DNA from: Gorillibacterium timonense
GTDB lineage: Bacteria; Bacillota; Bacilli; Paenibacillales; NBRC-103111
Assembly: GCF_001457415.1 (NCBI RefSeq)
Contig: NZ_LN881722.1
Span: forward strand, 434,001-498,000
DNA: 64,000 nucleotides
Reading direction: 5' to 3'
Under the pieces are notes generated by a model. It saw only the letters and a list, made by a program, of their open reading frames with translations. It was not told the DNA's origin and did not search any database. A program made the translations under genes and the position numbers. Of this stretch, positions 1 to 64,000 are shown piece by piece (within the stretch, counting starts at the first letter, position 1; every line of letters begins with the position of its first letter).

Positions 1-1590
1 GGCACAGGAAGCGAAGTAGAAAAAGCACCTGCCCCGGTTGTATCCGATGTCCATGCTGGCGATTTCTTGCTAACAGGGACTTCAGTGGGATATGCTTCCT
101 TAAGTGTTGAGGATGACCATGGAAACTCCATCGGATATGGCTTTGCCGAAGAAGACGGGGGTTTCCGCGCCGTTATCTATAGCGATATTAAAGAGGGAGA
201 TACTTTCCAAATTATTGCCACTGCCTTTGGAATGAGAGCCAGCGATCCGGCTAAGGTTGTCGTGAAAGCTCCTCTGACCGATAAAGGGCCTGATGATTTC
301 CTGCTGGGTACGGTCTATGAAGGTCCAACTTATTTGAACTTGCCAGAGCTTGAAGGTTTGAGCTATCTTGTTAAGACTCCCAATCTCTATACATGGGTAA
401 GAGAGGGCGGGCTCTTCTACCAGCCTTACGCCTATTTAAAGGCAGGCGAGACGGTTAGGGTTTTCGCGCAACAATCAGGAAAAGCTCCTGTCGTCAAGCA
501 AGTGACGGTTGTAGCTGCCAGCGATAAAACGGAAACTCCGTCCACGAAAAACACAATTACCTTCAATGCAACAAGCATTCAAGTAGATACGGTGAAGAAT
601 GCCGCGCTGTACATGACCAACGAGGATGGAACAAGCTACTTTGGCTATAGCGCTGAAGGCGATGCACAGCGTACGGTTAGCATTAATTCGTACAGATCGC
701 TCAAACCGGGTTCCAAGGTGAAATTGTATGCTTACGTTCCGGGTAAACAGTTGAGCGATCCCTTCGTCATTCAAGTTGCTTCATTGCCAGAAAATCGTGC
801 AGCCCAGGCTACGGTAACCCAAACGGTTTATGAAGACGACTATACGTTGTCTGCTCAAGTGGAAGAAGGAAGCAAGGTAACCGTTTATCATCTTGGCTCC
901 GAGCCGATAACGAGTACTTATGGGCCTTCTTACCCTGCTGTGGACGGAGTTGTTAATATTAGACTCTATGGGCCGCAAGCAGGGGACAAGCTGATCCTCG
1001 TGACCCAGAAAGATGGGTACGAATCGAGTATCCCACTTGTGATCGAGGTACAGGCGTATACAGAGCTGTCTACGATTCCAACCGTAACGGGAACCGTGTA
1101 CGAAGGGGATTTTTACCTTCCGATCGATGCATCCAACACCTCACTAAGAGTCTATGATGATCAGGGTAATCAGCTCGGATCTTATACTACTGGTAAAAAC
1201 AGCATAAGAATGCCCCTGTCAGTGCCGGTTCCTGTAGGGAGCAAATCGATCAAAGTGGTCGCGCGGGAGGAGGGAAAGCGCGCTGTGGAAATTGAGATTC
1301 CTGTGGTAGAGAACAGCGGGCAAACCAATCCGGTTGCTTTAATTGAATCGAGTAAAATCTATCCTGGGGATGCCACTATTACAATTGAAACACAACCTGG
1401 TGATGATCTTTTATTTGCTTGGGGCTCCAAAAAGCTTATGTCACACGCAGTTGAAGGGGGTAAAATGACTATCCGGTTAGGCGGGGACGCTTACTATGAC
1501 TTTAAACAAGGTGATGTCATTCGCATCACGGTAAAGTCTCGTGGCAAAGCTGCCGCAACCCTTGATGTAACCGTTAAAGCCCGCCCTTGA
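1..1590 (+). CDS. Repetitive extracellular surface protein, C-terminal part
   Basis: The reading frame is open from base 1, so the gene begins upstream and only its last 529 codons are present; a TTG at 67 is internal. The protein is built from about six diverged units of roughly 75-85 residues. Several open with V-Y-E-G/D-D/P-x-Y-x-L (around 310, 825 and 1095) and close with a run like G-D-x-I-x-V-x-A-x-x-x-G-x-x-x. This is an Ig-like, beta-rich pattern typical of secreted adhesin or wall proteins. No cysteine-rich, catalytic or SLH motif is seen in this part, and the protein ends directly after the last repeat. Function unknown; surface location is an inference from the repeat style. Confidence 0.75.
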   Translation, partial: GTGSEVEKAPAPVVSDVHAGDFLLTGTSVGYASLSVEDDHGNSIGYGFAEEDGGFRAVIYSDIKEGDTFQIIATAFGMRASDPAKVVVKAPLTDKGPDDFLLGTVYEGPTYLNLPELEGLSYLVKTPNLYTWVREGGLFYQPYAYLKAGETVRVFAQQSGKAPVVKQVTVVAASDKTETPSTKNTITFNATSIQVDTVKNAALYMTNEDGTSYFGYSAEGDAQRTVSINSYRSLKPGSKVKLYAYVPGKQLSDPFVIQVASLPENRAAQATVTQTVYEDDYTLSAQVEEGSKVTVYHLGSEPITSTYGPSYPAVDGVVNIRLYGPQAGDKLILVTQKDGYESSIPLVIEVQAYTELSTIPTVTGTVYEGDFYLPIDASNTSLRVYDDQGNQLGSYTTGKNSIRMPLSVPVPVGSKSIKVVAREEGKRAVEIEIPVVENSGQTNPVALIESSKIYPGDATITIETQPGDDLLFAWGSKKLMSHAVEGGKMTIRLGGDAYYDFKQGDVIRITVKSRGKAAATLDVTVKARP

Positions 1591-1895
1591 TGCGGCGCTG
1601 AATGGTCAAGAAACGTACACGTTAGCGGGAGGGTGTCCAAAAGTCATCGTATATGACTCAAGGAACCCTCTCTTTTCATTTCGTCAAACTAAAGAAACCA
1701 CTCTTTGGTAAAATGGAAGTGCGACCCACCCTCTTAGGCAAAGGACGGTTTCTTTTGAACATGCTCCAAATGAAGGGAATATCCTATTACCTGTTGGTAC
1801 ATACTATGTAGTGATTTTACAATGTAAAAATTTATTTTACATCCCTTTGTTTGATACCATATAATAAAGCAAGATACAGGAGAGAGGTGTGAAAA
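1591..1895. other. Intergenic: possible terminator, inverted repeat, XRE promoter
   Basis: After the surface-protein stop, 1630-1672 can fold (GAGGGT...ACCCTC around GTCAT...ATGAC) and is followed by CTCTCTTTTC, a plausible weak terminator. A second pair, AAAGAAACC (1691-1699) and GGTTTCTTT (1747-1755), forms a 9-bp inverted repeat around a spacer with no coding potential. The last 100 bp hold the promoter and operator listed separately. Confidence 0.4.
1815..1865 (+). promoter_or_regulatory. Promoter and palindromic operator of the XRE-ImmA-PIN operon
   Basis: TTTTACA-A-TGTAAAA (1815-1829) is a perfect 15-bp palindrome. A third half-site TTTTACA overlaps the -35 (TTTACA, 1836-1841). The -10 is a consensus TATAAT (1860-1865) with an 18-bp spacer. 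The palindrome abuts the -35, the place expected for repression by the XRE protein encoded 30 bp downstream. Autoregulation is an inference. Confidence 0.65.
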
Positions 1896-2264
1896 ATGCA
1901 CTACGACTATTATGAATACCGTGATCTGATCGCTCAGAACTTAATTTCTTTTTTGAAACAGCGTGGCTACTCCAAGTTATCCTTTTCAAAGTTGACTGAC
2001 ATTTCACGTCCAACGATTGATCAAATTTTAAAAGGTGAAAGTCCAAGCCCAAAACAATATCACACTCAGATCACAAAAATTAATGAGACGTTCCAATTAC
2101 CAGACGATTACTTCATTGTTTTTCAGGATGAACCCACGACAACTTCGCGTTACGCGTACGCTTACTCTGACCATGGTCGAGATGCAGATAAAAGTCCTAA
2201 AACGATGGAGCTTCTCAATGCTCTGGATGATATTCTGGACGTTTATTCCCTTTATTTGAAGTAA
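1896..2264 (+). CDS. XRE/Cro-type helix-turn-helix regulator
   Basis: A 122-residue protein with an N-terminal HTH of the lambda-repressor type: residues about 12-50 contain L-K-Q-R-G-Y-S-K-L-S-F-S-K-L-T-D-I-S-R-P-T-I-D-Q-I-L-K-G, the usual 'scaffold, turn, recognition helix, xxG' layout. The C-terminal half is hydrophilic with no recognised domain. The start has a good GGAGAGAGG ribosome site. It is followed after 15 bp by an ImmA-like protease gene, the classic arrangement in which the protease cleaves or antagonises the XRE repressor (as ImmR/ImmA of ICEBs1). It probably binds the palindrome upstream of its own gene. Confidence 0.85.
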   Translation: MHYDYYEYRDLIAQNLISFLKQRGYSKLSFSKLTDISRPTIDQILKGESPSPKQYHTQITKINETFQLPDDYFIVFQDEPTTTSRYAYAYSDHGRDADKSPKTMELLNALDDILDVYSLYLK

Positions 2265-2279
2265 GGAGGGGCTTGTTTC

Positions 2280-3110
2280 ATGCGAATCACCAGCGATAAC
2301 TTGGATCAAACGATCCGCATAAATGAACAAATTGCAGACCAGATTGTAGATCACATTCACTTCATTGAAAAACGTTTAATCAAATGGCAGTCCCTTCCGA
2401 TTGAGGAGCAAGCTTTTGAAATCCTAAAGGAACAAAACTTGATAGAAGTGCCGATACCTGACGAAAATTGGGGTGGCGCAATTCGAAAGTTTGCAAATAA
2501 CAAGATGGTTCCCATCATTAATACGTATCAACCACGTTTGTATCAATACTTCATTTACTGGCATGAAATTTATCATTTGACTGAACGTGAAGAGATGCAA
2601 ACTGTGCATAAAAATGGTTACGAGATCATAACTGAGTTTGATCTTAATGAGCGCAAAGCAGATTACTTTGCAAGCCAAATGATCTTTGGTAGAACGGATC
2701 TATACGACTTCTTTCACTCATTAAACACGAATGATTTCATTGAGCGAATTGCGCATTGTATGAAGTCCTTTAAAGCCCCTTACAAAGCGATCTTGATTGA
2801 ATTGTATCAGGTCGCCAAGAAGAATAATCACACTCAACTGCAGGGTGATATCAAGAAGCATTTTGATTTACGTCTTAAACCAACGGAGTGGGAAATTGTT
2901 TTTCAAGAAAATGGGTTGGATGATTCTTTAATTAAGCCTTCATACGTGACAAATATGAATGCGATCATCAAAACAATCCAGGAAGAAATCAAAAAGCATC
3001 CCGATGTCCAGTTCTACAAAGACAATTTAAATTTAATAAAGGAATGGGAGCTAAAGTACAAAAACGTTCAGCGTGAAGCCAAAGGAGCAGAGGATGGGCA
3101 ACTATCGTGA
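2280..3110 (+). CDS. ImmA/IrrE-family zinc metallopeptidase
   Basis: This 276-residue protein carries the zinc motif H-E-I-Y-H at residues 95-99 and the downstream acidic helix N-E-R-K-A-D-Y-F-A (about 123-131), the two parts of the ImmA/IrrE (DUF955) active site: two histidines, the catalytic Glu96 and a third ligand from the ERKAD helix. The C-terminal ~130 residues are helical and not recognised. Members cleave XRE-type repressors on a signal. The upstream XRE gene is the obvious substrate candidate (inference). The AAGGAGGGG site at 2263-2271 supports the ATG at 2280. The 3' end overlaps the next gene by 17 bp, so the two are probably translationally coupled. Confidence 0.88.
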   Translation: MRITSDNLDQTIRINEQIADQIVDHIHFIEKRLIKWQSLPIEEQAFEILKEQNLIEVPIPDENWGGAIRKFANNKMVPIINTYQPRLYQYFIYWHEIYHLTEREEMQTVHKNGYEIITEFDLNERKADYFASQMIFGRTDLYDFFHSLNTNDFIERIAHCMKSFKAPYKAILIELYQVAKKNNHTQLQGDIKKHFDLRLKPTEWEIVFQENGLDDSLIKPSYVTNMNAIIKTIQEEIKKHPDVQFYKDNLNLIKEWELKYKNVQREAKGAEDGQLS

Positions 3111-3837
3111 CCTAAGTCAGACATTACGGGGAATGACTGGGGCAAAGATATTGATTTTGGATACTAACAACATCCAGTTTTACTATCAGCACGAGACAGT
3201 ATTGCCGAAGTCAGAAATTTTTACCCCATATGATCTTATTCTTATTCCAGGTTGGGTTCAAAATGAATTCGGCCATCACGCTGGGAAGTCAGCATATGTT
3301 TACTCCATTCCTAAACCCGTAATTATTATTGATGAGGCTGAGGATTATTTTGAGATGATCGGATATAATGATGAGCGACTAATGGAGATATATCGACTTG
3401 CCTCCACTGGTCTTGGTAAAGCATTACGTTTTATTCACATCTGTAAAAAAGATCATCAAATTCTACCTGATACATGGATTGATGATTTTTATGATCAGGG
3501 TTTTGAGACAAAGCAAATGCCATCAGGACTAATCACAAAGAAGAATGCTGGGGAAGTTTCAATTGTTACTCTGTGCTTCTTGTTGCTGTCTCACTTTAGC
3601 CATCATATTGCATCTATTTCTTTAGCGTCCAGTGATCATGGTACTTACCATCTAAAAGACAAGGTGCTTAGCGAAGCCAATTCACCTTTGTTACATCTTG
3701 GCATTTCGCAAGCGCCGCCAATCTCTTTTCAAAGTACGGACGTCGTAATCTACAATGCAGTAAAGACGGGTCTAATCCAGCCTCATCAAATTCATACTTT
3801 ACGAAATCATACACAAGAGCGGTCGGTGATTTATTAG
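3094..3837 (+). CDS. PIN-like putative ribonuclease of an XRE-ImmA operon
   Basis: I place the start at ATG 3094 (MGNYRD), after AAAGGAGCAG; an ATG at 3073 in the same frame has no ribosome site. The 247-residue product shows the spacing of acidic residues of a PIN nuclease: D23 in I-L-I-L-D-T-N-N, E58 in V-Q-N-E-F, E154 in N-A-G-E-V-S-I-V and D181 in A-S-S-D-H-G-T-Y. All four metal-ligand positions are present, so it could be an active RNase. It is the last gene of the XRE-protease operon and overlaps the protease gene. I infer a toxin or effector held in check by the two upstream proteins; the assignment rests on motif reading only. Confidence 0.6.
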   Translation: MGNYRDLSQTLRGMTGAKILILDTNNIQFYYQHETVLPKSEIFTPYDLILIPGWVQNEFGHHAGKSAYVYSIPKPVIIIDEAEDYFEMIGYNDERLMEIYRLASTGLGKALRFIHICKKDHQILPDTWIDDFYDQGFETKQMPSGLITKKNAGEVSIVTLCFLLLSHFSHHIASISLASSDHGTYHLKDKVLSEANSPLLHLGISQAPPISFQSTDVVIYNAVKTGLIQPHQIHTLRNHTQERSVIY

Positions 3838-3940
3838 GTAATGGGTATGATGAGTCGCTGGAGTTCCGCTCAAACGCAGGATATAGTGAAGGACAAGGCA
3901 TTCGCACAGGGTTCACTACATAGAAAAGGGAGGAACTACC

Positions 3941-5125
3941 ATGAATTCACCCGCGAAGCCGACTTATCGCAAAGTGTTCTGGTCAGCCGGATTCGGCTGG
4001 CTGTTCGATGCGCTGGATGTCGGGCTTTTGTCGTTTATTCTCGTTCAGCTCACAACGGAGTGGGGGCTAACTCCTGCGGAGAAAGGCCTCCTCGGTACCG
4101 TCACGACAGCCGGGATGGCCATCGGCGCGCCGCTTGGCGGCTATTTGGCCGATAGGCTGGGCCGGAGGCCGATCTTCCTCCTCACCTTAATCTTGTTTGG
4201 CGCGGCGAGCTTGACCAGCGCGTTCTCGCCAGGGCTCGGGTTTATGATGGCATGCCGCCTTGTGATGGGAATCGGTCTTGGGGCGGAGCTGCCGGTGGCC
4301 TCGACGCTCGTGAATGAGCTCGCTCCCCCGGACAAGAAGGGGCGCACCGTCGTACTGTTGGAAAGCTTCTGGGCCGGAGGCTGGATGGCCGCCGCCATTC
4401 TTGCCTATTTCGTCATGCCGGATTACGGCTGGCGGGCTGCGGTGCTCGTCGGCTCGCTGCCGGTCATTTACGCCATCTTTATCCGCCGGAACATCCCGGA
4501 GACCCGACCTTCGAAGACGAGCAGCAAGGTGCCGCTCGCTACGATCTTTCGGGAATATCGCCGCCAGACTGCTGTGCTCTGGACGGTATGGTTCGCCGTC
4601 GCCTTTTCCTACTACGGCATGTTCCTGTGGATTCCCTCCGTCCTCGTCGGCAAGGGCTTTACGATGATTAACAGCTTTAAATACGTGATGCTGATGACGC
4701 TTGCCCAGCTCCCTGGATATTTTGCTGCCGCGTGGCTCGTCGAACGGTGGGGACGCCGGCCAACGCTTGCGCTGTTTCTCGCGTTTACCGCCGTTTGCGC
4801 CGCCTTCTTCGGGGCCAGTACCAGCACGGCGGCGCTGCTCACTTGGGGGGCTCTGCTGTCCTTCTTCAACTTGGGAGCCTGGGGGGCGCTCTATGCCTAC
4901 ACCCCGGAAAACTATCCTGATGAGGTCCGGGCATCGGGAGCGGGCTTTGCCTCCGGCTTTGGCCGCATCGGCAGCGCCATCGCCCCGTATTTGGTGGGGA
5001 TCTTAGTGTCTCGCCACTATTCCTATGAGGTTATCTTCGGTATCTTCGCGGTGGTTCTGATCCTTGGGGTTGCCGCTTTGGTCGGTTTTGGTCGGGAAAC
5101 GCGCGAACCGTCACGTTCGGCTTAA
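3941..5125 (+). CDS. MFS transporter, NiaP / aromatic acid:H+ symporter type
   Basis: A 394-residue, 12-helix permease. The loop 2-3 signature G-G-Y-L-A-D-R-L-G-R-R-P is intact, and the start region (F-G-W-L-F-D-A-L-D-V-G) matches the D-x-x-D pattern of the aromatic-acid and niacin symporter branch. The R-L-V-M-G-I-G-L-G-A-E-L-P motif in helix 4 and a G-R-R-P repeat near residue 270 also fit. Niacin or a small organic acid is the likely substrate class, but the sequence does not settle it. GGGAGGAAC supports ATG 3941. It stands alone; the gene body is clearly GC-richer than the AT-rich operon before it, so the two have different histories. Confidence 0.8.
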   Translation: MNSPAKPTYRKVFWSAGFGWLFDALDVGLLSFILVQLTTEWGLTPAEKGLLGTVTTAGMAIGAPLGGYLADRLGRRPIFLLTLILFGAASLTSAFSPGLGFMMACRLVMGIGLGAELPVASTLVNELAPPDKKGRTVVLLESFWAGGWMAAAILAYFVMPDYGWRAAVLVGSLPVIYAIFIRRNIPETRPSKTSSKVPLATIFREYRRQTAVLWTVWFAVAFSYYGMFLWIPSVLVGKGFTMINSFKYVMLMTLAQLPGYFAAAWLVERWGRRPTLALFLAFTAVCAAFFGASTSTAALLTWGALLSFFNLGAWGALYAYTPENYPDEVRASGAGFASGFGRIGSAIAPYLVGILVSRHYSYEVIFGIFAVVLILGVAALVGFGRETREPSRSA

Positions 5126-5222
5126 CCCGCTTGAAGAAAGGGCGAATGAATGAATCGGTCTGCCGTTTCTCCCTTCCTTTTCTATCCATAGAATAGGGTA
5201 GATTGGCCAAAGGAGGGATCTG

Positions 5223-5645
5223 GTGGGGAAAGGTACACGAGAAGAGAGCGGCAAAAGCCAAACGGGGCTGCAGCCTGTCCAAACACGAAAATTTTTGCAG
5301 AATTTCTTCAGTTGGCAGGCACAAGTCAACCACCGCTTAGACGTGGCGGAAGGTAAAATCCGTCGACAATGCCTCCGTCTGAAGGAGGCTTTCGCGCGCA
5401 TCCGCAAGCTGGAGCAGGAAGTCGAAGAGCTTACTTCATGGGATGCGCTGTACCGGCTTTTTTCCGATAAGACGCGTCAGGACTGGACGATCTATACGGA
5501 AGCCGGGCCGCTGGATGGAAAGGTTATGACCGCTGGCGAGGACTACGTTCGGATATGGGAAGCTACCGGCGACGAGGTCTTCCTGCCTTATGCGCAGATT
5601 GAAGCGGTGTCCCTTCCGGGCAAAGAAGGAGGCGGATGGTCATGA
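5223..5645 (+). CDS. Small protein with C-terminal Sm/SH3-like domain
   Basis: 140 residues starting at GTG 5223 after a perfect AAAGGAGGG (5209-5217). The first ~75 residues are charged and helical (coiled-coil-like, E-x-x-L heptads around R-K-L-E-Q-E-V-E-E-L). The last ~60 read as a small beta barrel: W-T-I-Y-T-E-A-G-P-L-D-G-K-V, D-Y-V-R-I-W, V-F-L-P-Y-A-Q-I-E-A-V. The last pattern matches the closing strands of Sm-like or DUF2642-type domains. It overlaps the next gene, which looks like a bare version of the same domain. Function unknown. Confidence 0.65.
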   Translation: MGKGTREESGKSQTGLQPVQTRKFLQNFFSWQAQVNHRLDVAEGKIRRQCLRLKEAFARIRKLEQEVEELTSWDALYRLFSDKTRQDWTIYTEAGPLDGKVMTAGEDYVRIWEATGDEVFLPYAQIEAVSLPGKEGGGWS

Positions 5646-5857
5646 GCCAGCCCGCAAGACTGGAAGCGGCCCTGAAGGAACGGATCGGCAGAGAGATCGA
5701 GGTGTTTTTGCCGAACCAGTATTACGAAGGGATTTTGATGAGGGTCGAGAACGGTCTGATCAACTGTTACTCCGATACGGGTGGGTACGACTCTTCTGGA
5801 ATTACGTTCATCATCCCTTTGAATTCCATTCAGTATGTGCGCATATTGCCCAAGTGA
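5642..5857 (+). CDS. Small Sm/SH3-like (DUF2642-like) protein
   Basis: About 71 residues from ATG 5642. An ATG six bases earlier (5636) is too close to the GAAGGAGG site. The sequence G-R-E-I-E-V-F-L, Y-Y-E-G-I-L-M-R-V-E-N-G-L-I-N-C-Y and I-P-L-N-S-I-Q-Y-V-R-I-L follows the Sm-fold rhythm (helix, bent strands, glycine at the strand 2 bend, 'IPL..I..V' closing strand). It resembles DUF2642 proteins of Bacilli (YuzF-like). It overlaps the preceding gene and is followed by a terminator, so the pair forms one operon. Role unknown. Confidence 0.65.
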   Translation: MSQPARLEAALKERIGREIEVFLPNQYYEGILMRVENGLINCYSDTGGYDSSGITFIIPLNSIQYVRILPK

Positions 5858-5873
5858 ACCCTATTTTAAGCAG

Positions 5874-5911
5874 AAGACCGCTTTCCGCCGGTAGTGGCGG
5901 TAGGCGGTCTT
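5874..5911 (+). terminator. Rho-independent terminator
   Basis: AAGACCGC (5874-5881) pairs with GCGGTCTT (5904-5911), with an inner CCGCC/GGCGG stem, followed by TTGTCGTTCTTTT. It closes the two-gene Sm-like operon. Confidence 0.75.
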
Positions 5912-5978
5912 TGTCGTTCTTTTCAGGAAGAAACGTTGAAGACGATGAAAAGCGGCGAAAAAGCGGCGGGGAAGCTCG

Positions 5979-7106
5979 CTAGCTGAGCAGGTTTTCCAGC
6001 CAGTTGCTCCACTCGGGGTAGCGACTTTTGTTCCTCTGGCTGGTGCTGGAGCTTCGCAGCCGTCGATCATATAACGGCAGAGAAATAGCGGTGAGCGGCG
6101 CATTCGCGTGAAGCAGACGGGCGAGCAGCTGCACATCCTCGAACAGGCGCCCTCCGCTCGGATCGTCCGTCAGCCATCCGCCCAGGCGATGCAGCGCCTC
6201 CGTCCGATACATGCGGGGAGCAATGACTTCCGCTCGCTGCATAAGATTCCTCCATCCCTTGTCAACAAGGGAAGTGGGATGAGATTCCCGCTCGTACAGG
6301 AGTTCGCCGCGAGAGGTTTCCCTCCATACCCGATGGCCGGCGAGGATGGCTTGCGGAGACGGCTCCGGCGTATTTCCCGTCCCAGACTCACACTCACCGG
6401 CGGCTTCCAGCAGCTTTTCTAGAGTGAGAGGCGGTAGCCAGTCGTCGGCATCGAGCTCGAGAAACCAGGCTCCTGCCGCCAGAGGAAGAACCGCGTTCAG
6501 AGCGTGGGCCTTGCCGCGATTGGGGGCAAGCCGGATCAAGCGCACGCGCGGATCGACCGGCAGAAGAGAGGAAGAGGGCAGAAGCTCTTCCTCCGAGCCG
6601 TCATCCACGATGAGCAGCTCCCAATCGGGAACCGACTGCTGAAGCACCGAGTATACTGCCCAGGGAAGGCGGCGGGAGTCGTTATAGGTGCACAGGACGA
6701 CACTGACCGTGGGTTTCCTGTCAAGGACAGGCCTGCTGATTCCAGCTTTGCTATCCATGGCGTTTCCCCGTTCCCGAAGGAGCGTGGACAGCACCGGGAT
6801 GATCCACTCCGGCAAGGGAATCTGATCGAGTAAAACCGCTTCGAAGGGAGTCAACGCTTCGAGATCATCTCTTTGCACGAGAAGGGAGGGCGAAGCGACA
6901 GAACCCGAATGCGAGAAGCGAGTGCCCGCATAGACTAGAAGAAGCGGCTCATCATCCTGCGCGATAAGGGTTTGGAGGGTTCGAAGGGTGTTGCCGGTCG
7001 TACCTTGCTTCAAACGTTCCACCCGCGAGAAGCCACCGAGCCTGCTGGCTTCTCTTTCCGTACCGTAACCGGCATCCGTTCGAGTTTGAATGATTGCCAG
7101 CTTCAC
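5979..7106 (-). CDS. Family 2 glycosyltransferase
   Basis: A 375-residue protein that starts at GTG 7106 behind GAGAGGGGG. Residues about 130-350 form a GT-A fold of family GT2: V-S-V-V-L-C-T-Y-N-D-S at the first strand, L-L-I-V-D-D-G-S-E-E, and the metal site F-L-E-L-D-A-D-D-W. The N-terminal ~120 residues are an extra, less conserved region. It is transcribed away from the glycosyltransferase at 7185, with a shared 78-bp divergent promoter region, and belongs to a four-gene glycan group. Substrate unknown; wall polysaccharide assembly is inferred from context. Confidence 0.85.
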   Translation of the reverse strand: MKLAIIQTRTDAGYGTEREASRLGGFSRVERLKQGTTGNTLRTLQTLIAQDDEPLLLVYAGTRFSHSGSVASPSLLVQRDDLEALTPFEAVLLDQIPLPEWIIPVLSTLLRERGNAMDSKAGISRPVLDRKPTVSVVLCTYNDSRRLPWAVYSVLQQSVPDWELLIVDDGSEEELLPSSSLLPVDPRVRLIRLAPNRGKAHALNAVLPLAAGAWFLELDADDWLPPLTLEKLLEAAGECESGTGNTPEPSPQAILAGHRVWRETSRGELLYERESHPTSLVDKGWRNLMQRAEVIAPRMYRTEALHRLGGWLTDDPSGGRLFEDVQLLARLLHANAPLTAISLPLYDRRLRSSSTSQRNKSRYPEWSNWLENLLS

Positions 7107-7184
7107 ATGCGTTTCCCCCTCTCAGGCAACACCACCGTCCATTTGACTGAAAACAAGATCACATGTAAGGGAGAGGAGGCTGCC

Positions 7185-8318
7185 ATGAGCTTGATCTTGT
7201 ATCCGGCTCCGTTCGACTTTCATTGGATGAAGCAGCGCCCGCAGCAGCTTCTGCTCCGTTTGGCACGGCTCGGCCACACGGTCTATTACTGCAACAAGAG
7301 CGAGCAGGAGCGGCCTGTGGAGGAGGTAGAGCCGGGATTCTATATCATCCATCAAACGAAGCGCTGGCTGCAGGAGGAATGGCCGCTCCTGCGAAAAAAC
7401 TCCGGTCAAGCTGCCGGAGTCTGGTGTTCTTACCCGCTCGCCAAAAGGGAGTGGGCGTTATGGTCATCCGATTGGGTCATCTACGATTGCGTCGATGATT
7501 ATGCGCCTTGGAGAGAAGCTGAGCTGGACACTCTCCAACGAGCGGGAGTTGTAGTGTGCGCTTCGGAGCGATTGACGGAGCGGATGCTTCGGCTCACGCA
7601 GAAGAAACCGGTTGTCACGATCCGCAACGGGTATGACACCGGCATGGGGCTGCATCGGGTTGATGCGAAGCCGGAACCCACACCGTTCGCAGCAGTTGAG
7701 CCGGGGTGGCAGCCGCAGGGCTCTATCGACAACGAATGCGGTCAAGCAGAACACCATTTCCCAGGAAATGTCGTTTTCTCTCCCGTTGCGGGTTATATCG
7801 GGGCTTGGGCTCCATGGGTGGACGAAGCCCTGCTCCGCCGCTGCCGAAAGGAAATCGCCGGCGACTGGTCGCTCGAGATCATCGGCCCGGAGTTTGGGCG
7901 CGCTTTTCCGACCGGAGTCGGTCCAGAAGGCGGCGAAGCCTCTTCTGGCTGGCGCTTTCACGGAATGTTGCCTCATGCGGATCTGCCGGAGCGGATCCGC
8001 TCCTTCTCTGTAGGGCTCATTCCGTTTCGCAGGATTCCGGTTGCCCTCGCTGCAAGTCCGGTCAAGGCTTACGAATACTTGGCCGCTGGTCTGCCGGTTG
8101 TCACGACAGATCTGCCGGAATGCCGGACGATGGCGCCGCATGTGGATGTGGCGGTGTCCACCGCTGACTTCATCCGCCTGCTGCAAGTAAGGCTCAATAA
8201 TCCGGGTAGCAAGGAGGACCGTAGTGCCCGCATCCGGTATGCGTTGGAGCATACGTGGGAACGGCGCGCCGAACAAGCGGATCGGCTCATCCGCAGCCTG
8301 GAGAGCGGCAGCCTGTAG
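7185..8318 (+). CDS. GT-B glycosyltransferase (TuaH-like group)
   Basis: I choose ATG 7185 (MSLILYPAPF) with GAGAGGAGG five bases before it; the frame is open further upstream but without a site. 377 residues. The N-terminus has the H-W-M-K-Q-R-P-Q-Q-L-L motif, and the middle has V-I-Y-D-C-V-D-D-Y and T-I-R-N-G-Y-D. The C-terminal lobe has G-Y-I-G-A-W-A-P-W-V and V-K-A-Y-E-Y-L-A-A-G-L-P-V-V, which is the nucleotide-sugar site of GT4-like enzymes. The 'QRPQQ' start is shared with teichuronic-acid type TuaH proteins and with the gene at 9369-10952, to which this one is clearly paralogous. Sugar specificity unknown. Confidence 0.85.
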   Translation: MSLILYPAPFDFHWMKQRPQQLLLRLARLGHTVYYCNKSEQERPVEEVEPGFYIIHQTKRWLQEEWPLLRKNSGQAAGVWCSYPLAKREWALWSSDWVIYDCVDDYAPWREAELDTLQRAGVVVCASERLTERMLRLTQKKPVVTIRNGYDTGMGLHRVDAKPEPTPFAAVEPGWQPQGSIDNECGQAEHHFPGNVVFSPVAGYIGAWAPWVDEALLRRCRKEIAGDWSLEIIGPEFGRAFPTGVGPEGGEASSGWRFHGMLPHADLPERIRSFSVGLIPFRRIPVALAASPVKAYEYLAAGLPVVTTDLPECRTMAPHVDVAVSTADFIRLLQVRLNNPGSKEDRSARIRYALEHTWERRAEQADRLIRSLESGSL

Positions 8319-8358
8319 CATCTGGCAGCCCCCATACAAAGCTTGGGGTTGAAGCGTA

Positions 8359-9372
8359 CTAGTTCTTTTCAAGCTCTACTTCCATCTCTCGTCGAAGCTC
8401 GACAAGGGCGGTCTCTGCCTCCCGTTCGGTTTGACGGATGAGGGGCTCTGCTGCTGCAAATCGTTCTTTTCCCTCTCTGAGCAATCGTCGAAGACCCTCT
8501 TCGAGCGCGTCCTCCTTCTTCTCATCGGTTTGCAGGAAGTCCTGGAGTCCGAAGCGGCTGAGCAGGCTGCTGACTTTGCCTTGCTTGCTGACGCAAAACG
8601 TTGGAACAAGCCCCCTCAAGGCGGCGAGCGCCGGATGCAGCTTGAAGCTGATCAGGTAATCACAGCTCTGAATGACGCTGTATACAAGCTCTAGCTCATA
8701 TTCCGGTTTAAAGATAGCTACGGAAGCTTGGGGAGCACCTGCAAGTAGGTGTTCCGTCAAATCCTTGCAGACCTTGTAGTCGGTGTAAGGGTTCACACTG
8801 TGATTTACCACGGGAATGAGCAGAATGTGATAGCCCTCGGAGGAAACTTTCCCGAGTATAGAGGCTAAACGAGCAGCTGGAAGATCGGGGTAAGCGTGAA
8901 CGCATACTCCGATGGTCGGCAGCCTGGAGGGACGATGAAGCGGCAGCCCGGGAGAACGATAAGCGAAGACCGGATCGGGCACAGTGTCAATCCGCGAATG
9001 CAAGCCTATGCGTCGTGCGATGGCAGCGGAACGTTCATCCCGTAAGTACAGCCCCTGGGTACCTCGAAGAAACCTCCGGTACTTTTCCACTTCGCTATCC
9101 GGCCAAGTCGACTCCGGGTAAGCATCGACAATCCCCACGCCATATACCCAGGCGGGCTTTGCTTGGAGCTTGGCAGGGAAGTAATAGGAATTGAAGGAGT
9201 AAGGGGTAATGAGATCTCCGCCGCCGATCAGAACCGCATCCACACCTTCCGGGTCGAAGGATGGATGCCAAGCGACAACCTGGTGTCCGGCCAATTGTTG
9301 ACGAAAGGTAAGGAGAAACAGCTCATCGCCGAAATTGCCCATCCCGTAATATCCGCATACTCCGATTTTCAT
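8359..9372 (-). CDS. Polysaccharide pyruvyl transferase family protein (CsaB-like)
   Basis: 337 residues with the family opening M-K-I-G-V-C-G-Y-Y-G-M-G-N-F-G-D-E, an A-V-L-I-G-G-G-D-L strand-loop and L-I-S-F-K-L-H-P-A-L-A-A-L in the C-terminal lobe (the S-x-K/R-x-H motif of the family). Enzymes of this family add ketal-linked pyruvate to secondary wall polymers. The pyruvylated polymer is the anchor for SLH domains such as those of the protein at 14106, which gives a plausible link (inference). Its ATG overlaps the TGA of the upstream glycosyltransferase (ATGA), so the two are translationally coupled. Confidence 0.85.
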   Translation of the reverse strand: MKIGVCGYYGMGNFGDELFLLTFRQQLAGHQVVAWHPSFDPEGVDAVLIGGGDLITPYSFNSYYFPAKLQAKPAWVYGVGIVDAYPESTWPDSEVEKYRRFLRGTQGLYLRDERSAAIARRIGLHSRIDTVPDPVFAYRSPGLPLHRPSRLPTIGVCVHAYPDLPAARLASILGKVSSEGYHILLIPVVNHSVNPYTDYKVCKDLTEHLLAGAPQASVAIFKPEYELELVYSVIQSCDYLISFKLHPALAALRGLVPTFCVSKQGKVSSLLSRFGLQDFLQTDEKKEDALEEGLRRLLREGKERFAAAEPLIRQTEREAETALVELRREMEVELEKN

Positions 9373-10952
9373 AACGATTCCTCCTCTTGTCCGCTGTCCT
9401 TCAGCAGAAAGGTTAACCGGGGACGGTCCAATCGATAGGGACGAGTGATCCGGCTGGCCAGCTTGATCAGAAACCGCCCGTTCTCCGGAAGACTCGATAG
9501 ATATGGCGTCAGGTCAAGGGCTAAGGAGTCGTCGATGCTTCGCTTTAGCGACATGTCGGCAAGCGGTCGGCATTCGGGCTTCGTCCGATCCGTAAGCCGT
9601 TCCAGCGGAACGCTCGGCTTCGCTACCGAGAGCTCCATGAGGGGAAGCGCGTCAGGTACGCCTCCCGGTGGGACATGGGCATCAAATTCCAAGTAAACGC
9701 GAAGCGGAGATCCCGGGAACAATCGGGTGTCCACAGAGAGGAAGGTCTCGTATACACCACCTGCTGGACAGCCGACATAAGGCGGATCTTGAAGGAGACA
9801 TTTGTCAGGGTAGTAGGAATTGACCGTCCGGAAGCGAAGCGGCAGCTGCTTGGTCCAGTACTTCTCCCATTCAGCGACAGGAAGGGAACCGGCCGCTTCG
9901 TTCTTCCAATCGGGAAAATGGTCGCCAAGCGCTTCTGAAATCGTCTTGAACCGCTCCTCCCAAGAGAACTGACGGGACCAAACGGACCGCTCCACATTCC
10001 TATCTGCCGACTCTAGGCAGGCCTCTTCCACTCTGAGGGCAAATTCATCCCGGTCATGGGCGATGAACACAGAGGGCTGCAAGGGAAGCACTTCAGGCAG
10101 AGGAGAGGAGACGACAGGCTTGCCTGCCGCCAAATATTCGTAGACCTTGACCGGATTGGTGCTCATCGTAATCCGGTTCAGGTGAAACGGAATGACGCAG
10201 ACCCGAGTCATACGGAGCAGAGCGGGAAGCTCCTCATATCTTCGGTAGCCCAGCATCACCACGTTGGGCCCAAGTGGACCGGTGTCCTCCCGCAAGGTCG
10301 GCCCGGCGATATAGAACAGCGCATCCGGCATGGCCGCGCTAGCCGCGCGAATCCAATCCTCGTTCACCCACGGGGCCCAAGCTCCAATGTAACCGATCAC
10401 GGGGCCGGAGTGCCCAGCGATCCTCTGCCAGGCGGAGTCCGCCTCCGCTTTTGCCGCCCCTGTCCTTGTACCGCTTTCGCTGCTGCCTTCGGCAAAATGC
10501 TCGTAATCACAGCCGTTTGGAACGAGGTAAATGGGCTTATTCGGGAGCAATTGGCGCATTTTCGTTTCCAGATGGGAGGCCGTACAGATGATCAGATCCG
10601 CGCTTGCCGCAAACTGCCGTTCTTCCTCCTCCCAATCAGGAAAGTCATCCACGCAATCATAGACGACACGATCAACGCCGAGTGTGCGGGCATGGGGGAG
10701 CTTTCGGCTCCAGGAGGTCCAGTACAACCTCCCTTCGGTAGGCAGGAGGGGCAGCAGCTCATCGACAAACGCGAGAGAATGACGGATCACCGCGATTCCC
10801 GGCTCGGGAAATTCGACAACCCGCCCCTCTTGGGCCGACTTGTTATAGAACATGATCGAATGCCCGTTTCTGGCGAATTGTCTCATGACTTGCTGGGGAC
10901 GCTGTACCATATAGGACCAGTCCAAGGTCGGCGGGTAGATGATCGTTCCCAT
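9369..10952 (-). CDS. GT-B glycosyltransferase with C-terminal beta-rich extension
   Basis: I start at ATG 10952 (MGTIIYPP), seven bases after AAAGGAG; a GTG two codons earlier is too close to the site. About 527 residues. The first ~370 are paralogous to the protein at 7185: M-V-Q-R-P-Q-Q-V-M, V-V-Y-D-C-V-D-D-F, Y-L-V-P-N-G-C-D, G-Y-I-G-A-W-A-P-W-V, V-K-V-Y-E-Y-L-A-A-G-K-P-V. The last ~155 residues are an extra beta-rich domain with no catalytic motif that I recognise, absent from the paralogue. It might bind carbohydrate. First gene of a two-gene operon with the pyruvyl transferase. Confidence 0.82.
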   Translation of the reverse strand: MGTIIYPPTLDWSYMVQRPQQVMRQFARNGHSIMFYNKSAQEGRVVEFPEPGIAVIRHSLAFVDELLPLLPTEGRLYWTSWSRKLPHARTLGVDRVVYDCVDDFPDWEEEERQFAASADLIICTASHLETKMRQLLPNKPIYLVPNGCDYEHFAEGSSESGTRTGAAKAEADSAWQRIAGHSGPVIGYIGAWAPWVNEDWIRAASAAMPDALFYIAGPTLREDTGPLGPNVVMLGYRRYEELPALLRMTRVCVIPFHLNRITMSTNPVKVYEYLAAGKPVVSSPLPEVLPLQPSVFIAHDRDEFALRVEEACLESADRNVERSVWSRQFSWEERFKTISEALGDHFPDWKNEAAGSLPVAEWEKYWTKQLPLRFRTVNSYYPDKCLLQDPPYVGCPAGGVYETFLSVDTRLFPGSPLRVYLEFDAHVPPGGVPDALPLMELSVAKPSVPLERLTDRTKPECRPLADMSLKRSIDDSLALDLTPYLSSLPENGRFLIKLASRITRPYRLDRPRLTFLLKDSGQEEESL

Positions 10953-10971
10953 GTTCACACTCCTTTCACGA

Positions 10972-11067
10972 TAGTACGCTGTCAGCCCTAATCGTGTGGA
11001 TATGAAATTCTGTCAATGAGCAGCAGATAGAGTGCAGAAACCACCGTTATTGAGCTGACAGGCGTAC
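10972..11067. repeat. MITE copy 1 (degenerate right end)
   Basis: Starts TA-GTACGCTGTCAGC (10972-10986) and ends GCTGACAGGCGTAC (11054-11067). The interior matches the copies at 51222 and 60242 in its first ~28 bp (CCTAATCGTGTGGATATGAA) and more loosely afterwards. An extra G in the right inverted repeat and loss of the flanking TA suggest an older copy. It lies just upstream of the glycosyltransferase promoter region. Confidence 0.8.
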
Positions 11068-11310
11068 CGGGTCTGTTCGAGACGCACGGATGCGCCGGAC
11101 CGGATGGTTTTATTGTATGGCCGAGAGAAGGAGAAGGGAGCGGCCTTCTTCCCGCATAACGGCCTCATTTCGGCAGTTTCGGTGTCTAGAAAAGGAACAG
11201 GAGTTGTTTAACCTGAAAGGCAAACGGGTATGAAAGGGTAATAGCGAGAGTCTCGAAGCAAGACGGCAAGAAACGGCTCGATATCCGGTGGTTTGTAAGG
11301 AGGGATGGAC

Positions 11311-11856
11311 ATGCATTCGTCCAGATGGCGTAAAAGTTTGTTAGCCTGCACAGCGGCGGCTGTGTTGGTTGGCGTTGGCCTGAAAACCTATGTGGCGGAA
11401 GGGGTCGTCGTTCCTTCCGGCTCCATGCTGCCGACGATCCAGGTGAACGACCGTTTTCTCATTGAAAAGCTCGTGCCTCTGACCCGCTTCGAATTCGGCG
11501 ATATCATCGTCTTTCATCCTCCGCTCGCGGACCGAGAGGACGAGCGCTTCATCAAGCGGCTGATCGGACTCCCTGGAGACACGATCGAGGTGAGAGACGG
11601 TTACTTATATCGGAATGAAGAGAAGCTCATTGAGCCGTACATACAGGAAAAGATGGACTATTCCTTCGGCCCTATAACCGTACCTGCAGGCCATTATCTG
11701 GTGCTTGGCGATAATCGCAATGTCAGCCTCGACTCCCATCTGTGGGACGATCCGTTTGTTCCGCAGAATCAGCTTATTGGAAAAGTCGTGTGTCGGTTCT
11801 ATCCGTTCGAAGATTTTTCCACGATGAAGACGGCGAGCGCGACCTTGGGTCCGTAA
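11311..11856 (+). CDS. sip: Type I signal peptidase
   Basis: ATG 11311 (MHSSRW) is preferred: AAGGAGGG ends seven bases before it, whereas ATG 11305 abuts the site. 181 residues with one N-terminal membrane anchor (about 10-28). The catalytic serine is S38 in P-S-G-S-M-L-P-T-I, and the general base is K82 in F-I-K-R-L-I-G-L-P-G-D. The conserved G-D-N-R-N-V-S-L-D-S box near the C-terminus is present; the usual 'GDNR..S.DSR' ends in H here. It removes signal peptides from secreted proteins such as the SLH protein at 14106. It stands alone. Confidence 0.93.
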   Translation: MHSSRWRKSLLACTAAAVLVGVGLKTYVAEGVVVPSGSMLPTIQVNDRFLIEKLVPLTRFEFGDIIVFHPPLADREDERFIKRLIGLPGDTIEVRDGYLYRNEEKLIEPYIQEKMDYSFGPITVPAGHYLVLGDNRNVSLDSHLWDDPFVPQNQLIGKVVCRFYPFEDFSTMKTASATLGP

Positions 11857-11983
11857 GAACCGAGTGGACCGAAAACTTTGACGTAGGCATGTGTGAAGTG
11901 GAGAGGGAAAGGGTAAGGTAAAGGTACATGGGGCTTGTTAAGTAGACCCAGCAACTTTCTGAATAGAAAGGGGATAGAAGGCG

Positions 11984-12442
11984 ATGACGAAGAAAATTCA
12001 GGCCTACTTCCAGACGGAAAATGACGCGCTATCCGCCAATACCCGGATTCAGACCTATGGAGCCGAATACTTGGAGGTATCGGAGCTGCCGGATGCGATC
12101 GGCCGAGATTCTAGGCTGTTGATCCCGATTACGACCGGTTTGACGGTCGGCGGTACACCTGGATCGACAACCGGCTATGGAGCGGGGGCAGCTGTCACAA
12201 CGGATTCCGCCGGAAGGGCAGCAGCCACCTATCTGGACTATGGGGAGAACGACGGCAGCAACGACGTTTTGAGCAACGGGGATCCGCTGAATGTCGGGAG
12301 CGATACGGTGGAGAACGATTATTATGCCGGAGATCGGTCCCTTCTCCGTTATGTATTGGCCGCAACGGTTAGGGATGAGGTTTATGCCGATGTGGTGGAG
12401 GCAATCCGCAGAAGCGGCGGATATGTCGAGGTGTTTGATTGA
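11984..12442 (+). CDS. Hypothetical protein with stress-protein-like N-terminus
   Basis: 152 residues starting after AAAGGGGATAGAAGGCG. Residues 1-40 (K-K-I-Q-A-Y-F-Q-T-E-N-D-A-L-S-A) look like the beta-alpha-beta opening of YflT/GS17M-like general stress proteins. The middle (about 50-110) is a low-complexity Gly/Ser/Thr/Asp stretch, and the end has a short amphipathic helix and a final strand G-G-Y-V-E-V-F-D. GGGTAA at about 11912 with a GTGTGA 14 bp upstream could be a weak sigma-B-like promoter. I do not recognise the family firmly. The 12460-12488 hairpin follows it. Confidence 0.6.
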   Translation: MTKKIQAYFQTENDALSANTRIQTYGAEYLEVSELPDAIGRDSRLLIPITTGLTVGGTPGSTTGYGAGAAVTTDSAGRAAATYLDYGENDGSNDVLSNGDPLNVGSDTVENDYYAGDRSLLRYVLAATVRDEVYADVVEAIRRSGGYVEVFD

Positions 12443-12459
12443 TTTGGCGTTTCGGAGTT

Positions 12460-12488
12460 GAAGCAGTCCGTTGAAACCGGGCTGCTTC
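12460..12488 (+). terminator. Hairpin terminator after the 152-aa gene
   Basis: GAAGCAG (12460-12466) pairs with CTGCTTC (12482-12488) with inner CCG/CGG. The T-run is poor (CGTTTATG), so termination may be partial. Confidence 0.5.
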
Positions 12489-12510
12489 GTTTATGACAGC
12501 TACAACAATA

Positions 12511-12565
12511 AAAGACAGAGCGGAAGGAAGCCTTGTTTGGGGCTTGTCCGGTCTGTCTTTTTCGT
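12511..12565. terminator. Bidirectional terminator between convergent genes
   Basis: AAAGACAGA (12511-12519) pairs with TCTGTCTTT (12552-12560), enclosing a second AAGCC/GGCTT stem. A/T tails lie on both sides, so it can serve both the rightward gene and the leftward DUF378 gene. Confidence 0.75.
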
Positions 12566-12597
12566 TTCCTCTTTTCCGATTCATCTTCTGGTGATTG

Positions 12598-12819
12598 TTA
12601 ACGGCGGGCTTCGGTCCGATCATCCTCGGCAACTTTCCCGTACAGGACAAAGCTGTAAATCGCCGCCAGCCCAACGATCACAAAGATGATGCGCGCCACG
12701 GTACTGTCCATACCCCCGGTTAAGCCGCCGACCAAATCCCATTGAAACAAGCCGACGAGCAGCCAGTTCAAGCCACCGATAATGAGCAGGGTCAGAGCAA
12801 GCACGTTCAAGCTTTTCAT
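12598..12819 (-). CDS. DUF378 family membrane protein
   Basis: 73 residues with two membrane helices. The first contains L-N-V-L-A-L-T-L-L-I-I-G-G-L-N-W-L-L-V-G and the second I-I-F-V-I-V-G-L-A-A-I-Y, the DUF378 signature (G-G-x-N-W and G-L-A-A-x-Y). A perfect AAGGAGG precedes the ATG by 8 bases. Function of the family is unknown. It is monocistronic. Confidence 0.85.
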   Translation of the reverse strand: MKSLNVLALTLLIIGGLNWLLVGLFQWDLVGGLTGGMDSTVARIIFVIVGLAAIYSFVLYGKVAEDDRTEARR

Positions 12820-13171
12820 CGAACGATTACCTCCTTGCGGCAGTTTTGCATGTCTTCAGCTTTCAGTATGGGTAAATCGCTTGTTTCTATACATTCGCTT
12901 TTGTTAGCGCTCCAATTGGAAATTGACCTTGGGAATAAACGATCTAAATGGTTCTTTATGATACGAATTGTATTGTTTTGCCAACGCATCAAAATTCGCA
13001 TGAAATCAAGCTTTTTTCGATCGTTTTCTTCAATAATTGATAATGGTTTTGTGAAAAAAGAGGCAAATAGGTCCAATAGTCTACAAAATGTATCAGCGAA
13101 TTGTGACTTTTTTCCTCATTGGATCGAAATTTGATGGTACAATTAGACAAAGCTTATAGGAGACTATGGAA
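12820..13171. other. AT-rich intergenic region ahead of the exopolysaccharide control module
   Basis: It contains the divergent upstream regions of the DUF378 gene (leftward) and the CpsB-like phosphatase (rightward). A TACAAT hexamer at 13138-13143 could be the -10 for the rightward gene, but no convincing -35 lies 17 bp upstream. No conserved protein is apparent in any frame. Confidence 0.4.
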
Positions 13172-13936
13172 ATGATTGATATTCACGCTCACGTTCTTCC
13201 ATTCTTGGACGATGGAGCAGCCGACTTACATGAGTCTTTAGAGATGGCAAGAATGGCCGTATTAGAAGGCATTCAAGCCGTTATTGCAACACCGCACCAT
13301 GCCAACGGTCAATTTGACAACGCAGCATCAGACGTTCGCAAGGCTGTCGCTTCTTTGCAAGATGAGCTTGAAGCTCACCGAATTCCGCTTCGGCTTTACC
13401 CCGGTCAAGAAATTCGGGGATATTCCGAACTCCTTCAAGATTGGGAGAGGGGCGCTCTCTTGACTCTAGCGGATACTTCGTATTTGCTCCTTGAATTTCC
13501 ATCCGGTCAAGTTCCGACGAAAGCGCTTGAATGGATTCACGAGCTGAGCATTTCCGGAATAACCGCTATTATCGCTCACCCGGAGCGGAACAAGGAACTT
13601 GCCGGTTCGCCGGATACGCTGGCTGGACTGATTGAAGCAGGAGCGCTCGCCCAGGTGACCAGCCATTCGCTCACCGGCGCATTCGGCCGCTCCATTCAGA
13701 AGAATGCCCTGCATATGTGTCGAAGTCGGCTGATTCACTTCGTGGCCTCCGATGCTCATAACGTCAAGCAAAGGCCGTTCGCTCTTCAAGAGGCTTTCTC
13801 CTTGCTGAAGAAAGAAGCGGGGAAAGAAGTAGCTGACATCTGCAGAGAGAATGCGGAGCTGCTGCTTTCGAAAGAATCGATTCCGTATCGACAGCCCCAA
13901 CTGGCTAAAAAGCGCTGGTCTTTTTTTGTGAAATGA
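13172..13936 (+). CDS. CpsB/YwqE-type tyrosine-protein phosphatase (PHP fold)
   Basis: ATG 13172 (MIDIHAHVLP) sits 8 bases after ATAGGAG; ATG 13166 is too close. 254 residues. The metal-binding PHP motifs are visible: H4 and H6 in D-I-H-A-H, D-D-G-A at 14-17, T-P-H-H in the second motif, I-A-H-P-E-R-N in the third, and A-S-D-A-H-N near the end. This manganese-dependent family dephosphorylates the tyrosine tail of BY-kinases, here most likely the kinase at 17053. It heads the polysaccharide locus, separated from the kinase by the SLH gene. Confidence 0.92.
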   Translation: MIDIHAHVLPFLDDGAADLHESLEMARMAVLEGIQAVIATPHHANGQFDNAASDVRKAVASLQDELEAHRIPLRLYPGQEIRGYSELLQDWERGALLTLADTSYLLLEFPSGQVPTKALEWIHELSISGITAIIAHPERNKELAGSPDTLAGLIEAGALAQVTSHSLTGAFGRSIQKNALHMCRSRLIHFVASDAHNVKQRPFALQEAFSLLKKEAGKEVADICRENAELLLSKESIPYRQPQLAKKRWSFFVK

Positions 13937-13996
13937 ATCCGTAAGCCTACATAATTCCATCAATATGTCTATTGTGTTTCAAAATGGGTATTTCTA

Positions 13997-14025
13997 TTGA
14001 CCTGGTTCAAGGTGAATGCTAGTAT
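13997..14025 (+). promoter_or_regulatory. Sigma-A promoter of the SLH-protein gene
   Basis: TTGACC (13997-14002), 17-bp spacer, TAGTAT (14020-14025). It is followed by an ~80-nt AT-rich leader and TAGGAGGG before ATG 14106, consistent with strong independent expression of an abundant surface protein. Confidence 0.7.
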
Positions 14026-14105
14026 TTTCCTTACCTTGCCATTTGCATAATTTTGAATCAGAGGCAATATTACCAATAAGTAGTAATAGGAGGGTATTAA
14101 CAAGA

Positions 14106-16217
14106 ATGAAGAATCACACGCGCAAAATCGTATCCACGACTTTGGCTGCCAGCTTGCTCATGGGTTCCATCGCAGGCTTGCCGCTCAGCACGAAGGGAGT
14201 CTTCGAGCACTTCGGCGCGAATAAGGCGTATGCAGCGGACACCGCCGCAACGCTCAAGGAACGCTTGGCGAAGATTCACGCGGAAATGACCGACAAGGAA
14301 AAGGAAGCAATCCGCACGGCCCGTACTGACTTGGACAAGAGCAAGCTTACGGGCACAGTAGAAATCGTCTGGCAAAAAATTATCGCTGAATACCCGGAAG
14401 CGAAAAAAGATGACGCTTTGAAGGGGAACCTGACGAAGCTGACTCAAAGCCTTCTGCTCTACTACGATACGGATCTCAAGGCCGTTGATAAACTGAAAGC
14501 GGATTACTCCACGCTGTTCAAGACTCTGGCCAGCTACACGGGGAAGACCGCACCGACCGTTGCAGACGGCAGCCAATTCGCTACCGAGCTGGAAGCGGCT
14601 CTGCGCAGTTCCATCAAGAACATACCGAGCAATACCGACTGGTTCACTTATCTGTCGACCAACCGGGAGACAATCCTTGCGACCGTCAAGAAAGCTTATG
14701 ACGGTAGCGAAACCAATACCGCTAAGGTTTTGAGGGCCTATAACATTAGTTCGAACGATCTGCTGTCCGTCATCCTCATGGCGAATGTAGAAGTACCAAG
14801 CCTGAAAGATGCAGAAACAGCCTTTATCAATGCTTACACCCGTATTTTGAACAAAGAGAACGGTACCACGACGGGGACTGTGGTTGTTCCTCCGGCAGCT
14901 GCGAACTTTGACCTGAATACAGCTAAAGCCGCGCTGCAAACTGTCGCGTCGAAGCTTGCTGGCTTGCTTGGGCAAGGAACGGACAACCAAGGACTGCGTG
15001 CCGCAACGGCTGCGCTTCAAGAGCTGCTGAGAACCCAAGCGGTCATTGATCTCTCTTCCAGCGTTACCGTTTCCGGTGATACGGCCAAGATTTCCATCAA
15101 CGTATCGAGCCTGGACTCCGTATTTGCCAACATTCAAGAGTTTGTCAAAGCCGCTAATGAGGCTCTCAAGAAAGCCGCTCCGGATGCCAAGCCGCTGAAG
15201 GCAGTCGTCACTCTGGACTTCAAGACTGTGAATGCGAAGACCGTAGAAGTGCCGATCACACAAGAGCTGCTGAAGAAAGCCGCTCAATACGGTATCGAAG
15301 CCATCGCCTACAAAGTTAACGGAGTCTCGCTTACCGTCGACGTCGATCAACTGAAAGCCGATACGGTGCTCAAGATCGCCGAAGTCGACTCTAAAGTCGT
15401 TACGGATGCAACGGCCCTCGTCTCTGTATCCAAAGCTTACTCGTTCACCTTTACCGCTGCCGGCAAAGAAATCAAGGAATTCGCCAAAGCAGTTGAAGTT
15501 CGCGTACCGGTTACCGTTCCGACGGGAGTGGACAGCGAGCTGCTGTCGCTGGCGAAGATCGACAACTCGGCGATCGTCTTCAAGGGCGGGTTCTACAACC
15601 TGAACACGAAGGAACAGGTTACTCCGAACAAAGGGTTCTCTACCTATACCGTTGTAGAGAACAAAGTGAAATTCAACGACGTAGCCAGCGTGAATGCCTG
15701 GGCTGGCAAGCAAATTTCCGTAGCCGCCGCCAAGGGCATCGTGGAAGGACGCGGCAACAGCCAGTTCGTTCCGAACGGCAACGTCACCCGCGCCGAATTC
15801 GCCAAGATGCTGGTCAAAGCCTTCGGACTGGAGAATGAAGCTGCGAAGGAATCCTTTACAGACGTGAAGGACAACGATTGGTTCAAGCCTTATGTGGCGG
15901 CAGCCGTAGAAGCAGGCCTCGTTACCGGTAAGTCGGCAACGACTTTCGATCCGAACGCCAAGATCACCCGCGCCGAGATGGCCACGATGGCAGCCCGCGC
16001 TCTTGTGAAGGTCTATGACTACAAGAACGTCGCTGATGTGAAAGGATCGCTCGCTTCGTTCAAAGACGCTTCCAAGATCCACTCGACTCTGCAAGCCGGA
16101 GTAGCACTGGCCGCGGAGGAAGGTATCGTCGTAGGAAGCAACAACCAGTTCAAGCCGGAAGATTCCGCTACTCGCGCAGAGGCAGCCGTTATCATCTACC
16201 GCCTGATCAATCAATAA
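14106..16217 (+). CDS. Secreted SLH-domain surface protein
   Basis: Start ATG 14106 (MKNHTRK) behind TAGGAGGG; the frame extends upstream without a site. 703 residues. A Sec signal peptide covers residues 1-43 with a cleavage motif A-Y-A|A. The central region (about 50-515) is helical and beta-rich, with no recognised enzyme motif. The last ~175 residues are three SLH units, two with the consensus ending N-x-x-V/I-T-R-A-E-F/M-A and the third with S-A-T-R-A-E-A-A. SLH domains bind pyruvylated secondary wall polymer; the pyruvyl transferase at 8359 could supply that decoration. It may be the S-layer protein or a wall-associated partner of the polysaccharide machinery that surrounds it. Confidence 0.92.
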   Translation: MKNHTRKIVSTTLAASLLMGSIAGLPLSTKGVFEHFGANKAYAADTAATLKERLAKIHAEMTDKEKEAIRTARTDLDKSKLTGTVEIVWQKIIAEYPEAKKDDALKGNLTKLTQSLLLYYDTDLKAVDKLKADYSTLFKTLASYTGKTAPTVADGSQFATELEAALRSSIKNIPSNTDWFTYLSTNRETILATVKKAYDGSETNTAKVLRAYNISSNDLLSVILMANVEVPSLKDAETAFINAYTRILNKENGTTTGTVVVPPAAANFDLNTAKAALQTVASKLAGLLGQGTDNQGLRAATAALQELLRTQAVIDLSSSVTVSGDTAKISINVSSLDSVFANIQEFVKAANEALKKAAPDAKPLKAVVTLDFKTVNAKTVEVPITQELLKKAAQYGIEAIAYKVNGVSLTVDVDQLKADTVLKIAEVDSKVVTDATALVSVSKAYSFTFTAAGKEIKEFAKAVEVRVPVTVPTGVDSELLSLAKIDNSAIVFKGGFYNLNTKEQVTPNKGFSTYTVVENKVKFNDVASVNAWAGKQISVAAAKGIVEGRGNSQFVPNGNVTRAEFAKMLVKAFGLENEAAKESFTDVKDNDWFKPYVAAAVEAGLVTGKSATTFDPNAKITRAEMATMAARALVKVYDYKNVADVKGSLASFKDASKIHSTLQAGVALAAEEGIVVGSNNQFKPEDSATRAEAAVIIYRLINQ

Positions 16218-16236
16218 GAAACAACTGGTAGCAGCA

Positions 16237-16279
16237 GGTAACTTCTCTCCGTGCCTGTGGGGGAGGAGTTACCTTTCCT
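16237..16279 (+). terminator. Terminator between the SLH gene and the Wzz-like gene
   Basis: AGGTAACTTCTCTCC (16237-16251) pairs with GGGGGAGGAGTTACCT (16260-16275), followed by TTCCTTTC. It lies upstream of the Wzz/kinase operon and could also attenuate read-through into it. Confidence 0.7.
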
Positions 16280-16334
16280 TTCAATTATGAGTAGAAGACT
16301 GTGTTCATCTACACAGCAAGAGTGGGGGTCACTA

Positions 16335-17084
16335 ATGGAATTGGAAGTCAAGGACTACGTGAGGATTTTGCGCAAGAGGCTTGTTCTCATCGTGTCCATC
16401 ACCCTGGTCTGTACGCTTGCGGCCGGCTTGATCAGTTATTTTGTCTTATCACCGGTTTATGAAGCGTCCACCAAGATTATCGTGAAATCCAACGAGCAGA
16501 CAGGGATCACACAACTGGACATCAATGCGATCAACAGCAACTTGAAACTCATTGATACCTACAAGGAAGTGATCAAGACACCCGCTATTATGGATGCGGT
16601 CGTAGCCAAACATCCGGAATTCAACGTAACATCGGAAGAACTGATCAAGAAGGTGCGCGTCAGCTCGGTGAACAACACGCAAGTCATGACGCTGGTCATT
16701 CAAGACGAGGATTATAACAAAGCGGCCAAGATGGTCAACGCCGTCTCCGACGTCTTCAAGCTGGAGATTCCCAAGATCATGAAGGTCGACAACATCACGA
16801 TCCTCAACCAAGCCAAGCTGAAGGACGACCCGAATCCGGTGAAACCGAATAAGGTCATGAACACCGCCATTGCTTTCCTGCTCGGACTCTTCGTCTCCGT
16901 CGGACTCGCGTTCCTGCTGGAATTCCTGGACGATTCCGTCAAATCGGAAGCCGATGTCGAAGCTCTGCTCGGTATGCCAACACTCGCCGCTATCGCCCGT
17001 CTGAAGCCGGAGGATTACAAGACTCAAGCTTCCGAACAACAAGTTAAAGCAGGTGTTAAAGAACATGCCTCCCTCAACCAATAA
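16335..17084 (+). CDS. Wzz/CapA-type chain-length regulator and BY-kinase adaptor
   Basis: ATG 16335 (MELEVKDYVRIL) follows GTGGGGGTC. 249 residues. The architecture is that of Gram-positive Wzz adaptors: N-terminal helix about 18-40, an extracellular region with the conserved L-S-P-V-Y-E-A-S-T-K-I strand, and a second helix about 175-200 preceded by the Pro-rich D-D-P-N-P-V-K-P-N-K-V. The cytoplasmic tail of such proteins activates the cognate kinase. It overlaps the kinase gene by about 30 bp, so they are translationally coupled. Confidence 0.9.
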   Translation: MELEVKDYVRILRKRLVLIVSITLVCTLAAGLISYFVLSPVYEASTKIIVKSNEQTGITQLDINAINSNLKLIDTYKEVIKTPAIMDAVVAKHPEFNVTSEELIKKVRVSSVNNTQVMTLVIQDEDYNKAAKMVNAVSDVFKLEIPKIMKVDNITILNQAKLKDDPNPVKPNKVMNTAIAFLLGLFVSVGLAFLLEFLDDSVKSEADVEALLGMPTLAAIARLKPEDYKTQASEQQVKAGVKEHASLNQ

Positions 17085-17751
17085 ACGACCGATCATCACC
17101 CTTGAGAATCCCAAGTCGCCGATCTCCGAGTCCTACCGCATGCTGCGGAGCAATCTCGATTTCACCTCATTCGACAACAACGAGAAGATTCTAATGGTCA
17201 CTTCCTCAGGTCCTTCGGAAGGCAAATCAACGACCACGACCAATCTGGCAATCGTTTACGCCCAATCGGACAAGAAGGTCCTCTTAATCGATGCTGACCT
17301 TCGCAAGCCGACCGTACATCAAACCTTCAGCCGGTCCAACCGAAGCGGCTTGTCCAACATTCTCGTCGGTCAGACCGAATGGAAGGAATGCGTGCAGAGT
17401 ACCGGGATCGATAATCTGTCGATCATCACCTCGGGACCGATTCCCCCCAATCCATCCGAGCTTCTCTCTTCGAAGCGGATGGGACAATTCGTCGAGCAGG
17501 TGAAGGGCGAATTCGACGTTGTCCTGTTTGATACGCCGCCCACCCTTGCGGTTACCGATGCTCAAGTGGTCGCTACCAACTGCAGCGGTGTCATTCTGGT
17601 CGTCGATTCCGGCAAGACCAAGAAGGACGCACTCGTTAAGGCCAAGGCTACCCTCGATCGTGCCAATGCGAGAATCCTCGGTGTCGTGCTCAACAACGTA
17701 AGCCGCGGCAAAGGCGATTCCTATTATTACTATTATTACGGCAACAAATGA
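17053..17751 (+). CDS. BY-type tyrosine kinase (CpsD/CapB/YwqD-like)
   Basis: 232 residues from GTG 17053; ATG 17065 is an alternative start. Walker A is S-G-P-S-E-G-K-S-T (52-60), Walker A' is L-L-I-D-A-D-L-R-K-P (77-86), and Walker B is V-V-L-F-D-T-P-P. The C-terminus is a tyrosine cluster of six consecutive Tyr (224-229) followed by G-N-K, the autophosphorylated tail of the family. The partners are the overlapping Wzz-like activator and the PHP phosphatase at 13172. Together they would control export and chain length of the polysaccharide made by the genes that follow. Confidence 0.93.
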   Translation: MLKNMPPSTNKRPIITLENPKSPISESYRMLRSNLDFTSFDNNEKILMVTSSGPSEGKSTTTTNLAIVYAQSDKKVLLIDADLRKPTVHQTFSRSNRSGLSNILVGQTEWKECVQSTGIDNLSIITSGPIPPNPSELLSSKRMGQFVEQVKGEFDVVLFDTPPTLAVTDAQVVATNCSGVILVVDSGKTKKDALVKAKATLDRANARILGVVLNNVSRGKGDSYYYYYYGNK

Positions 17752-17863
17752 ACCGTTTCTGAACATAGAGTAGGGCTGCGAAATAGCTAGCATACATCCA
17801 AAGGGGGCAAAAACTCTACTAACCGCCGCTGTTATCATTATTCGTAAGGAGTGAAAGGTTTCA

Positions 17864-18547
17864 ATGGGGATTAGTGAGGCTCTTAAAGACCCCACCGCTC
17901 CATCTGAAGTGACAGTAAATGGTTCGAGTCATGTAAATAGAGGGATTTATCAAACGATAAAAAGACCTCTAGATGCGGTAGGGGCAATCATTGGAATTAC
18001 TATTATGATTCCATTATTTACAATCATCGCGATCCTCATCAAGCTGGAGGACCCGAAGGGGAATATCTTTTTCTCTCAGACCCGAGTGGGTAAAAATGGG
18101 CGAGAGTTTCAAATGTATAAATTCCGCTCCATGGTAACCGACGCTGAGAAACAAATTACCAAACTAAGTAAGCACAACGAAATCGAAGGCCATATGTTCA
18201 AGATGAAGAACGATCCACGTGTTACTTGCATAGGTCGAGTCATCCGTAAGATGAGTCTGGATGAACTTCCTCAGCTGTGGAATGTAGTGAAGGGCGACAT
18301 GAGTTTGGTTGGACCGCGTCCACCTCTGCCGTGCGAGGTTAAGAACTACACCGCGTATCACCGCCAGCGGCTACAGGTGACGCCCGGCTGCACTGGCCTG
18401 TGGCAAGTGAGTGGACGCAATCGCTTGAACTTCGAGCAGATGGTCGAGCTTGACCTTAGATACATTCGGAGACAAAGCTTCAAACTAGATGCAATCATTA
18501 TGTTGAAAACAGTAAAAGAAATATTTGCATCGAATGATGCATATTGA
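17864..18547 (+). CDS. Undecaprenyl-phosphate sugar phosphotransferase (initiating)
   Basis: 227 residues after AAGGAGTGAAAGG. One membrane helix (about 40-62) is followed by the cytosolic polyprenyl-phosphate hexose-1-phosphate transferase domain: F-F-S-Q-T-R-V-G-K, Y-K-F-R-S-M, M-S-L-D-E-L-P-Q-L-W-N-V, D-M-S-L-V-G-P-R-P and V-T-P-G-C-T-G-L-W-Q-V-S-G-R. These are the full WcaJ/EpsL-type signatures, including the D-E-L-P catalytic pair. It loads the first sugar phosphate onto the lipid carrier. It is the last gene with the GC content of the left flank; an AT-richer block begins after the 500-bp gap. Confidence 0.93.
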   Translation: MGISEALKDPTAPSEVTVNGSSHVNRGIYQTIKRPLDAVGAIIGITIMIPLFTIIAILIKLEDPKGNIFFSQTRVGKNGREFQMYKFRSMVTDAEKQITKLSKHNEIEGHMFKMKNDPRVTCIGRVIRKMSLDELPQLWNVVKGDMSLVGPRPPLPCEVKNYTAYHRQRLQVTPGCTGLWQVSGRNRLNFEQMVELDLRYIRRQSFKLDAIIMLKTVKEIFASNDAY

Positions 18548-19073
18548 ACACCTTCTTTTTGGTATCGACACCCAGATGATAGGGACCGACTTCAGCCGTA
18601 AGTCATCGAAGTCGGTCTGCGCCTACCGAAAACTGTTGGAGAAGTGAGTGGTCAAGTGCGCCGATCTTCTGATCTACTACTCAGTTGGTACCGAAGAATA
18701 TGCCTCTATGACCCTCACAAAATAGTGCCCGCTATACCTACCTTCATCTCCTCCAGGAGTGTACTCGCACATTCCCCGCTCGCCGCCGGATGAAATCTTG
18801 CTGCCTTATCACGAGCACGACGTCGAGCTGGGCGATTATTTATTTGTGGCAAAAAGTACAAGGGGTTTCATAGACTCGCCACAGGTTCATATTATCTTAC
18901 CCCAAAAAGTGAGCGGTAATTACGTAAGTAGAGGGCATTTTAACAAGTGGAGAAAGTAAGTTGTCTTGGTTGAATGGAGCTTTCTCTATACGCTACTTAT
19001 CGTGTTATAGTCCTGCTGGTCGTCCGGATATGACTTGCTTTGGATTCACAACCATGCTTGATAGGGGATAATC
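18548..19073. other. Gene-poor junction before the AT-rich glycan block
   Basis: GACCGACTTC (18584-18593) and GAAGTCGGTC (18608-18617) form a perfect 10-bp hairpin without a T-run just after the sugar transferase. The rest encodes no protein that I recognise; a 66-codon open frame at 18759 lacks a ribosome site. It may be decayed coding DNA at the seam between two parts of the locus. Confidence 0.4.
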
Positions 19074-20075
19074 ATGATTATTACGAAAACACCTTTCCGT
19101 ATGTCGTTCTTTGGCGGCGGAACAGATATGCCAGGATTCTTTAATGAAAACGGCGGCGCAGTGCTGTCAACCACCTTTGATAAATACTGCTATGTCAATG
19201 TTCGCCATTTACCAAGATTTTTTGATTACTCAACAGAGCTTTCCTATTCCAAAACGGAACGTGTCACAACTGTAGATGATATTCAACACCCGGCCATTCG
19301 TAATGCAATGCGCTATCTGGATATGCATAACATTCGTCTAACATATGAGGCGGATCTTCCTGCTCGCTCTGGTCTTGGTACAAGTAGTTCCTTTGCTGTT
19401 GGCATGTTGAATGCCTTTTATGCTCTAAATGGAAAATATGCAGGTAAAAAGAAGCTAGCAGACGAGGCAATTTATCTTGAACGCACCCTTTGCCAGGAGG
19501 CAGGTGGCTGGCAGGATCAGATCGCCGCAGCATACGGCGGATTCAACAGAATTAATTTTAATGCAGATGGATACGAAGTTCTGCCAGTCATTATTTCGCC
19601 GGAACGTAAGAAGCAACTTAATAATAATCTGCTTATGTACTTCACTGGTTTTACACGTTTTTCCTCTGACATTCATAGGTCAAATCATGAGACTGCTGAA
19701 GAAAAGAAAATACAGTTACGAGAGATGCTGGCTTTGGTGGATGAAGCAGAAAGAGTATTGACAGATAAAGGAGCTGATCTCGACGATTTCGGCAGACTGT
19801 TGGATAAGACATGGAAGCTTAAGCGCCAGACTGGTTCTAAGATTTCGACGGGTAGCATTGATGAGCTATATGCAAAGGCTATTGAAGCAGGTGCCTTGGG
19901 TGGAAAATTGCTTGGAGCCGGTGGCGGTGGTTTCTTTGTATTTTATGTGCAGCCGGAAAAACAAGATGCTGTGCAGGGGGCTATGAGCGATTTGATGCAC
20001 GTACCCTTTGAATTTGAAAATGGTGGCACGAGAGTGATTCATTACACACCAGAGACATACATACCCAAAGTGTAA
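19074..20075 (+). CDS. hddA: D-glycero-D-manno-heptose 7-phosphate kinase (GHMP family)
   Basis: 333 residues. It opens with I-T-K-T-P-F-R-M-S-F-F-G-G-G-T-D, the GHMP motif 1 form of heptose and fucose kinases. The ATP loop is P-A-R-S-G-L-G-T-S-S-S-F, and motif 3 is L-G-A-G-G-G-G-F near residue 280. HddA phosphorylates heptose 7-phosphate at O-1 (alpha) on the way to GDP-heptose. The two next genes supply the other enzymes of the same pathway, which makes the assignment firm among GHMP kinases. Confidence 0.9.
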   Translation: MIITKTPFRMSFFGGGTDMPGFFNENGGAVLSTTFDKYCYVNVRHLPRFFDYSTELSYSKTERVTTVDDIQHPAIRNAMRYLDMHNIRLTYEADLPARSGLGTSSSFAVGMLNAFYALNGKYAGKKKLADEAIYLERTLCQEAGGWQDQIAAAYGGFNRINFNADGYEVLPVIISPERKKQLNNNLLMYFTGFTRFSSDIHRSNHETAEEKKIQLREMLALVDEAERVLTDKGADLDDFGRLLDKTWKLKRQTGSKISTGSIDELYAKAIEAGALGGKLLGAGGGGFFVFYVQPEKQDAVQGAMSDLMHVPFEFENGGTRVIHYTPETYIPKV

Positions 20076-20122
20076 TTTAGTTATCAAGCGAGCTTGCTGT
20101 CAGAAAGAATGAGGGTCTAAGG

Positions 20123-21412
20123 ATGAAAGTAGTGATAATGGCTGGAGGAAAGGGAACAAGAATTTCTTCCATTGCTAGCGATATACCGAAACCGATGATA
20201 AAGATTGAGGGCAAGCCTGTTCTTGAGCATGAAATTGAATGTCTTCGAGATCAGGGCTTTACTGACCTCATCATTACTGTTAATCATCTTGGCAATATCA
20301 TCATGGATTACTTTGGTGATGGAAACAAGAAATCTCCAACCACTGGTAAGCCGTTTGGTGTCCAAATTGAATACTATTTTGAAGAAACGCCACTAGGCAA
20401 CGCTGGTGCTTTGTTCCGTATCAAGGATAAACTGACCGAGGATTTTCTGCTGCTGAACGCGGATGCTATTTTTGAAGTTGATTTCAACCGTTTCGTTCAG
20501 TATCACAAGGAGAAAGGTGGAATTGTAACTCTTTTTACCCATCCGAACAACCACCCATATGATAGCAGCCTGATTTTTGCGGATGAACAGGGGGCAGTGG
20601 TACGGTGGGCTGCAAAAGAAGATGCACGACCTGATTATTACCGTAATCGTGTCAATGCGGGGCTTCATATGATTTCTCCAGAAGTGCTGGATGCAGAGAT
20701 TACTACTTCCAAAGTTGATTTGGACAGACAACTACTAAAGCCTTTGGCTGGAACCGGCAAAATATTCGTCTATGACAGCCCAGAGTATGTGAAGGACATG
20801 GGAACACCGGAACGCTATGAGGCTGTTTGTAAGGATTTCCGTGATGGAAAAGTGAAAGCAAAGAACCTACAGAACAAGCAGAAGGCGATATTCCTTGATC
20901 GAGATGGAACGATCAACAAGTATGTCGGATTTCTTAGAAAGATAGATGAATTTGAGCTACTACCGGGTGTTGTGGAGGCAATCCGAAAGATTAACGAATC
21001 TGGTTATCTGGCAATTGTGGTAACGAATCAGCCTGTAATTGCCCGTGGAGAAGTAAGTCTTAAGGAGCTTGAGGAACTACACAATAAGATGGAAACTCTT
21101 CTTGGCAAAGAAGGAGCATATGTTGATGCCATTTATTATTGTCCGCATCATCCACATAAGGGATATGAAGGCGAACGGCCTCAGTATAAGATTGAATGTG
21201 AATGTCGCAAGCCGCAGCCGGGGATGCTTTTGAAAGCGGCTAAAGATTTTAATATTGATTTGTTGCAGTCTTGGATGGTTGGCGATGGAGAAAATGATAT
21301 AAAAGCTGGAATCGCAGCAGGGTGCAGGACCGCATTAATTGGTCAAATTGCTGGATTTGGTCAAAACGGAAACTTTGATTCGTTACTAGAATTCATTGGA
21401 AGAGTAATGTAA
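20123..21412 (+). CDS. Fused heptose-1-phosphate guanylyltransferase / heptose-bisphosphate phosphatase
   Basis: 429 residues, two enzymes in one chain. Residues 1-240 are a nucleotidyltransferase of HddC type: M-A-G-G-K-G-T-R at the start, K-P-M-I-K-I-E-G-K-P-V-L, L-L-N-A-D-A-I-F and V-N-A-G-L-H. After a short K-rich linker (about 240-254), residues 255-429 are a GmhB-type HAD phosphatase: D259/D261 in F-L-D-R-D-G-T-I, a V-T-N-Q motif, the zinc-binding C-P-H-H-P-H...C-E-C-R-K-P loop, and V-G-D-G-E-N-D. The chain would remove the 7-phosphate and then add GMP, giving GDP-D-glycero-D-manno-heptose. It sits between hddA and gmhA. Confidence 0.9.
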   Translation: MKVVIMAGGKGTRISSIASDIPKPMIKIEGKPVLEHEIECLRDQGFTDLIITVNHLGNIIMDYFGDGNKKSPTTGKPFGVQIEYYFEETPLGNAGALFRIKDKLTEDFLLLNADAIFEVDFNRFVQYHKEKGGIVTLFTHPNNHPYDSSLIFADEQGAVVRWAAKEDARPDYYRNRVNAGLHMISPEVLDAEITTSKVDLDRQLLKPLAGTGKIFVYDSPEYVKDMGTPERYEAVCKDFRDGKVKAKNLQNKQKAIFLDRDGTINKYVGFLRKIDEFELLPGVVEAIRKINESGYLAIVVTNQPVIARGEVSLKELEELHNKMETLLGKEGAYVDAIYYCPHHPHKGYEGERPQYKIECECRKPQPGMLLKAAKDFNIDLLQSWMVGDGENDIKAGIAAGCRTALIGQIAGFGQNGNFDSLLEFIGRVM

Positions 21413-21479
21413 AAACAAGTTACAAGGATGCGGATCGTATATTATGAATGCAGGCTTCTGTGCCTTTTGGAGGTAGAAA

Positions 21480-22139
21480 ATGAACACGCTGGACAATAGG
21501 CTAGAAAAACATATTGATTTTTTAATCAGTCGTTACCCTGTTTTAGAAGGAATTAAACAGGATATTATTGATGCTTATCTAGTTATGGAGGAATGCTACG
21601 AAAACGGCGGTAAGTTGATGATTGCAGGCAATGGTGGATCAGCAGCTGATTCGGAACACATTGCCGGTGAACTTATGAAGCGATTCAAAATTCCGCGTCC
21701 TGTGAGTGAAGAGTTTGCATTCAAACTTAAAGCAGTGGATGAGAAACGAGGAGCCGAACTAGCAAAGAATTTAGAATGTTCGTTGATGGCAATTCCTCTA
21801 GTCGCGCATGAGGCTTTGACCACAGCATACATTAATGATGTTGATGGGCTTGGAGTTTTTGCGCAGCAATTATTCGGATATGGAAAATACGGGGATGTAT
21901 TCCTTGGAATATCTACTTCTGGGAATAGCAAGAACATCATGAATGCTACTGTAGTTGCAAGAGCAGCTGGTATTAAGGTAATTGGCCTTACTGGTGCAAA
22001 AGGTGGTGAGCTGGCGAATGTGGCCGATGTTGCAGTTAAGGTTCCAGAGACGGAGACATATTTGATTCAGGAACTGCATTTGCCAATTTACCATTGTTGG
22101 TGTTTGATACTGGAAGATAAGTTTTTTGGACCGCAGTAA
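21480..22139 (+). CDS. gmhA: Sedoheptulose 7-phosphate isomerase
   Basis: 219 residues after TTGGAGGTAG. It has the SIS-domain signatures of GmhA: G-N-G-G-S-A-A-D-S-E-H-I-A-G-E at about 50-64, S-T-S-G-N-S-K-N near 145, and E-x-H-x-x-I near the C-terminus (Q-E-L-H-L-P-I-Y-H). The enzyme makes D-glycero-D-manno-heptose 7-phosphate from sedoheptulose 7-phosphate, the first step of the heptose route encoded by the two preceding genes. The spacing of 67 bp suggests one operon. Confidence 0.93.
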   Translation: MNTLDNRLEKHIDFLISRYPVLEGIKQDIIDAYLVMEECYENGGKLMIAGNGGSAADSEHIAGELMKRFKIPRPVSEEFAFKLKAVDEKRGAELAKNLECSLMAIPLVAHEALTTAYINDVDGLGVFAQQLFGYGKYGDVFLGISTSGNSKNIMNATVVARAAGIKVIGLTGAKGGELANVADVAVKVPETETYLIQELHLPIYHCWCLILEDKFFGPQ

Positions 22140-22169
22140 TTTATAGCAGTTTGGGTGGGGATATGGTCA

Positions 22170-22913
22170 GTGGAAAAGATTCAATTGCTTAATACCTACG
22201 TTAATAATGTAACGATGAATGAAACCTTAGATGCTATCGAACAGATGATTCAAAGCGGAAAAAAATCATATATTGTCGCAGTAAACGTAGATGTAATCAT
22301 GAAGATTGAACATGACGACTATCTGAAAAAAGTTACAGATAATGCGGATATGGTCTTGGTTGATGGAAAACCGCTGATTTGGATTTCTAAGATACATAAA
22401 AGGCCTATAAAAGAAAAGATTTCTGGTTCAGATCTTGTTCCGAAACTTTGTGGCTTGGCTGCCAAAAAAGGATGTACAATGTTTATTCTTGGCGGAAAAG
22501 AGGGTATTGCGGATCAGGCCAAGCAAAATATAGAAATGGACTATCCAGGTATTAAAGTAGTAGGAACTTATGCTCCGCCAATTGGATTTGAAAAAGACGA
22601 TACAGAATTAGCCCATATTAATAGCATGATCTCTGCAGTGCATCCAGATTTATTGATTGCTTGTTTTGGATGTCCTAAACAGGAAAAATGGATTTACGAT
22701 AATATTCAAAACTATGACGCAAAGGTTTCTGTTTGTGCAGGTGCTACAGTGGATTTCCTTGCTGGAAATGTGAAGCGCGCACCCAGATGGATGAGTGAAC
22801 ACGGATTAGAATGGTTTTATAGATTTTTACAAGAGCCGAAGCGATTGTTTAAGAGATACTTTATTGACGATGTGAAAATACTTGGATTAGTTTTGAAATA
22901 TAAATCGAGATAA
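22170..22913 (+). CDS. WecG/TagA/CpsF family glycosyltransferase (GT26)
   Basis: I favour GTG 22170 (V-E-K-I-Q), nine bases after GGGTGGGG; GTG 22155 is possible. 247 residues. GT26 marks are present: T-M-N-E-T-L-D-A-I near the start, A-V-N-V-D-V-I-M, A-D-M-V-L-V-D-G-K-P, and F-G-C-P-K-Q-E-K-W in the C-terminal half, then R-A-P-R-W-M. Members transfer HexNAc or ManNAc(A) onto a lipid-linked first sugar, so it probably adds the second sugar after the phosphotransferase at 17864. Confidence 0.92.
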   Translation: MEKIQLLNTYVNNVTMNETLDAIEQMIQSGKKSYIVAVNVDVIMKIEHDDYLKKVTDNADMVLVDGKPLIWISKIHKRPIKEKISGSDLVPKLCGLAAKKGCTMFILGGKEGIADQAKQNIEMDYPGIKVVGTYAPPIGFEKDDTELAHINSMISAVHPDLLIACFGCPKQEKWIYDNIQNYDAKVSVCAGATVDFLAGNVKRAPRWMSEHGLEWFYRFLQEPKRLFKRYFIDDVKILGLVLKYKSR

Positions 22914-22930
22914 GAAGGAAGGGAGAACAT

Positions 22931-24027
22931 ATGAAGCTAGAGAAACAGAATATTCTATTTCTAACGAGAACAATGAGACTTGGCGGAACAGAAAATGTCA
23001 TACTACAGTTATGTGAGATCCTTAAACCAAGGGTAAATAAAATTGTGGTATGCTCGTGTGGAGGAGTAAATGTAGAGAAATTGACTGCAATGGGAATAAA
23101 GCATTTTGAGATTCCTGACATTGCAGAAAAGAAACTGTCATCGATTTTACGGACCCTAAAAGTAGTAAAAAAAAACTGAAAGACGAGAATATTACAATTG
23201 TCCATTCTCATCATAGAATGGCTGCTTTATACGCAAGACTACTCTGTGGAAAAAATGTCATCAGGATTGCAAATGCACACAATACATTTCAAGATAAAAA
23301 AGTGATGACACAAATAGCCTACTCTGGAACTAAGGTAATCGCAGTTGGAGAGCGGGTTAAGAGGAATTTAGTTGAGTATTTTAGACTGTTGGAATCACAG
23401 GTCTCAGTTATCCATAATACGGTCAAACCTTTTGAAGGCACTATCCAATCGGTTCAGGAATTCGAAGCAGCACGAAAAGAAGGGTGCGTACTGATTGGTA
23501 ATATCGGCCGCTTGTCAGAGCAAAAGGGAATGGAATACTTCATTCAAGCTATTTCAAAAATATTCTTTAAGTACCCGACGGCGAGATTTTATATCGTCGG
23601 TGACGGAGAAGATGCAGAAATGCTTAAAACGAAGGCGTCAGATATGTTACCAGATGGTGTGCTGACACTATTAGGATATCGCTCAGATATTCAAAATATA
23701 ATGAGTCAGCTTGACTTTATCGTACTAAGCTCCCTTTGGGAGGGATTTCCTTTAACACCAATAGAGGCTTTTTCTGTTGGTAAGACTATCGTTGCAACCA
23801 GTGTTGATGGAACATTAGAGATTGTGAAAGACGAAGTAAATGGACTACTTGTTGAAAGTAAAAATGTTGATGAGCTTAGCAATTGTATTATAAGAATGTG
23901 TCGAGATGTTGACCTAAGAGAAAGATTAGAGAATAAGGCATTAGAAACGTTTAATTCAGATTTTTCGTTTAAAATTTTTGCAGAGAGATATGTTCAATTC
24001 TATATCAATTTAGTGGAGTGCGGGTAA
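22931..24027 (+). pseudogene. Family 4 glycosyltransferase split by a frameshift at A9
   Basis: Two adjacent frames encode one GT4 protein. Frame 1 (22931-23179) gives the N-terminal lobe (F-L-T-R-T-M-R-L-G-G-T-E-N-V) and ends at TGA soon after nine A residues (about 23167-23175). The rest continues in another frame (L-K-D-E-N-I-T-I-V-H-S-H-H-R) through I-G-N-I-G-R-L-S-E-Q-K-G and L-W-E-G-F-P-L-T-P-I-E-A-F to 24027. One extra A would join them into about 366 residues with all expected motifs. This could be a real mutation, a sequencing error, or slippage on the A9 run. No other damage is visible, so the gene may still make full-length protein. Confidence 0.85.
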
Positions 24028-24590
24028 TGGACAAATCGATTAATCGGGAAATGAGCAAACCAGTTAAGTGTATATATTATGCAGTTGTCTTATTTGGAAA
24101 TGTTGTGATAAATAAAATTCCAAGTCGTCATCTAAGAAAGTGGTTCTATAAAATGCTTGGTGCAAAAGTTGGGAAGAATTCAGTGATCTGTCGCAGAGCC
24201 GATGTGCTATTCCCGAAGGGCCTTTGCTTGGCTAATAATGTTAATATCGGTTGGTTTGTCGATTTGGATGCCCGGGGCGGGATCTATGTTGATCATAATA
24301 CAAACATCTCCAGTCATATAAAATTAATTACTGGTAGTCATGATGTTGATGACCCCCAATATACAGCATCATTTAAACCCATAATTATTGGGCATCATTG
24401 CTGGATAGGAACCGGTGCGATTGTACTGCAGGGAGTTACCATTGGGGATGGAGTAGTTGTTGCAGCCGGTGCAGTGGTTACTAAAGATATTCCACCATTT
24501 GAGGTATGGGGTGGTGTTCCGGCCAAGTTCATTCGAAAACGTAATAATGATATAAGTTATGAAGTACAGGGAGCACCTATATTACATTGA
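24027..24590 (+). CDS. Left-handed beta-helix acetyltransferase (WbbJ/Maa-like)
   Basis: ATG 24027 overlaps the preceding TAA (TAATG). 187 residues. A short N-terminal helix is followed by hexapeptide repeats; the acetyl-CoA site is marked by I-G-H-H-C-W-I-G-T-G-A-I-V-L-Q-G-V-T-I-G and the closing G-V-P-A-K-F-I-R. H in the T-G-S-H-D-V-D loop is the expected catalytic histidine. It likely O-acetylates a sugar of the repeat unit. Confidence 0.88.
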   Translation: MDKSINREMSKPVKCIYYAVVLFGNVVINKIPSRHLRKWFYKMLGAKVGKNSVICRRADVLFPKGLCLANNVNIGWFVDLDARGGIYVDHNTNISSHIKLITGSHDVDDPQYTASFKPIIIGHHCWIGTGAIVLQGVTIGDGVVVAAGAVVTKDIPPFEVWGGVPAKFIRKRNNDISYEVQGAPILH

Positions 24591-24636
24591 AAACGGAAGA
24601 TGAATATGATTCAAGATATAAGTGAAGGGGGATTGT

Positions 24637-24825
24637 ATGCAAGAAAAAACTGTTTTAACTCCAGTAATTATTAGAAATGAAGTTTGGTGTGAGACAAATG
24701 TTGTAATTAAAGGGAGTCTAATTGGAAGCAAGTGTACTGGTGGTGCAAATAGCTTGGTTAAAGGAACACTAGAAAGTAATAGCGTATATGTTGGGAATCT
24801 AGTAAAAAATACGAGACTGCAATAA
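24637..24825 (+). CDS. Short hexapeptide-repeat protein, probable acyltransferase remnant
   Basis: 62 residues from ATG 24637, six bases after AAGGGGG. The sequence V-I-I-R-N-E-V-W-C-E-T-N-V-V-I-K-G-S, then A-N-S-L-V-K-G and V-G-N-L-V-K, follows the last coils and closing loop of a hexapeptide acyltransferase. Usual positions are replaced (C for I, N-L for V-P-A), and the catalytic-histidine part is missing. It is either a truncated leftover or a small subunit of unknown use. The intact ribosome site and tight spacing to the next gene argue that it is still translated. Confidence 0.5.
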   Translation: MQEKTVLTPVIIRNEVWCETNVVIKGSLIGSKCTGGANSLVKGTLESNSVYVGNLVKNTRLQ

Positions 24826-24840
24826 GAGAAGTGAAAATAA

Positions 24841-25557
24841 ATGATACCAAAAAAAATTCATTATTGTTGGTTTGGTGGAACCTCCTTGCCAAAGTCTGTA
24901 ATTCAGTGTATTGAATCCTGGAAAAAATTTTGCCCTGATTATGAAATTATAAGATGGGATGAATCAAACTTTGATATTACATGTTCAAAGTTTGTAGAAA
25001 AAGCATATGAAGAAAAGGCGTGGGCATTTGTATCCGATTATGCTCGATTGAAGGTAATATATGATAGTGGAGGTATATATCTCGATACAGATGTTGAACT
25101 TTTAAAAAGTCTAGATGAATTGCTTAATAATCAGTTTTACATTGGTGTTCAACAAGTTGAAACCTTATGTACTACAGGATTGGGATTTGGAGCAGCAAGG
25201 TTAAACGATGTGGTAAAAGAAATGTTAAGTGAATACGATAATCTAACATTTGATAATAAAAGAAAGGAATCATTTGCTTGTCCATATTTGAACTCAAGAG
25301 TTTTGACAAAAAGAGGATATATATTTTCGGAAAAAGTTCAATATATCATAGGGGCTACAGTTTATCCACCTATGTATTTTGATCCAATGGCACCTGGTGA
25401 TGGAACGAAAAATTTACTATGTAAAGAGACTGTATCGATACATCATTATAGTGCATCTTGGATGGACAAAAAAATCCAATTGAGAAGAAAAATAATACGC
25501 ATGATAGGACAAGATAAAGTGAGCAAATTAAAGATGGTATTTAAGAATGAAAAATAA
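24841..25557 (+). CDS. OCH1-like glycosyltransferase (GT32 type)
   Basis: 238 residues. It begins I-P-K-K-I-H-Y-C-W-F-G-G (I-P-K-x-I-H-x-x-W family motif) and carries W-A-F-V-S-D-Y-A-R-L-K-V-I-Y-D-S-G-G-I-Y-L-D-T-D-V-E, the DXD-containing core of GT32 capsule enzymes. S-I-H-H-Y-S-A-S-W near the end is also conserved. It transfers an unidentified sugar in repeat-unit assembly. Its last bases overlap the start of the polymerase gene. Confidence 0.88.
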   Translation: MIPKKIHYCWFGGTSLPKSVIQCIESWKKFCPDYEIIRWDESNFDITCSKFVEKAYEEKAWAFVSDYARLKVIYDSGGIYLDTDVELLKSLDELLNNQFYIGVQQVETLCTTGLGFGAARLNDVVKEMLSEYDNLTFDNKRKESFACPYLNSRVLTKRGYIFSEKVQYIIGATVYPPMYFDPMAPGDGTKNLLCKETVSIHHYSASWMDKKIQLRRKIIRMIGQDKVSKLKMVFKNEK

Positions 25558-26710
25558 TCGCCCTGCTACAAAATATGGTTTTATTGATATCCTATCATAT
25601 TTTATATTGATTCCGTTTTTGTATCCTAGGGGCTTTGCCGAAATTAGTACTACATATAAATTATTTTTTACAATATGGCTTTGGGCAGCAGTAGCAATCA
25701 TTTGGATACAATATCTTCTATATGCAAACATTATGCGATCGAAAATTAATAGAAGAGGGTTTGCGTTAACTCTTTATTTCGTGTTGTCTATATTGCTTAC
25801 AATAATTATTAGAGGTAATTTATCTAGTGGATTGCAACAAATGCTAGCTGCGCCTTCGTTATGCGTATTTATTATATATAACTTTGATAAATATTGGCAT
25901 AAGATATTAGGAGCCCTTTTAAATATTTTCATCATGTTATTATTCTTGAATGGAGTTGTTTTTAAGGGATACTTTGTGGAATATACACATGTTATTTTTT
26001 TAGGACATGTACAGGTCGTTTCGCAGATTGGAATGGTTGCAATATTTGTTGCTTTGTTAAATTATATGCTTATTAAACGGAGAAAATTCAAGTCGGTGTT
26101 ATTGCTTATAATGTCGATTTTAACAATGTTTAGTACTGATGCAACATCAGCGGTATTAGTAAGTATAATTCTGATTGTAATAGGGATAGTTTATAAATGG
26201 AGGCTTTATCATATATTCTGTTTAAAATCTAAATGGTATGTAGTGTTTGGTTTTTTAATGAGTATTTCTGTTATTTATATTGCAACAGTAAACAATAATT
26301 ATAGTGTATTCATTTCTGACCCAACATTTTCCGGAAGACGTTTTGTATGGTTAAATGCAATATCACATATTACTTCCCGTCCTATATTTGGATTTGGAAT
26401 AGATGGTGTGCTTATAACGACTTTCTGGACGCAATGGTCAGGAGGTGGATTTAACTATGCGCATAATCAAATCATCCAAAATTTACTAGATGGAGGAATT
26501 GTGTTATGTGCAGCATTTTGGACAATGATGTTTACATATGCCTCTTATATAGATAATTTGAAACATCTTAGATATAAGGTTTTATCTAATGCAATTCTAA
26601 TAGTTTTATTGATAGTTATGATATTTGATAGTACAACGCTTTATTGCTACATGTTCATTTTTTTGGCAATTCTAGTTAAACTACCGAATATTGAAAATGA
26701 CAGGAGCTAA
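25547..26710 (+). CDS. Putative O-antigen/EPS polymerase (Wzy-like)
   Basis: 387 residues with about ten hydrophobic segments and a large loop around residues 245-315, where G-R-R-F-V-W-L-N-A and F-G-F-G-I-D-G occur, followed by Y-A-H-N-Q-I-I-Q-N. R-x-x-W...G-x-G-x-D...H-N-x-x is the usual pattern of Wzy and WaaL ligases. Primary sequence is otherwise poorly conserved, as normal for polymerases. With a flippase at 28464 and a Wzz-like protein at 16335 the locus has a complete Wzx/Wzy export set. Confidence 0.82.
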   Translation: MKNNRPATKYGFIDILSYFILIPFLYPRGFAEISTTYKLFFTIWLWAAVAIIWIQYLLYANIMRSKINRRGFALTLYFVLSILLTIIIRGNLSSGLQQMLAAPSLCVFIIYNFDKYWHKILGALLNIFIMLLFLNGVVFKGYFVEYTHVIFLGHVQVVSQIGMVAIFVALLNYMLIKRRKFKSVLLLIMSILTMFSTDATSAVLVSIILIVIGIVYKWRLYHIFCLKSKWYVVFGFLMSISVIYIATVNNNYSVFISDPTFSGRRFVWLNAISHITSRPIFGFGIDGVLITTFWTQWSGGGFNYAHNQIIQNLLDGGIVLCAAFWTMMFTYASYIDNLKHLRYKVLSNAILIVLLIVMIFDSTTLYCYMFIFLAILVKLPNIENDRS

Positions 26711-27228
26711 TTGTCGTGATATTTTTTTGAGGGATTATGGGCTCAACTTAATTAATGCGTTACGAAATGACCGAAGGACAATAATGGGAAATCACCTGCT
26801 ACTCTGTATGGTTGTAATTTCACCGAACATCAAAAAATGAATAAGCAGATTCGAATCCAGTTTAATAATGAAATGCTCGACATACAAAATTTACACGGCT
26901 GTGAGGTTCAGTCCATGTGATCCCAACGAACCCATAGAAGGCATTCCACGTAGTTATAAACAATGCCGTCCTCTTTACGACGAAAATGCCTTTTTAAAGG
27001 GATTAATGGTAGCGGATAGTACAACATTTTCCTGTATTTACGAAAGAACCTTATTACATGCGCCTTCATTCGTTATCCTGTACCACTTGCCAAGCCGGTT
27101 TTAGATGGTTCTATGAAATTGCTGGACTCAAATTACTGCTAGCTTTCCATTCTCATTCTCAAGTATAGAGATAAATTGCATTATGAAAATATAAAGATAA
27201 GTGATTTCACTAAATATAATGAGTTCTT
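26711..27228. other. Gene-poor stretch between polymerase and glycerophosphotransferase genes
   Basis: About 500 bp with no frame that carries a recognisable protein or ribosome site. A 78-codon open frame at 26868 shows no family pattern. It may be debris of a lost gene; nothing structural stands out. Confidence 0.35.
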
Positions 27229-27267
27229 TTGATTGATACTAAGAAAAAGAGATTGGATGAAGAAAAA

Positions 27268-28467
27268 ATGCACAGTTTGATCAGGTATATAAGAGAAAAG
27301 GGAATGAAGCAACTCATTCATGTAATTTATCAATATAAATTCGATTTAATACTTCAAAAATTGTTGCTATTTTTTCTGAAAAGAAAACCATTAGGAGATA
27401 TTATTATTATTGAAAGTCATAATGACTTTGATTCAAACGGTGGAGCATTTTATGACTATTTAATTAAGAATGGGTATAATAAAAAGTATAAAATAGTTTG
27501 GCTGGTTAAAAATTGTTTACCAAAGGAACTTCCTGAAAATGTGAAGGCCTATAGTCTGTTTACACCTAGTTTAAAAAAGAATTATTATATTTGTCGTGCA
27601 AAATATTTAACTGCAGATTGTGAAGTGACTGGAAAAGTAAGAAATGAACAAGTGTCTCTTTACCTTACACACGGTGCATTTTCGTTGAAAAATTCCCATG
27701 GTAGAATTAATATCCCAGAAAGTGTTGATTACATTTTGATTCCATCGGAATACACAAGGGGTTTCCAGGAAAAACAGTATAATCCATTCTCGAGCACGAA
27801 GATGGTAGTGTTAGGGTTTCCTGTACATGATATGTTGTTTTCTGAACTGGCTAACGAGATACAAAAAATCACAAGTAAAGAGCATCGGAAGGTTATAATA
27901 TGGATGCCGACTTTTAGAAAAGGCGGCGGATATAATAGAAATGACAGCAATATAGAATTACCGCTAGGTATACCTGTTTTAGAGAATGAGAAACAATACG
28001 ATGAATTGAACAAATATTTGAAACAATTAGATATATTGCTCATCATAAAAATGCATCCAATGCAGGAGAAGTCTAGTATAAAAATATCTGACAAATCAAA
28101 TATATTGGTTCTCAGAGGTGAGGATGTGAAAAGGTTGGGAATCAATACGTATCAACTATTAAAAGAAACAGATGCACTAATAAGTGACTATTCTTCTATT
28201 TCCTTTGACTACTTATTATTAAACAAACCAATTGCGTATGTTTTTTCAGATTTAGCTGAATATAAAAATGGATTAATAAGTGATGCCCCAGAAGAACTTA
28301 TGGCAGGATTTATAATTAATAATTTTATGGAATTGTTAGATTTTATTGATGGAATTTCGAGTTCAACCGATGAATACAATGAAAAGCGTGCTGAATTACG
28401 AAATCGTATTTTTGAATTTTGTGATGGTAACAGTGCAAAAAGGCTGGTAGACTTTTTGGACTTATGA
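27268..28467 (+). CDS. CDP-glycerol:glycerophosphotransferase family protein (TagB/TagF-like)
   Basis: The frame opens at TTG 27229; I prefer ATG 27268 (MHSLIRYIRE), as neither has a strong site. About 399 residues. The C-terminal half has the family motifs I-W-M-P-T-F-R-K, I-I-K-M-H-P-M-Q, and T-D-A-L-I-S-D-Y-S-S-I-S-F-D-Y-L-L-L-N-K-P with the conserved D-Y-S-S. Such enzymes transfer glycerol phosphate or ribitol phosphate from the CDP form to a glycan. The TarI-like cytidylyltransferase at 30211 could make the donor. It suggests a phospho-polyol decoration of the polymer. Confidence 0.87.
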   Translation: MHSLIRYIREKGMKQLIHVIYQYKFDLILQKLLLFFLKRKPLGDIIIIESHNDFDSNGGAFYDYLIKNGYNKKYKIVWLVKNCLPKELPENVKAYSLFTPSLKKNYYICRAKYLTADCEVTGKVRNEQVSLYLTHGAFSLKNSHGRINIPESVDYILIPSEYTRGFQEKQYNPFSSTKMVVLGFPVHDMLFSELANEIQKITSKEHRKVIIWMPTFRKGGGYNRNDSNIELPLGIPVLENEKQYDELNKYLKQLDILLIIKMHPMQEKSSIKISDKSNILVLRGEDVKRLGINTYQLLKETDALISDYSSISFDYLLLNKPIAYVFSDLAEYKNGLISDAPEELMAGFIINNFMELLDFIDGISSSTDEYNEKRAELRNRIFEFCDGNSAKRLVDFLDL

Positions 28468-29906
28468 TAGTGAAAATAAGAAATAGATATAAAACTTTAT
28501 CAGAACCTGTTAAAGCATCTTTGTGGTTCGCAATAAGTAACATATTGCAAAAAGGAATTGTGCTATTTTCAACTCCAATTTTTACAAGACTGCTTACTAC
28601 TGAAGAATATGGAAGTTTTTCCGTATTTCAGTCATGGTATGGAGTGCTCACAATTCTAGCTACTTTGAATTTATTTTTAGGTGGTTATGGAAGAGGTTTA
28701 ATAGAGCATGAAAAGGATAAAAATCGCCTAACTTCATCATTATTGGAACTATCTACTTTATTAACAACGATAGTTTTAGCTATTTATTTATCTGACATTA
28801 AGTTATGGACTACTACTCTGAACCTATCTCCAATGTTAATGGTAGCCATGTTTATTCAATTATACACGTTGCCTGCTTACGAATTCTGGGCGACAAGTCA
28901 AAGATATGAATTTAGATATCGTAAACTTGTTTGTATTAGCATATTGATGTCCGTTGGAAGTATAGTATTAGGGATAATAGCGGTAATTATTTTTCCACAT
29001 AAATTAGAGGCAAGGATTTATTCAGATGCGATTTGTAAAGTGTTAGTTGGGTTAAGTTTGTATATCCATATAATAAAAAAAGGAAACTATAAAATAGAAA
29101 AAAAATATTGGATATATGGGCTCAGGTTTAATATACCTCTGGTTCCACATTATTTATCATCAATGATTTTAAATCTATCAGATAGAATAATGATAAATAA
29201 TATGGTTAGTAGTTCCGCTGCAGCAAAATATAGTGTTTCTTATACAATCGGTATGATGATGCAATTAATTACGAATGCAATTAATAATTCTTTTACCCCA
29301 TATACATTTATTGCAATTCGTGATAAGTCTTATGAAAAGCTACGGAAAAATGCAACAGTATTATATATTTTTGTTGGTATTATTTCAATTCTTTCTATGG
29401 CTTTTGCTCCAGAACTTATAATGGTTTTTGCAGGCAAGCAATATTATGAAGCAGTTTGGGTGATCCCACCAATTGCTACTTCGGTTTATTTTATTTTTCT
29501 ATATTCTTTGTTTAGTAATGTTGAATATTATTTCAAAAAAACAAAGTTTATAGCAATTGCATCAACTTTTTGCGCTATAATAAACTTGGTTTTAAATTAT
29601 ATATTTATACCGTATTATGGATATTTTACGGCTGGATATACAACGTTAGTATGCTATATTCTATATACGGTTATGCATTATATCTTTATGAAGAAAATAT
29701 GTGTTAAAGAAAACATAAATGTCAACTTGCTATATGATTTTAAAGGAATGATAGTAAGTTCGACAATTGTCTTAGGGATTATGGTTCTAATGATTTTTAC
29801 ATACAGAGTGATTATCGTGAGATATTCTATCATTGTTAGTATATTTGCTTTGGTAGTAATAAGTAGGAAAAAGTTGATTATGATATTTATAACATTTAAA
29901 AAGTAG
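28464..29906 (+). CDS. Polysaccharide flippase (Wzx, MOP superfamily)
   Basis: 480 residues with 12-14 predicted membrane helices. It starts on ATG 28464, overlapping the preceding TGA (ATGA). The opening helices with I-F-T-R-L-L-T-T-E-E-Y-G-S-F-S-V-F-Q-S-W and the middle L-V-P-H-Y-L-S-S-M-I-L-N-L-S-D-R-I-M-I are typical Wzx segments. It would flip the lipid-linked repeat to the outer face for polymerisation. Strongly AT-rich codon use. Confidence 0.9.
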   Translation: MIVKIRNRYKTLSEPVKASLWFAISNILQKGIVLFSTPIFTRLLTTEEYGSFSVFQSWYGVLTILATLNLFLGGYGRGLIEHEKDKNRLTSSLLELSTLLTTIVLAIYLSDIKLWTTTLNLSPMLMVAMFIQLYTLPAYEFWATSQRYEFRYRKLVCISILMSVGSIVLGIIAVIIFPHKLEARIYSDAICKVLVGLSLYIHIIKKGNYKIEKKYWIYGLRFNIPLVPHYLSSMILNLSDRIMINNMVSSSAAAKYSVSYTIGMMMQLITNAINNSFTPYTFIAIRDKSYEKLRKNATVLYIFVGIISILSMAFAPELIMVFAGKQYYEAVWVIPPIATSVYFIFLYSLFSNVEYYFKKTKFIAIASTFCAIINLVLNYIFIPYYGYFTAGYTTLVCYILYTVMHYIFMKKICVKENINVNLLYDFKGMIVSSTIVLGIMVLMIFTYRVIIVRYSIIVSIFALVVISRKKLIMIFITFKK

Positions 29907-30210
29907 GTTAGTAAAAAACATGGCTTTACTTTAGGTCCTAGGGATTCGTTGTGGATCAGAATATTATTCCGATCACTGTTTAAGCACAATTCGTTATTGA
30001 AATAAGACGTTTATGGTGGGATCGTTCTATTAGAAGCGACCACTATCGTTTCTCCAGAACCCCTCTGCTCCTTCGTTTAGGCCCTCTTTGAGTCAGTACT
30101 GATTTCGGTGTTGAGCCAAAAAGTATGAAAAACTATAGATACTCGAAGACTGAAATAAAGTTTAAAGCACTAAGATATTTTCAATTTCATTGATCAACTT
30201 GGAGGTAGAT
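29907..30210. other. Intergenic, no recognised element
   Basis: About 300 bp between the flippase and the cytidylyltransferase genes. I see no convincing terminator, protein or repeat. It contains the GGAGG site for ATG 30211. Confidence 0.35.
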
Positions 30211-30924
30211 ATGGCAAATATTGCGCTTTTAATAGCTGGCGGGTCTGGCACACGTATGCATCAGGATATTCCAAAACAATTTATTACTGTAAATGAGCGT
30301 CCGGTGATAGTGTATACTCTAGAGGCATTTCAAAATCATGGAGATATAGATGCAATTGCAGTGGTCTGCATAGAGGGCTGGGAACAAGTTTTATGGGCGT
30401 ATGCTAATCAATTTAAGATTACAAAACTTAAGTATGTAATCACTGGTGGGAAAAATGGTCAAGATTCTATTCGTAATGGTGTTTATGAATTAGAAAAACA
30501 TTATTCACCCGATGATATTGTTTTAATACACGATGCTATTAGGCCATTGGTTTCTACTGAAATTATTTCAGATTGTATCGTTAAATCAATGCAGTACGGT
30601 TCTGGTATTGCTACAATACCATGTGCTGAAGCAATGTTGCAGACGGAAGATAGTATTATATCTGCCGGTAGTTACCCACGTGACAACTTAAAACGAACAC
30701 AGACTCCACAGGGGTTCCGAATTGGGAAAATATGTTACTTACATAGAAAGGCTTTAGAGGCTGGAATTACTAATTCGATTGCTTCTTGTACTTTAATGAT
30801 TGAAATGGGAGAGCAAGTACATTTTTCGGCTGGATCTGAAAAGAATATTAAATTAACCACGGTTGAGGATATTGATATATTTAAAGCACTCTTGATGGCA
30901 AAGCGTTCTGACTGGCTTAAATAG
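30211..30924 (+). CDS. IspD/TarI-type cytidylyltransferase
   Basis: ATG 30211 is preceded by TTGGAGGTAG. 237 residues. It has the CTP-binding start L-L-I-A-G-G-S-G-T-R-M with K-Q-F following, I-H-D-A-I-R-P-L-V and T-Q-T-P-Q-G-F-R, the core IspD/TarI signatures. IspD itself is usually elsewhere with ispF; placed in a glycan locus beside a phospho-polyol transferase, this copy more likely activates a polyol or pentose phosphate to its CDP form (inference). Confidence 0.88.
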   Translation: MANIALLIAGGSGTRMHQDIPKQFITVNERPVIVYTLEAFQNHGDIDAIAVVCIEGWEQVLWAYANQFKITKLKYVITGGKNGQDSIRNGVYELEKHYSPDDIVLIHDAIRPLVSTEIISDCIVKSMQYGSGIATIPCAEAMLQTEDSIISAGSYPRDNLKRTQTPQGFRIGKICYLHRKALEAGITNSIASCTLMIEMGEQVHFSAGSEKNIKLTTVEDIDIFKALLMAKRSDWLK

Positions 30925-30935
30925 GGAGAAAAGCT

Positions 30936-32033
30936 ATGGATCTATATAATAGTATTACATATATGCAAGATTTGGATAATACGATAGATCAATTGACATT
31001 GATAAAGAAGATGGAAGCTAAATCTGTGTTAGTTACAGGGGCTACAGGATTAATTTGTTCGGCTGTAGTTGATTTGTTATTGTACTACATAAAAAGAAAC
31101 GGTAGTAATATAAAAGTATATGCTGCTGGTAGAAGTGAAGAGAAGTTTAATAAAAGGTTTTCAAAATATATTGGGGAAAAATATTTAGAGTTTGTGCCTT
31201 ATGATGCAAGTAAGAAGAATAATTTCAATTTTTCCTGTGATTATGTGATTCATGGAGCAAGTAATGCGTATCCATCTGCGATTCAATCAAAGCCAGTAGA
31301 AACAATGATAGATAATTTTGTTGGGATGAAAGAACTTTTGGATTATGCAGAACAGGAAAAAGTTATTAATACAGTCTTTATTTCGTCGAGTGAAATATAT
31401 GGAAAAAAGGAGAATTCTGATCCATTTATAGAAGAGGAATACGGTTATATTGATATATTAAATCCCCGTTCATCATATTCCATTAGCAAACTTGCAGCGG
31501 AAACATTATGTACAAGCTATTATTATGAAAAAAAAGTACCAGTTAGCATTATTCGTCCAGGACATATTTATGGTCCTACAGCGTCTAGAAGTGATAATCG
31601 TATATCATCTGTTTTTGCATTTGATGTTGTGGATGGTAAAGATTTAGTGATGAAAAGTGATGGTTCTCAAATTCGGTCTTATTGCTATATGATCGACTGT
31701 GCAACAGCCATTTTAACTACATTGATATTAGGAAAACCAGGTGAAGCATATAATGTTTCAAATCCGGATTCCATTATGACTATTAAAGAAATTGCTGAGT
31801 GTTTTGCAAAGTATGGTGGTACAAAATTACTATTTGAATTACCGAACACAACTGAAAAAGCAGCTTTTAATCCAATGAGTAATTCATCTCTTAACAGTGA
31901 TAAGCTACAGATGTTAGGATGGAAAGCGATGTTCGATTCGCAATTGGGAACAGAACATACTATAAGAGTACTTATGGAAGCGCAGAAAAAAAAGGTTGTG
32001 GAGAATGATCATGTTAGAAGGATAGAAGAATGA
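30936..32033 (+). CDS. NAD-dependent epimerase/dehydratase (extended SDR)
   Basis: 365 residues directly after the cytidylyltransferase (11 bp). The nucleotide loop is V-T-G-A-T-G-L-I-C-S, with Cys in place of the third glycine of G-x-x-G-x-x-G. Active-site residues are S-S-S-E-I-Y-G and Y-S-I-S-K, with R-P-G-H-I-Y-G-P following. It should act on a nucleotide-activated sugar. Pairing with a cytidylyltransferase instead of a TarJ-like alcohol dehydrogenase suggests a CDP-linked product other than ordinary CDP-ribitol, but the substrate cannot be read from sequence. Confidence 0.85.
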   Translation: MDLYNSITYMQDLDNTIDQLTLIKKMEAKSVLVTGATGLICSAVVDLLLYYIKRNGSNIKVYAAGRSEEKFNKRFSKYIGEKYLEFVPYDASKKNNFNFSCDYVIHGASNAYPSAIQSKPVETMIDNFVGMKELLDYAEQEKVINTVFISSSEIYGKKENSDPFIEEEYGYIDILNPRSSYSISKLAAETLCTSYYYEKKVPVSIIRPGHIYGPTASRSDNRISSVFAFDVVDGKDLVMKSDGSQIRSYCYMIDCATAILTTLILGKPGEAYNVSNPDSIMTIKEIAECFAKYGGTKLLFELPNTTEKAAFNPMSNSSLNSDKLQMLGWKAMFDSQLGTEHTIRVLMEAQKKKVVENDHVRRIEE

Positions 32034-32418
32034 AGTTAATGAAGCAAATTTGAATTTGGTAGCAAAGGGTATTGTTATATATACTTGGGGAAATATCTTT
32101 TGTAGTTGAACTTGCTAATGTTGTGGAAGGCAAATGGGAACCGTTTTCTGATACGGAAACACATCAGGAGTTGTATAGGAGATATCCAGGGATTGGTGGC
32201 ATTGTTCATACTCATTCTTAAAATGCCGTGGCATTTGCACAGGCGGGAATGAATATACAAGCATTAGAGGCTACCTATGCTGACAATTTTCAACGGGGAT
32301 CTTCCATGAACTAGAGAACGAAATAGAAGTCATGGATTTCTACGAAGTGAATATAGGAAAATCATTATAGAAATTATAGAGAAACTTGGATATAATCCGA
32401 TAGATATTCCAGTATAGG
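32034..32418 (+). pseudogene. Decayed L-ribulose-5-phosphate 4-epimerase (AraD-like) gene
   Basis: Conceptual translation across stops gives recognisable AraD pieces in order: [20 protein letters not shown] (32036-32095), [16 protein letters not shown] with I-G-G-I-V-H-T-H-S (32118-32218, the zinc-site H-T-H), then a TAA, N-A-V-A-F-A-Q-A-G-M and A-T-Y-A-D-N-F, and a last scrap Y-E-V-N-I-G-K-S. Several in-frame stops and at least one internal deletion rule out function. The gene would have supplied a pentulose phosphate interconversion beside the cytidylyltransferase/SDR pair. Confidence 0.75.
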
Positions 32419-32625
32419 ATTTAACAGCGACGGAAGCCGTATGGTTAACAGCGCTTGTAGTTCTTTCGTATTTATAATGACATCGATAGTCCCGTAATCT
32501 AACCGAAGGAGATTCACGCCAGCGGGAGACTCGATCAGTTGCTCTGCTGTGACCAAACTTTGCGAGCGAAGCTTGTTAAATCGCCTCATTCCACTTGAAG
32601 TCACCTGCAGTGTCACTAAACCCAA
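32374..32625 (-). CDS. Possible small hypothetical protein or gene remnant
   Basis: An 83-codon frame running against the araD relic. The protein (L-V-T-A-E-Q-L-I-E-S-P-A-G-V-N-L-L-R-L-D-Y) has natural-looking composition but no ribosome site and no family that I recognise. It may be a remnant of a larger gene at the right edge of the glycan block. Low confidence. Confidence 0.25.
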   Translation of the reverse strand: MGLVTLQVTSSGMRRFNKLRSQSLVTAEQLIESPAGVNLLRLDYGTIDVIINTKELQALLTIRLPSLLNPILEYLSDYIQVSL

Positions 32626-32920
32626 AAGATCAAAATAGCATTGTGGTATATTGAGAGGCTGTCGAATCTTGACTAGGCCAAAATTGCTTGGGGATCCCGC
32701 TTGTCAGTTGATGCTGGTAGTGGTAGCCGACAGCTGAAGCTGCATATGTCGTGATCTAGTCAACATTTTCTTGCTAGCCTGTTTCTTCCTTGTCGAGCAT
32801 GCGTGTGAACATGATGATGCCCTCTGCCCATACATGACCGCTTGATCCGATCAACAGCAGGGCCGAGAGCAAGATGAACATCATTTTTTCACAAAATGAA
32901 ATCTATCAATAAAATTTGTT
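32626..32920. other. Right edge of the glycan block
   Basis: No established gene. Composition changes here from the AT-rich glycan block to the GC-richer right flank. A 36-codon leftward frame (32774-32884) is listed separately. Confidence 0.4.
32774..32884 (-). CDS. Possible 36-residue membrane peptide
   Basis: M-M-F-I-L-L-S-A-L-L-L-I-G-S-S-G-H-V-W-A-E-G then a charged tail ending K-E-E-T-G: one hydrophobic helix with a signal-like A-x-x-A region. No good ribosome site is visible, so expression is doubtful. Confidence 0.25.
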   Translation of the reverse strand: MMFILLSALLLIGSSGHVWAEGIIMFTRMLDKEETG

Positions 32921-33499
32921 CTACTTCGCCGCTTCCGTCAAGGCTTTGATTTCGGCGCTGTTGAAGCGGGAGAGGATCTCGGCTTTCATCTTCTGTTTCT
33001 CTTCCTTGGTCATGCTGGATTTGTTCTTATAGGCGGACATGTAATGGACGATCTCGCTCGCGCTGAATTTCTTCATGGCATAGTTGGCTGCGTCGTTGCG
33101 GCTGTCAAAGGCAAGCCCCTCCGAGGGCTTGTTGTCTTTTGCGGGGGTTTTGTCCGGTTGGGTCGATGGCTTGGGTGTGGAGCTTCCGGGCTTGGTCGTG
33201 CTCTTGGAGCTATCAGATGGTGCTGCTGTATTCGAAGAACTCTTGCCGTCAGGGCTGGAAGAAGGAGCGGCCGAACTACCGTTTGCTTCGGCGATGAGCT
33301 TGTCTGTATCGATGGTCTTCAGTTCTTCCTGGAGCTTGTCCGTGTCGAGCTCGGCGATTTGCTTTTGGATTTCCGGGTCCTTCAGGGCGACCTCGACCTG
33401 GTCGAAGATTTTATCGGTCAGGACCTTCTTGGCGTACCAACCGCCTCCTCCGAGGACGATGATGAGGGCTGCGAGGGTGATGAGAAGCTTCTTTTTCAT
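32921..33499 (-). CDS. Membrane-anchored hypothetical protein with Ser/Pro linker
   Basis: 192 residues, preceded by AGGTTCC-poor sequence but with GAGGTTCC near the ATG. An N-terminal helix (about 4-22) is followed by a charged helical part (about 28-72), a Ser/Pro/Lys/Thr-rich linker (about 74-125) and a C-terminal helical domain with S-A-S-E-I-V-H-Y and E-E-K-Q-K-M-K-A-E-I-L-S-R-F. It looks like an exported, tethered wall-space protein. Family not recognised. Confidence 0.75.
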   Translation of the reverse strand: MKKKLLITLAALIIVLGGGGWYAKKVLTDKIFDQVEVALKDPEIQKQIAELDTDKLQEELKTIDTDKLIAEANGSSAAPSSSPDGKSSSNTAAPSDSSKSTTKPGSSTPKPSTQPDKTPAKDNKPSEGLAFDSRNDAANYAMKKFSASEIVHYMSAYKNKSSMTKEEKQKMKAEILSRFNSAEIKALTEAAK

Positions 33500-33622
33500 A
33501 GGAACCTCCAGAAAAGAGAGAATAACCGGAAACGGTTGATACCGGAACCGCGTCTTATTATTATAAACAATAAGCTAGAAGAGATAAAGACAATATGGGG
33601 ATTTATGGATAGGAGTGTCGAA

Positions 33623-34162
33623 ATGGGACGAACTGCTGTGGGAAAGACTTCTCGAATTCGCTGGTTTCGTTGGCTGCTGGTGTTCGCCTGGATGGGCTTA
33701 ATCTTCTATTTCTCGAGTCAAACCTATCAACAGCAAAATCTGCAGCCGGAGCTTCGAGAGTGGATCCCGGCGCATTTCGTGCAGGAGCATTTCTCGGATG
33801 TTCGGTTTACGTATGCAGGCAAAGAGATCAGCGTTCGTTCGCTCGGGGTGTATGCGTTTGTGGAGTTTTTCATCCGCAAGGGAGCGCATTTCGGAATCTA
33901 TCTCATGTTTGCCCTGCTGCTCAGTTGGGCGCTTACTCCGCTTGTCCGTTCGCGGTTGGCCGCATTGCTGATCCCGGTTATGCTCGGGCTCGCTTATGCG
34001 GCGACGGATGAGGTGCATCAGTGGTTTACTGGGGACCGGACGCCTCTCGTCCAGGATGTGCTGCTGGATGGGACGGGGGCGCTCTGCGGGGTGCTGGTAT
34101 ATGCGCTGTTCAGCGGAATATTCGGACTTGCAGCCAAGCGGCGGTCTTCTGCCACGCGGTAG
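33623..34162 (+). CDS. VanZ-like family membrane protein
   Basis: ATG 33623 (MGRTAVGK) follows TAGGAGTGTCG; ATG 33605 has no site and the frame further upstream overlaps the opposite gene. 179 residues, four membrane helices, with the VanZ signatures F-Y-F-S-S-Q near residue 27, F-I-R-K-G-A-H-F-G-I-Y, and A-A-T-D-E-V-H-Q-W-F...D-V-L-L-D-G-T-G-A. Family role is unclear beyond the VanZ link to teicoplanin resistance. It stands alone. Confidence 0.9.
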   Translation: MGRTAVGKTSRIRWFRWLLVFAWMGLIFYFSSQTYQQQNLQPELREWIPAHFVQEHFSDVRFTYAGKEISVRSLGVYAFVEFFIRKGAHFGIYLMFALLLSWALTPLVRSRLAALLIPVMLGLAYAATDEVHQWFTGDRTPLVQDVLLDGTGALCGVLVYALFSGIFGLAAKRRSSATR

Positions 34163-34198
34163 AGGACGCTATCTGGCTGCGCGCCGGTTTAACAGACT

Positions 34199-34537
34199 CT
34201 AAGAGCGGATGGTCACCGGTGTCCCGACGGACACGAGGGTGGCCAGCTCCAAGACATCCGAGTTGTACATGCGGATGCAGCCATGCGAGACCATGTGCCC
34301 GATGGAGGAAGGATCGTTCGTGCCATGGATGCCGTAATGCGGTTTGGATAAGCCCATCCAGAAAGCGCCGAACGGACCGCCCGGGTTCGGCTGCTTGTTG
34401 ATGATATGGAATTCGCCCTGTGGAGTCTCCGTCACCATTCGCCCGATGCCTACCGGGTATCCGCGGATGACGATGTTATTTTCCAGGAGATAGAGATGGC
34501 GGTTGGAGAGGTCGATGATGATTCGTCTGAGAGGCAA
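34199..34537 (-). CDS. L,D-transpeptidase (YkuD domain)
   Basis: 112 residues from TTG 34537 behind AAAGGAGCGG. It is a bare YkuD domain: I-D-L-S-N-R-H-L-Y-L-L at the start, T-P-x-G-x-F, the His of G-I-H-G-T-N, and the catalytic S-H-G-C-I-R-M-Y-N. No signal peptide or LysM is present, unlike exported relatives, so localisation is uncertain. Family members make 3-3 peptidoglycan cross-links or attach proteins. Confidence 0.9.
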   Translation of the reverse strand: MPLRRIIIDLSNRHLYLLENNIVIRGYPVGIGRMVTETPQGEFHIINKQPNPGGPFGAFWMGLSKPHYGIHGTNDPSSIGHMVSHGCIRMYNSDVLELATLVSVGTPVTIRS

Positions 34538-34755
34538 GGGGATACCGCTCCTTTCATGTGCTCCTCCAAAGATCTGAATAGATTCGAACGGATATGCTTG
34601 CAGGAGTAAAAGGGATTTTTTCTGTAGGATTGCAAGAAATCCGGTGATATACTTTATGCATGGGCGAATAATGGAGTGCGATGAAAGTTTTTGAATACTT
34701 TTCGCCGATTTTCACGTATATATCGTATGAGATTGATTCGACCGGAGGTGAATTC

Positions 34756-35187
34756 ATGATGGGATGGATCATCTGGTTGGTGATTGCCGCTGTGCTGCTT
34801 GTCGCGGAAGTGTTTACCTTGACCTTTTATCTGCTGTGGCTCGGGATTGGCACCTTGGTCGGCGGGTTGGTCGCCTTGGTGCTGCCGGATGCGTATCTCG
34901 TACAGGTTGTCCTGGCCGGGGTTACGGCGCTTGCGCTTACGGTGTTTACGAAACCGCTCACAAAGAAGCTGCGGTCTTCGCGGGGATTTCGCGATGCGAT
35001 TGACGATCTGATCGGCAAGCAGGGCGTGGTGATGGAAGGGACCGGGGAGAACGGTCTCGGGATCGTCCGGATCGGCAACGAGACGTGGAGTGCGCGTTCG
35101 GATGCGCCGCTCATTCCGGGGGAACAGGTCATTATCGTTCATCGCGGGAGCACGGTTGTGGAAGTTCAAAAATGGGGAGGCATGTAG
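34756..35187 (+). CDS. NfeD-like membrane protein, short form
   Basis: ATG 34756 behind GGAGGTG. 143 residues: two to three hydrophobic segments in the first 75, then a C-terminal OB-fold-like part (L-I-G-K-Q-G-V-V, G-L-G-I-V-R-I-G-N-E-T-W-S-A-R-S, G-E-Q-V-I-I-V). This is the short NfeD form without protease domain that pairs with SPFH proteins, and an SPFH gene follows after 1 bp. Confidence 0.9.
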   Translation: MMGWIIWLVIAAVLLVAEVFTLTFYLLWLGIGTLVGGLVALVLPDAYLVQVVLAGVTALALTVFTKPLTKKLRSSRGFRDAIDDLIGKQGVVMEGTGENGLGIVRIGNETWSARSDAPLIPGEQVIIVHRGSTVVEVQKWGGM

Positions 35188-35188
35188 C

Positions 35189-36139
35189 ATGGAGAATGGA
35201 ATGATTATTGCGATTATTGTTGCGGTTCTGGTCGTGGTGCTCGTGGCCATGACGGTCAAGGTCGTTCCGCAGCAGCGGGTTGGGGTCGTCGAACGACTCG
35301 GGAAGTTTCATCGTCTTCTGACTCCCGGTCTTAATATTCTCATACCGATCATCGAGCAAGTTCGCGTCTATCACGACCTGCGGATTCAGCAGGCGAATGT
35401 GCCGCCGCAGACGGTTATCACGAAGGATAACGTGCAGGTGCAGATCGACAACATCATCTTCTATCAAGTCGTTGGACCGGAACAAGCTACGTACGGTATT
35501 CTCGACTATGTGTCCGGGGTGCGGAACATCACGACGGCGACGCTTCGGCAGATCATCGGGAAGATGGAGCTGGACGAAACCCTCTCCGGACGGGAAAAGA
35601 TCTCCTCCGAGATGCGTGTAGCTTTGGACGAAGCAACGGAAAAATGGGGCGTGCGCATCGAGCGCGTCGAGGTCGTGGACATCAAGCCACCGATGGATAT
35701 TCAGGAAGCGATGGATAAGCAGATGAAGGCGGAACGGAGCAAGCGGGCGATCGTGCTGGAAGCGGAAGCGGCCAAGCAGGATATGATCCTCCGCGCGGAA
35801 GGCGACAAGCAGAGCAAGATCCTGAAGGCCGAGGGCGAGCGGGAAGCGCGCATCCGTCAGGCGGAAGGCTTGCGCCAAGCACAGGAGCTGGAAGCGCTCG
35901 GTCAAGCGAAGGCGATCCATTCTGTTGCGGAAGCCGAGAAAGCGCGGATCGAGCTTCTGAAGCAAGCCGGTCTGGACGAGAATGTGCTTGCGTACAAATC
36001 GTTCGAGTCGCTGAACGAAATCGCCAAGGGATCCGCCAACAAGGTGTTCATCCCGACCGGGGCGATGGAAGCGCTCGGCAGCTTGGGCGCGATCGGCGAA
36101 GTGTTCAAGGCCAAAGGCGGCAAGGACACGGTGAAATAA
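35189..36139 (+). CDS. SPFH/Band 7 protein (QmcA/HflK-like, stomatin type)
   Basis: ATG 35189 eight bases after GGGGAGG. 316 residues. One N-terminal membrane helix (about 5-24) is followed by the Band 7 domain (V-P-Q-Q-R-V-G-V-V-E-R-L-G-K and V-D-I-K-P-P) and a long Ala/Glu/Lys coiled coil (about 165-265) with E-G-E/D-K-Q repeats. The stomatin branch pairs with short NfeD proteins in membrane microdomains. Transcribed with the NfeD gene. Confidence 0.92.
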   Translation: MENGMIIAIIVAVLVVVLVAMTVKVVPQQRVGVVERLGKFHRLLTPGLNILIPIIEQVRVYHDLRIQQANVPPQTVITKDNVQVQIDNIIFYQVVGPEQATYGILDYVSGVRNITTATLRQIIGKMELDETLSGREKISSEMRVALDEATEKWGVRIERVEVVDIKPPMDIQEAMDKQMKAERSKRAIVLEAEAAKQDMILRAEGDKQSKILKAEGEREARIRQAEGLRQAQELEALGQAKAIHSVAEAEKARIELLKQAGLDENVLAYKSFESLNEIAKGSANKVFIPTGAMEALGSLGAIGEVFKAKGGKDTVK

Positions 36140-36183
36140 ATCAGCATCGACGGGTGAACCCAAGCAGCATAGAACCACACATC

Positions 36184-36219
36184 ACGCCAGGTCCTCTCTT
36201 CATGGATCTGGCGTTTTCT
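36184..36219 (+). terminator. Terminator of the nfeD-SPFH operon
   Basis: ACGCCAG (36184-36190) pairs with CTGGCGT (36208-36214), with inner TCC/GGA, followed by TTTCTATC. Confidence 0.75.
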
Positions 36220-36269
36220 ATCTTTAGGTAGAAGGCAAGAACGATATTTATTGGTAGGAGGGATTTAGG

Positions 36270-36677
36270 ATGAGTCCTGGCAGATTTGGTGATAGCGGGG
36301 GAGGGTTCGGAGACTTTATGGTCACGGCCATACCTATCCTCATTGGGCTGGGTTTTGCTTTCTTTGTGGGGTTTATTGTGTTCGCTATAGTCAGAGGGGT
36401 TAAAGAATGGTCTAGAAATAACCGCATGCCCGTCCTCACGGTGCGCGCCCGCATTGTGAGCAAACGAAGCGATGTTCGCCACAGCAACGACTCTGACGGG
36501 AGCGGACCGATGTCTTCTTCGACAAGTACGGATTATTATGTGACCTATCAGTTGGACAGCGGCGAACGGATGGAATTCATGGTCCGCGACGGAGAATTCG
36601 GCCTTCTTGCGGAAGGGGATACCGGAGATCTGACGTACCAGGGGACCCGCTATCACGGCTTCAAGCGGTATTTGTAG
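36270..36677 (+). CDS. DUF2500 family membrane protein
   Basis: 135 residues behind GTAGGAGGG. One strong membrane helix (about 18-44) is followed by a beta-rich soluble domain: P-V-L-T-V-R-A-R-I-V-S-K-R, Y-Y-V-T-Y-Q-L-D-S-G-E-R-M-E-F, G-E-F-G-L-L-A-E-G-D and G-D-L-T-Y-Q-G-T-R-Y. These are DUF2500 features. Function unknown. Confidence 0.85.
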   Translation: MSPGRFGDSGGGFGDFMVTAIPILIGLGFAFFVGFIVFAIVRGVKEWSRNNRMPVLTVRARIVSKRSDVRHSNDSDGSGPMSSSTSTDYYVTYQLDSGERMEFMVRDGEFGLLAEGDTGDLTYQGTRYHGFKRYL

Positions 36678-36834
36678 GGAAGAACGAAAAGCATTCAGCT
36701 CAAAACCCATCATTCTCGAATCGATGCCCATCTTAGGTTGGCGCCGAACACACCCACATGATTAGGGGAGAAAGTGTTCGAGAAGGTGTTTGCCAATAAC
36801 GGGGGGCGGATCTGAAAAAGACAGAAAAAGAGAC

Positions 36835-36887
36835 CAAACAAGGCATCTTTCCCGCAGACTGCGGAGAAAGATGCCTTGTTTGCTTAA
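36835..36887. terminator. Bidirectional terminator between DUF2500 gene and udk
   Basis: A perfect 17-bp stem: CAAACAAGGCATCTTTC (36835-36851) with its complement at 36866-36882. The loop itself can pair as CCGCAG/CTGCGG. A/T tracts flank both sides. Confidence 0.85.
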
Positions 36888-36933
36888 AAACTTGGGCAGA
36901 TCGTGAATAACTTAGAATTCGAAGCTCAGCTGC

Positions 36934-37548
36934 TTACAAGTCTGAGAGATACCGTTCGATGCGGGCGGTGATAAAGGAGATGCCGATTTCATTCTCCCCG
37001 CCCTCGGGAATGATGAGGTCGGCGTATTTCTTCGAGGGCTCGACGAAGGCATCATGCATCGGCTTAACCGAGTGCATGTACTGCTCATGAACGGATTCGA
37101 GCGTGCGTGCGCGTTCGTTGATATCCCGCAGAATCCGCCGGAGAACACGCACATCGGATTCGGTGTCCACGAAGATCTTGATGTCGAGCATCTCGCGAAG
37201 CGTCTTGTCCACCAGCACATGCATGCCTTCCAGGATAACGACCGGACGGAGCTCGATTCGCTCGGTCTTCGGGGATCGGGTGTGGGTGGTAAAATCATAG
37301 GTCGGCATCTCGATCGCAGAGCCTTCCCTCAGCTGCATGAGCTGCCGAACCAAGAGAGCGTTGTCAAATGAATCCGGGTGGTCGTAATTGATATGCGTAC
37401 GTTCTTCAAAAGAGAGAGCGGAGCCGTCCGCGTAGTAATTATCTTGAGAGATCAGGGCGACATTGCTTTCCCCAAGCTTCTCGATGATCGAACGGGCTAC
37501 GGTCGTCTTCCCCGACCCCGTCCCGCCGGCAATTCCAATAATAAGCAC
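36934..37548 (-). CDS. udk: Uridine kinase
   Basis: I start at GTG 37548 (V-L-I-I-G-I-A-G-G), nine bases after AGGAGG; an upstream in-frame start would run through that site. 204 residues. Walker A is G-I-A-G-G-T-G-S-G-K-T-T. Further Udk motifs are I-S-Q-D-N-Y-Y, N-Y-D-H-P-D-S-F-D, P-T-Y-D-F-T-T-H-T-R and V-I-L-E-G-M-H-V-L. It phosphorylates uridine and cytidine for pyrimidine salvage. Monocistronic. Confidence 0.95.
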   Translation of the reverse strand: MLIIGIAGGTGSGKTTVARSIIEKLGESNVALISQDNYYADGSALSFEERTHINYDHPDSFDNALLVRQLMQLREGSAIEMPTYDFTTHTRSPKTERIELRPVVILEGMHVLVDKTLREMLDIKIFVDTESDVRVLRRILRDINERARTLESVHEQYMHSVKPMHDAFVEPSKKYADLIIPEGGENEIGISFITARIERYLSDL

Positions 37549-37667
37549 GTGAATCCTCCTAACATGATCATGCATGTCTCAAATTGTAACATAGCGGAGG
37601 GAAGCGGGACAATATAAGGAAGACATTCGCAAACGGCGTTCCCGAGCGGTGTCGAAAAATGGACAAA

Positions 37668-37697
37668 TCAAAAGCCCCCTGCGCTGGCAAGGGGCTT
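37668..37697 (-). terminator. Terminator of the 60-aa gene
   Basis: On the minus strand AAGCCCC pairs with GGGGCTT, followed by TTGATTTG; the plus-strand positions are 37672-37678 and 37691-37697. Confidence 0.65.
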
Positions 37698-37729
37698 GGT
37701 TGTTGGATATCCATTTATGTAGCGGAAGG

Positions 37730-37912
37730 TCAAACTGATATTTTGACCTTGTTCATCTCCGTCTTCACGAGTTGGGTCAATTCCTCTTCGTATCCCTTGG
37801 TAATCCGGTACTTGCGCACGAAGTCGTTGACGAATTGGCGAGCGTCCTTGGGTTGATAAATGCGGGCGAGTTCAATCAGGCTTTCCTTCACTTCATCGGT
37901 TTTTTTTGCCAC
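37730..37912 (-). CDS. Small conserved hypothetical protein
   Basis: 60 residues from GTG 37912 with GGGGAGGAAACC upstream. Acidic/basic helical protein (S-L-I-E-L-A-R-I-Y-Q-P-K-D-A-R-Q-F-V-N-D). No cysteine, membrane helix or known motif. The good ribosome site and following terminator support a real gene. Function unknown. Confidence 0.7.
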   Translation of the reverse strand: MAKKTDEVKESLIELARIYQPKDARQFVNDFVRKYRITKGYEEELTQLVKTEMNKVKISV

Positions 37913-38147
37913 TACGGTTTCCTCCCCATGAGTCGCATTTGTGGTGCCTGTATCTCTAAGATATACAAACTGCCTTGAGCTTAGAAATAATTAAACCGAA
38001 TCCGGCATTTTCAAACCGTTGCTTCATTGTACCACATTTGATTCGAGGATTGGGGGATTTGTGAGAAAATTAAGAAAATAGCCCTAATGGGTGTTCTCCC
38101 CATCGTGACAACCGAAATGGACCATGATCATCGCCTGAAAAGAAGAA

Positions 38148-38193
38148 AAACCACCCGATCATCGAGAGCATTAAGCCGATGATCGGGCGGTTT
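38148..38193 (-). terminator. Terminator of the metNIQ operon
   Basis: AAACCGCCCGATCATCG on the minus strand pairs with CGATGATCGGGTGGTTT, a 17-bp stem with one G-T pair, followed by TTCTTC. Confidence 0.85.
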
Positions 38194-38207
38194 GAATTGA
38201 GGAAGGA

Positions 38208-38996
38208 TCAGAACGCGGGAACGATCGCTTCGCCGTATTTCTCTTGAATGAACTTCTTGACGTCTTCGGAGTTCAGAGCCTTCGCCAGCTTCTGGATGGC
38301 GTCGGAATCCTTGTTGTCTTCACGGGAGACGAGGATGTTCACGTAAGGGGAATCCTTGTCTTCCAGGAAGAGGGCATCCTTCGACGGAGACAGCTTCGCT
38401 TCCAGCGCATAGTTGGTGTTGATCACAGCGGCATCGACTTCATCCAGGGTGCGGGGAATCATCGCAGCATCCAGCGGCTTAAAGACGAGCTTCTTGGCGT
38501 TCGAGGTGATGTCGGCTTCGGTAGCGGAGTAGCCTACGCCATCCTTCAGCTCGATCAAGCCGGCTTTCGCGACGAGAAGCAGCGCGCGGCTGAAGTTGCT
38601 GGGGTCGTTGGGAACCGCGATGGTTGCTCCATCTGCAAGTTCGTCAAGCTTCTTGATCTTGTTCGAGTAGATGCCAATCGGTTCGATGTGCACGCCGGTG
38701 ACGTTTACGAGGGAAAGGCCGCGTTCTTTATTTTGCTGTTCGAGATACGGGACATGCTGGAAGAAGTTCGCGTCGAGCTGCTTTTCCGCCACTTGGGTGT
38801 TCGGAAGCACGTAGTCGTTGAATACCTTCACTTCTAGCTTGATGCCTTCTTTTTCGAGGGCAGGCTTGATGTGCTCGAGAATCTCCGCGTGGGGAACGGC
38901 GGTCGCTCCGACCTTGAGCGTCTTATCGGATTTGCCGCAGGCGGCAAGGCTTGTTGCGAGAACCAGGGTAACGCCGAGTGCTAACCATTTTTTCAT
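38208..38996 (-). CDS. metQ: Methionine ABC transporter substrate-binding lipoprotein
   Basis: 262 residues. A lipoprotein signal has its lipobox S-L-A-A-C with Cys20. The NLPA fold is clear: V-G-A-T-A-V-P-H-A-E-I-L, D-A-N-F-F-Q-H-V-P-Y-L, I-A-V-P-N-D-P-S-N-F-S-R-A-L and V-I-N-T-N-Y-A. It captures methionine outside the membrane. It is the last gene of an operon with permease and ATPase genes under a SAM-I riboswitch. Confidence 0.95.
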   Translation of the reverse strand: MKKWLALGVTLVLATSLAACGKSDKTLKVGATAVPHAEILEHIKPALEKEGIKLEVKVFNDYVLPNTQVAEKQLDANFFQHVPYLEQQNKERGLSLVNVTGVHIEPIGIYSNKIKKLDELADGATIAVPNDPSNFSRALLLVAKAGLIELKDGVGYSATEADITSNAKKLVFKPLDAAMIPRTLDEVDAAVINTNYALEAKLSPSKDALFLEDKDSPYVNILVSREDNKDSDAIQKLAKALNSEDVKKFIQEKYGEAIVPAF

Positions 38997-39082
38997 GTAA
39001 AACCCCTCCGTTAATGAATAGATTATAATGAAGCTTTATCTTGAGCGTGTTGGTTAACACGCTGTTGAAACCGGGAGATGCG

Positions 39083-39874
39083 CTATTTGCGGATGTACCG
39101 CCGAACGAAAAAGTCTCCGAGCGTTTGCAAAACCTGAACGAGAATGACCAGTATGACGACGGTGACGAGCAGAATGCCAGGCTGGAAGCCGTAGTAGCCG
39201 AAGCGGATCGCCAGGTCGCCGAGCCCCCCTGCGCCGACGGCGCCGGCCATCGCCGTGTAGGAGACCAGGTTGACCGCCGTGATGGTGACGGCGGCGATCA
39301 GGCCGGAGCGTGATTCCGGCAGAAGCACGCGCAGGACGATCTGCGTGCGACTCGCTCCCATCGCCTGCGAGGCCTCGATGACGCCGCGATCGACCTCGCG
39401 CAGGCTGGTCTCGACGAGCCGTGCGAAGAACGGAGCCGCTGCGAAGACGAGTGGCGGAATCGCGCCTTGGACGTCGATGGTGGTGCCGACGATGAGCTTC
39501 GTCAGCGGGAAGGCGACGATCATCAGGATGATGAACGGGACGGAACGCAGGATGTTCACCACGAAGGAGAGCACCGCGTAGAGCGGCCGGTTCTGCAAGA
39601 GCTGCCCCGGAGAGCTCAGATAGAGCAGAATCCCGAGCGGCAGCCCGATGATCACGGTGAAGAGCACCGAGATGACGAGCATGAGCAGGGTGGAGATGAG
39701 ACCTTGGCCGATCTGCGGCCAGCTGATTGCATCGATCCACTCTTGCAGCTTGGAATCCGACGCGAGCGAGGCCAACCGGGTCAAGAGAACCGATCCGGGG
39801 CTATTCTTGGAGAACAGGTCCGCCAGACTCGACAAGCCGAGTGATTCCAGCGAGGCAATGAGAGTTCCGCTCAT
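39083..39874 (-). CDS. metI: Methionine ABC transporter permease
   Basis: 263 residues with five to six membrane helices. The EAA loop that contacts the ATPase is E-A-S-Q-A-M-G-A-S-R-T-Q-I, and the conserved V-N-L-V-S-Y-T-A-M-A-G-A-V-G-A-G-G-L-G-D is present. About 45 extra N-terminal residues precede the usual start of MetI proteins (W-P-Q-I-G-Q-G-L). The ATG overlaps the metN stop as ATGA, which supports the longer start, though a later start is possible. Confidence 0.93.
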   Translation of the reverse strand: MSGTLIASLESLGLSSLADLFSKNSPGSVLLTRLASLASDSKLQEWIDAISWPQIGQGLISTLLMLVISVLFTVIIGLPLGILLYLSSPGQLLQNRPLYAVLSFVVNILRSVPFIILMIVAFPLTKLIVGTTIDVQGAIPPLVFAAAPFFARLVETSLREVDRGVIEASQAMGASRTQIVLRVLLPESRSGLIAAVTITAVNLVSYTAMAGAVGAGGLGDLAIRFGYYGFQPGILLVTVVILVILVQVLQTLGDFFVRRYIRK

Positions 39875-40884
39875 AGAGTCTCCACCTCCACTCCCCGGCT
39901 GCGGAGCAGTCGGACGGTTTCGTCCACCTGCTCGGGCGTTCCGTTCAGATTGACGACAAGCTGCCCGTACGGCGTATCTTTCATGCGGGAGATGGTCCCC
40001 TGCAGAATGGCGAAGGAGGTGTCCGTCTCGCGCATCGTCTCATAGAGAACGGGCTCATACGTCTTATCGCCGATGAAGGTGATGCGGACGATGTTCCGGT
40101 TGCCGGCCGCCTTCTCTCGCTGGACGGCATCGCGCAGCTCTGCCGAGTCCTCGACCTGTTCGATGAATTCCTTGGTCGTCGGATGCTGGGGCCTCAGGAA
40201 CACATCCAGCACCGGCCCGGATTCGACGATTTGCCCGTCTTGGATGACGGCCAGTCGGTCGCAGACGGAGCGGATGACTTGCATCTCGTGGGTGATGAGC
40301 ACGATGGTGAGGCCGAAGCGGCGGTTGATGTCCCGGAGCAGAGCCAGGATGGAGGCGGTGGTCTGCGGATCAAGCGCCGATGTGGCTTCGTCGCAGAGCA
40401 GAACCTTCGGCTCCGCCGCGAGCGCTCGGGCGATGCCCACCCGCTGCTTTTGTCCTCCGGACAATTGAGCGGGATACTTGCTGCGATGCTCCTCGAGCCC
40501 GACCAGCTGGATCAGCTCGCTCACCCTGCGTTCGATCTCAGCCTTCGGCCGCTTCGCGAGGCGCAGCGGGAAGGCGATGTTATCCTGAACGGTGGCGGAG
40601 GACAGCAGGTTGAAGTGCTGGAAGATCATTCCGATCTTCCGACGCCACGCCTGCAGCTCCTCCAAAGGGAGAGCGGTGAGATCGGTGCCGCCGACGAGCA
40701 CTTGGCCCTCGGTCGGCCGCTCGAGGAGATTGATACATCGGAGCAGCGTACTTTTGCCAGCGCCGGAGTGTCCGATGATTCCGAAGATTTCACCGGGCTC
40801 GATAGCCAGATTGATGTCAGTCAGCGCCGGTACTTCGCTGCCGCCGACTAGATAGCTTTTGTGAAGATGCTGGAGGCGGATCAC
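39871..40884 (-). CDS. metN: Methionine ABC transporter ATP-binding protein
   Basis: 337 residues. Walker A is G-H-S-G-A-G-K-S-T (38-46), the signature is L-S-G-G-Q-K-Q-R, Walker B is V-L-L-C-D-E-A-T-S-A-L-D, and the switch histidine is I-T-H-E-M. Residues about 260-337 are the C-terminal NIL (ACT-like) domain, which binds methionine and causes trans-inhibition in characterised MetN. First gene of metN-metI-metQ. Confidence 0.96.
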   Translation of the reverse strand: MIRLQHLHKSYLVGGSEVPALTDINLAIEPGEIFGIIGHSGAGKSTLLRCINLLERPTEGQVLVGGTDLTALPLEELQAWRRKIGMIFQHFNLLSSATVQDNIAFPLRLAKRPKAEIERRVSELIQLVGLEEHRSKYPAQLSGGQKQRVGIARALAAEPKVLLCDEATSALDPQTTASILALLRDINRRFGLTIVLITHEMQVIRSVCDRLAVIQDGQIVESGPVLDVFLRPQHPTTKEFIEQVEDSAELRDAVQREKAAGNRNIVRITFIGDKTYEPVLYETMRETDTSFAILQGTISRMKDTPYGQLVVNLNGTPEQVDETVRLLRSRGVEVETL

Positions 40885-41062
40885 GGGTCAGCCGTCCTTT
40901 CCTAATTATTTGTATTCCTATTGAAATGCAGGGGATTTAAGCCGGAAGAGAGCCTATCCGATTGTCGATCGGGAGTTTTGCTTGAATGGCTCAGACCGAC
41001 AAGCCAAGTCTGAATGATTCGAAGCGAGGTTCCTGATCGGAAGAATCGGATGCGACACTCAA
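40885..41062. other. Long leader between the riboswitch terminator and metN
   Basis: About 178 nt without a gene. It ends with the metN ribosome site (AGGAAAGGAC region). No further riboswitch element was recognised. Confidence 0.4.
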
Positions 41063-41236
41063 ATGAAAAAGGCTCTTTTTCAAATGAAAAAGGGCCTTAG
41101 AAGGTTAACTCTTAGGGTCCCTTCTCATTTGCCGGAGCTGTTCGCTCCGCAGGAATTGGCACCAATTTTCTTGTCCGCAGGACAAGACGGTTGCCGGGCA
41201 TCATAGGGCCTTTCCCTCCGCCACTCTTAATAAGAA
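41063..41236 (-). ncRNA. SAM-I (S-box) riboswitch with terminator, upstream of metN
   Basis: On the minus strand the leader has the S-box core: TCTTATTAAGAGTGG, CGGAGGGAAAGGCCC, TATGATGCCCGGCAACC, a GTCTTGTCC/GGACAAGA arm (P3) and an ATTGGTGCCAATTC element, and it closes with the P1 partner. It is followed by a terminator, AAGGCCCTTTTTC...GAAAAAGAGCCTT (41098-41064), with T residues after it. High SAM should favour the terminator and shut off metNIQ. The gene starts about 180 nt beyond the terminator. Confidence 0.92.
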
Positions 41237-41274
41237 GAACCAAGCTATTCGGTTGTGATTTGACTATAGATTGG

Positions 41275-41304
41275 AGTATATAACATTCGGTGAGAATCTG
41301 TCAA
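41275..41304 (-). promoter_or_regulatory. Promoter of the metNIQ operon
   Basis: On the minus strand TTGACA (41304-41299), 18-bp spacer, TATACT (41280-41275). Transcription would start about 30 nt before the riboswitch P1 stem. Confidence 0.7.
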
Positions 41305-41439
41305 CGGGTGTTATCTTTTTCCTGAATATTGCTGGGATACGGTGGTTATTCGGATCGAAATGTATATCATGCGTTTTATCATGCATGTCCATTTTGACCC
41401 CTTATGTTTCAGTGGAAGCTTCTCCGGGTAAGCAATCCT

Positions 41440-41575
41440 TGTGTTTGTGGCGCTCCGCTCGAGGAGTGATCAGCTTCGCTCGAAGCTGAAGGGTCTCGGT
41501 GGCGTCGAGGCGGAAGCCGACCAGTTGGATAAGGAGCTGGACCGAGGCATAATTGTTGTCATGGTCAGTGATTGA
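41440..41575 (+). pseudogene. Probable remnant of a YflT-like general stress protein
   Basis: The frame L-R-S-K-L-K-G-L-G-G-V-E-A-E-A-D followed by Q-L-D-K-E-L-D-R-G-I-I-V-V-M-V ending at TGA 41573-41575 looks like the C-terminal helix-strand of general stress protein 17M/YflT-like proteins ('EA..Y..EL..G...V.V'). No N-terminal half or ribosome site is found upstream, so I treat it as a truncated leftover. Confidence 0.4.
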
Positions 41576-41718
41576 ATGAGGGGCGGGAACTTCACACCTC
41601 ACCTCATACTCTCTCTATAGCGTTATGACCTTTTCGGGTAATCGTTATGGCTAGGGCTAGCAGTCAGGCGGTCCGAAGAGATACATATAGGAATAACAAG
41701 TAATGGAGGGAATTCAAT

Positions 41719-41919
41719 ATGCAGACGGGTACGGTAAAATGGTTCAATGCGGAGAAAGGCTACGGCTTTATCACCTTGGAGGAGGGCGGCGATGTCTTCG
41801 TCCACTTCTCGGCGATTCAAGCCGATGGCTACAAATCGCTCGACGAAGGGCAGCGCGTTGAGTTCAATGTGGTACAGGGCGCTCGCGGTCCGCAAGCGGA
41901 ATCCGTGTATAAGTTGTAA
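41719..41919 (+). CDS. Cold-shock protein, CspA family
   Basis: 66 residues after TGGAGGG. Both nucleic-acid motifs are intact: RNP1 K-G-Y-G-F-I and RNP2 V-F-V-H-F. The start [11 protein letters not shown] is canonical. An RNA chaperone acting on single-stranded RNA or DNA. Monocistronic with its own terminator. GGGTAA at 41635 lacks a matching -35. Confidence 0.96.
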
Positions 41920-41998
41920 GTTAGCGCTGCGTGGAACTTCCGAAGTGAAGCTCGATTGCGTTATGGCGGCGGTCCGTCGCTTGCGGCTCACGAAAACG

Positions 41999-42026
41999 GA
42001 ACTGCCCCGATGGGGCGGTTCTTTTT
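41999..42026 (+). terminator. Terminator of the cold-shock gene
   Basis: GAACTGCCCC (41999-42008) pairs with GGGGCGGTTC (42012-42021), one G-T pair, followed by TTTTT. Confidence 0.85.
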
Positions 42027-42146
42027 CCATTATGGGCGAGTGCTCATGTCTCCTGAATTCTCCACCGGATGAACGTGGTGTTTGCCTTTTCTCTCCCGGC
42101 AATATGCGGTATGGTAGAAGGGACAAGATGCAGGGAGGGGCTTCAA

Positions 42147-43928
42147 TTGCTGCAAGAGGCAAGACAATTGCTTGAACGATATTATGGCTACACCGAATTC
42201 CGTCCGGGGCAGGATCGGTTGATCCGCTCGATTCTGGAGGGGAACGATGTCCTCGGCATCATGCCGACGGGCGGCGGCAAGTCGATCTGCTACCAGATTC
42301 CGGCCCTTCTCTTTCCCGGAGTGAGCCTGGTGGTGTCGCCGCTTATTTCCTTAATGAAGGATCAAATTGACGCATTGACCCAGATGGGCATAGCGGCAAC
42401 GTTTATCAATAGCTCCATCAGCGGCGCGGAGGTGGGCAGGAGGCTGCGCGGTGCGGCACTCGGCCAATACAAGCTGATCTACATCGCTCCGGAGCGCTTG
42501 GAGCTGGAAAGCTTCCGCAGCCTGCTGCATTCGCTGCCTATCTCCATGGTGGCGATTGATGAAGCTCACTGTATTTCCCAGTGGGGGCATGATTTCCGGC
42601 CCAGCTATCGGCGGATTGCCGAGCTGCTAGCGGAGCTTCCCAAGAGACCTCGCGTGACCGCCTTCACCGCTACCGCTACACCGGAGGTTACGACGGATAT
42701 CCTGAATCACTTGGGCATCCCGAAGGATCAGGTGTATTTGACCGGTTTTGACCGGACGAACTTGAAATTCTCTGTCGTCAAGGGCGAGAACAAGCAGGAC
42801 TACCTGTTGAACTTCATCCGGGAACGGAAGGATCAGGCTGGCATCATCTATGCCGCGACGCGCAAGGAGGTGGATTCTCTCTGCGACCTTCTGCTGAAGA
42901 AGGGAGTCGCCGCTGGAAAATACCACGCCGGACTAGCGGACGGCGCGCGCAAGGAGGCCCAGGAGCGCTTTCTCTATGACGATATCCGCGTGATGGTGGC
43001 GAGCAATGCGTTCGGCATGGGGATCGACAAGTCGAACGTGCGCTATGTCATTCACTACAACATGCCGAAGAACATGGAGGCTTATTACCAGGAGGCGGGA
43101 CGCGCCGGTCGTGACGGGGAGCCCGGGGAATGCGTGCTCCTGTTCAGTCCGCAGGACACGATCATTCAGAAATTCCTGATCGAGGAAGGCATCGGCGACC
43201 CGGAGCGGAGGCTGAATGAATACCGCAAGCTTCAGGGAATGGTTGATTACTGCCACACGACGCGCTGCCTCAGGCAATACATCTTGAACTACTTCGGAGA
43301 AGAAGCGCCGGAGGAATGCGGCAACTGCGGCAACTGCAGCGACGAGGTGGAGATCGCGGATTTGACGCGCGAAGCGCAGATGATCTTCTCCTGCATCTAT
43401 CGGATGAAGGAGCGTTTCGGAGCCGCGCTGGTCAGCCAGGTGCTGAAGGGCTCCCGCAACCAGAAGGTGCGCCAGTTCCACTTTACGGAGCTGCCGACTT
43501 ATGGGATTATGAGCCGCTATTCCGAAAAAGAGATCACCGATCTCATCCACACCCTCAGCGCGGAAGGCTATTTGACCTTGACCGAAGGCAAGTTCCCCGT
43601 GCTGAAGCTGGCGCCGAAGGCGGCCCGCGTGCTGCGGGGAGAGGAACCGGTCATGCAGAGGAAGCGCATTGCGGTGCGCCGGGAGGAAGCGGGCAATGCC
43701 GATCTGTTCGAAGTGCTGCGGAGTCTGCGCAAGGAAATCTCTGAGCGCGATCATGTCCCGCCGTATGTCGTCTTTCCCGACAGTACGCTGCGCGAGATGA
43801 GCGTGGTTCTGCCGACCGACCGGAGCGCCATGCTGTCCGTCAAAGGAGTCGGCGAAGCCAAATTTCTGCGGTACGGCGTTCTTTTCCTGGAGAAGATTCA
43901 GGAATTTGTCGAAGGACAAGGCGAGTAG
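42147..43928 (+). CDS. recQ: ATP-dependent DNA helicase RecQ
   Basis: I start at TTG 42147 (L-L-Q-E-A-R), six bases after GGGAGGGG; upstream codons of the same frame have no site. 593 residues. The helicase core shows G-Y-T-E-F-R-P-G-Q, Walker A M-P-T-G-G-G-K-S, D-E-A-H, and A-F-G-M-G-I-D-K-S-N-V-R with Q-E-A-G-R-A-G-R-D-G. The RQC zinc cysteines are Y-C-H-T-T-R-C-L-R and C-G-N-C-G-N-C. The C-terminal HRDC domain is about 515-590. Unwinds DNA in recombination and fork repair. It may share a transcript with the signalling genes after it. Confidence 0.95.
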   Translation: MLQEARQLLERYYGYTEFRPGQDRLIRSILEGNDVLGIMPTGGGKSICYQIPALLFPGVSLVVSPLISLMKDQIDALTQMGIAATFINSSISGAEVGRRLRGAALGQYKLIYIAPERLELESFRSLLHSLPISMVAIDEAHCISQWGHDFRPSYRRIAELLAELPKRPRVTAFTATATPEVTTDILNHLGIPKDQVYLTGFDRTNLKFSVVKGENKQDYLLNFIRERKDQAGIIYAATRKEVDSLCDLLLKKGVAAGKYHAGLADGARKEAQERFLYDDIRVMVASNAFGMGIDKSNVRYVIHYNMPKNMEAYYQEAGRAGRDGEPGECVLLFSPQDTIIQKFLIEEGIGDPERRLNEYRKLQGMVDYCHTTRCLRQYILNYFGEEAPEECGNCGNCSDEVEIADLTREAQMIFSCIYRMKERFGAALVSQVLKGSRNQKVRQFHFTELPTYGIMSRYSEKEITDLIHTLSAEGYLTLTEGKFPVLKLAPKAARVLRGEEPVMQRKRIAVRREEAGNADLFEVLRSLRKEISERDHVPPYVVFPDSTLREMSVVLPTDRSAMLSVKGVGEAKFLRYGVLFLEKIQEFVEGQGE

Positions 43929-44016
43929 CTCGAAGCACTCGAACCACTCAAAGCGCTCGAACCACTCGAGTCGAGGTGGTAAGGTACCAGGCTGAAAGTT
44001 GAAGGAGCAGAGCCGT

Positions 44017-45147
44017 ATGAGAATAATGATTGTGGACGATAATCCGGTCAATTTGATCATTATCGAGAAGATACTAAAAAGCGAGGGCTACCGCGACTGC
44101 TTGACCGCGAGCTCCGCATATGAACTCTATAAACATTTGGGCGTCGATTCGGGAGAGCCTCCCGAATCCGATGTCGACCTCATCCTCATGGACATGATGA
44201 TGCCCGAGATCGACGGGCTGGAGGCTTGCCGCCGCATCAAGCGGGAGGAACGGCTAAGGGATATCCCGATCATCATCGTGACAGCTCTCGGCGATTCCAA
44301 CAAGCTGGCCGAGGCGCTGGATGCCGGGGCGATGGATTATGTCATGAAGCCGATCAACAAGGTGGAGCTGATGGCCCGCATCCGGTCCGCGCTGCGGCTG
44401 AAAAAAGAGATGGACTGGCATATCGAGCGCGACCGCAAGATTCGCAACGAGCTGGATCTCGCCAAGCAGGTTCAGCGCAGCGTGCTCGGCGAACCGGTGG
44501 ACAACGAGATCATCCGGGTCAGCGCCAACTACTATCCGTCCTTCGAGCTTGCCGGGGATATGTATTCCTGGTACCGCATCGACGACAGCCGGTATGGCGT
44601 GATTTTGCTCGACATGATGGGGCATGGCATCTCTTCCTCGCTGGTCTGCATGTTCATCTCCTCCGTGTTGAAGGACACCATCACCCGCCTCATCGATCCG
44701 GAGCTGGTCATCAATGAGCTGAACCGCTATATGACCCAGCTGTACAGCAAGGAGCATTTTATCCACTACTATTTCACCGCGATCTACCTGGTGATCGATA
44801 CGAACCGCAAAGTCATCGAGTACGTTAACGCCGGGCATCCTCCCGGGCTGCTGTTGACCCAAGGGGGAGAAGCGCTTCAGCTTGACCAGGGCTCTTGCGC
44901 CGTCGGGTTCTTTGAACAGATAGAAATCTCCAAGGCCCGCATCGAATACGAGGACGAATCGCGGATCTTCCTGTTTACGGACGGACTGTTGGAAGCGGTT
45001 GAGGAAGCCGGCGGAGATTTGCTGGAGGAATTGACCCGAGCCAGAGGCAATGATCTGGACCGCATCCTCGAACGGATTTTGCCCGAGGAAGTGCGCAAGG
45101 ACCACCATGACGACATGTGCATGGTCATGATCACAGCGAAATCTTGA
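44017..45147 (+). CDS. Response regulator with PP2C-type phosphatase output (RsbY/RsbP/RsbU-like)
   Basis: ATG 44017 (MRIMIVDDNP) follows GAAGGAG; an upstream TTG at 43999 is weaker. 376 residues. Residues 1-125 are a REC domain with phosphoacceptor D59 in L-I-L-M-D-M-M-M-P. A helical linker (E-L-D-L-A-K-Q-V-Q-R-S-V-L) leads to a SpoIIE/RsbU phosphatase: F-E-L-A-G-D-M-Y-S-W, L-L-D-M-M-G-H-G-I-S-S-S, N-A-G-H-P-P-G and F-L-F-T-D-G-L-L-E. Such proteins dephosphorylate RsbV to release sigma-B. The next gene is a hybrid kinase that could phosphorylate D59. Confidence 0.92.
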   Translation: MRIMIVDDNPVNLIIIEKILKSEGYRDCLTASSAYELYKHLGVDSGEPPESDVDLILMDMMMPEIDGLEACRRIKREERLRDIPIIIVTALGDSNKLAEALDAGAMDYVMKPINKVELMARIRSALRLKKEMDWHIERDRKIRNELDLAKQVQRSVLGEPVDNEIIRVSANYYPSFELAGDMYSWYRIDDSRYGVILLDMMGHGISSSLVCMFISSVLKDTITRLIDPELVINELNRYMTQLYSKEHFIHYYFTAIYLVIDTNRKVIEYVNAGHPPGLLLTQGGEALQLDQGSCAVGFFEQIEISKARIEYEDESRIFLFTDGLLEAVEEAGGDLLEELTRARGNDLDRILERILPEEVRKDHHDDMCMVMITAKS

Positions 45148-45163
45148 GGCGGGTGGTGGGCCA

Positions 45164-47977
45164 ATGCGGATGAAGATCAAGACGCGCCTGTTTGTCGGCT
45201 TCGGGGTGTTGATCCTTCTGCTGTTCACGATAGCAGGAGTGGGCATCGACCGATTCTCGGCACTGAGGTCGGATGTGAACGAGATCTATCAGAATCGGTA
45301 CGAAAAGGTATCGCTCGCTACCTCGGCCCGCCTCAGCATGAACGAAATGGCGAAGCATATCGCCAATCTTCTCAATCAGGGTAGCTCCTTTCAGGCTGCC
45401 GAGGAGCTCGCTTCCTTGGATGAGCGCAAAGGAAACACGGAACGGTACCTGCGGCAATTGACGGAGCTGGCGAATGCTTCGGATGCAGAGAAGAGCCTGT
45501 CCCTTACGGCGGTGGAGGACTGGAACCAATTCACAGGCTATGTAGCCCAATTGGTCGAGTTGATCAAGGAGGGCAAGCTGGAGAATGCGGTGGAGCTTCG
45601 AGCCGAGGAGGGCGTCGATTATCAAAATGCTCTGCAGGAGTCTCTGCTCAAGTTGAGCGACTATCATGAGGGCAGGATGCGTACGTCCCTGACCGAGATC
45701 AACGACACGAACCGGCGGATGCTGCTGCTCACCGGCGGGCTGTCGGCCGCCGGAATCTTTCTCGGGATCGCGGTGATGCTCTGGCTGATTCGCAGCATAT
45801 CCGGCGGTCTCAACGGCGTGGCGGACCTGCTCGCTTCGATATCAAACGGGAGCTTCCGAAGAAGATCACCCGCCTCGGCTTCCCAGGCTCCAGATAAGCC
45901 GGATGAATTTGACGAGATCTCGATCGCCTTCCACCGGATGGTCGACGATCTAGCGATCCGGACGGAGAACGAGCGTAAGCTGACGCTGAAGCTTGAAGAA
46001 GAGAACTGGCATTCCGCCAATCTCGCCCATATGCTGGAGCTTCTTCAGACGGCGGGGGATCTGCCGGAAGCCTCCCAATGGTTCGCAAGCGAGGTCGTTC
46101 CCCTGATCGGAGGCGTCTGCGGTGCGGTCTATCTGCTTCAGCCTGCCGGAGGCTCTCCGGTTTTGCGAATGAGCGGTGCTTATGCCTTCGACACAGAGGA
46201 AGAGAAGCGGAGCTTCGCCGTCGGCGAGGGCTGGGTCGGCCAATGCGCGCTGGACCGCAAGCCCCTTCGGCTGTCCGACCTGCCTCCCGGCTACATTACG
46301 CTGCGTTCCGGAACCGGGATGACGGAGCCGGTCGATCTCCTGCTTGTGCCGATCCTCCATGAGGGGGAGCTTCTCGGCGTCTTTGAAGCGGCAGCGCTCC
46401 GAAGCTTCGCTTCCCGCGAATGCGAGCTTGCGGAGAAGCTGACCGAGGCGCTCGCTGGCGCGCTAAGCCGAATCCGCTCTCGCAAGCGGATCGAAGAGCT
46501 CCTGAACATGTCGCAGACCCTTACGGAAGAGCTACAATCCCAATCCGAGGAGCTCCAGCATCAATCGGAGGAGCTCGTCACGCAACAGGAGGAGCTCAAG
46601 CACTCCAATGAGATGCTGGAGCAGCAGCTCCGGATCATCGAAGAGAAGAACAAGCAGTTGGAAGACAGTCAGGCGATTCTGGAGCGACAGAAACAGGAGT
46701 TGTCGCTTTCTTCCCAATACAAGACGGAATTTCTCGCCAACATGTCTCATGAGCTGCGAACTCCGCTGAACAGCATGCTGATTTTGTCGCAGCTGCTTGC
46801 GGAGAACAAGGAAGGAAATCTATCGGGGAAGCAGCAGGAATACGCAGGGACCATCCATTCTTCCGGCGGCGACCTGCTGCGGCTGATCGATGACATTCTC
46901 GACCTGTCGAAGGTGGAAGCGGGCAAGATGGAGATCCACCCGGATGCCGTCCGGCTGGTTGATCTTGCGGACCATCTCCGCCAGCTTTTTGCCCCCCTTG
47001 CCGTGAAGAACGGGGTCGATTTCCGCGTTCACGTAGAGAAGAGCAGCCCTTCCGTCCTGTACACGGATGGTCATCGCGTCCAGCAAATCCTCAAGAATTT
47101 GCTGGGAAACGCGTTTAAGTTCACCCGCGAGGGCAGCGTGACGCTCACAGTCAGCGCTGAGAGCGGCGGCGATAGCTCCGTCCCGGACGTTCCGCGAGCG
47201 GAAGGAGAAGCCGTCCGCTTTGAGGTGAAGGATACGGGGATCGGGATCAGCGATGAGAAGCTGAGCCTGATCTTCGAAGCCTTTCGCCAGGCAGACGGTT
47301 CGACGGGGCGGAGGTTCGGCGGGACCGGTCTCGGCTTGTCGATCAGCCTGGAGCTGGCCCGGCTTCTCGGCGGGACGATCACGGTGGAGAGCGAGCCGGA
47401 TCGGGGGAGCGCCTTCGCTCTGACCCTTCCCGATCTCCGTTCGCATCCGGCTTTAAGCGGGCATGCGGAAGCGGCCGCTAGCGCCGAGTCTGATGCCACT
47501 CCGGATGCGGAAGCGCAAGCCGTCTTCGACTCCGGCTGTCCGATCCTTGCTGCGGGTACCGACACTGCGGCTGAGACGGGCGACGAAATCGAGACGGCCC
47601 CCTTCGCCGGCAAGTCCATCCTTCTCGTCGACGACGATATCCGCAATGTTTTCGCGTTATCGAGCTTTCTGGAGAACTACGACATGAGAGTCACATTCGC
47701 CGAGAACGGCAGGGAAGCCCTTGATGTCCTGAGACGGAATCCCGATTTCGACCTCGTTCTCATGGACATCATGATGCCGGAGATGGACGGCTACGAGACG
47801 ATGAGGCGGATTCGGGAGCAGCCCGAGTTCGATGATCTGCCGATCATCGCATTGACCGCCAAGGCGATGCGGGAGGACCGCAGCCGCTGCATGGAGAATG
47901 GAGCTTCTGATTATATGGCCAAGCCGATCGATACGAACCGGCTATTGTCCTTGTTAAAGGTATGGCTGTACAAATGA
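45164..47977 (+). CDS. Membrane hybrid sensor histidine kinase (RsbK-like)
   Basis: 937 residues, 16 bp after the phosphatase gene. Order: membrane helix about 8-28; extracellular four-helix sensor (CHASE3/4HB type) about 30-180; second helix about 185-208; HAMP about 210-265; GAF about 300-435; glutamine-rich coiled coil about 440-520; HisKA with H529 in S-H-E-L-R-T-P-L-N; ATPase domain with D-T-G-I-G-I and G-G-T-G-L-G-L-S; C-terminal REC with D868 in L-M-D-I-M-M-P. This is the layout of RsbK of Bacillus cereus, and the neighbours match too. Methylatable Glu in the coiled coil would be the target of the CheR protein encoded next. Confidence 0.9.
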   Translation: MRMKIKTRLFVGFGVLILLLFTIAGVGIDRFSALRSDVNEIYQNRYEKVSLATSARLSMNEMAKHIANLLNQGSSFQAAEELASLDERKGNTERYLRQLTELANASDAEKSLSLTAVEDWNQFTGYVAQLVELIKEGKLENAVELRAEEGVDYQNALQESLLKLSDYHEGRMRTSLTEINDTNRRMLLLTGGLSAAGIFLGIAVMLWLIRSISGGLNGVADLLASISNGSFRRRSPASASQAPDKPDEFDEISIAFHRMVDDLAIRTENERKLTLKLEEENWHSANLAHMLELLQTAGDLPEASQWFASEVVPLIGGVCGAVYLLQPAGGSPVLRMSGAYAFDTEEEKRSFAVGEGWVGQCALDRKPLRLSDLPPGYITLRSGTGMTEPVDLLLVPILHEGELLGVFEAAALRSFASRECELAEKLTEALAGALSRIRSRKRIEELLNMSQTLTEELQSQSEELQHQSEELVTQQEELKHSNEMLEQQLRIIEEKNKQLEDSQAILERQKQELSLSSQYKTEFLANMSHELRTPLNSMLILSQLLAENKEGNLSGKQQEYAGTIHSSGGDLLRLIDDILDLSKVEAGKMEIHPDAVRLVDLADHLRQLFAPLAVKNGVDFRVHVEKSSPSVLYTDGHRVQQILKNLLGNAFKFTREGSVTLTVSAESGGDSSVPDVPRAEGEAVRFEVKDTGIGISDEKLSLIFEAFRQADGSTGRRFGGTGLGLSISLELARLLGGTITVESEPDRGSAFALTLPDLRSHPALSGHAEAAASAESDATPDAEAQAVFDSGCPILAAGTDTAAETGDEIETAPFAGKSILLVDDDIRNVFALSSFLENYDMRVTFAENGREALDVLRRNPDFDLVLMDIMMPEMDGYETMRRIREQPEFDDLPIIALTAKAMREDRSRCMENGASDYMAKPIDTNRLLSLLKVWLYK

Positions 47978-47987
47978 GGGAACCGAT

Positions 47988-48845
47988 ATGACGGACATCC
48001 AATCGAACCCCTCCTTGCTGACACCGGAGGAGGAACTGGAAAACATCGAGATCGAGCTCTTGCTGGAAGGAATCTTTCGCGTCTACGGATACGATTTTCG
48101 CGATTATGCCTTCTCCTCGCTCCGCCGCCGGATCTGGCATCGAATCCACGCGCTGCATCTCGGCAGCGTATCCGGCTTGCAGGAGAAGGTGCTGCATGAC
48201 CCCGCCCAGATGAAGGCGCTCATCGGCAGCTTGTCTATCAGCGTGACGGAGATGTTTCGGGATCCGCTGCTGTTTCAGCTTTTTCGGCGGGAGGCGGTTC
48301 CGTATCTGAAGTCCTTGCCGCAGATTCGCATCTGGCACGCCGGCTGCTCGACCGGAGAAGAAGTGCTGTCGATGGCTATTCTGCTTCACGAGGAAGGGCT
48401 GCTCGATCGGGCGAGAATCTATGCGACGGACATGAACGAGGACTCGCTGGACCAAGCCCGCAAAGGCATCATTCCCTTGCGCAAAATGCGGGATTACACC
48501 CGCAACTATCTTGCGGCGGGAGGAAGCGGGGAGTTCTCGGAATATTACTCCGTCAAAAGCGAATATGCGGTCTTCCAGCCCGAGCTGCTAAACCATGCCG
48601 TATTCGCCCAGCACAACCTGGTGACCGACCAGTCCTTCAACGAATTTCACGTGATTTTTTGCCGCAATGTGTTGATCTATTTCAATAAGGATTTGCAGGA
48701 TCAGGTTCATCGGCTGATCTACGACAGCCTGAGCCTGAAGGGATTCCTCGCCCTGGGGAACCGGGAATCGATCAATTTCACCCATCACGCCGATAGCTAT
48801 CAGCCCATGAGCCCAAGCGAAAGGTTATACCGTAAAATCCGATGA
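47988..48845 (+). CDS. CheR-type protein-glutamate methyltransferase (RsbM-like)
   Basis: 285 residues, 10 bp after the kinase gene. Helical N-terminal part (about 20-95), then the SAM domain: W-H-A-G-C-S-T-G-E-E-V-L-S-M-A, Y-A-T-D-M-N-E-D-S-L and V-I-F-C-R-N-V-L-I-Y-F. No tetratricopeptide or chemoreceptor-tail-binding loop stands out. No chemotaxis genes are nearby, so it probably methylates the hybrid kinase and tunes its signalling, as RsbM does with RsbK (known in B. cereus; inferred here). Confidence 0.9.
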   Translation: MTDIQSNPSLLTPEEELENIEIELLLEGIFRVYGYDFRDYAFSSLRRRIWHRIHALHLGSVSGLQEKVLHDPAQMKALIGSLSISVTEMFRDPLLFQLFRREAVPYLKSLPQIRIWHAGCSTGEEVLSMAILLHEEGLLDRARIYATDMNEDSLDQARKGIIPLRKMRDYTRNYLAAGGSGEFSEYYSVKSEYAVFQPELLNHAVFAQHNLVTDQSFNEFHVIFCRNVLIYFNKDLQDQVHRLIYDSLSLKGFLALGNRESINFTHHADSYQPMSPSERLYRKIR

Positions 48846-48862
48846 TTGCGAGGGGAGATACG

Positions 48863-50941
48863 ATGGCGCTCGACTACCCTGTTCCTATCCTGCTGGTGGA
48901 CGACCACCCGGAAAATCTGCTTGCCATTGAAGCCGTTCTTGCGGAAGAAAGCTATAACCTGGTGCGCGCTTCCTCCGGCGAGGAAGCTCTGCGCTGTCTT
49001 CTGAAGAATGAATTTGCGGTGATCGTGCTTGATGTCCAGATGCCGGGGATGGATGGCTTTGAGACCGCTCGCTTCATCAAGGCCCGGGAAAAATCGAAGA
49101 ACATTCCGATCATCTTCATCACCGCGACGAGCAAGGAAACCGAGCAGGTGTTTACCGGGTATTCGGTCGGGGCGATCGACTACATGGTCAAGCCGTTCAT
49201 TCCGCAGGCGTTGAAGTCGAAGATCGAAGGCTTTGTGAGCATTTACATCACGAACAAGGTCCTCCAGCAGCAGACCGATCTCCTACATGAGCAGACGATT
49301 CAGCTGGAAAAGGCGAACCGCGAGCTGCTCCTCACCACGCATAATCTGACCAAGGCGGAGGCGCAGGCGCGGGTTATCCGGGAAACGTCGATCGATACGA
49401 TGATTACCTTCGACAATGGAGGGACGATTCTGAAGATCAATCCGGCGGCGGAGACGATGTTCGGGTACAAGGAAGAGGAGCTGCTCGGCCAGCATATCTC
49501 GCTCGTCATTCCGTCGATTCATGAGCTGGAGGCGTGCCCGGAGCGAAACGGCGGCGAAACGTTGAAGTATACGACAGGCAAGCTCAGCGAGCTCATCCTG
49601 TGGCAAAAGAACGGCTCGGAGTTTCCCGCCGAGATCCAAATCGGGGAAGCGTTCATCGGCGACGACCATCTCTTTGCGATTACCGTGAGCGACATCACCG
49701 AGCGGAAAAAGAGCGAGCAGGAGCTAATCAAGGCCAAGGAAGCGGCGGAGATCGCTTCCAAGGTCAAAACGGAATTTCTCGCGATGATGAGCCATGAGAT
49801 CCGCACGCCCATGAACGGCGTCATCGGGATGACCGATCTGCTGCTCGAAACCGAGCTTACGACCGATCAGCGGGAGCTGGCCGAGGTCATTCGCAAGAGC
49901 GGGGACGCGCTGCTGTCTGTCATCAACGATATCCTCGACTTTTCCAAGATCGAATCGGGCAAGATGGAGCTGGAGAACGAACCGTTCGCGCTGGAAGCCT
50001 GCGTAGCGGAAACCTTCGATCTGTTTACGGCCAAATCCCGCAAGCGCAACCTCGATATGCAGTTTTTTATGGATCCCCGCTTGCCCGAGTACATCATGGG
50101 AGACATCACGCGCCTCAGGCAGATCTTGATCAATCTGGTCGGCAACGCCGTCAAATTCACCTTGAACGGCAGCGTCTATGTGATGGTGAGCCTGGTTGAC
50201 GAGCAGGAGGACCGGGTCAAGCTCGAGTTTGTTGTGAAGGATACAGGAATCGGGATTGCCCCCGATAAGCTGGATCGGCTGTTCAAGCCATTCTCGCAGC
50301 TCGATTCCTCCATGACGAGAAAGTACGGGGGGACCGGTCTTGGGCTTGCCATCTGCAAAACCCTCGTCGACCTGATGGAGGGGGATATCCGAGTGGACCC
50401 CGATTCCGAAATCGGGGCGACTTTCCTCTTCACGATTGTGGCGGACAAGGTGGACCCACAGCTGCTCGTCGCTTTGGAACAACCTGTTGCGAATGAGGAG
50501 GAACCCGCCCCTTCCTCCGGGCCGGGCCGGTCCTTGCGGATCCTGGTCGCCGAGGACAACCTGGTGAACCAGAAGCTGATGCTGCGCATTTTGGAATGCA
50601 TGGGGCATGACGTTGAAATCGCAGAGACCGGAAAACAGACGGTCCAGATGGCGCTTAGCCGGGAGTATGACGTTCTCTTCATGGACATCCAAATGCCGGA
50701 GATGGACGGCATCGAAGCGACCAAGGAAATCGTCAAGCAGCTTCCAAAGGGGCGTCGGCCGAAGATCATCGCCATGACCGCCAACGTTCTAAAGGAGGAG
50801 AAGGAACGCTGTCTGGCGGCAGGGATGGAGGGCTTCATGGGCAAGCCGGTCAAGGGCAATCAGATCCGCCAAATGCTCGATTCTGCCGCCGCCACCGATG
50901 AGCGGGACACCTCGACCAGACGCCGCGGGACGAGCGCCTAA
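48863..50941 (+). CDS. Cytosolic hybrid histidine kinase, REC-PAS-HisKA-HATPase-REC
   Basis: ATG 48863 (MALDYPVP) follows GCGAGGGGAG; ATG 48842 overlaps the CheR stop but lies before that site. 692 residues and no membrane helix. REC1 has D57 (V-L-D-V-Q-M-P-G-M-D-G). A coiled coil about 125-175 is followed by PAS about 178-290 (D-T-M-I-T-F-D-N-G-G). The HisKA histidine is H311 in S-H-E-I-R-T-P-M-N-G. The ATPase has D-T-G-I-G-I and G-G-T-G-L-G-L-A. REC2 has D608 (F-M-D-I-Q-M-P-E-M-D-G). It may feed a second, internal signal into the phosphatase at 44017. Confidence 0.9.
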   Translation: MALDYPVPILLVDDHPENLLAIEAVLAEESYNLVRASSGEEALRCLLKNEFAVIVLDVQMPGMDGFETARFIKAREKSKNIPIIFITATSKETEQVFTGYSVGAIDYMVKPFIPQALKSKIEGFVSIYITNKVLQQQTDLLHEQTIQLEKANRELLLTTHNLTKAEAQARVIRETSIDTMITFDNGGTILKINPAAETMFGYKEEELLGQHISLVIPSIHELEACPERNGGETLKYTTGKLSELILWQKNGSEFPAEIQIGEAFIGDDHLFAITVSDITERKKSEQELIKAKEAAEIASKVKTEFLAMMSHEIRTPMNGVIGMTDLLLETELTTDQRELAEVIRKSGDALLSVINDILDFSKIESGKMELENEPFALEACVAETFDLFTAKSRKRNLDMQFFMDPRLPEYIMGDITRLRQILINLVGNAVKFTLNGSVYVMVSLVDEQEDRVKLEFVVKDTGIGIAPDKLDRLFKPFSQLDSSMTRKYGGTGLGLAICKTLVDLMEGDIRVDPDSEIGATFLFTIVADKVDPQLLVALEQPVANEEEPAPSSGPGRSLRILVAEDNLVNQKLMLRILECMGHDVEIAETGKQTVQMALSREYDVLFMDIQMPEMDGIEATKEIVKQLPKGRRPKIIAMTANVLKEEKERCLAAGMEGFMGKPVKGNQIRQMLDSAAATDERDTSTRRRGTSA

Positions 50942-51008
50942 AGCGGCATTATCCGTTTGAATGAACCGTCACCGGGGTAGAGCCTGCACCGGATATTGAA
51001 TGCAGGAG

Positions 51009-51052
51009 AAGCTTCAGCAGAGACGATCTGTCGTCTACGCTGAGGCTTTTTC
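51009..51052 (+). terminator. Terminator after the signalling operon
   Basis: AAGCTTCAGC (51009-51018) pairs with GCTGAGGCTT (51039-51048), with an inner ACGA/TCGT stem, followed by TT. It probably ends the 44017-50941 transcript. Confidence 0.75.
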
Positions 51053-51457
51053 CGCATGCATGTGGATCGACCCGTGCGGCATACTCGGCTCGGGCAAACG
51101 CCATACTAAGGCAAGGATCGTACAGCCATCCCGGGCTTAAGGCTTGCTCCTTCCCTCGACTCGCAAGCGAGAAGCCGTGCATGAAGCTGTTTCATGGAGA
51201 GCCGGGTCGTTTAATTACCTAGTACATTGTCAGCTTAAAAAACCGTGGTCTCCGCACAACTTCCCATACCTATTGACGCCGATTCCTATCCACACGATTA
51301 GGGCTGACAGCGTACTAGTACGTTACAACGTACCGGGTACGAACGTTTGGAGAAAGGCTGACTCGCTATTTGGAACAACCGCAAACGGACTTATTCGCTT
51401 TTACGAAACGATTCCAAATGGTCATTTGAACCCATCTCATAAACGAAAGGTGATCGT
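51053..51457. other. Intergenic region holding MITE copy 2 and the glgC leader
   Basis: Apart from the repeat at 51220-51317, about 140 bp lead into glgC with CGAAAGGTGATC as its ribosome site. No separate gene is seen. Confidence 0.5.
51220..51317. repeat. MITE copy 2 (inverted orientation)
   Basis: Flanked by TA on both sides (51220-51221 and 51316-51317, each within CTAG). The ends are GTACATTGTCAGC and GCTGACAGCGTAC. Read on the minus strand it matches copy 3 almost base for base over 93-94 bp. It lies between the signalling operon terminator and glgC. Confidence 0.88.
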
Positions 51458-52645
51458 ATGAAACAGACAGAATGCGTGGCAATGCTCCTTGCCGGTGGGG
51501 AAGGAAAACGACTGGGTGTGCTGACTTCACAACTTGCCAAGCCTGCGGTACCTTTTGGCGGCAAGTACCGCATTATTGATTTTACCCTCAGCAATTGCAC
51601 CAATTCGGGGATCTCTTCCGTGGGGATTCTTACTCAATATCAGCCGGAGCTGCTTCACGCCCATATCGGCACCGGTTCCGCCTGGAAGCTGGATCAGCCG
51701 GGAGGTGACGCAACTCTTCTCTCGTCGGATGAATGCAAGGTCTACAAAGGAACCGCCGACGCGATATACCAGAACTTCGCTTATCTGGAGGAGCGCGATC
51801 CGGAATACGTGCTGATCATCTCGGGCGATCATATTTATAACATGGACTACCGCCAAATGCTCGAGTACCACAAAGCCAAAAAAGCGGATGCGACCATCTC
51901 CGTGATCCCGGTGAAGTGGGAAGAAGCAAGCCGCTTCGGAATTATGAACACGGACAAGCTGGGCCGCGTCACAGACTTTGTGGAAAAGCCCGCCAAGCCG
52001 CAAAGCAACCTGGCTTCCATGGGGATTTACATTTTCAATTGGGAGATCTTGCGTGAATTCTTGCTCAAGGATGCCGCGAATGCGAGCTCCAGCAATGACT
52101 TCGGCAAGGACATCATCCCGCTACTGCTGCAGGAGGGGGCTAAGCTTCACGCGTACTCCTTCAAGGGCTATTGGAAGGACGTCGGCACGGTTCAGAGCCT
52201 GTGGGATGCCCACATGGACCTGCTGGAGGCGGAGCCGGTCATGATCTTAAACGGTGAGGAGTGGCCTCTCTACACAAATTGCGAGCCGTCCGCCAGCCAG
52301 TACATTTCTCCGACTGCGCGAATCGCCAGCTCCAGCATCAACGAGGGATGCCGCATCTATGGTGAAGTGGATCATTCCGTCATCTTCTGCAACGTAGAGG
52401 TTGGCGAGGGCAGCCTGATTCGCGACAGCATCATCATGCCCGGTGCGGTAATCGGCAAGAACGTCATCATCCATAAAGCGATCGTCGGCGAAGGCACGGT
52501 CATCCGGGATGGAGCCATCGTAGGCGATTTCGAAGAGGATGAAATCATCGTCATCGGAGATCATGAAGTGGTAACGAAGGAAGCCGACCGGCTTCCGAAA
52601 ATCTTCGCACCGCGCAATTCCATTTTTCTGGAGAGAATCGGTTAA
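51458..52645 (+). CDS. glgC: Glucose-1-phosphate adenylyltransferase
   Basis: 395 residues. The N-terminal Rossmann part has [45 protein letters not shown] and F-V-E-K-P. The C-terminal ~110 residues are hexapeptide repeats. It makes ADP-glucose for glycogen. The window shows no glgD, glgA, glgB or glgP next to it; a MITE precedes it and a terminator follows, so here it is a single-gene unit. Confidence 0.93.
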
Positions 52646-52688
52646 TCAGTTAATCGGATAAGCCAGCCCTTATCTTCGTGCATGACAG

Positions 52689-52737
52689 AAGCTATCCCCG
52701 CAGCAGACTCCGGTCTGTTCGACGGGATAGCTTTTTT
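52689..52737 (+). terminator. Terminator of glgC
   Basis: AAGCTATCCC (52689-52698) pairs with GGGATAGCTT (52724-52733) followed by TTTT. A GACTCCGGTC-type inner hairpin fills the loop. Confidence 0.85.
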
Positions 52738-52756
52738 GCTTGCCATTCTCCTCGTG

Positions 52757-52800
52757 AAAAAAGCTTCCGCCCAGGCACCTGGCCTGAGTGGAAGCTTGAA
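52757..52800 (-). terminator. Terminator of the SDR gene
   Basis: On the minus strand AAGCTTCC...GGAAGCTT encloses a second stem (AGGCCAGG/CCTGG), followed by TTTTCAC. It faces the glgC terminator. Confidence 0.8.
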
Positions 52801-52843
52801 CATGATTATGAGCTTGAGCAATGCCGCCTCCTAGAAGCGCATG

Positions 52844-53632
52844 TCAGCCGTGTAGAAGCGACTCGGCGCCGTCGATATAGATCGGTGTGCCGGTGATATG
52901 GGACGACTCGTCGGAGGCGAGGAACAGCACCAGATCGGCGACATGCTCCGGCTGACCGGGGCCCTCCTGCAGAGGCTGATCGCCCTCCGGGAATTCGACG
53001 GGGATCTTGATCGTATCGAGCTCGGGGCGGTAATCGGTGTTGTCGTCGATGCTCGTCTCGATCGCGCCGGGGCAAATGGCGTTGACGCGGATTTTGAACT
53101 TGGCGAGCTCCAGAGCCGCCATCTTCATGAAGGCGACCTGCCCGGCCTTACTCGTGCTGTAGATGCTGAAGCCAAAGTTCGAGAACACGCGATTGCCGTT
53201 GATCGAGCTGGTGATGATGATGCTGCCTCCCTTTTGCTTCATATGAGGAATGGCGTATTTGACTGTGAGGAAGGTGCCCCGCAGGTTGATGTCGATGGTC
53301 TGATCCCAATCCTCGACGGTCATCTCTTCGATAGGAGCGATCTTGCCGTTGATTCCGGCATTGGCAAAGACGATGTCGAGCTTGCCCCAGAGGTCGACTA
53401 CATGCCGGATGCCCTTTTCGACCATCTCCGGCCGTGAGATATCGGTTTCAAAGACGCAGGCTTCTCCGCCGAAGGATTCAATCTCTGCCTTCACCTTGTT
53501 GGCCTGCTCCGGCGTGCGGTCGAGCAGACAGACCTTGGCCCCATGGCGGGCTAACAGCAGAGCCGCCGCCTTTCCGATCCCGGAGCCTCCGCCGGTAATA
53601 AACGCCACTTTTCCTTCGACGCGTTTTTCCAT
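52844..53632 (-). CDS. Short-chain dehydrogenase/reductase
   Basis: ATG 53632 (MEKRVEGK) follows GAAGGAGGC; an in-frame start at 53656 lacks a site. 262 residues. Classical SDR: T-G-G-G-S-G-I-G cofactor loop, N-A-G-I-N, S-S-I-N and Y-S-T-S-K catalytic set, and N-A-I-C-P-G-A-I. Asp39 after the second strand (L-L-D-R) suggests NAD(H) preference. Substrate unknown. Confidence 0.9.
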   Translation of the reverse strand: MEKRVEGKVAFITGGGSGIGKAAALLLARHGAKVCLLDRTPEQANKVKAEIESFGGEACVFETDISRPEMVEKGIRHVVDLWGKLDIVFANAGINGKIAPIEEMTVEDWDQTIDINLRGTFLTVKYAIPHMKQKGGSIIITSSINGNRVFSNFGFSIYSTSKAGQVAFMKMAALELAKFKIRVNAICPGAIETSIDDNTDYRPELDTIKIPVEFPEGDQPLQEGPGQPEHVADLVLFLASDESSHITGTPIYIDGAESLLHG

Positions 53633-53880
53633 TCTCGTGCCTCCTTCATCCCTCATCGGGTACGTACTACTTGTATATAAACCGAAGGGTCCGAACCTGA
53701 AACCGAGGACCGTTCTGAGAAAGGGACGCGAAAAAACGGGCCATTATTCCCAAACCGATGGTTCAGGCTATAGCCGGAAGGTTATTAATATCGTGAGAAA
53801 CGAATTGAAGCTGACTGTATCGATCCGATTAAAGTTAAAAGCGTTCGAGTCCGATGTCGACGTGCGAGGAGGGACACCGA

Positions 53881-54468
53881 ATGAACCGGAAATGGGCATG
53901 CACTCTTCTTGGCGGAAGCCTCTTGCTGATGGGACACGGCGGCGGGTTATCGGTTGAGACCATCCGTCTTCCCGACACTTCGTCCGCATTTACGAATACA
54001 GCCGTACACGCCTTGGCTCAGAGTCCACTGGGGCGGGGTTCCGCGGATTCCGCTGCTCCGGATTCCGGACAACAACCCGATGCGGCGATTGCTCTTCGGG
54101 ATGTAAACGGAATAACCCTATCCGATGATCGCGAAGCGGTTGTCGCCAAGCTGGGGGTTCCGGAGGATATCATTCAGGACCCGTTGAATAAGGATCTGGA
54201 GATCTACCGATACGCACAGATGGAAGTCTCCTTTTCAGGGGATCACGTCTACGATGTCTCTGTCTCTGCGGACTCGGGTTCGCTGACCCTCGATGGAGTG
54301 AAGCTGCAGATCGCCCCGGCATCCATTCGGGACAAGCTGGGCGATCCCGATTATGTGGCCGAAGACGGCCTCGTGTATCAGCGGGGTTATTATCTGCTCA
54401 AGGTTTATCTGAATGTCGAACAAGGACGCATCGATGTGATTCGCTATTACTCCTTGGCGAATACATGA
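53881..54468 (+). CDS. Secreted hypothetical protein
   Basis: ATG 53881 follows GAGGAGGGAC. 195 residues. A hydrophobic N-terminal segment (about 8-22) gives a signal or anchor. Residues about 75-190 contain two similar beta-alpha segments (V-V-A-K-L-G-V-P-E-D-I and I-R-D-K-L-G-D-P-D-Y-V), each followed by a strand-rich stretch, resembling the SmpA/OmlA-like lipoprotein fold without a lipobox. No enzyme motif. Function unknown. Confidence 0.75.
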   Translation: MNRKWACTLLGGSLLLMGHGGGLSVETIRLPDTSSAFTNTAVHALAQSPLGRGSADSAAPDSGQQPDAAIALRDVNGITLSDDREAVVAKLGVPEDIIQDPLNKDLEIYRYAQMEVSFSGDHVYDVSVSADSGSLTLDGVKLQIAPASIRDKLGDPDYVAEDGLVYQRGYYLLKVYLNVEQGRIDVIRYYSLANT

Positions 54469-54664
54469 CCGCGGCCGAGCCGATCGACGATTGTTGCTTC
54501 CATGTGAGCGGCGGCGCTTCCGAGTGCTGCCGTTCCTGCATGACAGGAAAGGAGCTGCGGATTTGCTTTCCCGCAGCTTGAATCGACAGATTGCGACTGC
54601 GAGTGTATTTCTTAGCGAGATTTGATAAACTAGCATCAGACAATCCGAATGGGGTGAATCCGGG

Positions 54665-55012
54665 ATGAATCGCAAGAAATTCGATATGACGGTTAAGGAA
54701 TCATCGGACAATTATACGATCTATGTGAGCGGGGAGCTCGATTTGGCCGTTTCGGCCGAGTTTCGCTCAGAGATTGAACCGCTGCTTACTTCCGATAAAG
54801 AAGTTGTTCTAGACATGGCTGATCTCACTTATATCGACAGCACGGGGATGGGCATCATCATATTTTTCTTGAAGGCGCGCAAGGAGGATGGGAAGGCCCT
54901 GTCGGTTCAAAATGTACCGCAAAAGATCAAAAAGCTGTTTGATCTGACGGGGATTACGCGGTTCCTTCCCGTTCACGGCAGCTCTCCTGAAACGAAGGCG
55001 GATGGTGTATGA
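54665..55012 (+). CDS. rsbV: Anti-sigma factor antagonist, RsbV-like (copy 1)
   Basis: 115 residues, STAS domain. The phosphorylatable serine is in Y-I-D-S-T-G-M-G. V-S-G-E-L-D-L-A-V and F-D-L-T-G-I-T-R-F are canonical. In partner switching the unphosphorylated form binds the anti-sigma kinase. It overlaps the following rsbW-like gene (ATGA), but no sigma factor gene follows. It is close to the second copy at 56943 (V-S/L-S-G-E-L-D-L), pointing to duplication. Confidence 0.92.
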   Translation: MNRKKFDMTVKESSDNYTIYVSGELDLAVSAEFRSEIEPLLTSDKEVVLDMADLTYIDSTGMGIIIFFLKARKEDGKALSVQNVPQKIKKLFDLTGITRFLPVHGSSPETKADGV

Positions 55013-55452
55013 TGGTTGGACAGAAACGGATCTTTCTCTCCCTGCCGGCTGAAGCGGAGTGTATTGATATCGCAAGGTTGGCCCTTTACGGCATTTCCAA
55101 CCAGATGGGCTTTTCCTATGAGGATATTGAGGATATGAAGGTAGCCATCGCTGAAGCGTGCAACAATGTTGTCTTGCATGCTTATGCGGGAGCAGAACAA
55201 GGGACCATCGATATTGAATTTTTGCGCAGCGAAGCGGAGCTTACCATCACGGTGAGCGATTCCGGAGAGAGCTTCCCCTATGACCGGGCGGCTCACACTG
55301 AAATGCCATATGAAGGCAAGTCGCTGGACGACATCTCCGCTGGCGGGCTCGGCATCTATCTGATGCAAGCGCTCATGGACCGCGTGGAGGTGGAACAGGA
55401 GGCCGGCACGAAGGTGATGCTGACCAAGTACCTCACTCCTGTCCCAACCTGA
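55009..55452 (+). CDS. rsbW: Anti-sigma serine kinase, RsbW-like (copy 1)
   Basis: 147 residues of the GHKL fold: N-box E-A-C-N-N-V-V-L-H-A-Y, G1 V-S-D-S-G-E-S-F, and G2 A-G-G-L-G-I-Y-L-M-Q-A-L-M-D. It would bind a sigma factor and phosphorylate its RsbV partner. The shared stretch G-F-S-Y-E-D-I-E-D-M-K-V-A makes it paralogous to the copy at 57296. Having no sigma gene of its own, it may act on sigma-B at 57745 or on an unlinked partner. Confidence 0.92.
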   Translation: MMVGQKRIFLSLPAEAECIDIARLALYGISNQMGFSYEDIEDMKVAIAEACNNVVLHAYAGAEQGTIDIEFLRSEAELTITVSDSGESFPYDRAAHTEMPYEGKSLDDISAGGLGIYLMQALMDRVEVEQEAGTKVMLTKYLTPVPT

Positions 55453-55555
55453 GCCGAACCGATTCCTATGCCCTTTCCGGCATCCATCGAAAGAGCCTTA
55501 TGCCTGCAGCACGAGGCGGCGAATGGAGCGGAAGGGGTTTTTGTGTTCGATGAAA

Positions 55556-55597
55556 AAGCCGACGCTCACCGAAAGGGAATCGGTGTGCGCCGGCTTA
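55556..55597 (-). terminator. Terminator of dps
   Basis: On the minus strand AAGCCGGCGCACACCGA pairs with TCGGTGAGCGTCGGCTT, two mismatches, followed by TTTC. Confidence 0.8.
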
Positions 55598-55609
55598 GGA
55601 TAACAAGGA

Positions 55610-56065
55610 TTAACGAAGGAAAGCGCGAAGCATCCAGGCGTTCTTCTGCAGATCGGTGATCGTCTGAACGCACAGGTCGGCGGTGGAGTCGTCTTCCGCG
55701 TCTTCGGCGATTGCGATCGTTTCCTTCAGCTCCGAGATCAACTGTTCGAAGTCGGCCAATACGGCTTGGACCATTTCTTTGGGGGCTTCGCCACCCTTTG
55801 CTTCCTTGATCGTAGCGATCGACAGGCTTTCCTTCAGAGTCGCAACCGGATTTCCTTGCAGAGCCAGAATGCGTTCTGCAACTTCGTCCAGCTTTTCGGC
55901 GGTGTAATCATAGAACTCTTCCAATTTGGAATGCAGCTCGAAGAAGTTTTCCCCGGTTACATACCAGTGATAATTGTGGAGCTTCGTGAACAGAACCGTC
56001 AGGTTCGCGACCTGTTGGTTAAGAGCTCCTACAACATTTTTGGTTTGGTTTGCAGTCGTTGCCAT
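55610..56065 (-). CDS. dps: Dps-family ferritin-like protein
   Basis: 151 residues after AAAGGAGGAAGG. The four-helix Dps motifs are present: H-N-Y-H-W-Y-V-T-G-E-N-F-F-E-L-H with the ferroxidase His/Asp-Glu set (F-Y-D-Y-T-A-E-K-L-D-E-V-A-E-R). It oxidises and stores iron and shields DNA during stress. A sigma-B-like promoter (TATTCA, 14 bp, GGGTAT) precedes it. In B. cereus a ferritin-like gene also sits beside sigB. Confidence 0.93.
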   Translation of the reverse strand: MATTANQTKNVVGALNQQVANLTVLFTKLHNYHWYVTGENFFELHSKLEEFYDYTAEKLDEVAERILALQGNPVATLKESLSIATIKEAKGGEAPKEMVQAVLADFEQLISELKETIAIAEDAEDDSTADLCVQTITDLQKNAWMLRAFLR

Positions 56066-56116
56066 GATACCTTCCTCCTTTATCGTTATCAGTCAAATTT
56101 AGGGTTCTGTTTTATT

Positions 56117-56153
56117 ATACCCAAGGAAAGAGGCAATGAATATGAATATTCAT
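56117..56153 (-). promoter_or_regulatory. Sigma-B-like promoter and palindrome upstream of dps
   Basis: On the minus strand TATTCA (56142-56137), 14-bp spacer, GGGTAT (56122-56117). A 12-bp palindrome ATGAATATTCAT (56142-56153) overlaps the -35 and could bind a repressor such as a PerR/Fur-type protein; this last point is a guess. Confidence 0.5.
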
Positions 56154-56169
56154 TCACAATTGGCGGTAA

Positions 56170-56195
56170 GATTCATCGAATGGCAATGCGGGTAA
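56170..56195 (+). promoter_or_regulatory. Sigma-B-like promoter upstream of the DUF948 gene
   Basis: GATTCA (56170-56175), 14-bp spacer, GGGTAA (56190-56195). It shares both hexamers with the motifs at 56785 and 58561. Confidence 0.55.
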
Positions 56196-56239
56196 CAACC
56201 CTTACCTAACAAACCCATCATTTGAGGAGGTAAGCCATC

Positions 56240-56698
56240 ATGATCCTGGAAATCAGTGTGGCGGTGATCGCTATCGCTTTCGCCGCTCTCGTCCTCTTTT
56301 TGATTCGTACGCTCCATACGCTTCAAGTCACGCTAAAGGATACGAACAAGACCATTGTCGAGGTTCAGCGGGAGCTGAACGAGGTCAGTACGGAAGTGAA
56401 GGGGCTCATCCGCAATACCAATCAGATTACGCTGGACGTCCGAACCAAGATGAAGGCACTTGATTCCTTGTTCGGTACGGTAGAGAACGTCGGGGATACG
56501 CTGGAGGGAGTGACGTCCACCCTGCGTACCGCGTCCAATCGCTTCATGACGAATGTCCAGCGGAACATCAATCAGGTCGAAACCCCCGAGAACAAAAAGG
56601 TAGATAAGGTGCTGAGCGCCGTCAGCTCGGCCATCGACATCTGGAAGCGGATCAGGCTTCATCGGCTGAACAGCAGGCGGGAAGCGGCCCGTTCTTGA
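56240..56698 (+). CDS. DUF948 general stress protein (YtxG-like)
   Basis: 152 residues after TGAGGAGG. An N-terminal membrane helix (about 3-24) is followed by a long coiled coil rich in T-N-x-T-I-x-E-V and V-R-T-K-M-K-A-L, as in DUF948/YtxG. B. subtilis ytxG is sigma-B dependent together with ytxH; a ytxH-like gene occurs at 60433. Function unknown. Confidence 0.85.
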   Translation: MILEISVAVIAIAFAALVLFLIRTLHTLQVTLKDTNKTIVEVQRELNEVSTEVKGLIRNTNQITLDVRTKMKALDSLFGTVENVGDTLEGVTSTLRTASNRFMTNVQRNINQVETPENKKVDKVLSAVSSAIDIWKRIRLHRLNSRREAARS

Positions 56699-56784
56699 AT
56701 CCGCGAGTCGAGCAGCTCCGTATCGGAAGCACGGCGTGCTTGCGGCAGCGCGTCCTGTTCGCGGGTACATGCAGAATCTGTTAT

Positions 56785-56810
56785 GATTCAGGTTTTGAGG
56801 GAGCGGGTAA
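56785..56810 (+). promoter_or_regulatory. Sigma-B-like promoter upstream of rsbV-rsbW-sigB
   Basis: GATTCA (56785-56790), 14-bp spacer, GGGTAA (56805-56810), about 130 bp ahead of rsbV copy 2. It would give positive autoregulation of the operon. Confidence 0.6.
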
Positions 56811-56942
56811 TGACTCATGAGCTAGTATGCAACACGCTCGGGGGATAACCTCTAGGTAAGGCAAGGCGGCCGAGGGGATCTTTCCGATGCGGTCAAATGG
56901 AAACGAAGATCGGATTTTCATTGGAATGAGGGAGGAAACGAT

Positions 56943-57299
56943 ATGAATAGAGAGAAGTTTTATATGACCAAGCAGCTCACTCCGCAAAGCATCGCCTTTT
57001 CGTTGAGCGGGGAGCTTGATCTGTCATCGGCTCCGGAGATGCAAGAGGAGCTGGAGCCTTACGTGAACCAAAGCGGACGCGCCTTGATCCTGAACTTTCA
57101 GGATCTTCAATACATCGATAGCACCGGTATCGGGATCTTGATTCAAATTCTGAAGCGCCGCACTGCCATCGGGAGCGGCTTCAAGTTGATCGGGGTCTCG
57201 CCGAAGATCAAAAGGCTGTTTGATATTACGGGAATATCTCAGTACCTGGATCTGGAAGTCGCGGGAATTCCCCAAGAAAGGAAAGAAGATATCGTATGA
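56943..57299 (+). CDS. rsbV: Anti-sigma factor antagonist RsbV (sigB operon)
   Basis: 118 residues after GGGAGGAAACG. STAS domain with the phosphoserine loop Y-I-D-S-T-G-I-G and L-S-G-E-L-D-L-S-S. It overlaps rsbW by 4 bp (ATGA). In stress the phosphatase at 44017 should dephosphorylate it so that it traps RsbW and frees sigma-B. Confidence 0.95.
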   Translation: MNREKFYMTKQLTPQSIAFSLSGELDLSSAPEMQEELEPYVNQSGRALILNFQDLQYIDSTGIGILIQILKRRTAIGSGFKLIGVSPKIKRLFDITGISQYLDLEVAGIPQERKEDIV

Positions 57300-57748
57300 A
57301 ACAAGAGGAGCAGCATGTTCAGTTAACCGTGCCGGCCGTTGCCCATTATGTTGATATCGTTCGACTTACGCTTTACGGGATTGCTACGAAATGGGGATTT
57401 TCCTATGAAGAAATCGAGGATATGAAGGTCGCGGTTGCAGAAGCGTGCAACAATGCGGTTCTTCATGCGTATAAAGATCGTGAGCCTGGAAAGGTGGACG
57501 TGACCTTCAGCGGAGCGGAGGGAGAATGGATCCGGATCTCCGTTAAGGATCAAGGCGCCAGCTTTGACTTCAATCGCAGAAGCGGTCAACCCACTGCCCT
57601 GCACGATAAGAAATTGGAAGATGTTCATGCCGGAGGGCTGGGAATCTACATGATGCAGGCCTTGATGGACGATGTTCAGGTGATTACCGACTCCGGAACC
57701 GAAGTGATCTTGACTAAGTTTCTCCAACGAAATGGGGAGATGGCATGA
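57296..57748 (+). CDS. rsbW: Anti-sigma-B factor / serine kinase RsbW
   Basis: 150 residues. N-box E-A-C-N-N-A-V-L-H-A-Y, G1 V-K-D-Q-G-A-S-F-D, G2 A-G-G-L-G-I-Y-M-M-Q-A-L-M-D-D. It holds sigma-B inactive and phosphorylates RsbV. Both junctions are 4-bp ATGA overlaps, which keeps the three proteins in fixed ratio. Confidence 0.95.
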   Translation: MKQEEQHVQLTVPAVAHYVDIVRLTLYGIATKWGFSYEEIEDMKVAVAEACNNAVLHAYKDREPGKVDVTFSGAEGEWIRISVKDQGASFDFNRRSGQPTALHDKKLEDVHAGGLGIYMMQALMDDVQVITDSGTEVILTKFLQRNGEMA

Positions 57749-58515
57749 AGGCGAATGAGCCGACTCATGAACAGACTTTACTCAACAAGATTGCGGAATA
57801 TCAGGATACCGGGGCCGAAGAGGTCGTGACGGACCTGCTTATGGAATATGAATCGCTCGTCAAAATGGCAGCGGGCAAAATGTCCCGCAATCGGCCGGAT
57901 CTCTACGAGGATCTCTATCAAGTCGGGCAGATGTCGCTTCTGCGCTTGTTCAAGCAGTATGACCCGAGTCTCGGCATTCAGTTTGAAGCTTATGCTATGA
58001 AGAGCTTGATCGGCCACATGAAGAACTATCTGCGGGACAAGTCCTGGTACATCCAGGTTCCCCGGAGAATCAAGGAAAAGGGGCTGTTGATCCAGCAAAC
58101 CATCGATGACCTGACCATGAAGCTGGAGCGCTCCCCTAATATCAACGAGATCGCAGAGGCTCTGGAGCTCTCTCAGGAAGAAACCATCGAGGTGCTGGCA
58201 GGCCGGGAATGCTACAACTACGTGTCGCTCGATACACCGCTCTCCAGCGACGAAGGGAGTGCCACCATCGGCGATCTGATCGGAGGCACCGGGGATGATT
58301 ATCATACCATCGAGATGAGAATGGACCTGCAGCAGGCCTTTGTATACCTCAAGGAAGAGGAGAGAAGGGTGCTCGTGATGGCCTATAGCGAGGGTCAATC
58401 GCAGCGGACCATCGCCCAAGAGCTCGGGATTTCCCAGATGAGCGTATCCCGCATCCAGAAGAGAGCGATCGAGAAGCTGAAGGATCATTTAACCGAAAAG
58501 AAATCGGCAGGATGA
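57745..58515 (+). CDS. sigB: RNA polymerase sigma factor SigB
   Basis: 256 residues. Region 2 is D-L-Y-Q-V-G-Q-M-S-L-L-R and Y-A-M-K-S-L-I-G-H-M-K-N-Y-L-R-D-K-S-W; region 3 is P-R-R-I-K-E-K-G; region 4 is L-K-E-E-E-R-R-V-L-V-M-A-Y...S-Q-R-T-I-A-Q-E-L-G-I-S-Q-M-S-V-S-R. This is the sigma-B/F/G branch. Gene order rsbV-rsbW-sigB with overlaps, and a terminator right at the stop. No rsbX follows. Confidence 0.95.
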   Translation: MKANEPTHEQTLLNKIAEYQDTGAEEVVTDLLMEYESLVKMAAGKMSRNRPDLYEDLYQVGQMSLLRLFKQYDPSLGIQFEAYAMKSLIGHMKNYLRDKSWYIQVPRRIKEKGLLIQQTIDDLTMKLERSPNINEIAEALELSQEETIEVLAGRECYNYVSLDTPLSSDEGSATIGDLIGGTGDDYHTIEMRMDLQQAFVYLKEEERRVLVMAYSEGQSQRTIAQELGISQMSVSRIQKRAIEKLKDHLTEKKSAG

Positions 58516-58546
58516 GGAACACCGGATGACCGGTGTTCCTTTTTTG
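58515..58546 (+). terminator. Terminator of the sigB operon
   Basis: A perfect 11-bp stem AGGAACACCGG (58515-58525) with its complement (58530-58540), ATGA loop and TTTTT after it. Confidence 0.92.
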
Positions 58547-58560
58547 TCTGTATCGCTCGT

Positions 58561-58585
58561 GATTCAAAGGAGGCTTATCGGGTAA
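58561..58585 (+). promoter_or_regulatory. Sigma-B-like promoter upstream of the 103-aa gene
   Basis: GATTCA (58561-58566), 13-bp spacer, GGGTAA (58580-58585). A stray AAGGAGG inside the spacer has no start codon after it. Confidence 0.5.
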
Positions 58586-58676
58586 GTAGTGGTACCTCAG
58601 AGACGAGACTGCTGAGGAATGGCGAAACGGCCATGTTCGGGCCGAATCAAATCCAAGAAGAGGCGGTGTGGTTCTG

Positions 58677-58988
58677 ATGATTAAGCATCGGATCAAATGC
58701 TTCGACAGTGAGCTTCTGGTGCGCGAAAGCGGCGAAGCCTCGTACGAGTTAACCATCCAATCGTCCTCCAACCCGCTTGGCTTCGGCAACGCTCTACACA
58801 CCTTCAAGAGCTGCGATGAGGCGGTCCGGGCCGCCGAGCATTTCTGCGGGCTGTATACGGCCGCTAGAGAGAAGGGATACTATTTGAGGGAGAAGAGTTT
58901 TATCAAACCGGACCGGGAAAAGATCGAGGTCTCCAGCCTGCTGCTTACGGGAATGGCGGTGGAGGAGTTTGCCGCCACCTTGTCGTAA
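58677..58988 (+). CDS. Hypothetical protein, probably stress-induced
   Basis: 103 residues from ATG 58677 with AAGAGGCGG upstream; GTG 58668 is an alternative. The sequence (K-C-F-D-S-E-L-L-V-R-E-S-G-E-A-S-Y-E-L) alternates strands, then a helix with three cysteines in the whole protein (C-F, C-D, C-G). No known domain. Its sigma-B-like promoter suggests regulon membership. Confidence 0.65.
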   Translation: MIKHRIKCFDSELLVRESGEASYELTIQSSSNPLGFGNALHTFKSCDEAVRAAEHFCGLYTAAREKGYYLREKSFIKPDREKIEVSSLLLTGMAVEEFAATLS

Positions 58989-59019
58989 TCGGTGGTCAAC
59001 CTGCTGCATGATTCGTGAC

Positions 59020-60241
59020 TAGTAGCTCTTCAATTCTTAAACCGTGGATAAAGTCGTTTTAGCTTGATGCGAGCGTCCTCGGTAGTAAACTGCCAATCGA
59101 CTCCCTTTTGGGAAAGGTTGCGCGCCTGTTCCCAAGCAGACATTTCAATGGTCAAGTCGGCAATGGAGGGAATGCGACGTCCCAAACATTGACTCGTCAG
59201 AACACTGAGCTCGATCTCTGCCATATTGAGCCAACTGCCATGCTTGGGCGTGTAGTGAACCTCGATTCGCTTAGCTAAACGACGAGCGGTCTGCGGATCA
59301 AACGCTTGATAGAGTGAAGCGATCGCATGCGTATTGAGATTATCCATCACCAGCCGAATCTTCGGTGCGTCTTTGTAATGAACGTCCAGGAGTTCCCGGA
59401 TTTGTTCCGCCCACTCGATTCGCGTGCGTTGCTCCCGAACGCTCACATGACGCCAACTGCCCAAGGGTTCCGTGAAAAGAAAGATACTGCAGGTGCCAAC
59501 TCGGACATATTCACTATCCTGACGTTCAGGTTGGGCGGGCTTCATAGGGATGGGCTGTCTGGCTTCATCCAACAGTTGGTAGGGTTTCTCGTCCATGCAG
59601 ATCACGGGGCAATCCGCATCATAGGGCAACCGATAGACATCCAACACATCCTCCATCGCAGCGACAAATGTGGCATTCTGCTCGGGGGGAATACACCAGC
59701 ATTTATGAAGATGGGGTTTGAGCTCGTTTTTTTAACACTTGCCGGACAGTTTCGTAGGAGAGCCCCTCCACATACTGAAGTTCGACCGCTCGATTCGCCA
59801 GCAAGTGCAGGGTCCAGCGGCTTCGTCCCTCCGGGGGTGCACTGCAGCTTAGGGCGATGATCCTTGCCTCCACTTCTCCGGTTATTTTGGGAGCAACAGG
59901 GGGAGTCACCCGCTTTTTTCGCTTCACTGCTCCATCCAACCCTTGCTCGGTATACGCTTTACGAATGGCATAGACCGTATTGGGATGCACGCCTAACCGC
60001 TCGGCAATCTCCCGTTCTTTTAAGGCCCCGCCTTCACGATTCTTATCGGCCGCCAGCAGAATGTGTGCCCGGCGGATGGCACGAGCGCTTGCCTTTCCTT
60101 TCGATACCACCACGGTTAACTGGTTTCGCTCTTCTTCGGACAGTGATATCGGATAGCTTATCGGTCGCATCGTATTACCTCTTTTTGCCACTACTTTACC
60201 ACAGATTGCATTTTCATACTATTAGAATTGAAGAGCTACTA
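59020..60241 (-). mobile_element. IS630-family insertion sequence
   Basis: Inverted ends GTAGCTCTTCAATTCT (59022-59037) and its complement (60224-60239), flanked by TA on both sides (59020-59021 and 60240-60241) within CTAG, the target typical of IS630. It encodes one transposase read in two frames. The right end directly touches MITE copy 3: its TA is also the left TA of that MITE. About 1.22 kb. Confidence 0.92.
59030..60170 (-). CDS. IS630-family transposase, two frames joined at an A7 run
   Basis: The first frame (ATG 60170 to 59703) carries the HTH region: S-E-E-E-R-N-Q-L, R-A-H-I-L-L-A-A-D and G-V-H-P-N-T-V-Y-A-I-R. It ends soon after TTAAAAAAACG (minus strand, 59733-59727). The catalytic half continues in another frame to 59030 with the DDE set: V-I-C-M-D-E-K-P, L-V-M-D-N-L-N-T-H, and G-S-W-L-N-M-A-E-I-E-L. 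Joining needs a +1 shift or loss of one A, giving about 379 residues. All catalytic residues are present, so it may be active through slippage; a disabling mutation is the alternative. Confidence 0.85.
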
Positions 60242-60336
60242 GTACGCTGTCAGCCCTAATCGTGTGGATATGAATCGGCGTCAATGGGTATGAGAAGTTG
60301 TGCGAAGACCACGGTTTTTAAGCTGACAGCGTACTA
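60240..60336. repeat. MITE copy 3
   Basis: TA (60240-60241), GTACGCTGTCAGC, about 67 bp of interior, GCTGACAGCGTAC, TA (60335-60336). The 13-bp inverted ends are perfect, and both lie in CTAG. Nearly identical to copy 2 read in reverse. The IS630 element has inserted at its left CTAG. Confidence 0.9.
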
Positions 60337-60394
60337 GTTGGATTGCGGGCTTCCGGCAGCGGGAGCCCTTCTCTTGCTCCTTCACATACAAAAG

Positions 60395-60418
60395 AGCCGG
60401 TTCCCGCAGGAACCGGCT
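60395..60418 (-). terminator. Terminator of the ytxH-like gene
   Basis: AGCCGGTTCC pairs with GGAACCGGCT around a CGCA loop, followed by CTTTTG on the minus strand. Confidence 0.85.
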
Positions 60419-60432
60419 GTGTCTTCATCCTC

Positions 60433-60792
60433 TCAATAGCTGGAATCTGACTTATTCATGGATTTGGCTTCATCGACGACCGTCTCTTTGGCCGAGTCGA
60501 GGCCATCTTTGGCCTCATCCAGGACGTCCTCGCCGGCGCTCTTCGCCGTGTGTAAGGTGTCCTTGGCGGAAGAGAGGACGGTGCTCGCTTTGTCGGATGC
60601 TGTACGGACCAGATCGGAAGCCGTCTGAGTGACATTTCCCGCCACGCGCGAGGTAGACTCACAGAGACCGTTATAGCGGTTCGTCAAGTCTGCTCTCATT
60701 TCCTTGCCCGGCTTTGGGGCGAGCAGAAGAGCGGATACCGCGCCGATGGCGCCGCCAATCAACAGTCCGGGTAGGGTTCCTTTCTTTGCCAT
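60433..60792 (-). CDS. YtxH domain protein
   Basis: 119 residues after AAGGAGCGTG. The YtxH start G-L-L-I-G-G-A-I-G-A-V-S-A-L-L-L-A-P-K-P gives one glycine-rich membrane helix. The rest is an Ala/Ser/Asp/Lys-rich helix with T-A-S-D and A-K-D repeats, a LEA-like desiccation-protein look. B. subtilis ytxH is in the sigma-B regulon. It follows the GlsB-like gene after 57 bp. Confidence 0.88.
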   Translation of the reverse strand: MAKKGTLPGLLIGGAIGAVSALLLAPKPGKEMRADLTNRYNGLCESTSRVAGNVTQTASDLVRTASDKASTVLSSAKDTLHTAKSAGEDVLDEAKDGLDSAKETVVDEAKSMNKSDSSY

Positions 60793-60849
60793 GATTCACA
60801 CGCTCCTTATCCATTGTGAATTGCTATTGTCCTAGCCAGTGACGAGGGA

Positions 60850-61113
60850 TTAACGGGTTTTGGCCATGCTGCGAGACATCAGGCCGATTAGGAAGACGAC
60901 AAGGGCTGCGCCGATAATCGCCGGTATGATCGCAAAGCCGGCGATGACGGGCCCGAAGTGGCCGAACAGAAAATGACCGAGCCACGCACCGACGAATCCG
61001 GCAACCATCGAGCCGATAACGCCGCCCGGCATATCGGAACGAACCAACGCATCCCCGATAAAGCCGATGATAATCGCCATGATGATGCTGACCAGCACTC
61101 CAAGCAGACTCAT
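60850..61113 (-). CDS. GlsB/YeaQ/YmgE family stress membrane protein
   Basis: 87 residues with three glycine-rich membrane helices: I-I-M-A-I-I-I-G-F-I-G-D-A-L, G-G-V-I-G-S-M-V-A-G-F-V-G-A-W-L-G and I-I-P-A-I-I-G-A-A-L-V-V-F. These match the transglycosylase-associated (YeaQ/YmgE) family. Likely co-transcribed with the ytxH-like gene. Role in the cell envelope under stress is inferred from the family. Confidence 0.9.
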   Translation of the reverse strand: MSLLGVLVSIIMAIIIGFIGDALVRSDMPGGVIGSMVAGFVGAWLGHFLFGHFGPVIAGFAIIPAIIGAALVVFLIGLMSRSMAKTR

Positions 61114-61200
61114 GGACGCTCATCCTTTCTATGCGGTTTGTTGTGCCTACCATAATGTAAACGCCTGGGTTTGGCTTGAAACAAAGGCGGGACGGGCTTT

Positions 61201-61226
61201 GTTTTTCCACAGCGGCGCCGGGGTAA
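61201..61226 (+). promoter_or_regulatory. Possible sigma-B-like promoter of the cardiolipin synthase gene
   Basis: GTTTTT (61201-61206), 14-bp spacer, GGGTAA (61221-61226). The -35 is closer to the B. subtilis form than the GATTCA sites. Confidence 0.45.
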
Positions 61227-61292
61227 TAAGGTTTGCAAGCTCAACAGGCTGGTGAGATCAACGCAAGATGCCGCAGATCACGGAGGGATTAT

Positions 61293-62726
61293 ATGCTGGT
61301 TTGGCTGGTGATCGCACTCCTCTTGTTTGTCATTCAGGTAGGACTTGTCCTGCTGCTCGAATTCAAGAATCCTTCCAAGACAACGGCCTGGCTGGTGATT
61401 ATCTTCCTGCTTCCCGTCCTCGGCTTTATTCTGTACTATTTCGTGGCGAGGGAATACCGGAAGCGGCGATTTGTCAGACGGCATGGAAGAAAGACCCACT
61501 ACCTGCTTCCCGAAGGGGTTCTGCATAACATTGATATCGCCATGAAGGCAAAGGAGCTGCGCAATCCCGACGCGGCGAAGCAGAAGAGGCTGTTCGGTCT
61601 GCTGAAAAGCCTTCCGGAATCCCCCATCACGCTCTGCAACGAAACGGAGATCTACTCGGAAGGCAGCACGGCGTTCGAAGCGATTCGCCGTGCGCTTGAA
61701 GGCGCAAAGCATCACATTCATTTGGAGTACTACATCATTCATTCGGATACCATTGGGATGGAGATTCAGGAGATTCTGATTCGGAAGGCGAAGGAAGGCG
61801 TGGAGGTGCGGCTCGCGTATGACGGACTCGGCAGCTACAAGCTGAAATCGTCGTACATCCGCGAGCTGCAGGAGGCGGAGGTGAAGGTGGGATGCTTTTT
61901 CCCGCTCAGGGCCGCCTTCTTCACAAGGAATCTGAACTACCGCAATCACCGCAAGATTCTCGTCGTGGACGGAATCGTCGGCTTTCTCGGGGGAATCAAC
62001 ATCGGCGACGAGTATTTGGGGCGCAATCCCCGCTTCGGCTATTGGCGGGATACGCATATGCGGCTGTTTGGCGATTCCGTGCACTTTCTGCAGCAAACCT
62101 TCCTTAATGATTGGGAGTTCGTTACGGGAGAGAAGCTTGTTGATCCCGTCTATTTTCCGGAGCATGGCTGTCTCGGCCAGGAGCGAATTCAGATCATTGC
62201 AAGCGGTCCGGACGGGGAGTGGGACACCATTCAGGAGATGTTCTTTGGCGCTATGAGCACGGCTGTCGACCGCATCGATATCGTGTCGCCGTATTTCATT
62301 CCCGATCCGAGCATCCTGATGGCGATCAAAACCGCGGCTTTGTCCGGAGTCCATGTGCGGGTCATCCTTCCCGGCATCTCGGATCATCCGTTGGTGAAAT
62401 GGGCCGCCTTCGCTTATATTGAGGAGCTCATGAAAGCAGGCGTCCGCTTCTTTTTGTACCGGAAGGGCTTTATCCACGCGAAGATTCTCATCGTCGATGA
62501 GACGATGGCTACGGTGGGGACGGCCAATATGGACATGCGGAGCTTCTTCGATAATTTCGAAATGAACGCGGTGATGTTCGACAAGGAGACGATCCGCAAG
62601 CTGGATGAGGATTTCCGTGAGGATTTGGTCGATAGCGAGGAGATGAGTCTGGAACGGTTCGCGCGACGCTCCCGAAAGCAGCGAGCGAAAGAAGTGTTCG
62701 CCAGAATGCTTTCTCCTCTATTATAA
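61293..62726 (+). CDS. cls: Cardiolipin synthase
   Basis: ATG 61293 (MLVWLVIA) after CGGAGGG; the frame is open upstream without a site. 477 residues: two N-terminal membrane helices (about 2-25 and 32-50) and two phospholipase D motifs, N-H-R-K-I-L-V-V-D-G near residue 217 and I-H-A-K-I-L-I-V-D-E near 395, both with the following G-G-x-N or T-A-N-M-D. It condenses two phosphatidylglycerols to cardiolipin. Confidence 0.95.
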   Translation: MLVWLVIALLLFVIQVGLVLLLEFKNPSKTTAWLVIIFLLPVLGFILYYFVAREYRKRRFVRRHGRKTHYLLPEGVLHNIDIAMKAKELRNPDAAKQKRLFGLLKSLPESPITLCNETEIYSEGSTAFEAIRRALEGAKHHIHLEYYIIHSDTIGMEIQEILIRKAKEGVEVRLAYDGLGSYKLKSSYIRELQEAEVKVGCFFPLRAAFFTRNLNYRNHRKILVVDGIVGFLGGINIGDEYLGRNPRFGYWRDTHMRLFGDSVHFLQQTFLNDWEFVTGEKLVDPVYFPEHGCLGQERIQIIASGPDGEWDTIQEMFFGAMSTAVDRIDIVSPYFIPDPSILMAIKTAALSGVHVRVILPGISDHPLVKWAAFAYIEELMKAGVRFFLYRKGFIHAKILIVDETMATVGTANMDMRSFFDNFEMNAVMFDKETIRKLDEDFREDLVDSEEMSLERFARRSRKQRAKEVFARMLSPLL

Positions 62727-62782
62727 TGGCAAGAGACTAGGCAGAATCGCGTTCTAGCATGAAGGCAGAAAGAGGGATACCG

Positions 62783-63076
62783 ATGGGAGTCAAGTTTGCC
62801 CGCGAATACGAAGAGATCGTCGAAGAGCTGACGGATGCGCTGCTCGAGGTGCAGGGAAGCTATGAATTTCTGGACATGACGGATGAGGACTGGGAAGCGC
62901 TTGCTGAGAGCGAGCGAAGGGAGTGCATCCGAACGCTGGCCGATGACGTCTTCTATGGCCTCGGGACGGAGCCGGATCTGGAGCTCGGAAACGGGAAAGT
63001 CGCCTATGATGCCCGCAAACACTGGATTCAGGTTGCAGATGGGGACAAGGTCACCCGGATCATCAGGCTGATTTGA
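62783..63076 (+). CDS. Hypothetical protein
   Basis: 97 residues from ATG 62783 after AGAAAGAGGG; ATG 62759 is possible. Acidic, helical N-terminal half (Y-E-E-I-V-E-E-L-T-D-A-L-L, M-T-D-E-D-W-E-A-L) and a short beta part at the end (K-V-A-Y-D-A-R-K-H-W-I-Q-V). No family recognised. It precedes a large bidirectional terminator. Confidence 0.7.
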   Translation: MGVKFAREYEEIVEELTDALLEVQGSYEFLDMTDEDWEALAESERRECIRTLADDVFYGLGTEPDLELGNGKVAYDARKHWIQVADGDKVTRIIRLI

Positions 63077-63096
63077 GGGGTACAGGGAAACAGGAT

Positions 63097-63180
63097 AAAA
63101 GCCGCTGGCAACAGGAGCGTGTATTCAAACCGATTCATTCCGTTTGAATACACGTTTGAATCCGGAGCCGGCGGCTTTTT
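63097..63180. terminator. Bidirectional double-stem terminator
   Basis: Outer stem AAAAGCCGCTGGC (63097-63109) with GCCGGCGGCTTTTT (63167-63180); inner 12-bp stem GTGTATTCAAAC with GTTTGAATACAC. It serves the converging 97-aa gene and thiN. Confidence 0.88.
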
Positions 63181-63183
63181 CGT

Positions 63184-63864
63184 TTAATCTACGCTTTGGA
63201 TGATGAGGAGGAGTCCGGCTGCAGTTCGAACCGTTCCTTCGTCTCCGTTCAAGACATTGCTAATGCCAAGCGACTGTCCCATGGTCAGGGTCGCTTCCTC
63301 CAGCGGGTAGAGAAAACCGCTGAGGGTAATCCCTGTCACCTGCGGAGTTAAAGGCAAGAGAGAGACGTTCGCGAATCGGTTCTTGGTCACCGTCAGCGGA
63401 CGGCCCGGCTGCACGAGCGTCACTTCGTTATGCGCATCGACGATGCGGCAGGAGACGCCACGCTCTGCGCATTTCACGAGCAGGTGGACATTTGCCAGCG
63501 AATGGTCGAAGCGGGTTCCGAGGACGCCGAGCAGGGTAATCGAGGAGGGCGAGTCCGCGAGCGCACGCTCGACGGCCATTTCCGTGTCCGTATAGTCCTT
63601 GTCGATCGGATCGCAGGCTTCCATGCTGCGGCTCGCTTCTTCGATGAGGCGGAGCTCCGTACCGCTGACCGAATCGAAATCGCCGATGGAGAGATCGGGC
63701 GTTTGTCCGTTCTCGACAAGAAACCAAGCGCCGTGATCGGCTCCAATCAAGCGGTCGCCAGGCTGGATCTCCGCGAGCGCCCAAGCTCCCAGCTCCCCTC
63801 CACTGAAGATGACGGCCCTCCGAGCAGCTCCGGAAGGTGGGTGTTTGGTGAAGTCTGTTGTCAT
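63184..63864 (-). CDS. thiN: Thiamine pyrophosphokinase
   Basis: 226 residues. Family motifs: G-A-D-H-G-A-W-F-L, L-S-I-G-D-F-D-S-V, D-K-D-Y-T-D-T-E-M-A and L-G-T-R-F-D-H-S-L-A-N-V. It transfers pyrophosphate from ATP to thiamine. The ATG overlaps the stop of an upstream leftward gene (ATGA), so it is translated with that gene, which is cut by the window end. The N-terminal ~15 residues before A-V-I-F-S-G-G are extra. Confidence 0.94.
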   Translation of the reverse strand: MTTDFTKHPPSGAARRAVIFSGGELGAWALAEIQPGDRLIGADHGAWFLVENGQTPDLSIGDFDSVSGTELRLIEEASRSMEACDPIDKDYTDTEMAVERALADSPSSITLLGVLGTRFDHSLANVHLLVKCAERGVSCRIVDAHNEVTLVQPGRPLTVTKNRFANVSLLPLTPQVTGITLSGFLYPLEEATLTMGQSLGISNVLNGDEGTVRTAAGLLLIIQSVD

Positions 63865-64000
63865 GCGCGGCTCAGCTCCTTCATCCGGGAGTTGTAAAGC
63901 TCGGCCAGCTGGAACAGCTCGGTCCCGCTATGCGTATTAGCTCCTCTGCTAGTTGATCCGGAGCCGGGCGCGGATACGGGAGATGATACGAGAGCGGGTG
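63861..64000 (-). CDS. C-terminal end of an unidentified protein
   Basis: On the minus strand the frame is open from the window edge and ends S-G-T-E-L-F-Q-L-A-E-L-Y-N-S-R-M-K-E-L-S-R-A at TGA 63863-63861, overlapping thiN. The part before is a Ser/Pro/Gly-rich linker. Too short to assign; translational coupling with thiN is the main support. Confidence 0.5.
   Translation of the reverse strand, partial: PALVSSPVSAPGSGSTSRGANTHSGTELFQLAELYNSRMKELSRA

Follow-up and report, generated by a model that had tools for sequence, protein, structure and literature searches.

A textbook example of partner-exchange signaling, the SigB switch is in most depictions given a single RsbV and a single RsbW. 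Among the closest described systems is the RsbV-RsbW-SigB switch of Bacillus subtilis, for which the contact residues of the RsbV-RsbW complex are given in the available text of PMC7340262. According to the accessible portions of the papers concerned, an RsbK-RsbM-RsbY module is described in Bacillus cereus (PMC4574943) and reported in Paenibacillus (PMC9847131), and the SigF switch of Mycobacterium smegmatis has three paralogs, RsbW1, RsbW2, and RsbW3, among which the roles of anti-sigma, kinase only, and antagonist are divided (PMC7693655, PMC10950880). In the open literature searched, no title or abstract reports that Paenibacillus or any Bacillales carry a further rsbV-rsbW pair, and none is mentioned in the available text of PMC9847131 (two Paenibacillus genomes), PMC4186907, PMC7522486, or PMC11418112.

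Here, we describe a 64,000-nucleotide stretch of Gorillibacterium timonense DNA (hereafter the window) in which two such pairs stand 1.5 kb apart; its features lie on the forward strand unless stated otherwise. Pair 1 comprises the anti-sigma antagonist RsbV1 (V1; 54665..55012), a STAS protein with phosphoserine S59, and the GHKL kinase/anti-sigma paralog RsbW1 (W1; 55009..55452). Pair 2 comprises the SigB-linked antagonist RsbV2 (V2; 56943..57299) and the SigB-linked anti-sigma factor/kinase RsbW2 (W2; 57296..57748), and it alone is followed directly by a gene for a SigB-type sigma factor (57745..58515). In the open reading frames, ATGA overlaps join V1 to W1 (55009-55012), V2 to W2 (57296-57299), and W2 to the sigma gene (57745-57748). 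No sigma gene adjoins W1 in the window; pair 1 is followed by a Dps-like ferritin gene on the opposite strand (55610..56065; PF00210) and then by the gene for a DUF948 protein (56240..56698; PF06103), which by synteny precedes pair 2 in most relatives. Upstream of pair 1 are a protein without a family match that is also present in many relatives (53854..54468) and a putative GlgC-like nucleotidyltransferase that is a conserved neighbor by synteny (51458..52645). Downstream of sigB are a terminator-like hairpin (58514..58541; the region holds three against 6.0 expected, i.e. not above chance) and a small protein with no family assigned (58668..58988). The V-W order adjoining sigB, the phosphoserine, the ATP site, the docking residues, and a SigB-type operon promoter are all as in B. 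subtilis; unlike that system, the window adds an older upstream V-W pair without a SigB-type promoter.

Against the STAS anti-sigma antagonist model TIGR00377 (cut-off 53.45 bits), V1 and V2 score 70.3 and 74.3 bits, and against the RsbW model NF003144 (cut-off 145), W1 and W2 score 172.6 and 180.8 bits; another RsbW model, TIGR01924, is narrowly missed by both (148.0 and 151.5 bits, cut-off 155.05). The typing of all four also draws on trees, and that of W1 further on site counts and a match to PDB 6m36 (E 1.3e-33). Identity is 53% between W1 and W2 (139 columns; E 6e-53) and 43% between V1 and V2 (118 columns; E 4e-29). All six GHKL ATP-site residues checked (N53, D84, G86, G113, G115, T134) and the RsbV-docking residues R23, D42, K44, and E49 are present in the window's W1, and the phosphoserine and ATP-site motifs are intact in both pairs. 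Coordinates, profile scores, and alignments agree with an earlier note on this DNA, which had described two paralogous pairs with ATGA overlaps, intact motifs, and a sigma gene on the second only. SpoIIAA-SpoIIAB-SigF involves the same protein families; pair 1 falls far below the SpoIIAA and SpoIIAB cut-offs (V1 57.8 against 114.75 bits, W1 78.5 against 135), and a separate SpoIIAA-SpoIIAB for SigF is present in this genome. The best models for the sigma gene are SigBFG (212.2 bits, cut-off 234.35) and the SigB equivalog TIGR02941 (211.7 bits, cut-off 315), and since it lies below both cut-offs, the label "SigB-type" rests on the best model together with operon context and promoters; it is the genome's only match at E<=1e-35.

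The pair-1 and SigB-linked proteins are separate, old, and diverged lineages in our trees. The phylogeny of both pairs, a check that the same note had proposed, resolves separate lineages for V and W alike and thus rules out a recent tandem duplication. A W tree of 86 labeled rows requires 1 label change, where shuffled labels average 26 (SH-aLRT 87), and one of 157 rows requires 2 against 45; one V tree requires 3 against 26, and a further V tree 3 to 5 against about 43. The divergent W1 rows of g6 form long branches that are placed inconsistently between W trees (in the careful W tree, g6 rows L072 and L082 fall on the SigB-linked side), so g6 W1 was typed by synteny together with the V trees and the 86-row W tree. 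Two SigB-linked V rows from another family, L079 and L092, are grouped among the V1 rows. An extreme branch, row L068_G036_Wp_5435, was excluded from the 86-row tree and from the W2 residue and site counts, and is included in the counts for W positions 54 and 25. W1 has diverged faster than W2 (median ratio 1.62), and V1 no faster than V2 (0.87).

We surveyed 98 genomes of the family, with thresholds of E<=1e-17 for RsbW and E<=1e-35 for SigB-type genes. A SigB-type gene is present in 83, with exactly one match each, and 51 of these 83 carry two RsbW. Pair 1 lies upstream of sigB in every one of the 42 fetched two-RsbW genomes (of the 51) with both on one contig. Counted by locus, all 60 that show both have W1 upstream of W2-sigB in the same orientation (a few genomes being counted twice), with exactly Dps, DUF948, and V2 between them in 41 of the 60 (among the genes scored); in g13, synteny places W1 next to W2-sigB. 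A W1 match is absent from 31 of the 83 SigB-bearing genomes, and the 15 SigB-less genomes carry neither RsbW type: with the window's W1 as query they return only SpoIIAB-like or weaker matches (at most 45 bits), and with a divergent g6-type W1 they return none at E<=0.001, a search in which the positive control G107 was recovered. Genus g21 follows this pattern, with two RsbW in 24 genomes, neither RsbW nor SigB in 6, and a single RsbW in none. Two candidate cases were rejected: G107, considered as having V1 without W1, has a divergent W1 just under the RsbW cut-off, and G094, considered as a possible SigB-less genome retaining traces of both V, has two STAS genes with scores of no more than 43 and 33 bits.

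These sequence comparisons suggest that the two pairs converge on one sigma factor and that neither serves an unlinked sigma. Control of an unlinked sigma factor had been offered in the earlier note, and a non-sigma target would be a related reading; pairs of STAS and GHKL proteins with other targets exist, and the lack of a sigma gene attached to pair 1 would fit such a role. We nevertheless consider it very unlikely, because the SigB-less genomes lack either RsbW type, each of the 83 others has one SigB-type match, pair 1 is linked to sigB, and SigF in this genome is served by its own SpoIIAA-SpoIIAB. Our preferred reading, to which we give a probability of roughly 60%, is that pair 1, a paralogous partner-switch module of old origin, acts in the SigB circuit to which pair 2 belongs. 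Against it, G012, whose incomplete genome was not among the 98, has two SigB loci (L076 and L077).

The natural losses bear on how such wiring might work. V2 is absent and V1-W1 retained in 11 loci, where no RsbV other than V1 stands beside sigB, and at least two losses are involved, one in a clade of 17 W2 rows and one in G089, which lies apart from it. G097 retains W2-SigB without any RsbV, so the V2-less loci are no proof of V1-W2 contact; a further stand-alone, untyped STAS protein is found elsewhere in 9 of 13 V2-less genomes, and similar ones occur in SigB-less genomes. The ATP site of W1 is eroded in three lineages: in g6, N53, D84, and T134 are each found in 0 of 16 rows; in a Paenibacillus clade without V2, all 8 rows have N in place of D84; and in G089, four of the six residues are lost. 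Among two-pair loci outside g6, all six are intact in 25 of 26, L103 being the only exception. The docking residues R23, D42, K44, and E49 are conserved in 53 of 53 W1 rows, all accompanied by a V1, the phosphoserine-site serine is conserved in 53 of 53 V1 rows, and most of the B. subtilis contact residues reported in the available text of PMC7340262 are common to both paralog sets. Given the loss of the W1 ATP site with its docking residues and the V1 serine kept, the SigB-linked W2 would be the likeliest kinase for V1 in the three lineages. The earlier note's idea of a decoy or damping circuit for the same sigma-B sits well with the sigB linkage, the joint absence, V1 as the sole RsbV in V2-less lineages, and the shared docking residues. 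More tentatively, W1 may regulate the antagonist and not the sigma, as an RsbV sink that has become pseudokinase-like in at least three lineages, with V1 acting as the sole SigB switch in place of V2 at least twice. The eroded ATP sites in these lineages and L103, and the missing W1 match in 31 of 83 genomes, could also be read as pair 1 being a decaying, functionless duplicate, which is extremely improbable given the invariant V1 serine and W1 docking residues, the unaccelerated V1, and the presence of both RsbW in 24 of 24 SigB-bearing g21 genomes.

Some residues do distinguish the paralogs. At W residue 25, 88 of 104 SigB-linked rows have T, whereas 44 of 53 W1 rows have S, C, or A; V residue 28 is A in 24 of 26 two-pair V1 and S in 66 of 83 V2. 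Both residues are close to the docking site, which could allow a degree of insulation. All 10 V1 from g13 and the V2-less clade have S at residue 28, which we considered and rejected as an adaptation of V1 to W2 after V2 loss, since S also occurs in the two-pair loci L071 and L080 and A is kept in G089. The N-box difference (N-V-V-L against N-A-V-L) that the earlier note suggested could set partner choice is real but not paralog-specific: of 53 pair-1 rows, only the window's own has V at position 54, against 27 of 104 SigB-linked rows, which rules it out as a specificity residue. Probably, the conserved RxEEM tail of W2 reflects the ribosome-binding site of sigB, whose gene overlaps that of W2, and not a specificity feature. 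The two pairs could be insulated switches on one sigma, W1 being a second true anti-SigB freed by V1 only and W2 being freed by V2 only, such that both must let go. The residues beside the V-W contact, the intact ATP site in 25 of 26 loci, and the retention of R23, which aligns with a sigma-contacting arginine of SpoIIAB, would all suit this arrangement. We consider it unlikely, however, as V1 stands alone beside W2-SigB in V2-less lineages, V1 is kept where W1 has lost ATP-site residues in three lineages, and W1 has diverged about 1.6 times as much as W2.

Less probable still, W1 could antagonize W2 through mixed W1-W2 dimers, by analogy with the proposal for RsbW3 in M. smegmatis (available text of PMC7693655). 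RsbW dimerizes via strand 1 and helix 1, according to the accessible part of PMC7340262, and much of helix 1 is common to W1 and W2; however, the paralog-specific residue 25 sits in this helix, and what all 53 W1 rows, each with its V1, have retained includes the V-docking residues. The M. smegmatis switch, as far as the available text goes, resembles the one proposed here in having several RsbW paralogs for one sigma factor, but its three rsbW are at separate loci, whereas W1 has its own V and lies beside sigB.

A scan for the SigB-type consensus (up to 2 mismatches, 350 bp) finds GATTCA-N14-GGGTAA ahead of the DUF948 gene (56170..56195) and again ahead of pair 2 (56785..56810). Among copies scanned, such promoters precede DUF948 in 38 of 38, Dps in 35 of 37, and the small protein after sigB in 18 of 18 (up to 2 mismatches), and V1 in 3 of 32, against 1.3 in shuffles. 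The DUF948-V2-W2-sigB operon and the Dps gene thus carry predicted SigB-type promoters and pair 1 does not; no clear SigA promoter for pair 1 was found in the window either.

About 7-14 kb upstream of sigB, domain matches identify an RsbY-like REC-PP2C phosphatase (43999..45147; PF00072, PF07228), an RsbK-like hybrid histidine kinase (4HB_MCP-GAF-HisKA-HATPase-REC; 45164..47977), an RsbM-like CheR methyltransferase (47988..48845), and a second hybrid kinase (REC-PAS-HisKA-HATPase-REC; 48842..50941). This module, absent from the earlier note, is likely the input to the switch, and its phosphatase likely activates both RsbV. From what is available on the B. cereus RsbK-RsbM-RsbY system, a hybrid kinase with GAF and REC, a CheR methyltransferase, and a REC-PP2C protein in the sigB region are shared; unlike there, the window has a second hybrid kinase and two V substrates, and no CHASE3 sensor was found in its RsbK-like kinase, which gives 4HB_MCP_1 and TarH matches instead.

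Under the preferred reading of pair 1 as part of the pair-2 circuit, V1 is most likely a second W2 antagonist made independently of SigB, with W1 as a V1 kinase or threshold-setting sink. In the unstressed cell, W2 would hold SigB and phosphorylate V1 and V2. On activation by the hybrid kinase, the REC-PP2C phosphatase would dephosphorylate both V proteins, and V1, produced without SigB, would be the first antagonist to act on W2 and free SigB, which would turn on its own V2-W2-sigB operon and reset the balance. W1, co-produced with V1, would phosphorylate or sequester it and so set a threshold; as the window's W1 has all the catalytic residues checked, V1 could here be served by W1 alone. Four elements of this scheme are inferred, namely V1-W2 contact, little or no affinity of W1 for SigB, a phosphatase common to both V, and the order of events.

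A second, old pair thus occurs in the majority of SigB-bearing genomes surveyed in this family, within which V2, the catalytic residues of W1, or the entire system have also been lost naturally. This natural set of losses makes the wiring of paralogous switches to one sigma factor directly testable, and likewise the idea of a dead kinase as an antagonist sink. If true, this would be three-body partner switching (V1, the W1 sink, and W2-SigB), in which the free antagonist would be buffered by a dedicated, sometimes dead, paralog.

The window (C5:434001-498000 of a 5.26 Mb genome in seven contigs) holds rsbV1-rsbW1 (pair 1) at 54665-55452 and rsbV2-rsbW2 (pair 2) at 56943-57748, the latter overlapping the sigma gene at 57745-58515; a Dps-like ferritin gene on the opposite strand and a DUF948 gene lie between the pairs. 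W1 and W2 are 53% identical and V1 and V2 43%. Both W proteins exceed the cut-off of one RsbW model and narrowly miss that of another, V1 and V2 alike match the antagonist superfamily model, and B. subtilis RsbW (6m36, E 1.3e-33) is the solved structure nearest to W1 in sequence. The best models for the sigma factor are of SigB type with scores below their cut-offs, hence our label "SigB-type". The conserved tail of W2 (57730-57748) shares its DNA with the likely ribosome-binding site of sigB, so what is conserved there is probably the nucleotide sequence. Just past the sigB operon (59030-60191, minus strand) are two adjoining ORFs that we take to resemble a split IS630-type transposase.

The trees point to an old duplication within the family; SpoIIAB is too distant an outgroup to fix its root. 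In an RsbW tree of 86 rows plus outgroup, pair-1 (32) and SigB-linked (54) sequences fall on opposite sides of one branch (SH-aLRT 87), where shuffled labels require 26 changes; a larger set of 157 rows requires two label changes versus 45, and the RsbV tree three versus 26. In a careful concatenated tree, a 35-row group containing most SigB-linked pairs has 98/98 support, the exceptions being two divergent pair-1 rows of genus g6 inside it and the SigB-linked loci L079 and L092 (another family) outside.

Pair 1 is most likely part of the SigB circuit. We first searched 59 genomes and took 33 loci. With local changes, one gene order recurs: phosphatase-kinase-CheR-kinase-glgC-unknown-[V1-W1]-Dps-DUF948-[V2-W2-sigB]. 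Among 98 family genomes at least 90% complete (RsbW at E<=1e-17, SigB at E<=1e-35), 83 have RsbW matches and the identical 83 have SigB, exactly one apiece, while 15 have neither at these thresholds. Two RsbW matches occur in 51 of the 83 and one in 32, including G107, which has a second, divergent RsbW slightly under the cut-off. Of the genomes of genus g21, 24 carry two RsbW and six lack both RsbW and SigB; a single RsbW occurs in none. Both RsbW genes share a contig in 49 of the 51 genomes; in G095 and G104, the remaining two, pair 1 is located at the end of a short contig. Among the 44 of these 51 whose loci were examined, all 42 with both genes on one contig have W1 upstream of W2-sigB and in the same orientation. 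The window's W1 found no W1 at E<=0.001 in the 15 SigB-less genomes (9 + 6), the best matches being SpoIIAB-like at no more than 45 bits, and a g6-type W1 query found no match in any of the 15 while recovering the G107 control. Two SigB genes were found in G012 (89% complete) and G036 (another family), both outside the 98. A W1-type gene lies within the 6 kb flank in 15 of 80 named loci, all titled Paenibacillus; this is a minimum, since some W1 genes are located outside that flank.

Several W1 proteins have lost ATP-site residues. In g6, N53, D84 and T134 are each present in 0/16 and G113 in 1/16; D84 is replaced by N in 8/8 W1 rows from named loci without V2; and W1 of genome G089 lacks N53, D84, G113 and T134. 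Among the 26 two-pair W1 rows outside g6, only that of G072 (L103:7289-7783) lacks N53 and G113. As in other GHKL proteins, these losses would probably abolish ATP binding. The V1 serine is nevertheless present in 53/53 V1 rows, as are R23, D42, K44 and E49 in 53/53 W1 rows; these four are among the RsbV contacts reported for B. subtilis (PMC7340262). Since the serine is conserved where its own W1 looks dead, such a V1 would need another kinase, for which W2 is the close candidate, and this is the strongest argument that V1 meets W2.

Eleven loci keep V1-W1 and W2-sigB and have no V2: two of genus g13 (L076, L087), that of G089 (L104) and eight named Paenibacillus loci (L116, L125, L132, L158, L159, L163, L179, L193). 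In the loci with coordinates to hand, the gene directly before W2 is DUF948 (W1 in g13), leaving no space for V2. Six further named loci (L118, L137, L155, L157, L187, L194) read DUF948-W2-sigB, the flank stopping short of V1. The W2 rows of g13 group with those of the named set in a single 17-row clade (SH-aLRT 88) and that of G089 is placed elsewhere, so V2 was lost at least twice. A genome-wide antagonist search covering 13 of the 14 named V2-less genomes (all except that of L187) found in each a SpoIIAA-like match and, judged by position, one match either within the sigB locus or some 2-3 kb outside it. Nine of the 13 have one additional unlinked, untyped match, and STAS proteins like these occur in SigB-less genomes too. 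G125, G128, G130 and G135 have no stand-alone antagonist other than SpoIIAA and V1, the latter typed in the G135 locus (L193) and assigned by position in the other three. G029 and G089 have SpoIIAA, one other STAS protein and V1, G029 adding a long transporter-like frame. Against V1-W2 contact, however, stands G097, whose W2-sigB (L195:14420-15714) persists without an adjoining RsbV; apart from SpoIIAA, a genome-wide search there recovered just a long transporter-like frame. RsbV is likewise absent from the second G012 locus (L077) and from the second W-sigB that G036 carries (L068:4668-5917), which lies near a normal V-W-sigB locus and whose W has lost the N-box asparagines. Also counting against it, Paenibacillus sp. 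J2TS4 has a V1-like gene without W1 (L123:4309-4677), upstream of Dps and V2-W2-sigB.

We scanned loci up to L114 and the window for SigB-type promoters (GTTTCA-N13-15-GGGTAA, at most two mismatches, within 350 bp). Sites precede DUF948 in 38/38 copies (25 perfect), Dps in 35/37, the small gene after sigB in 18/18, an SDR gene in 4/4 and V2 in 30/50, the other 20 V2 copies all lying downstream of a promoter-bearing DUF948. Frequencies are lower before glgC (15/36), the phosphatase (4/18) and the unknown gene preceding pair 1 (4/25), and V1 has 3/32 against 1.3 in mononucleotide shuffles. Pair 1 thus appears to be an exception within a largely SigB-controlled neighbourhood, and we found no convincing SigA promoter for it. 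In the window, 13 matches compare with 3.8 in shuffles, and the sigB operon has good sites at 56170-56195 and 56785-56810. The sole perfect match (41406-41431) lies upstream of an ORF at 42069, presumably a RecQ-like helicase.

Approximately 7-14 kb upstream of sigB (43999-50941) are genes for a REC-PP2C phosphatase, a hybrid histidine kinase (GAF + REC), a CheR methyltransferase and a second hybrid kinase. The genome has four PF07228 matches: this phosphatase, one on C3 that we take to resemble SpoIIE, one in a PAS-PP2C cluster (L030) and one (L031) among iron-sulphur proteins, judging from reading ORFs. Given these contexts, the best candidate phosphatase for V1 and V2 alike is the REC-PP2C protein. 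The L030 cluster (L030:3194-7367, contig C7) encodes on a single strand a PAS-PAS-PP2C protein, a short GHKL ATPase, a Cache-HAMP chemoreceptor and a STAS protein, and looks like a partner switch around a chemoreceptor, without a sigma gene. The upstream module has the same make-up as the B. cereus RsbY-RsbK-RsbM input (PMC4574943), except that the sensor part of the window kinase matches 4HB_MCP and not CHASE3.

Across 26 two-pair loci outside g6, the median locus-to-locus distance of W1 is 1.62 times that of W2 (314 non-independent locus pairs) and that of V1 is 0.87 times that of V2 (288 locus pairs). Constraint on W1 is looser, which would fit a protein with fewer partners. Near the V-W contact, the positions that distinguish the paralogues are W 25 and V 28; the A/V difference in the N-box, proposed in the earlier note to set partner choice, is not paralogue-specific. 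Insulated switches and mixed dimers are less likely rival wirings for pair 1. Our searches of the open literature found no description of a second rsbV-rsbW pair in this family. In the likeliest wiring, V1, produced without the help of SigB, would antagonise W2, and W1 would be a kinase or sink for V1. In M. smegmatis, RsbW paralogues serving a single sigma factor can divide these roles among themselves (PMC7693655).
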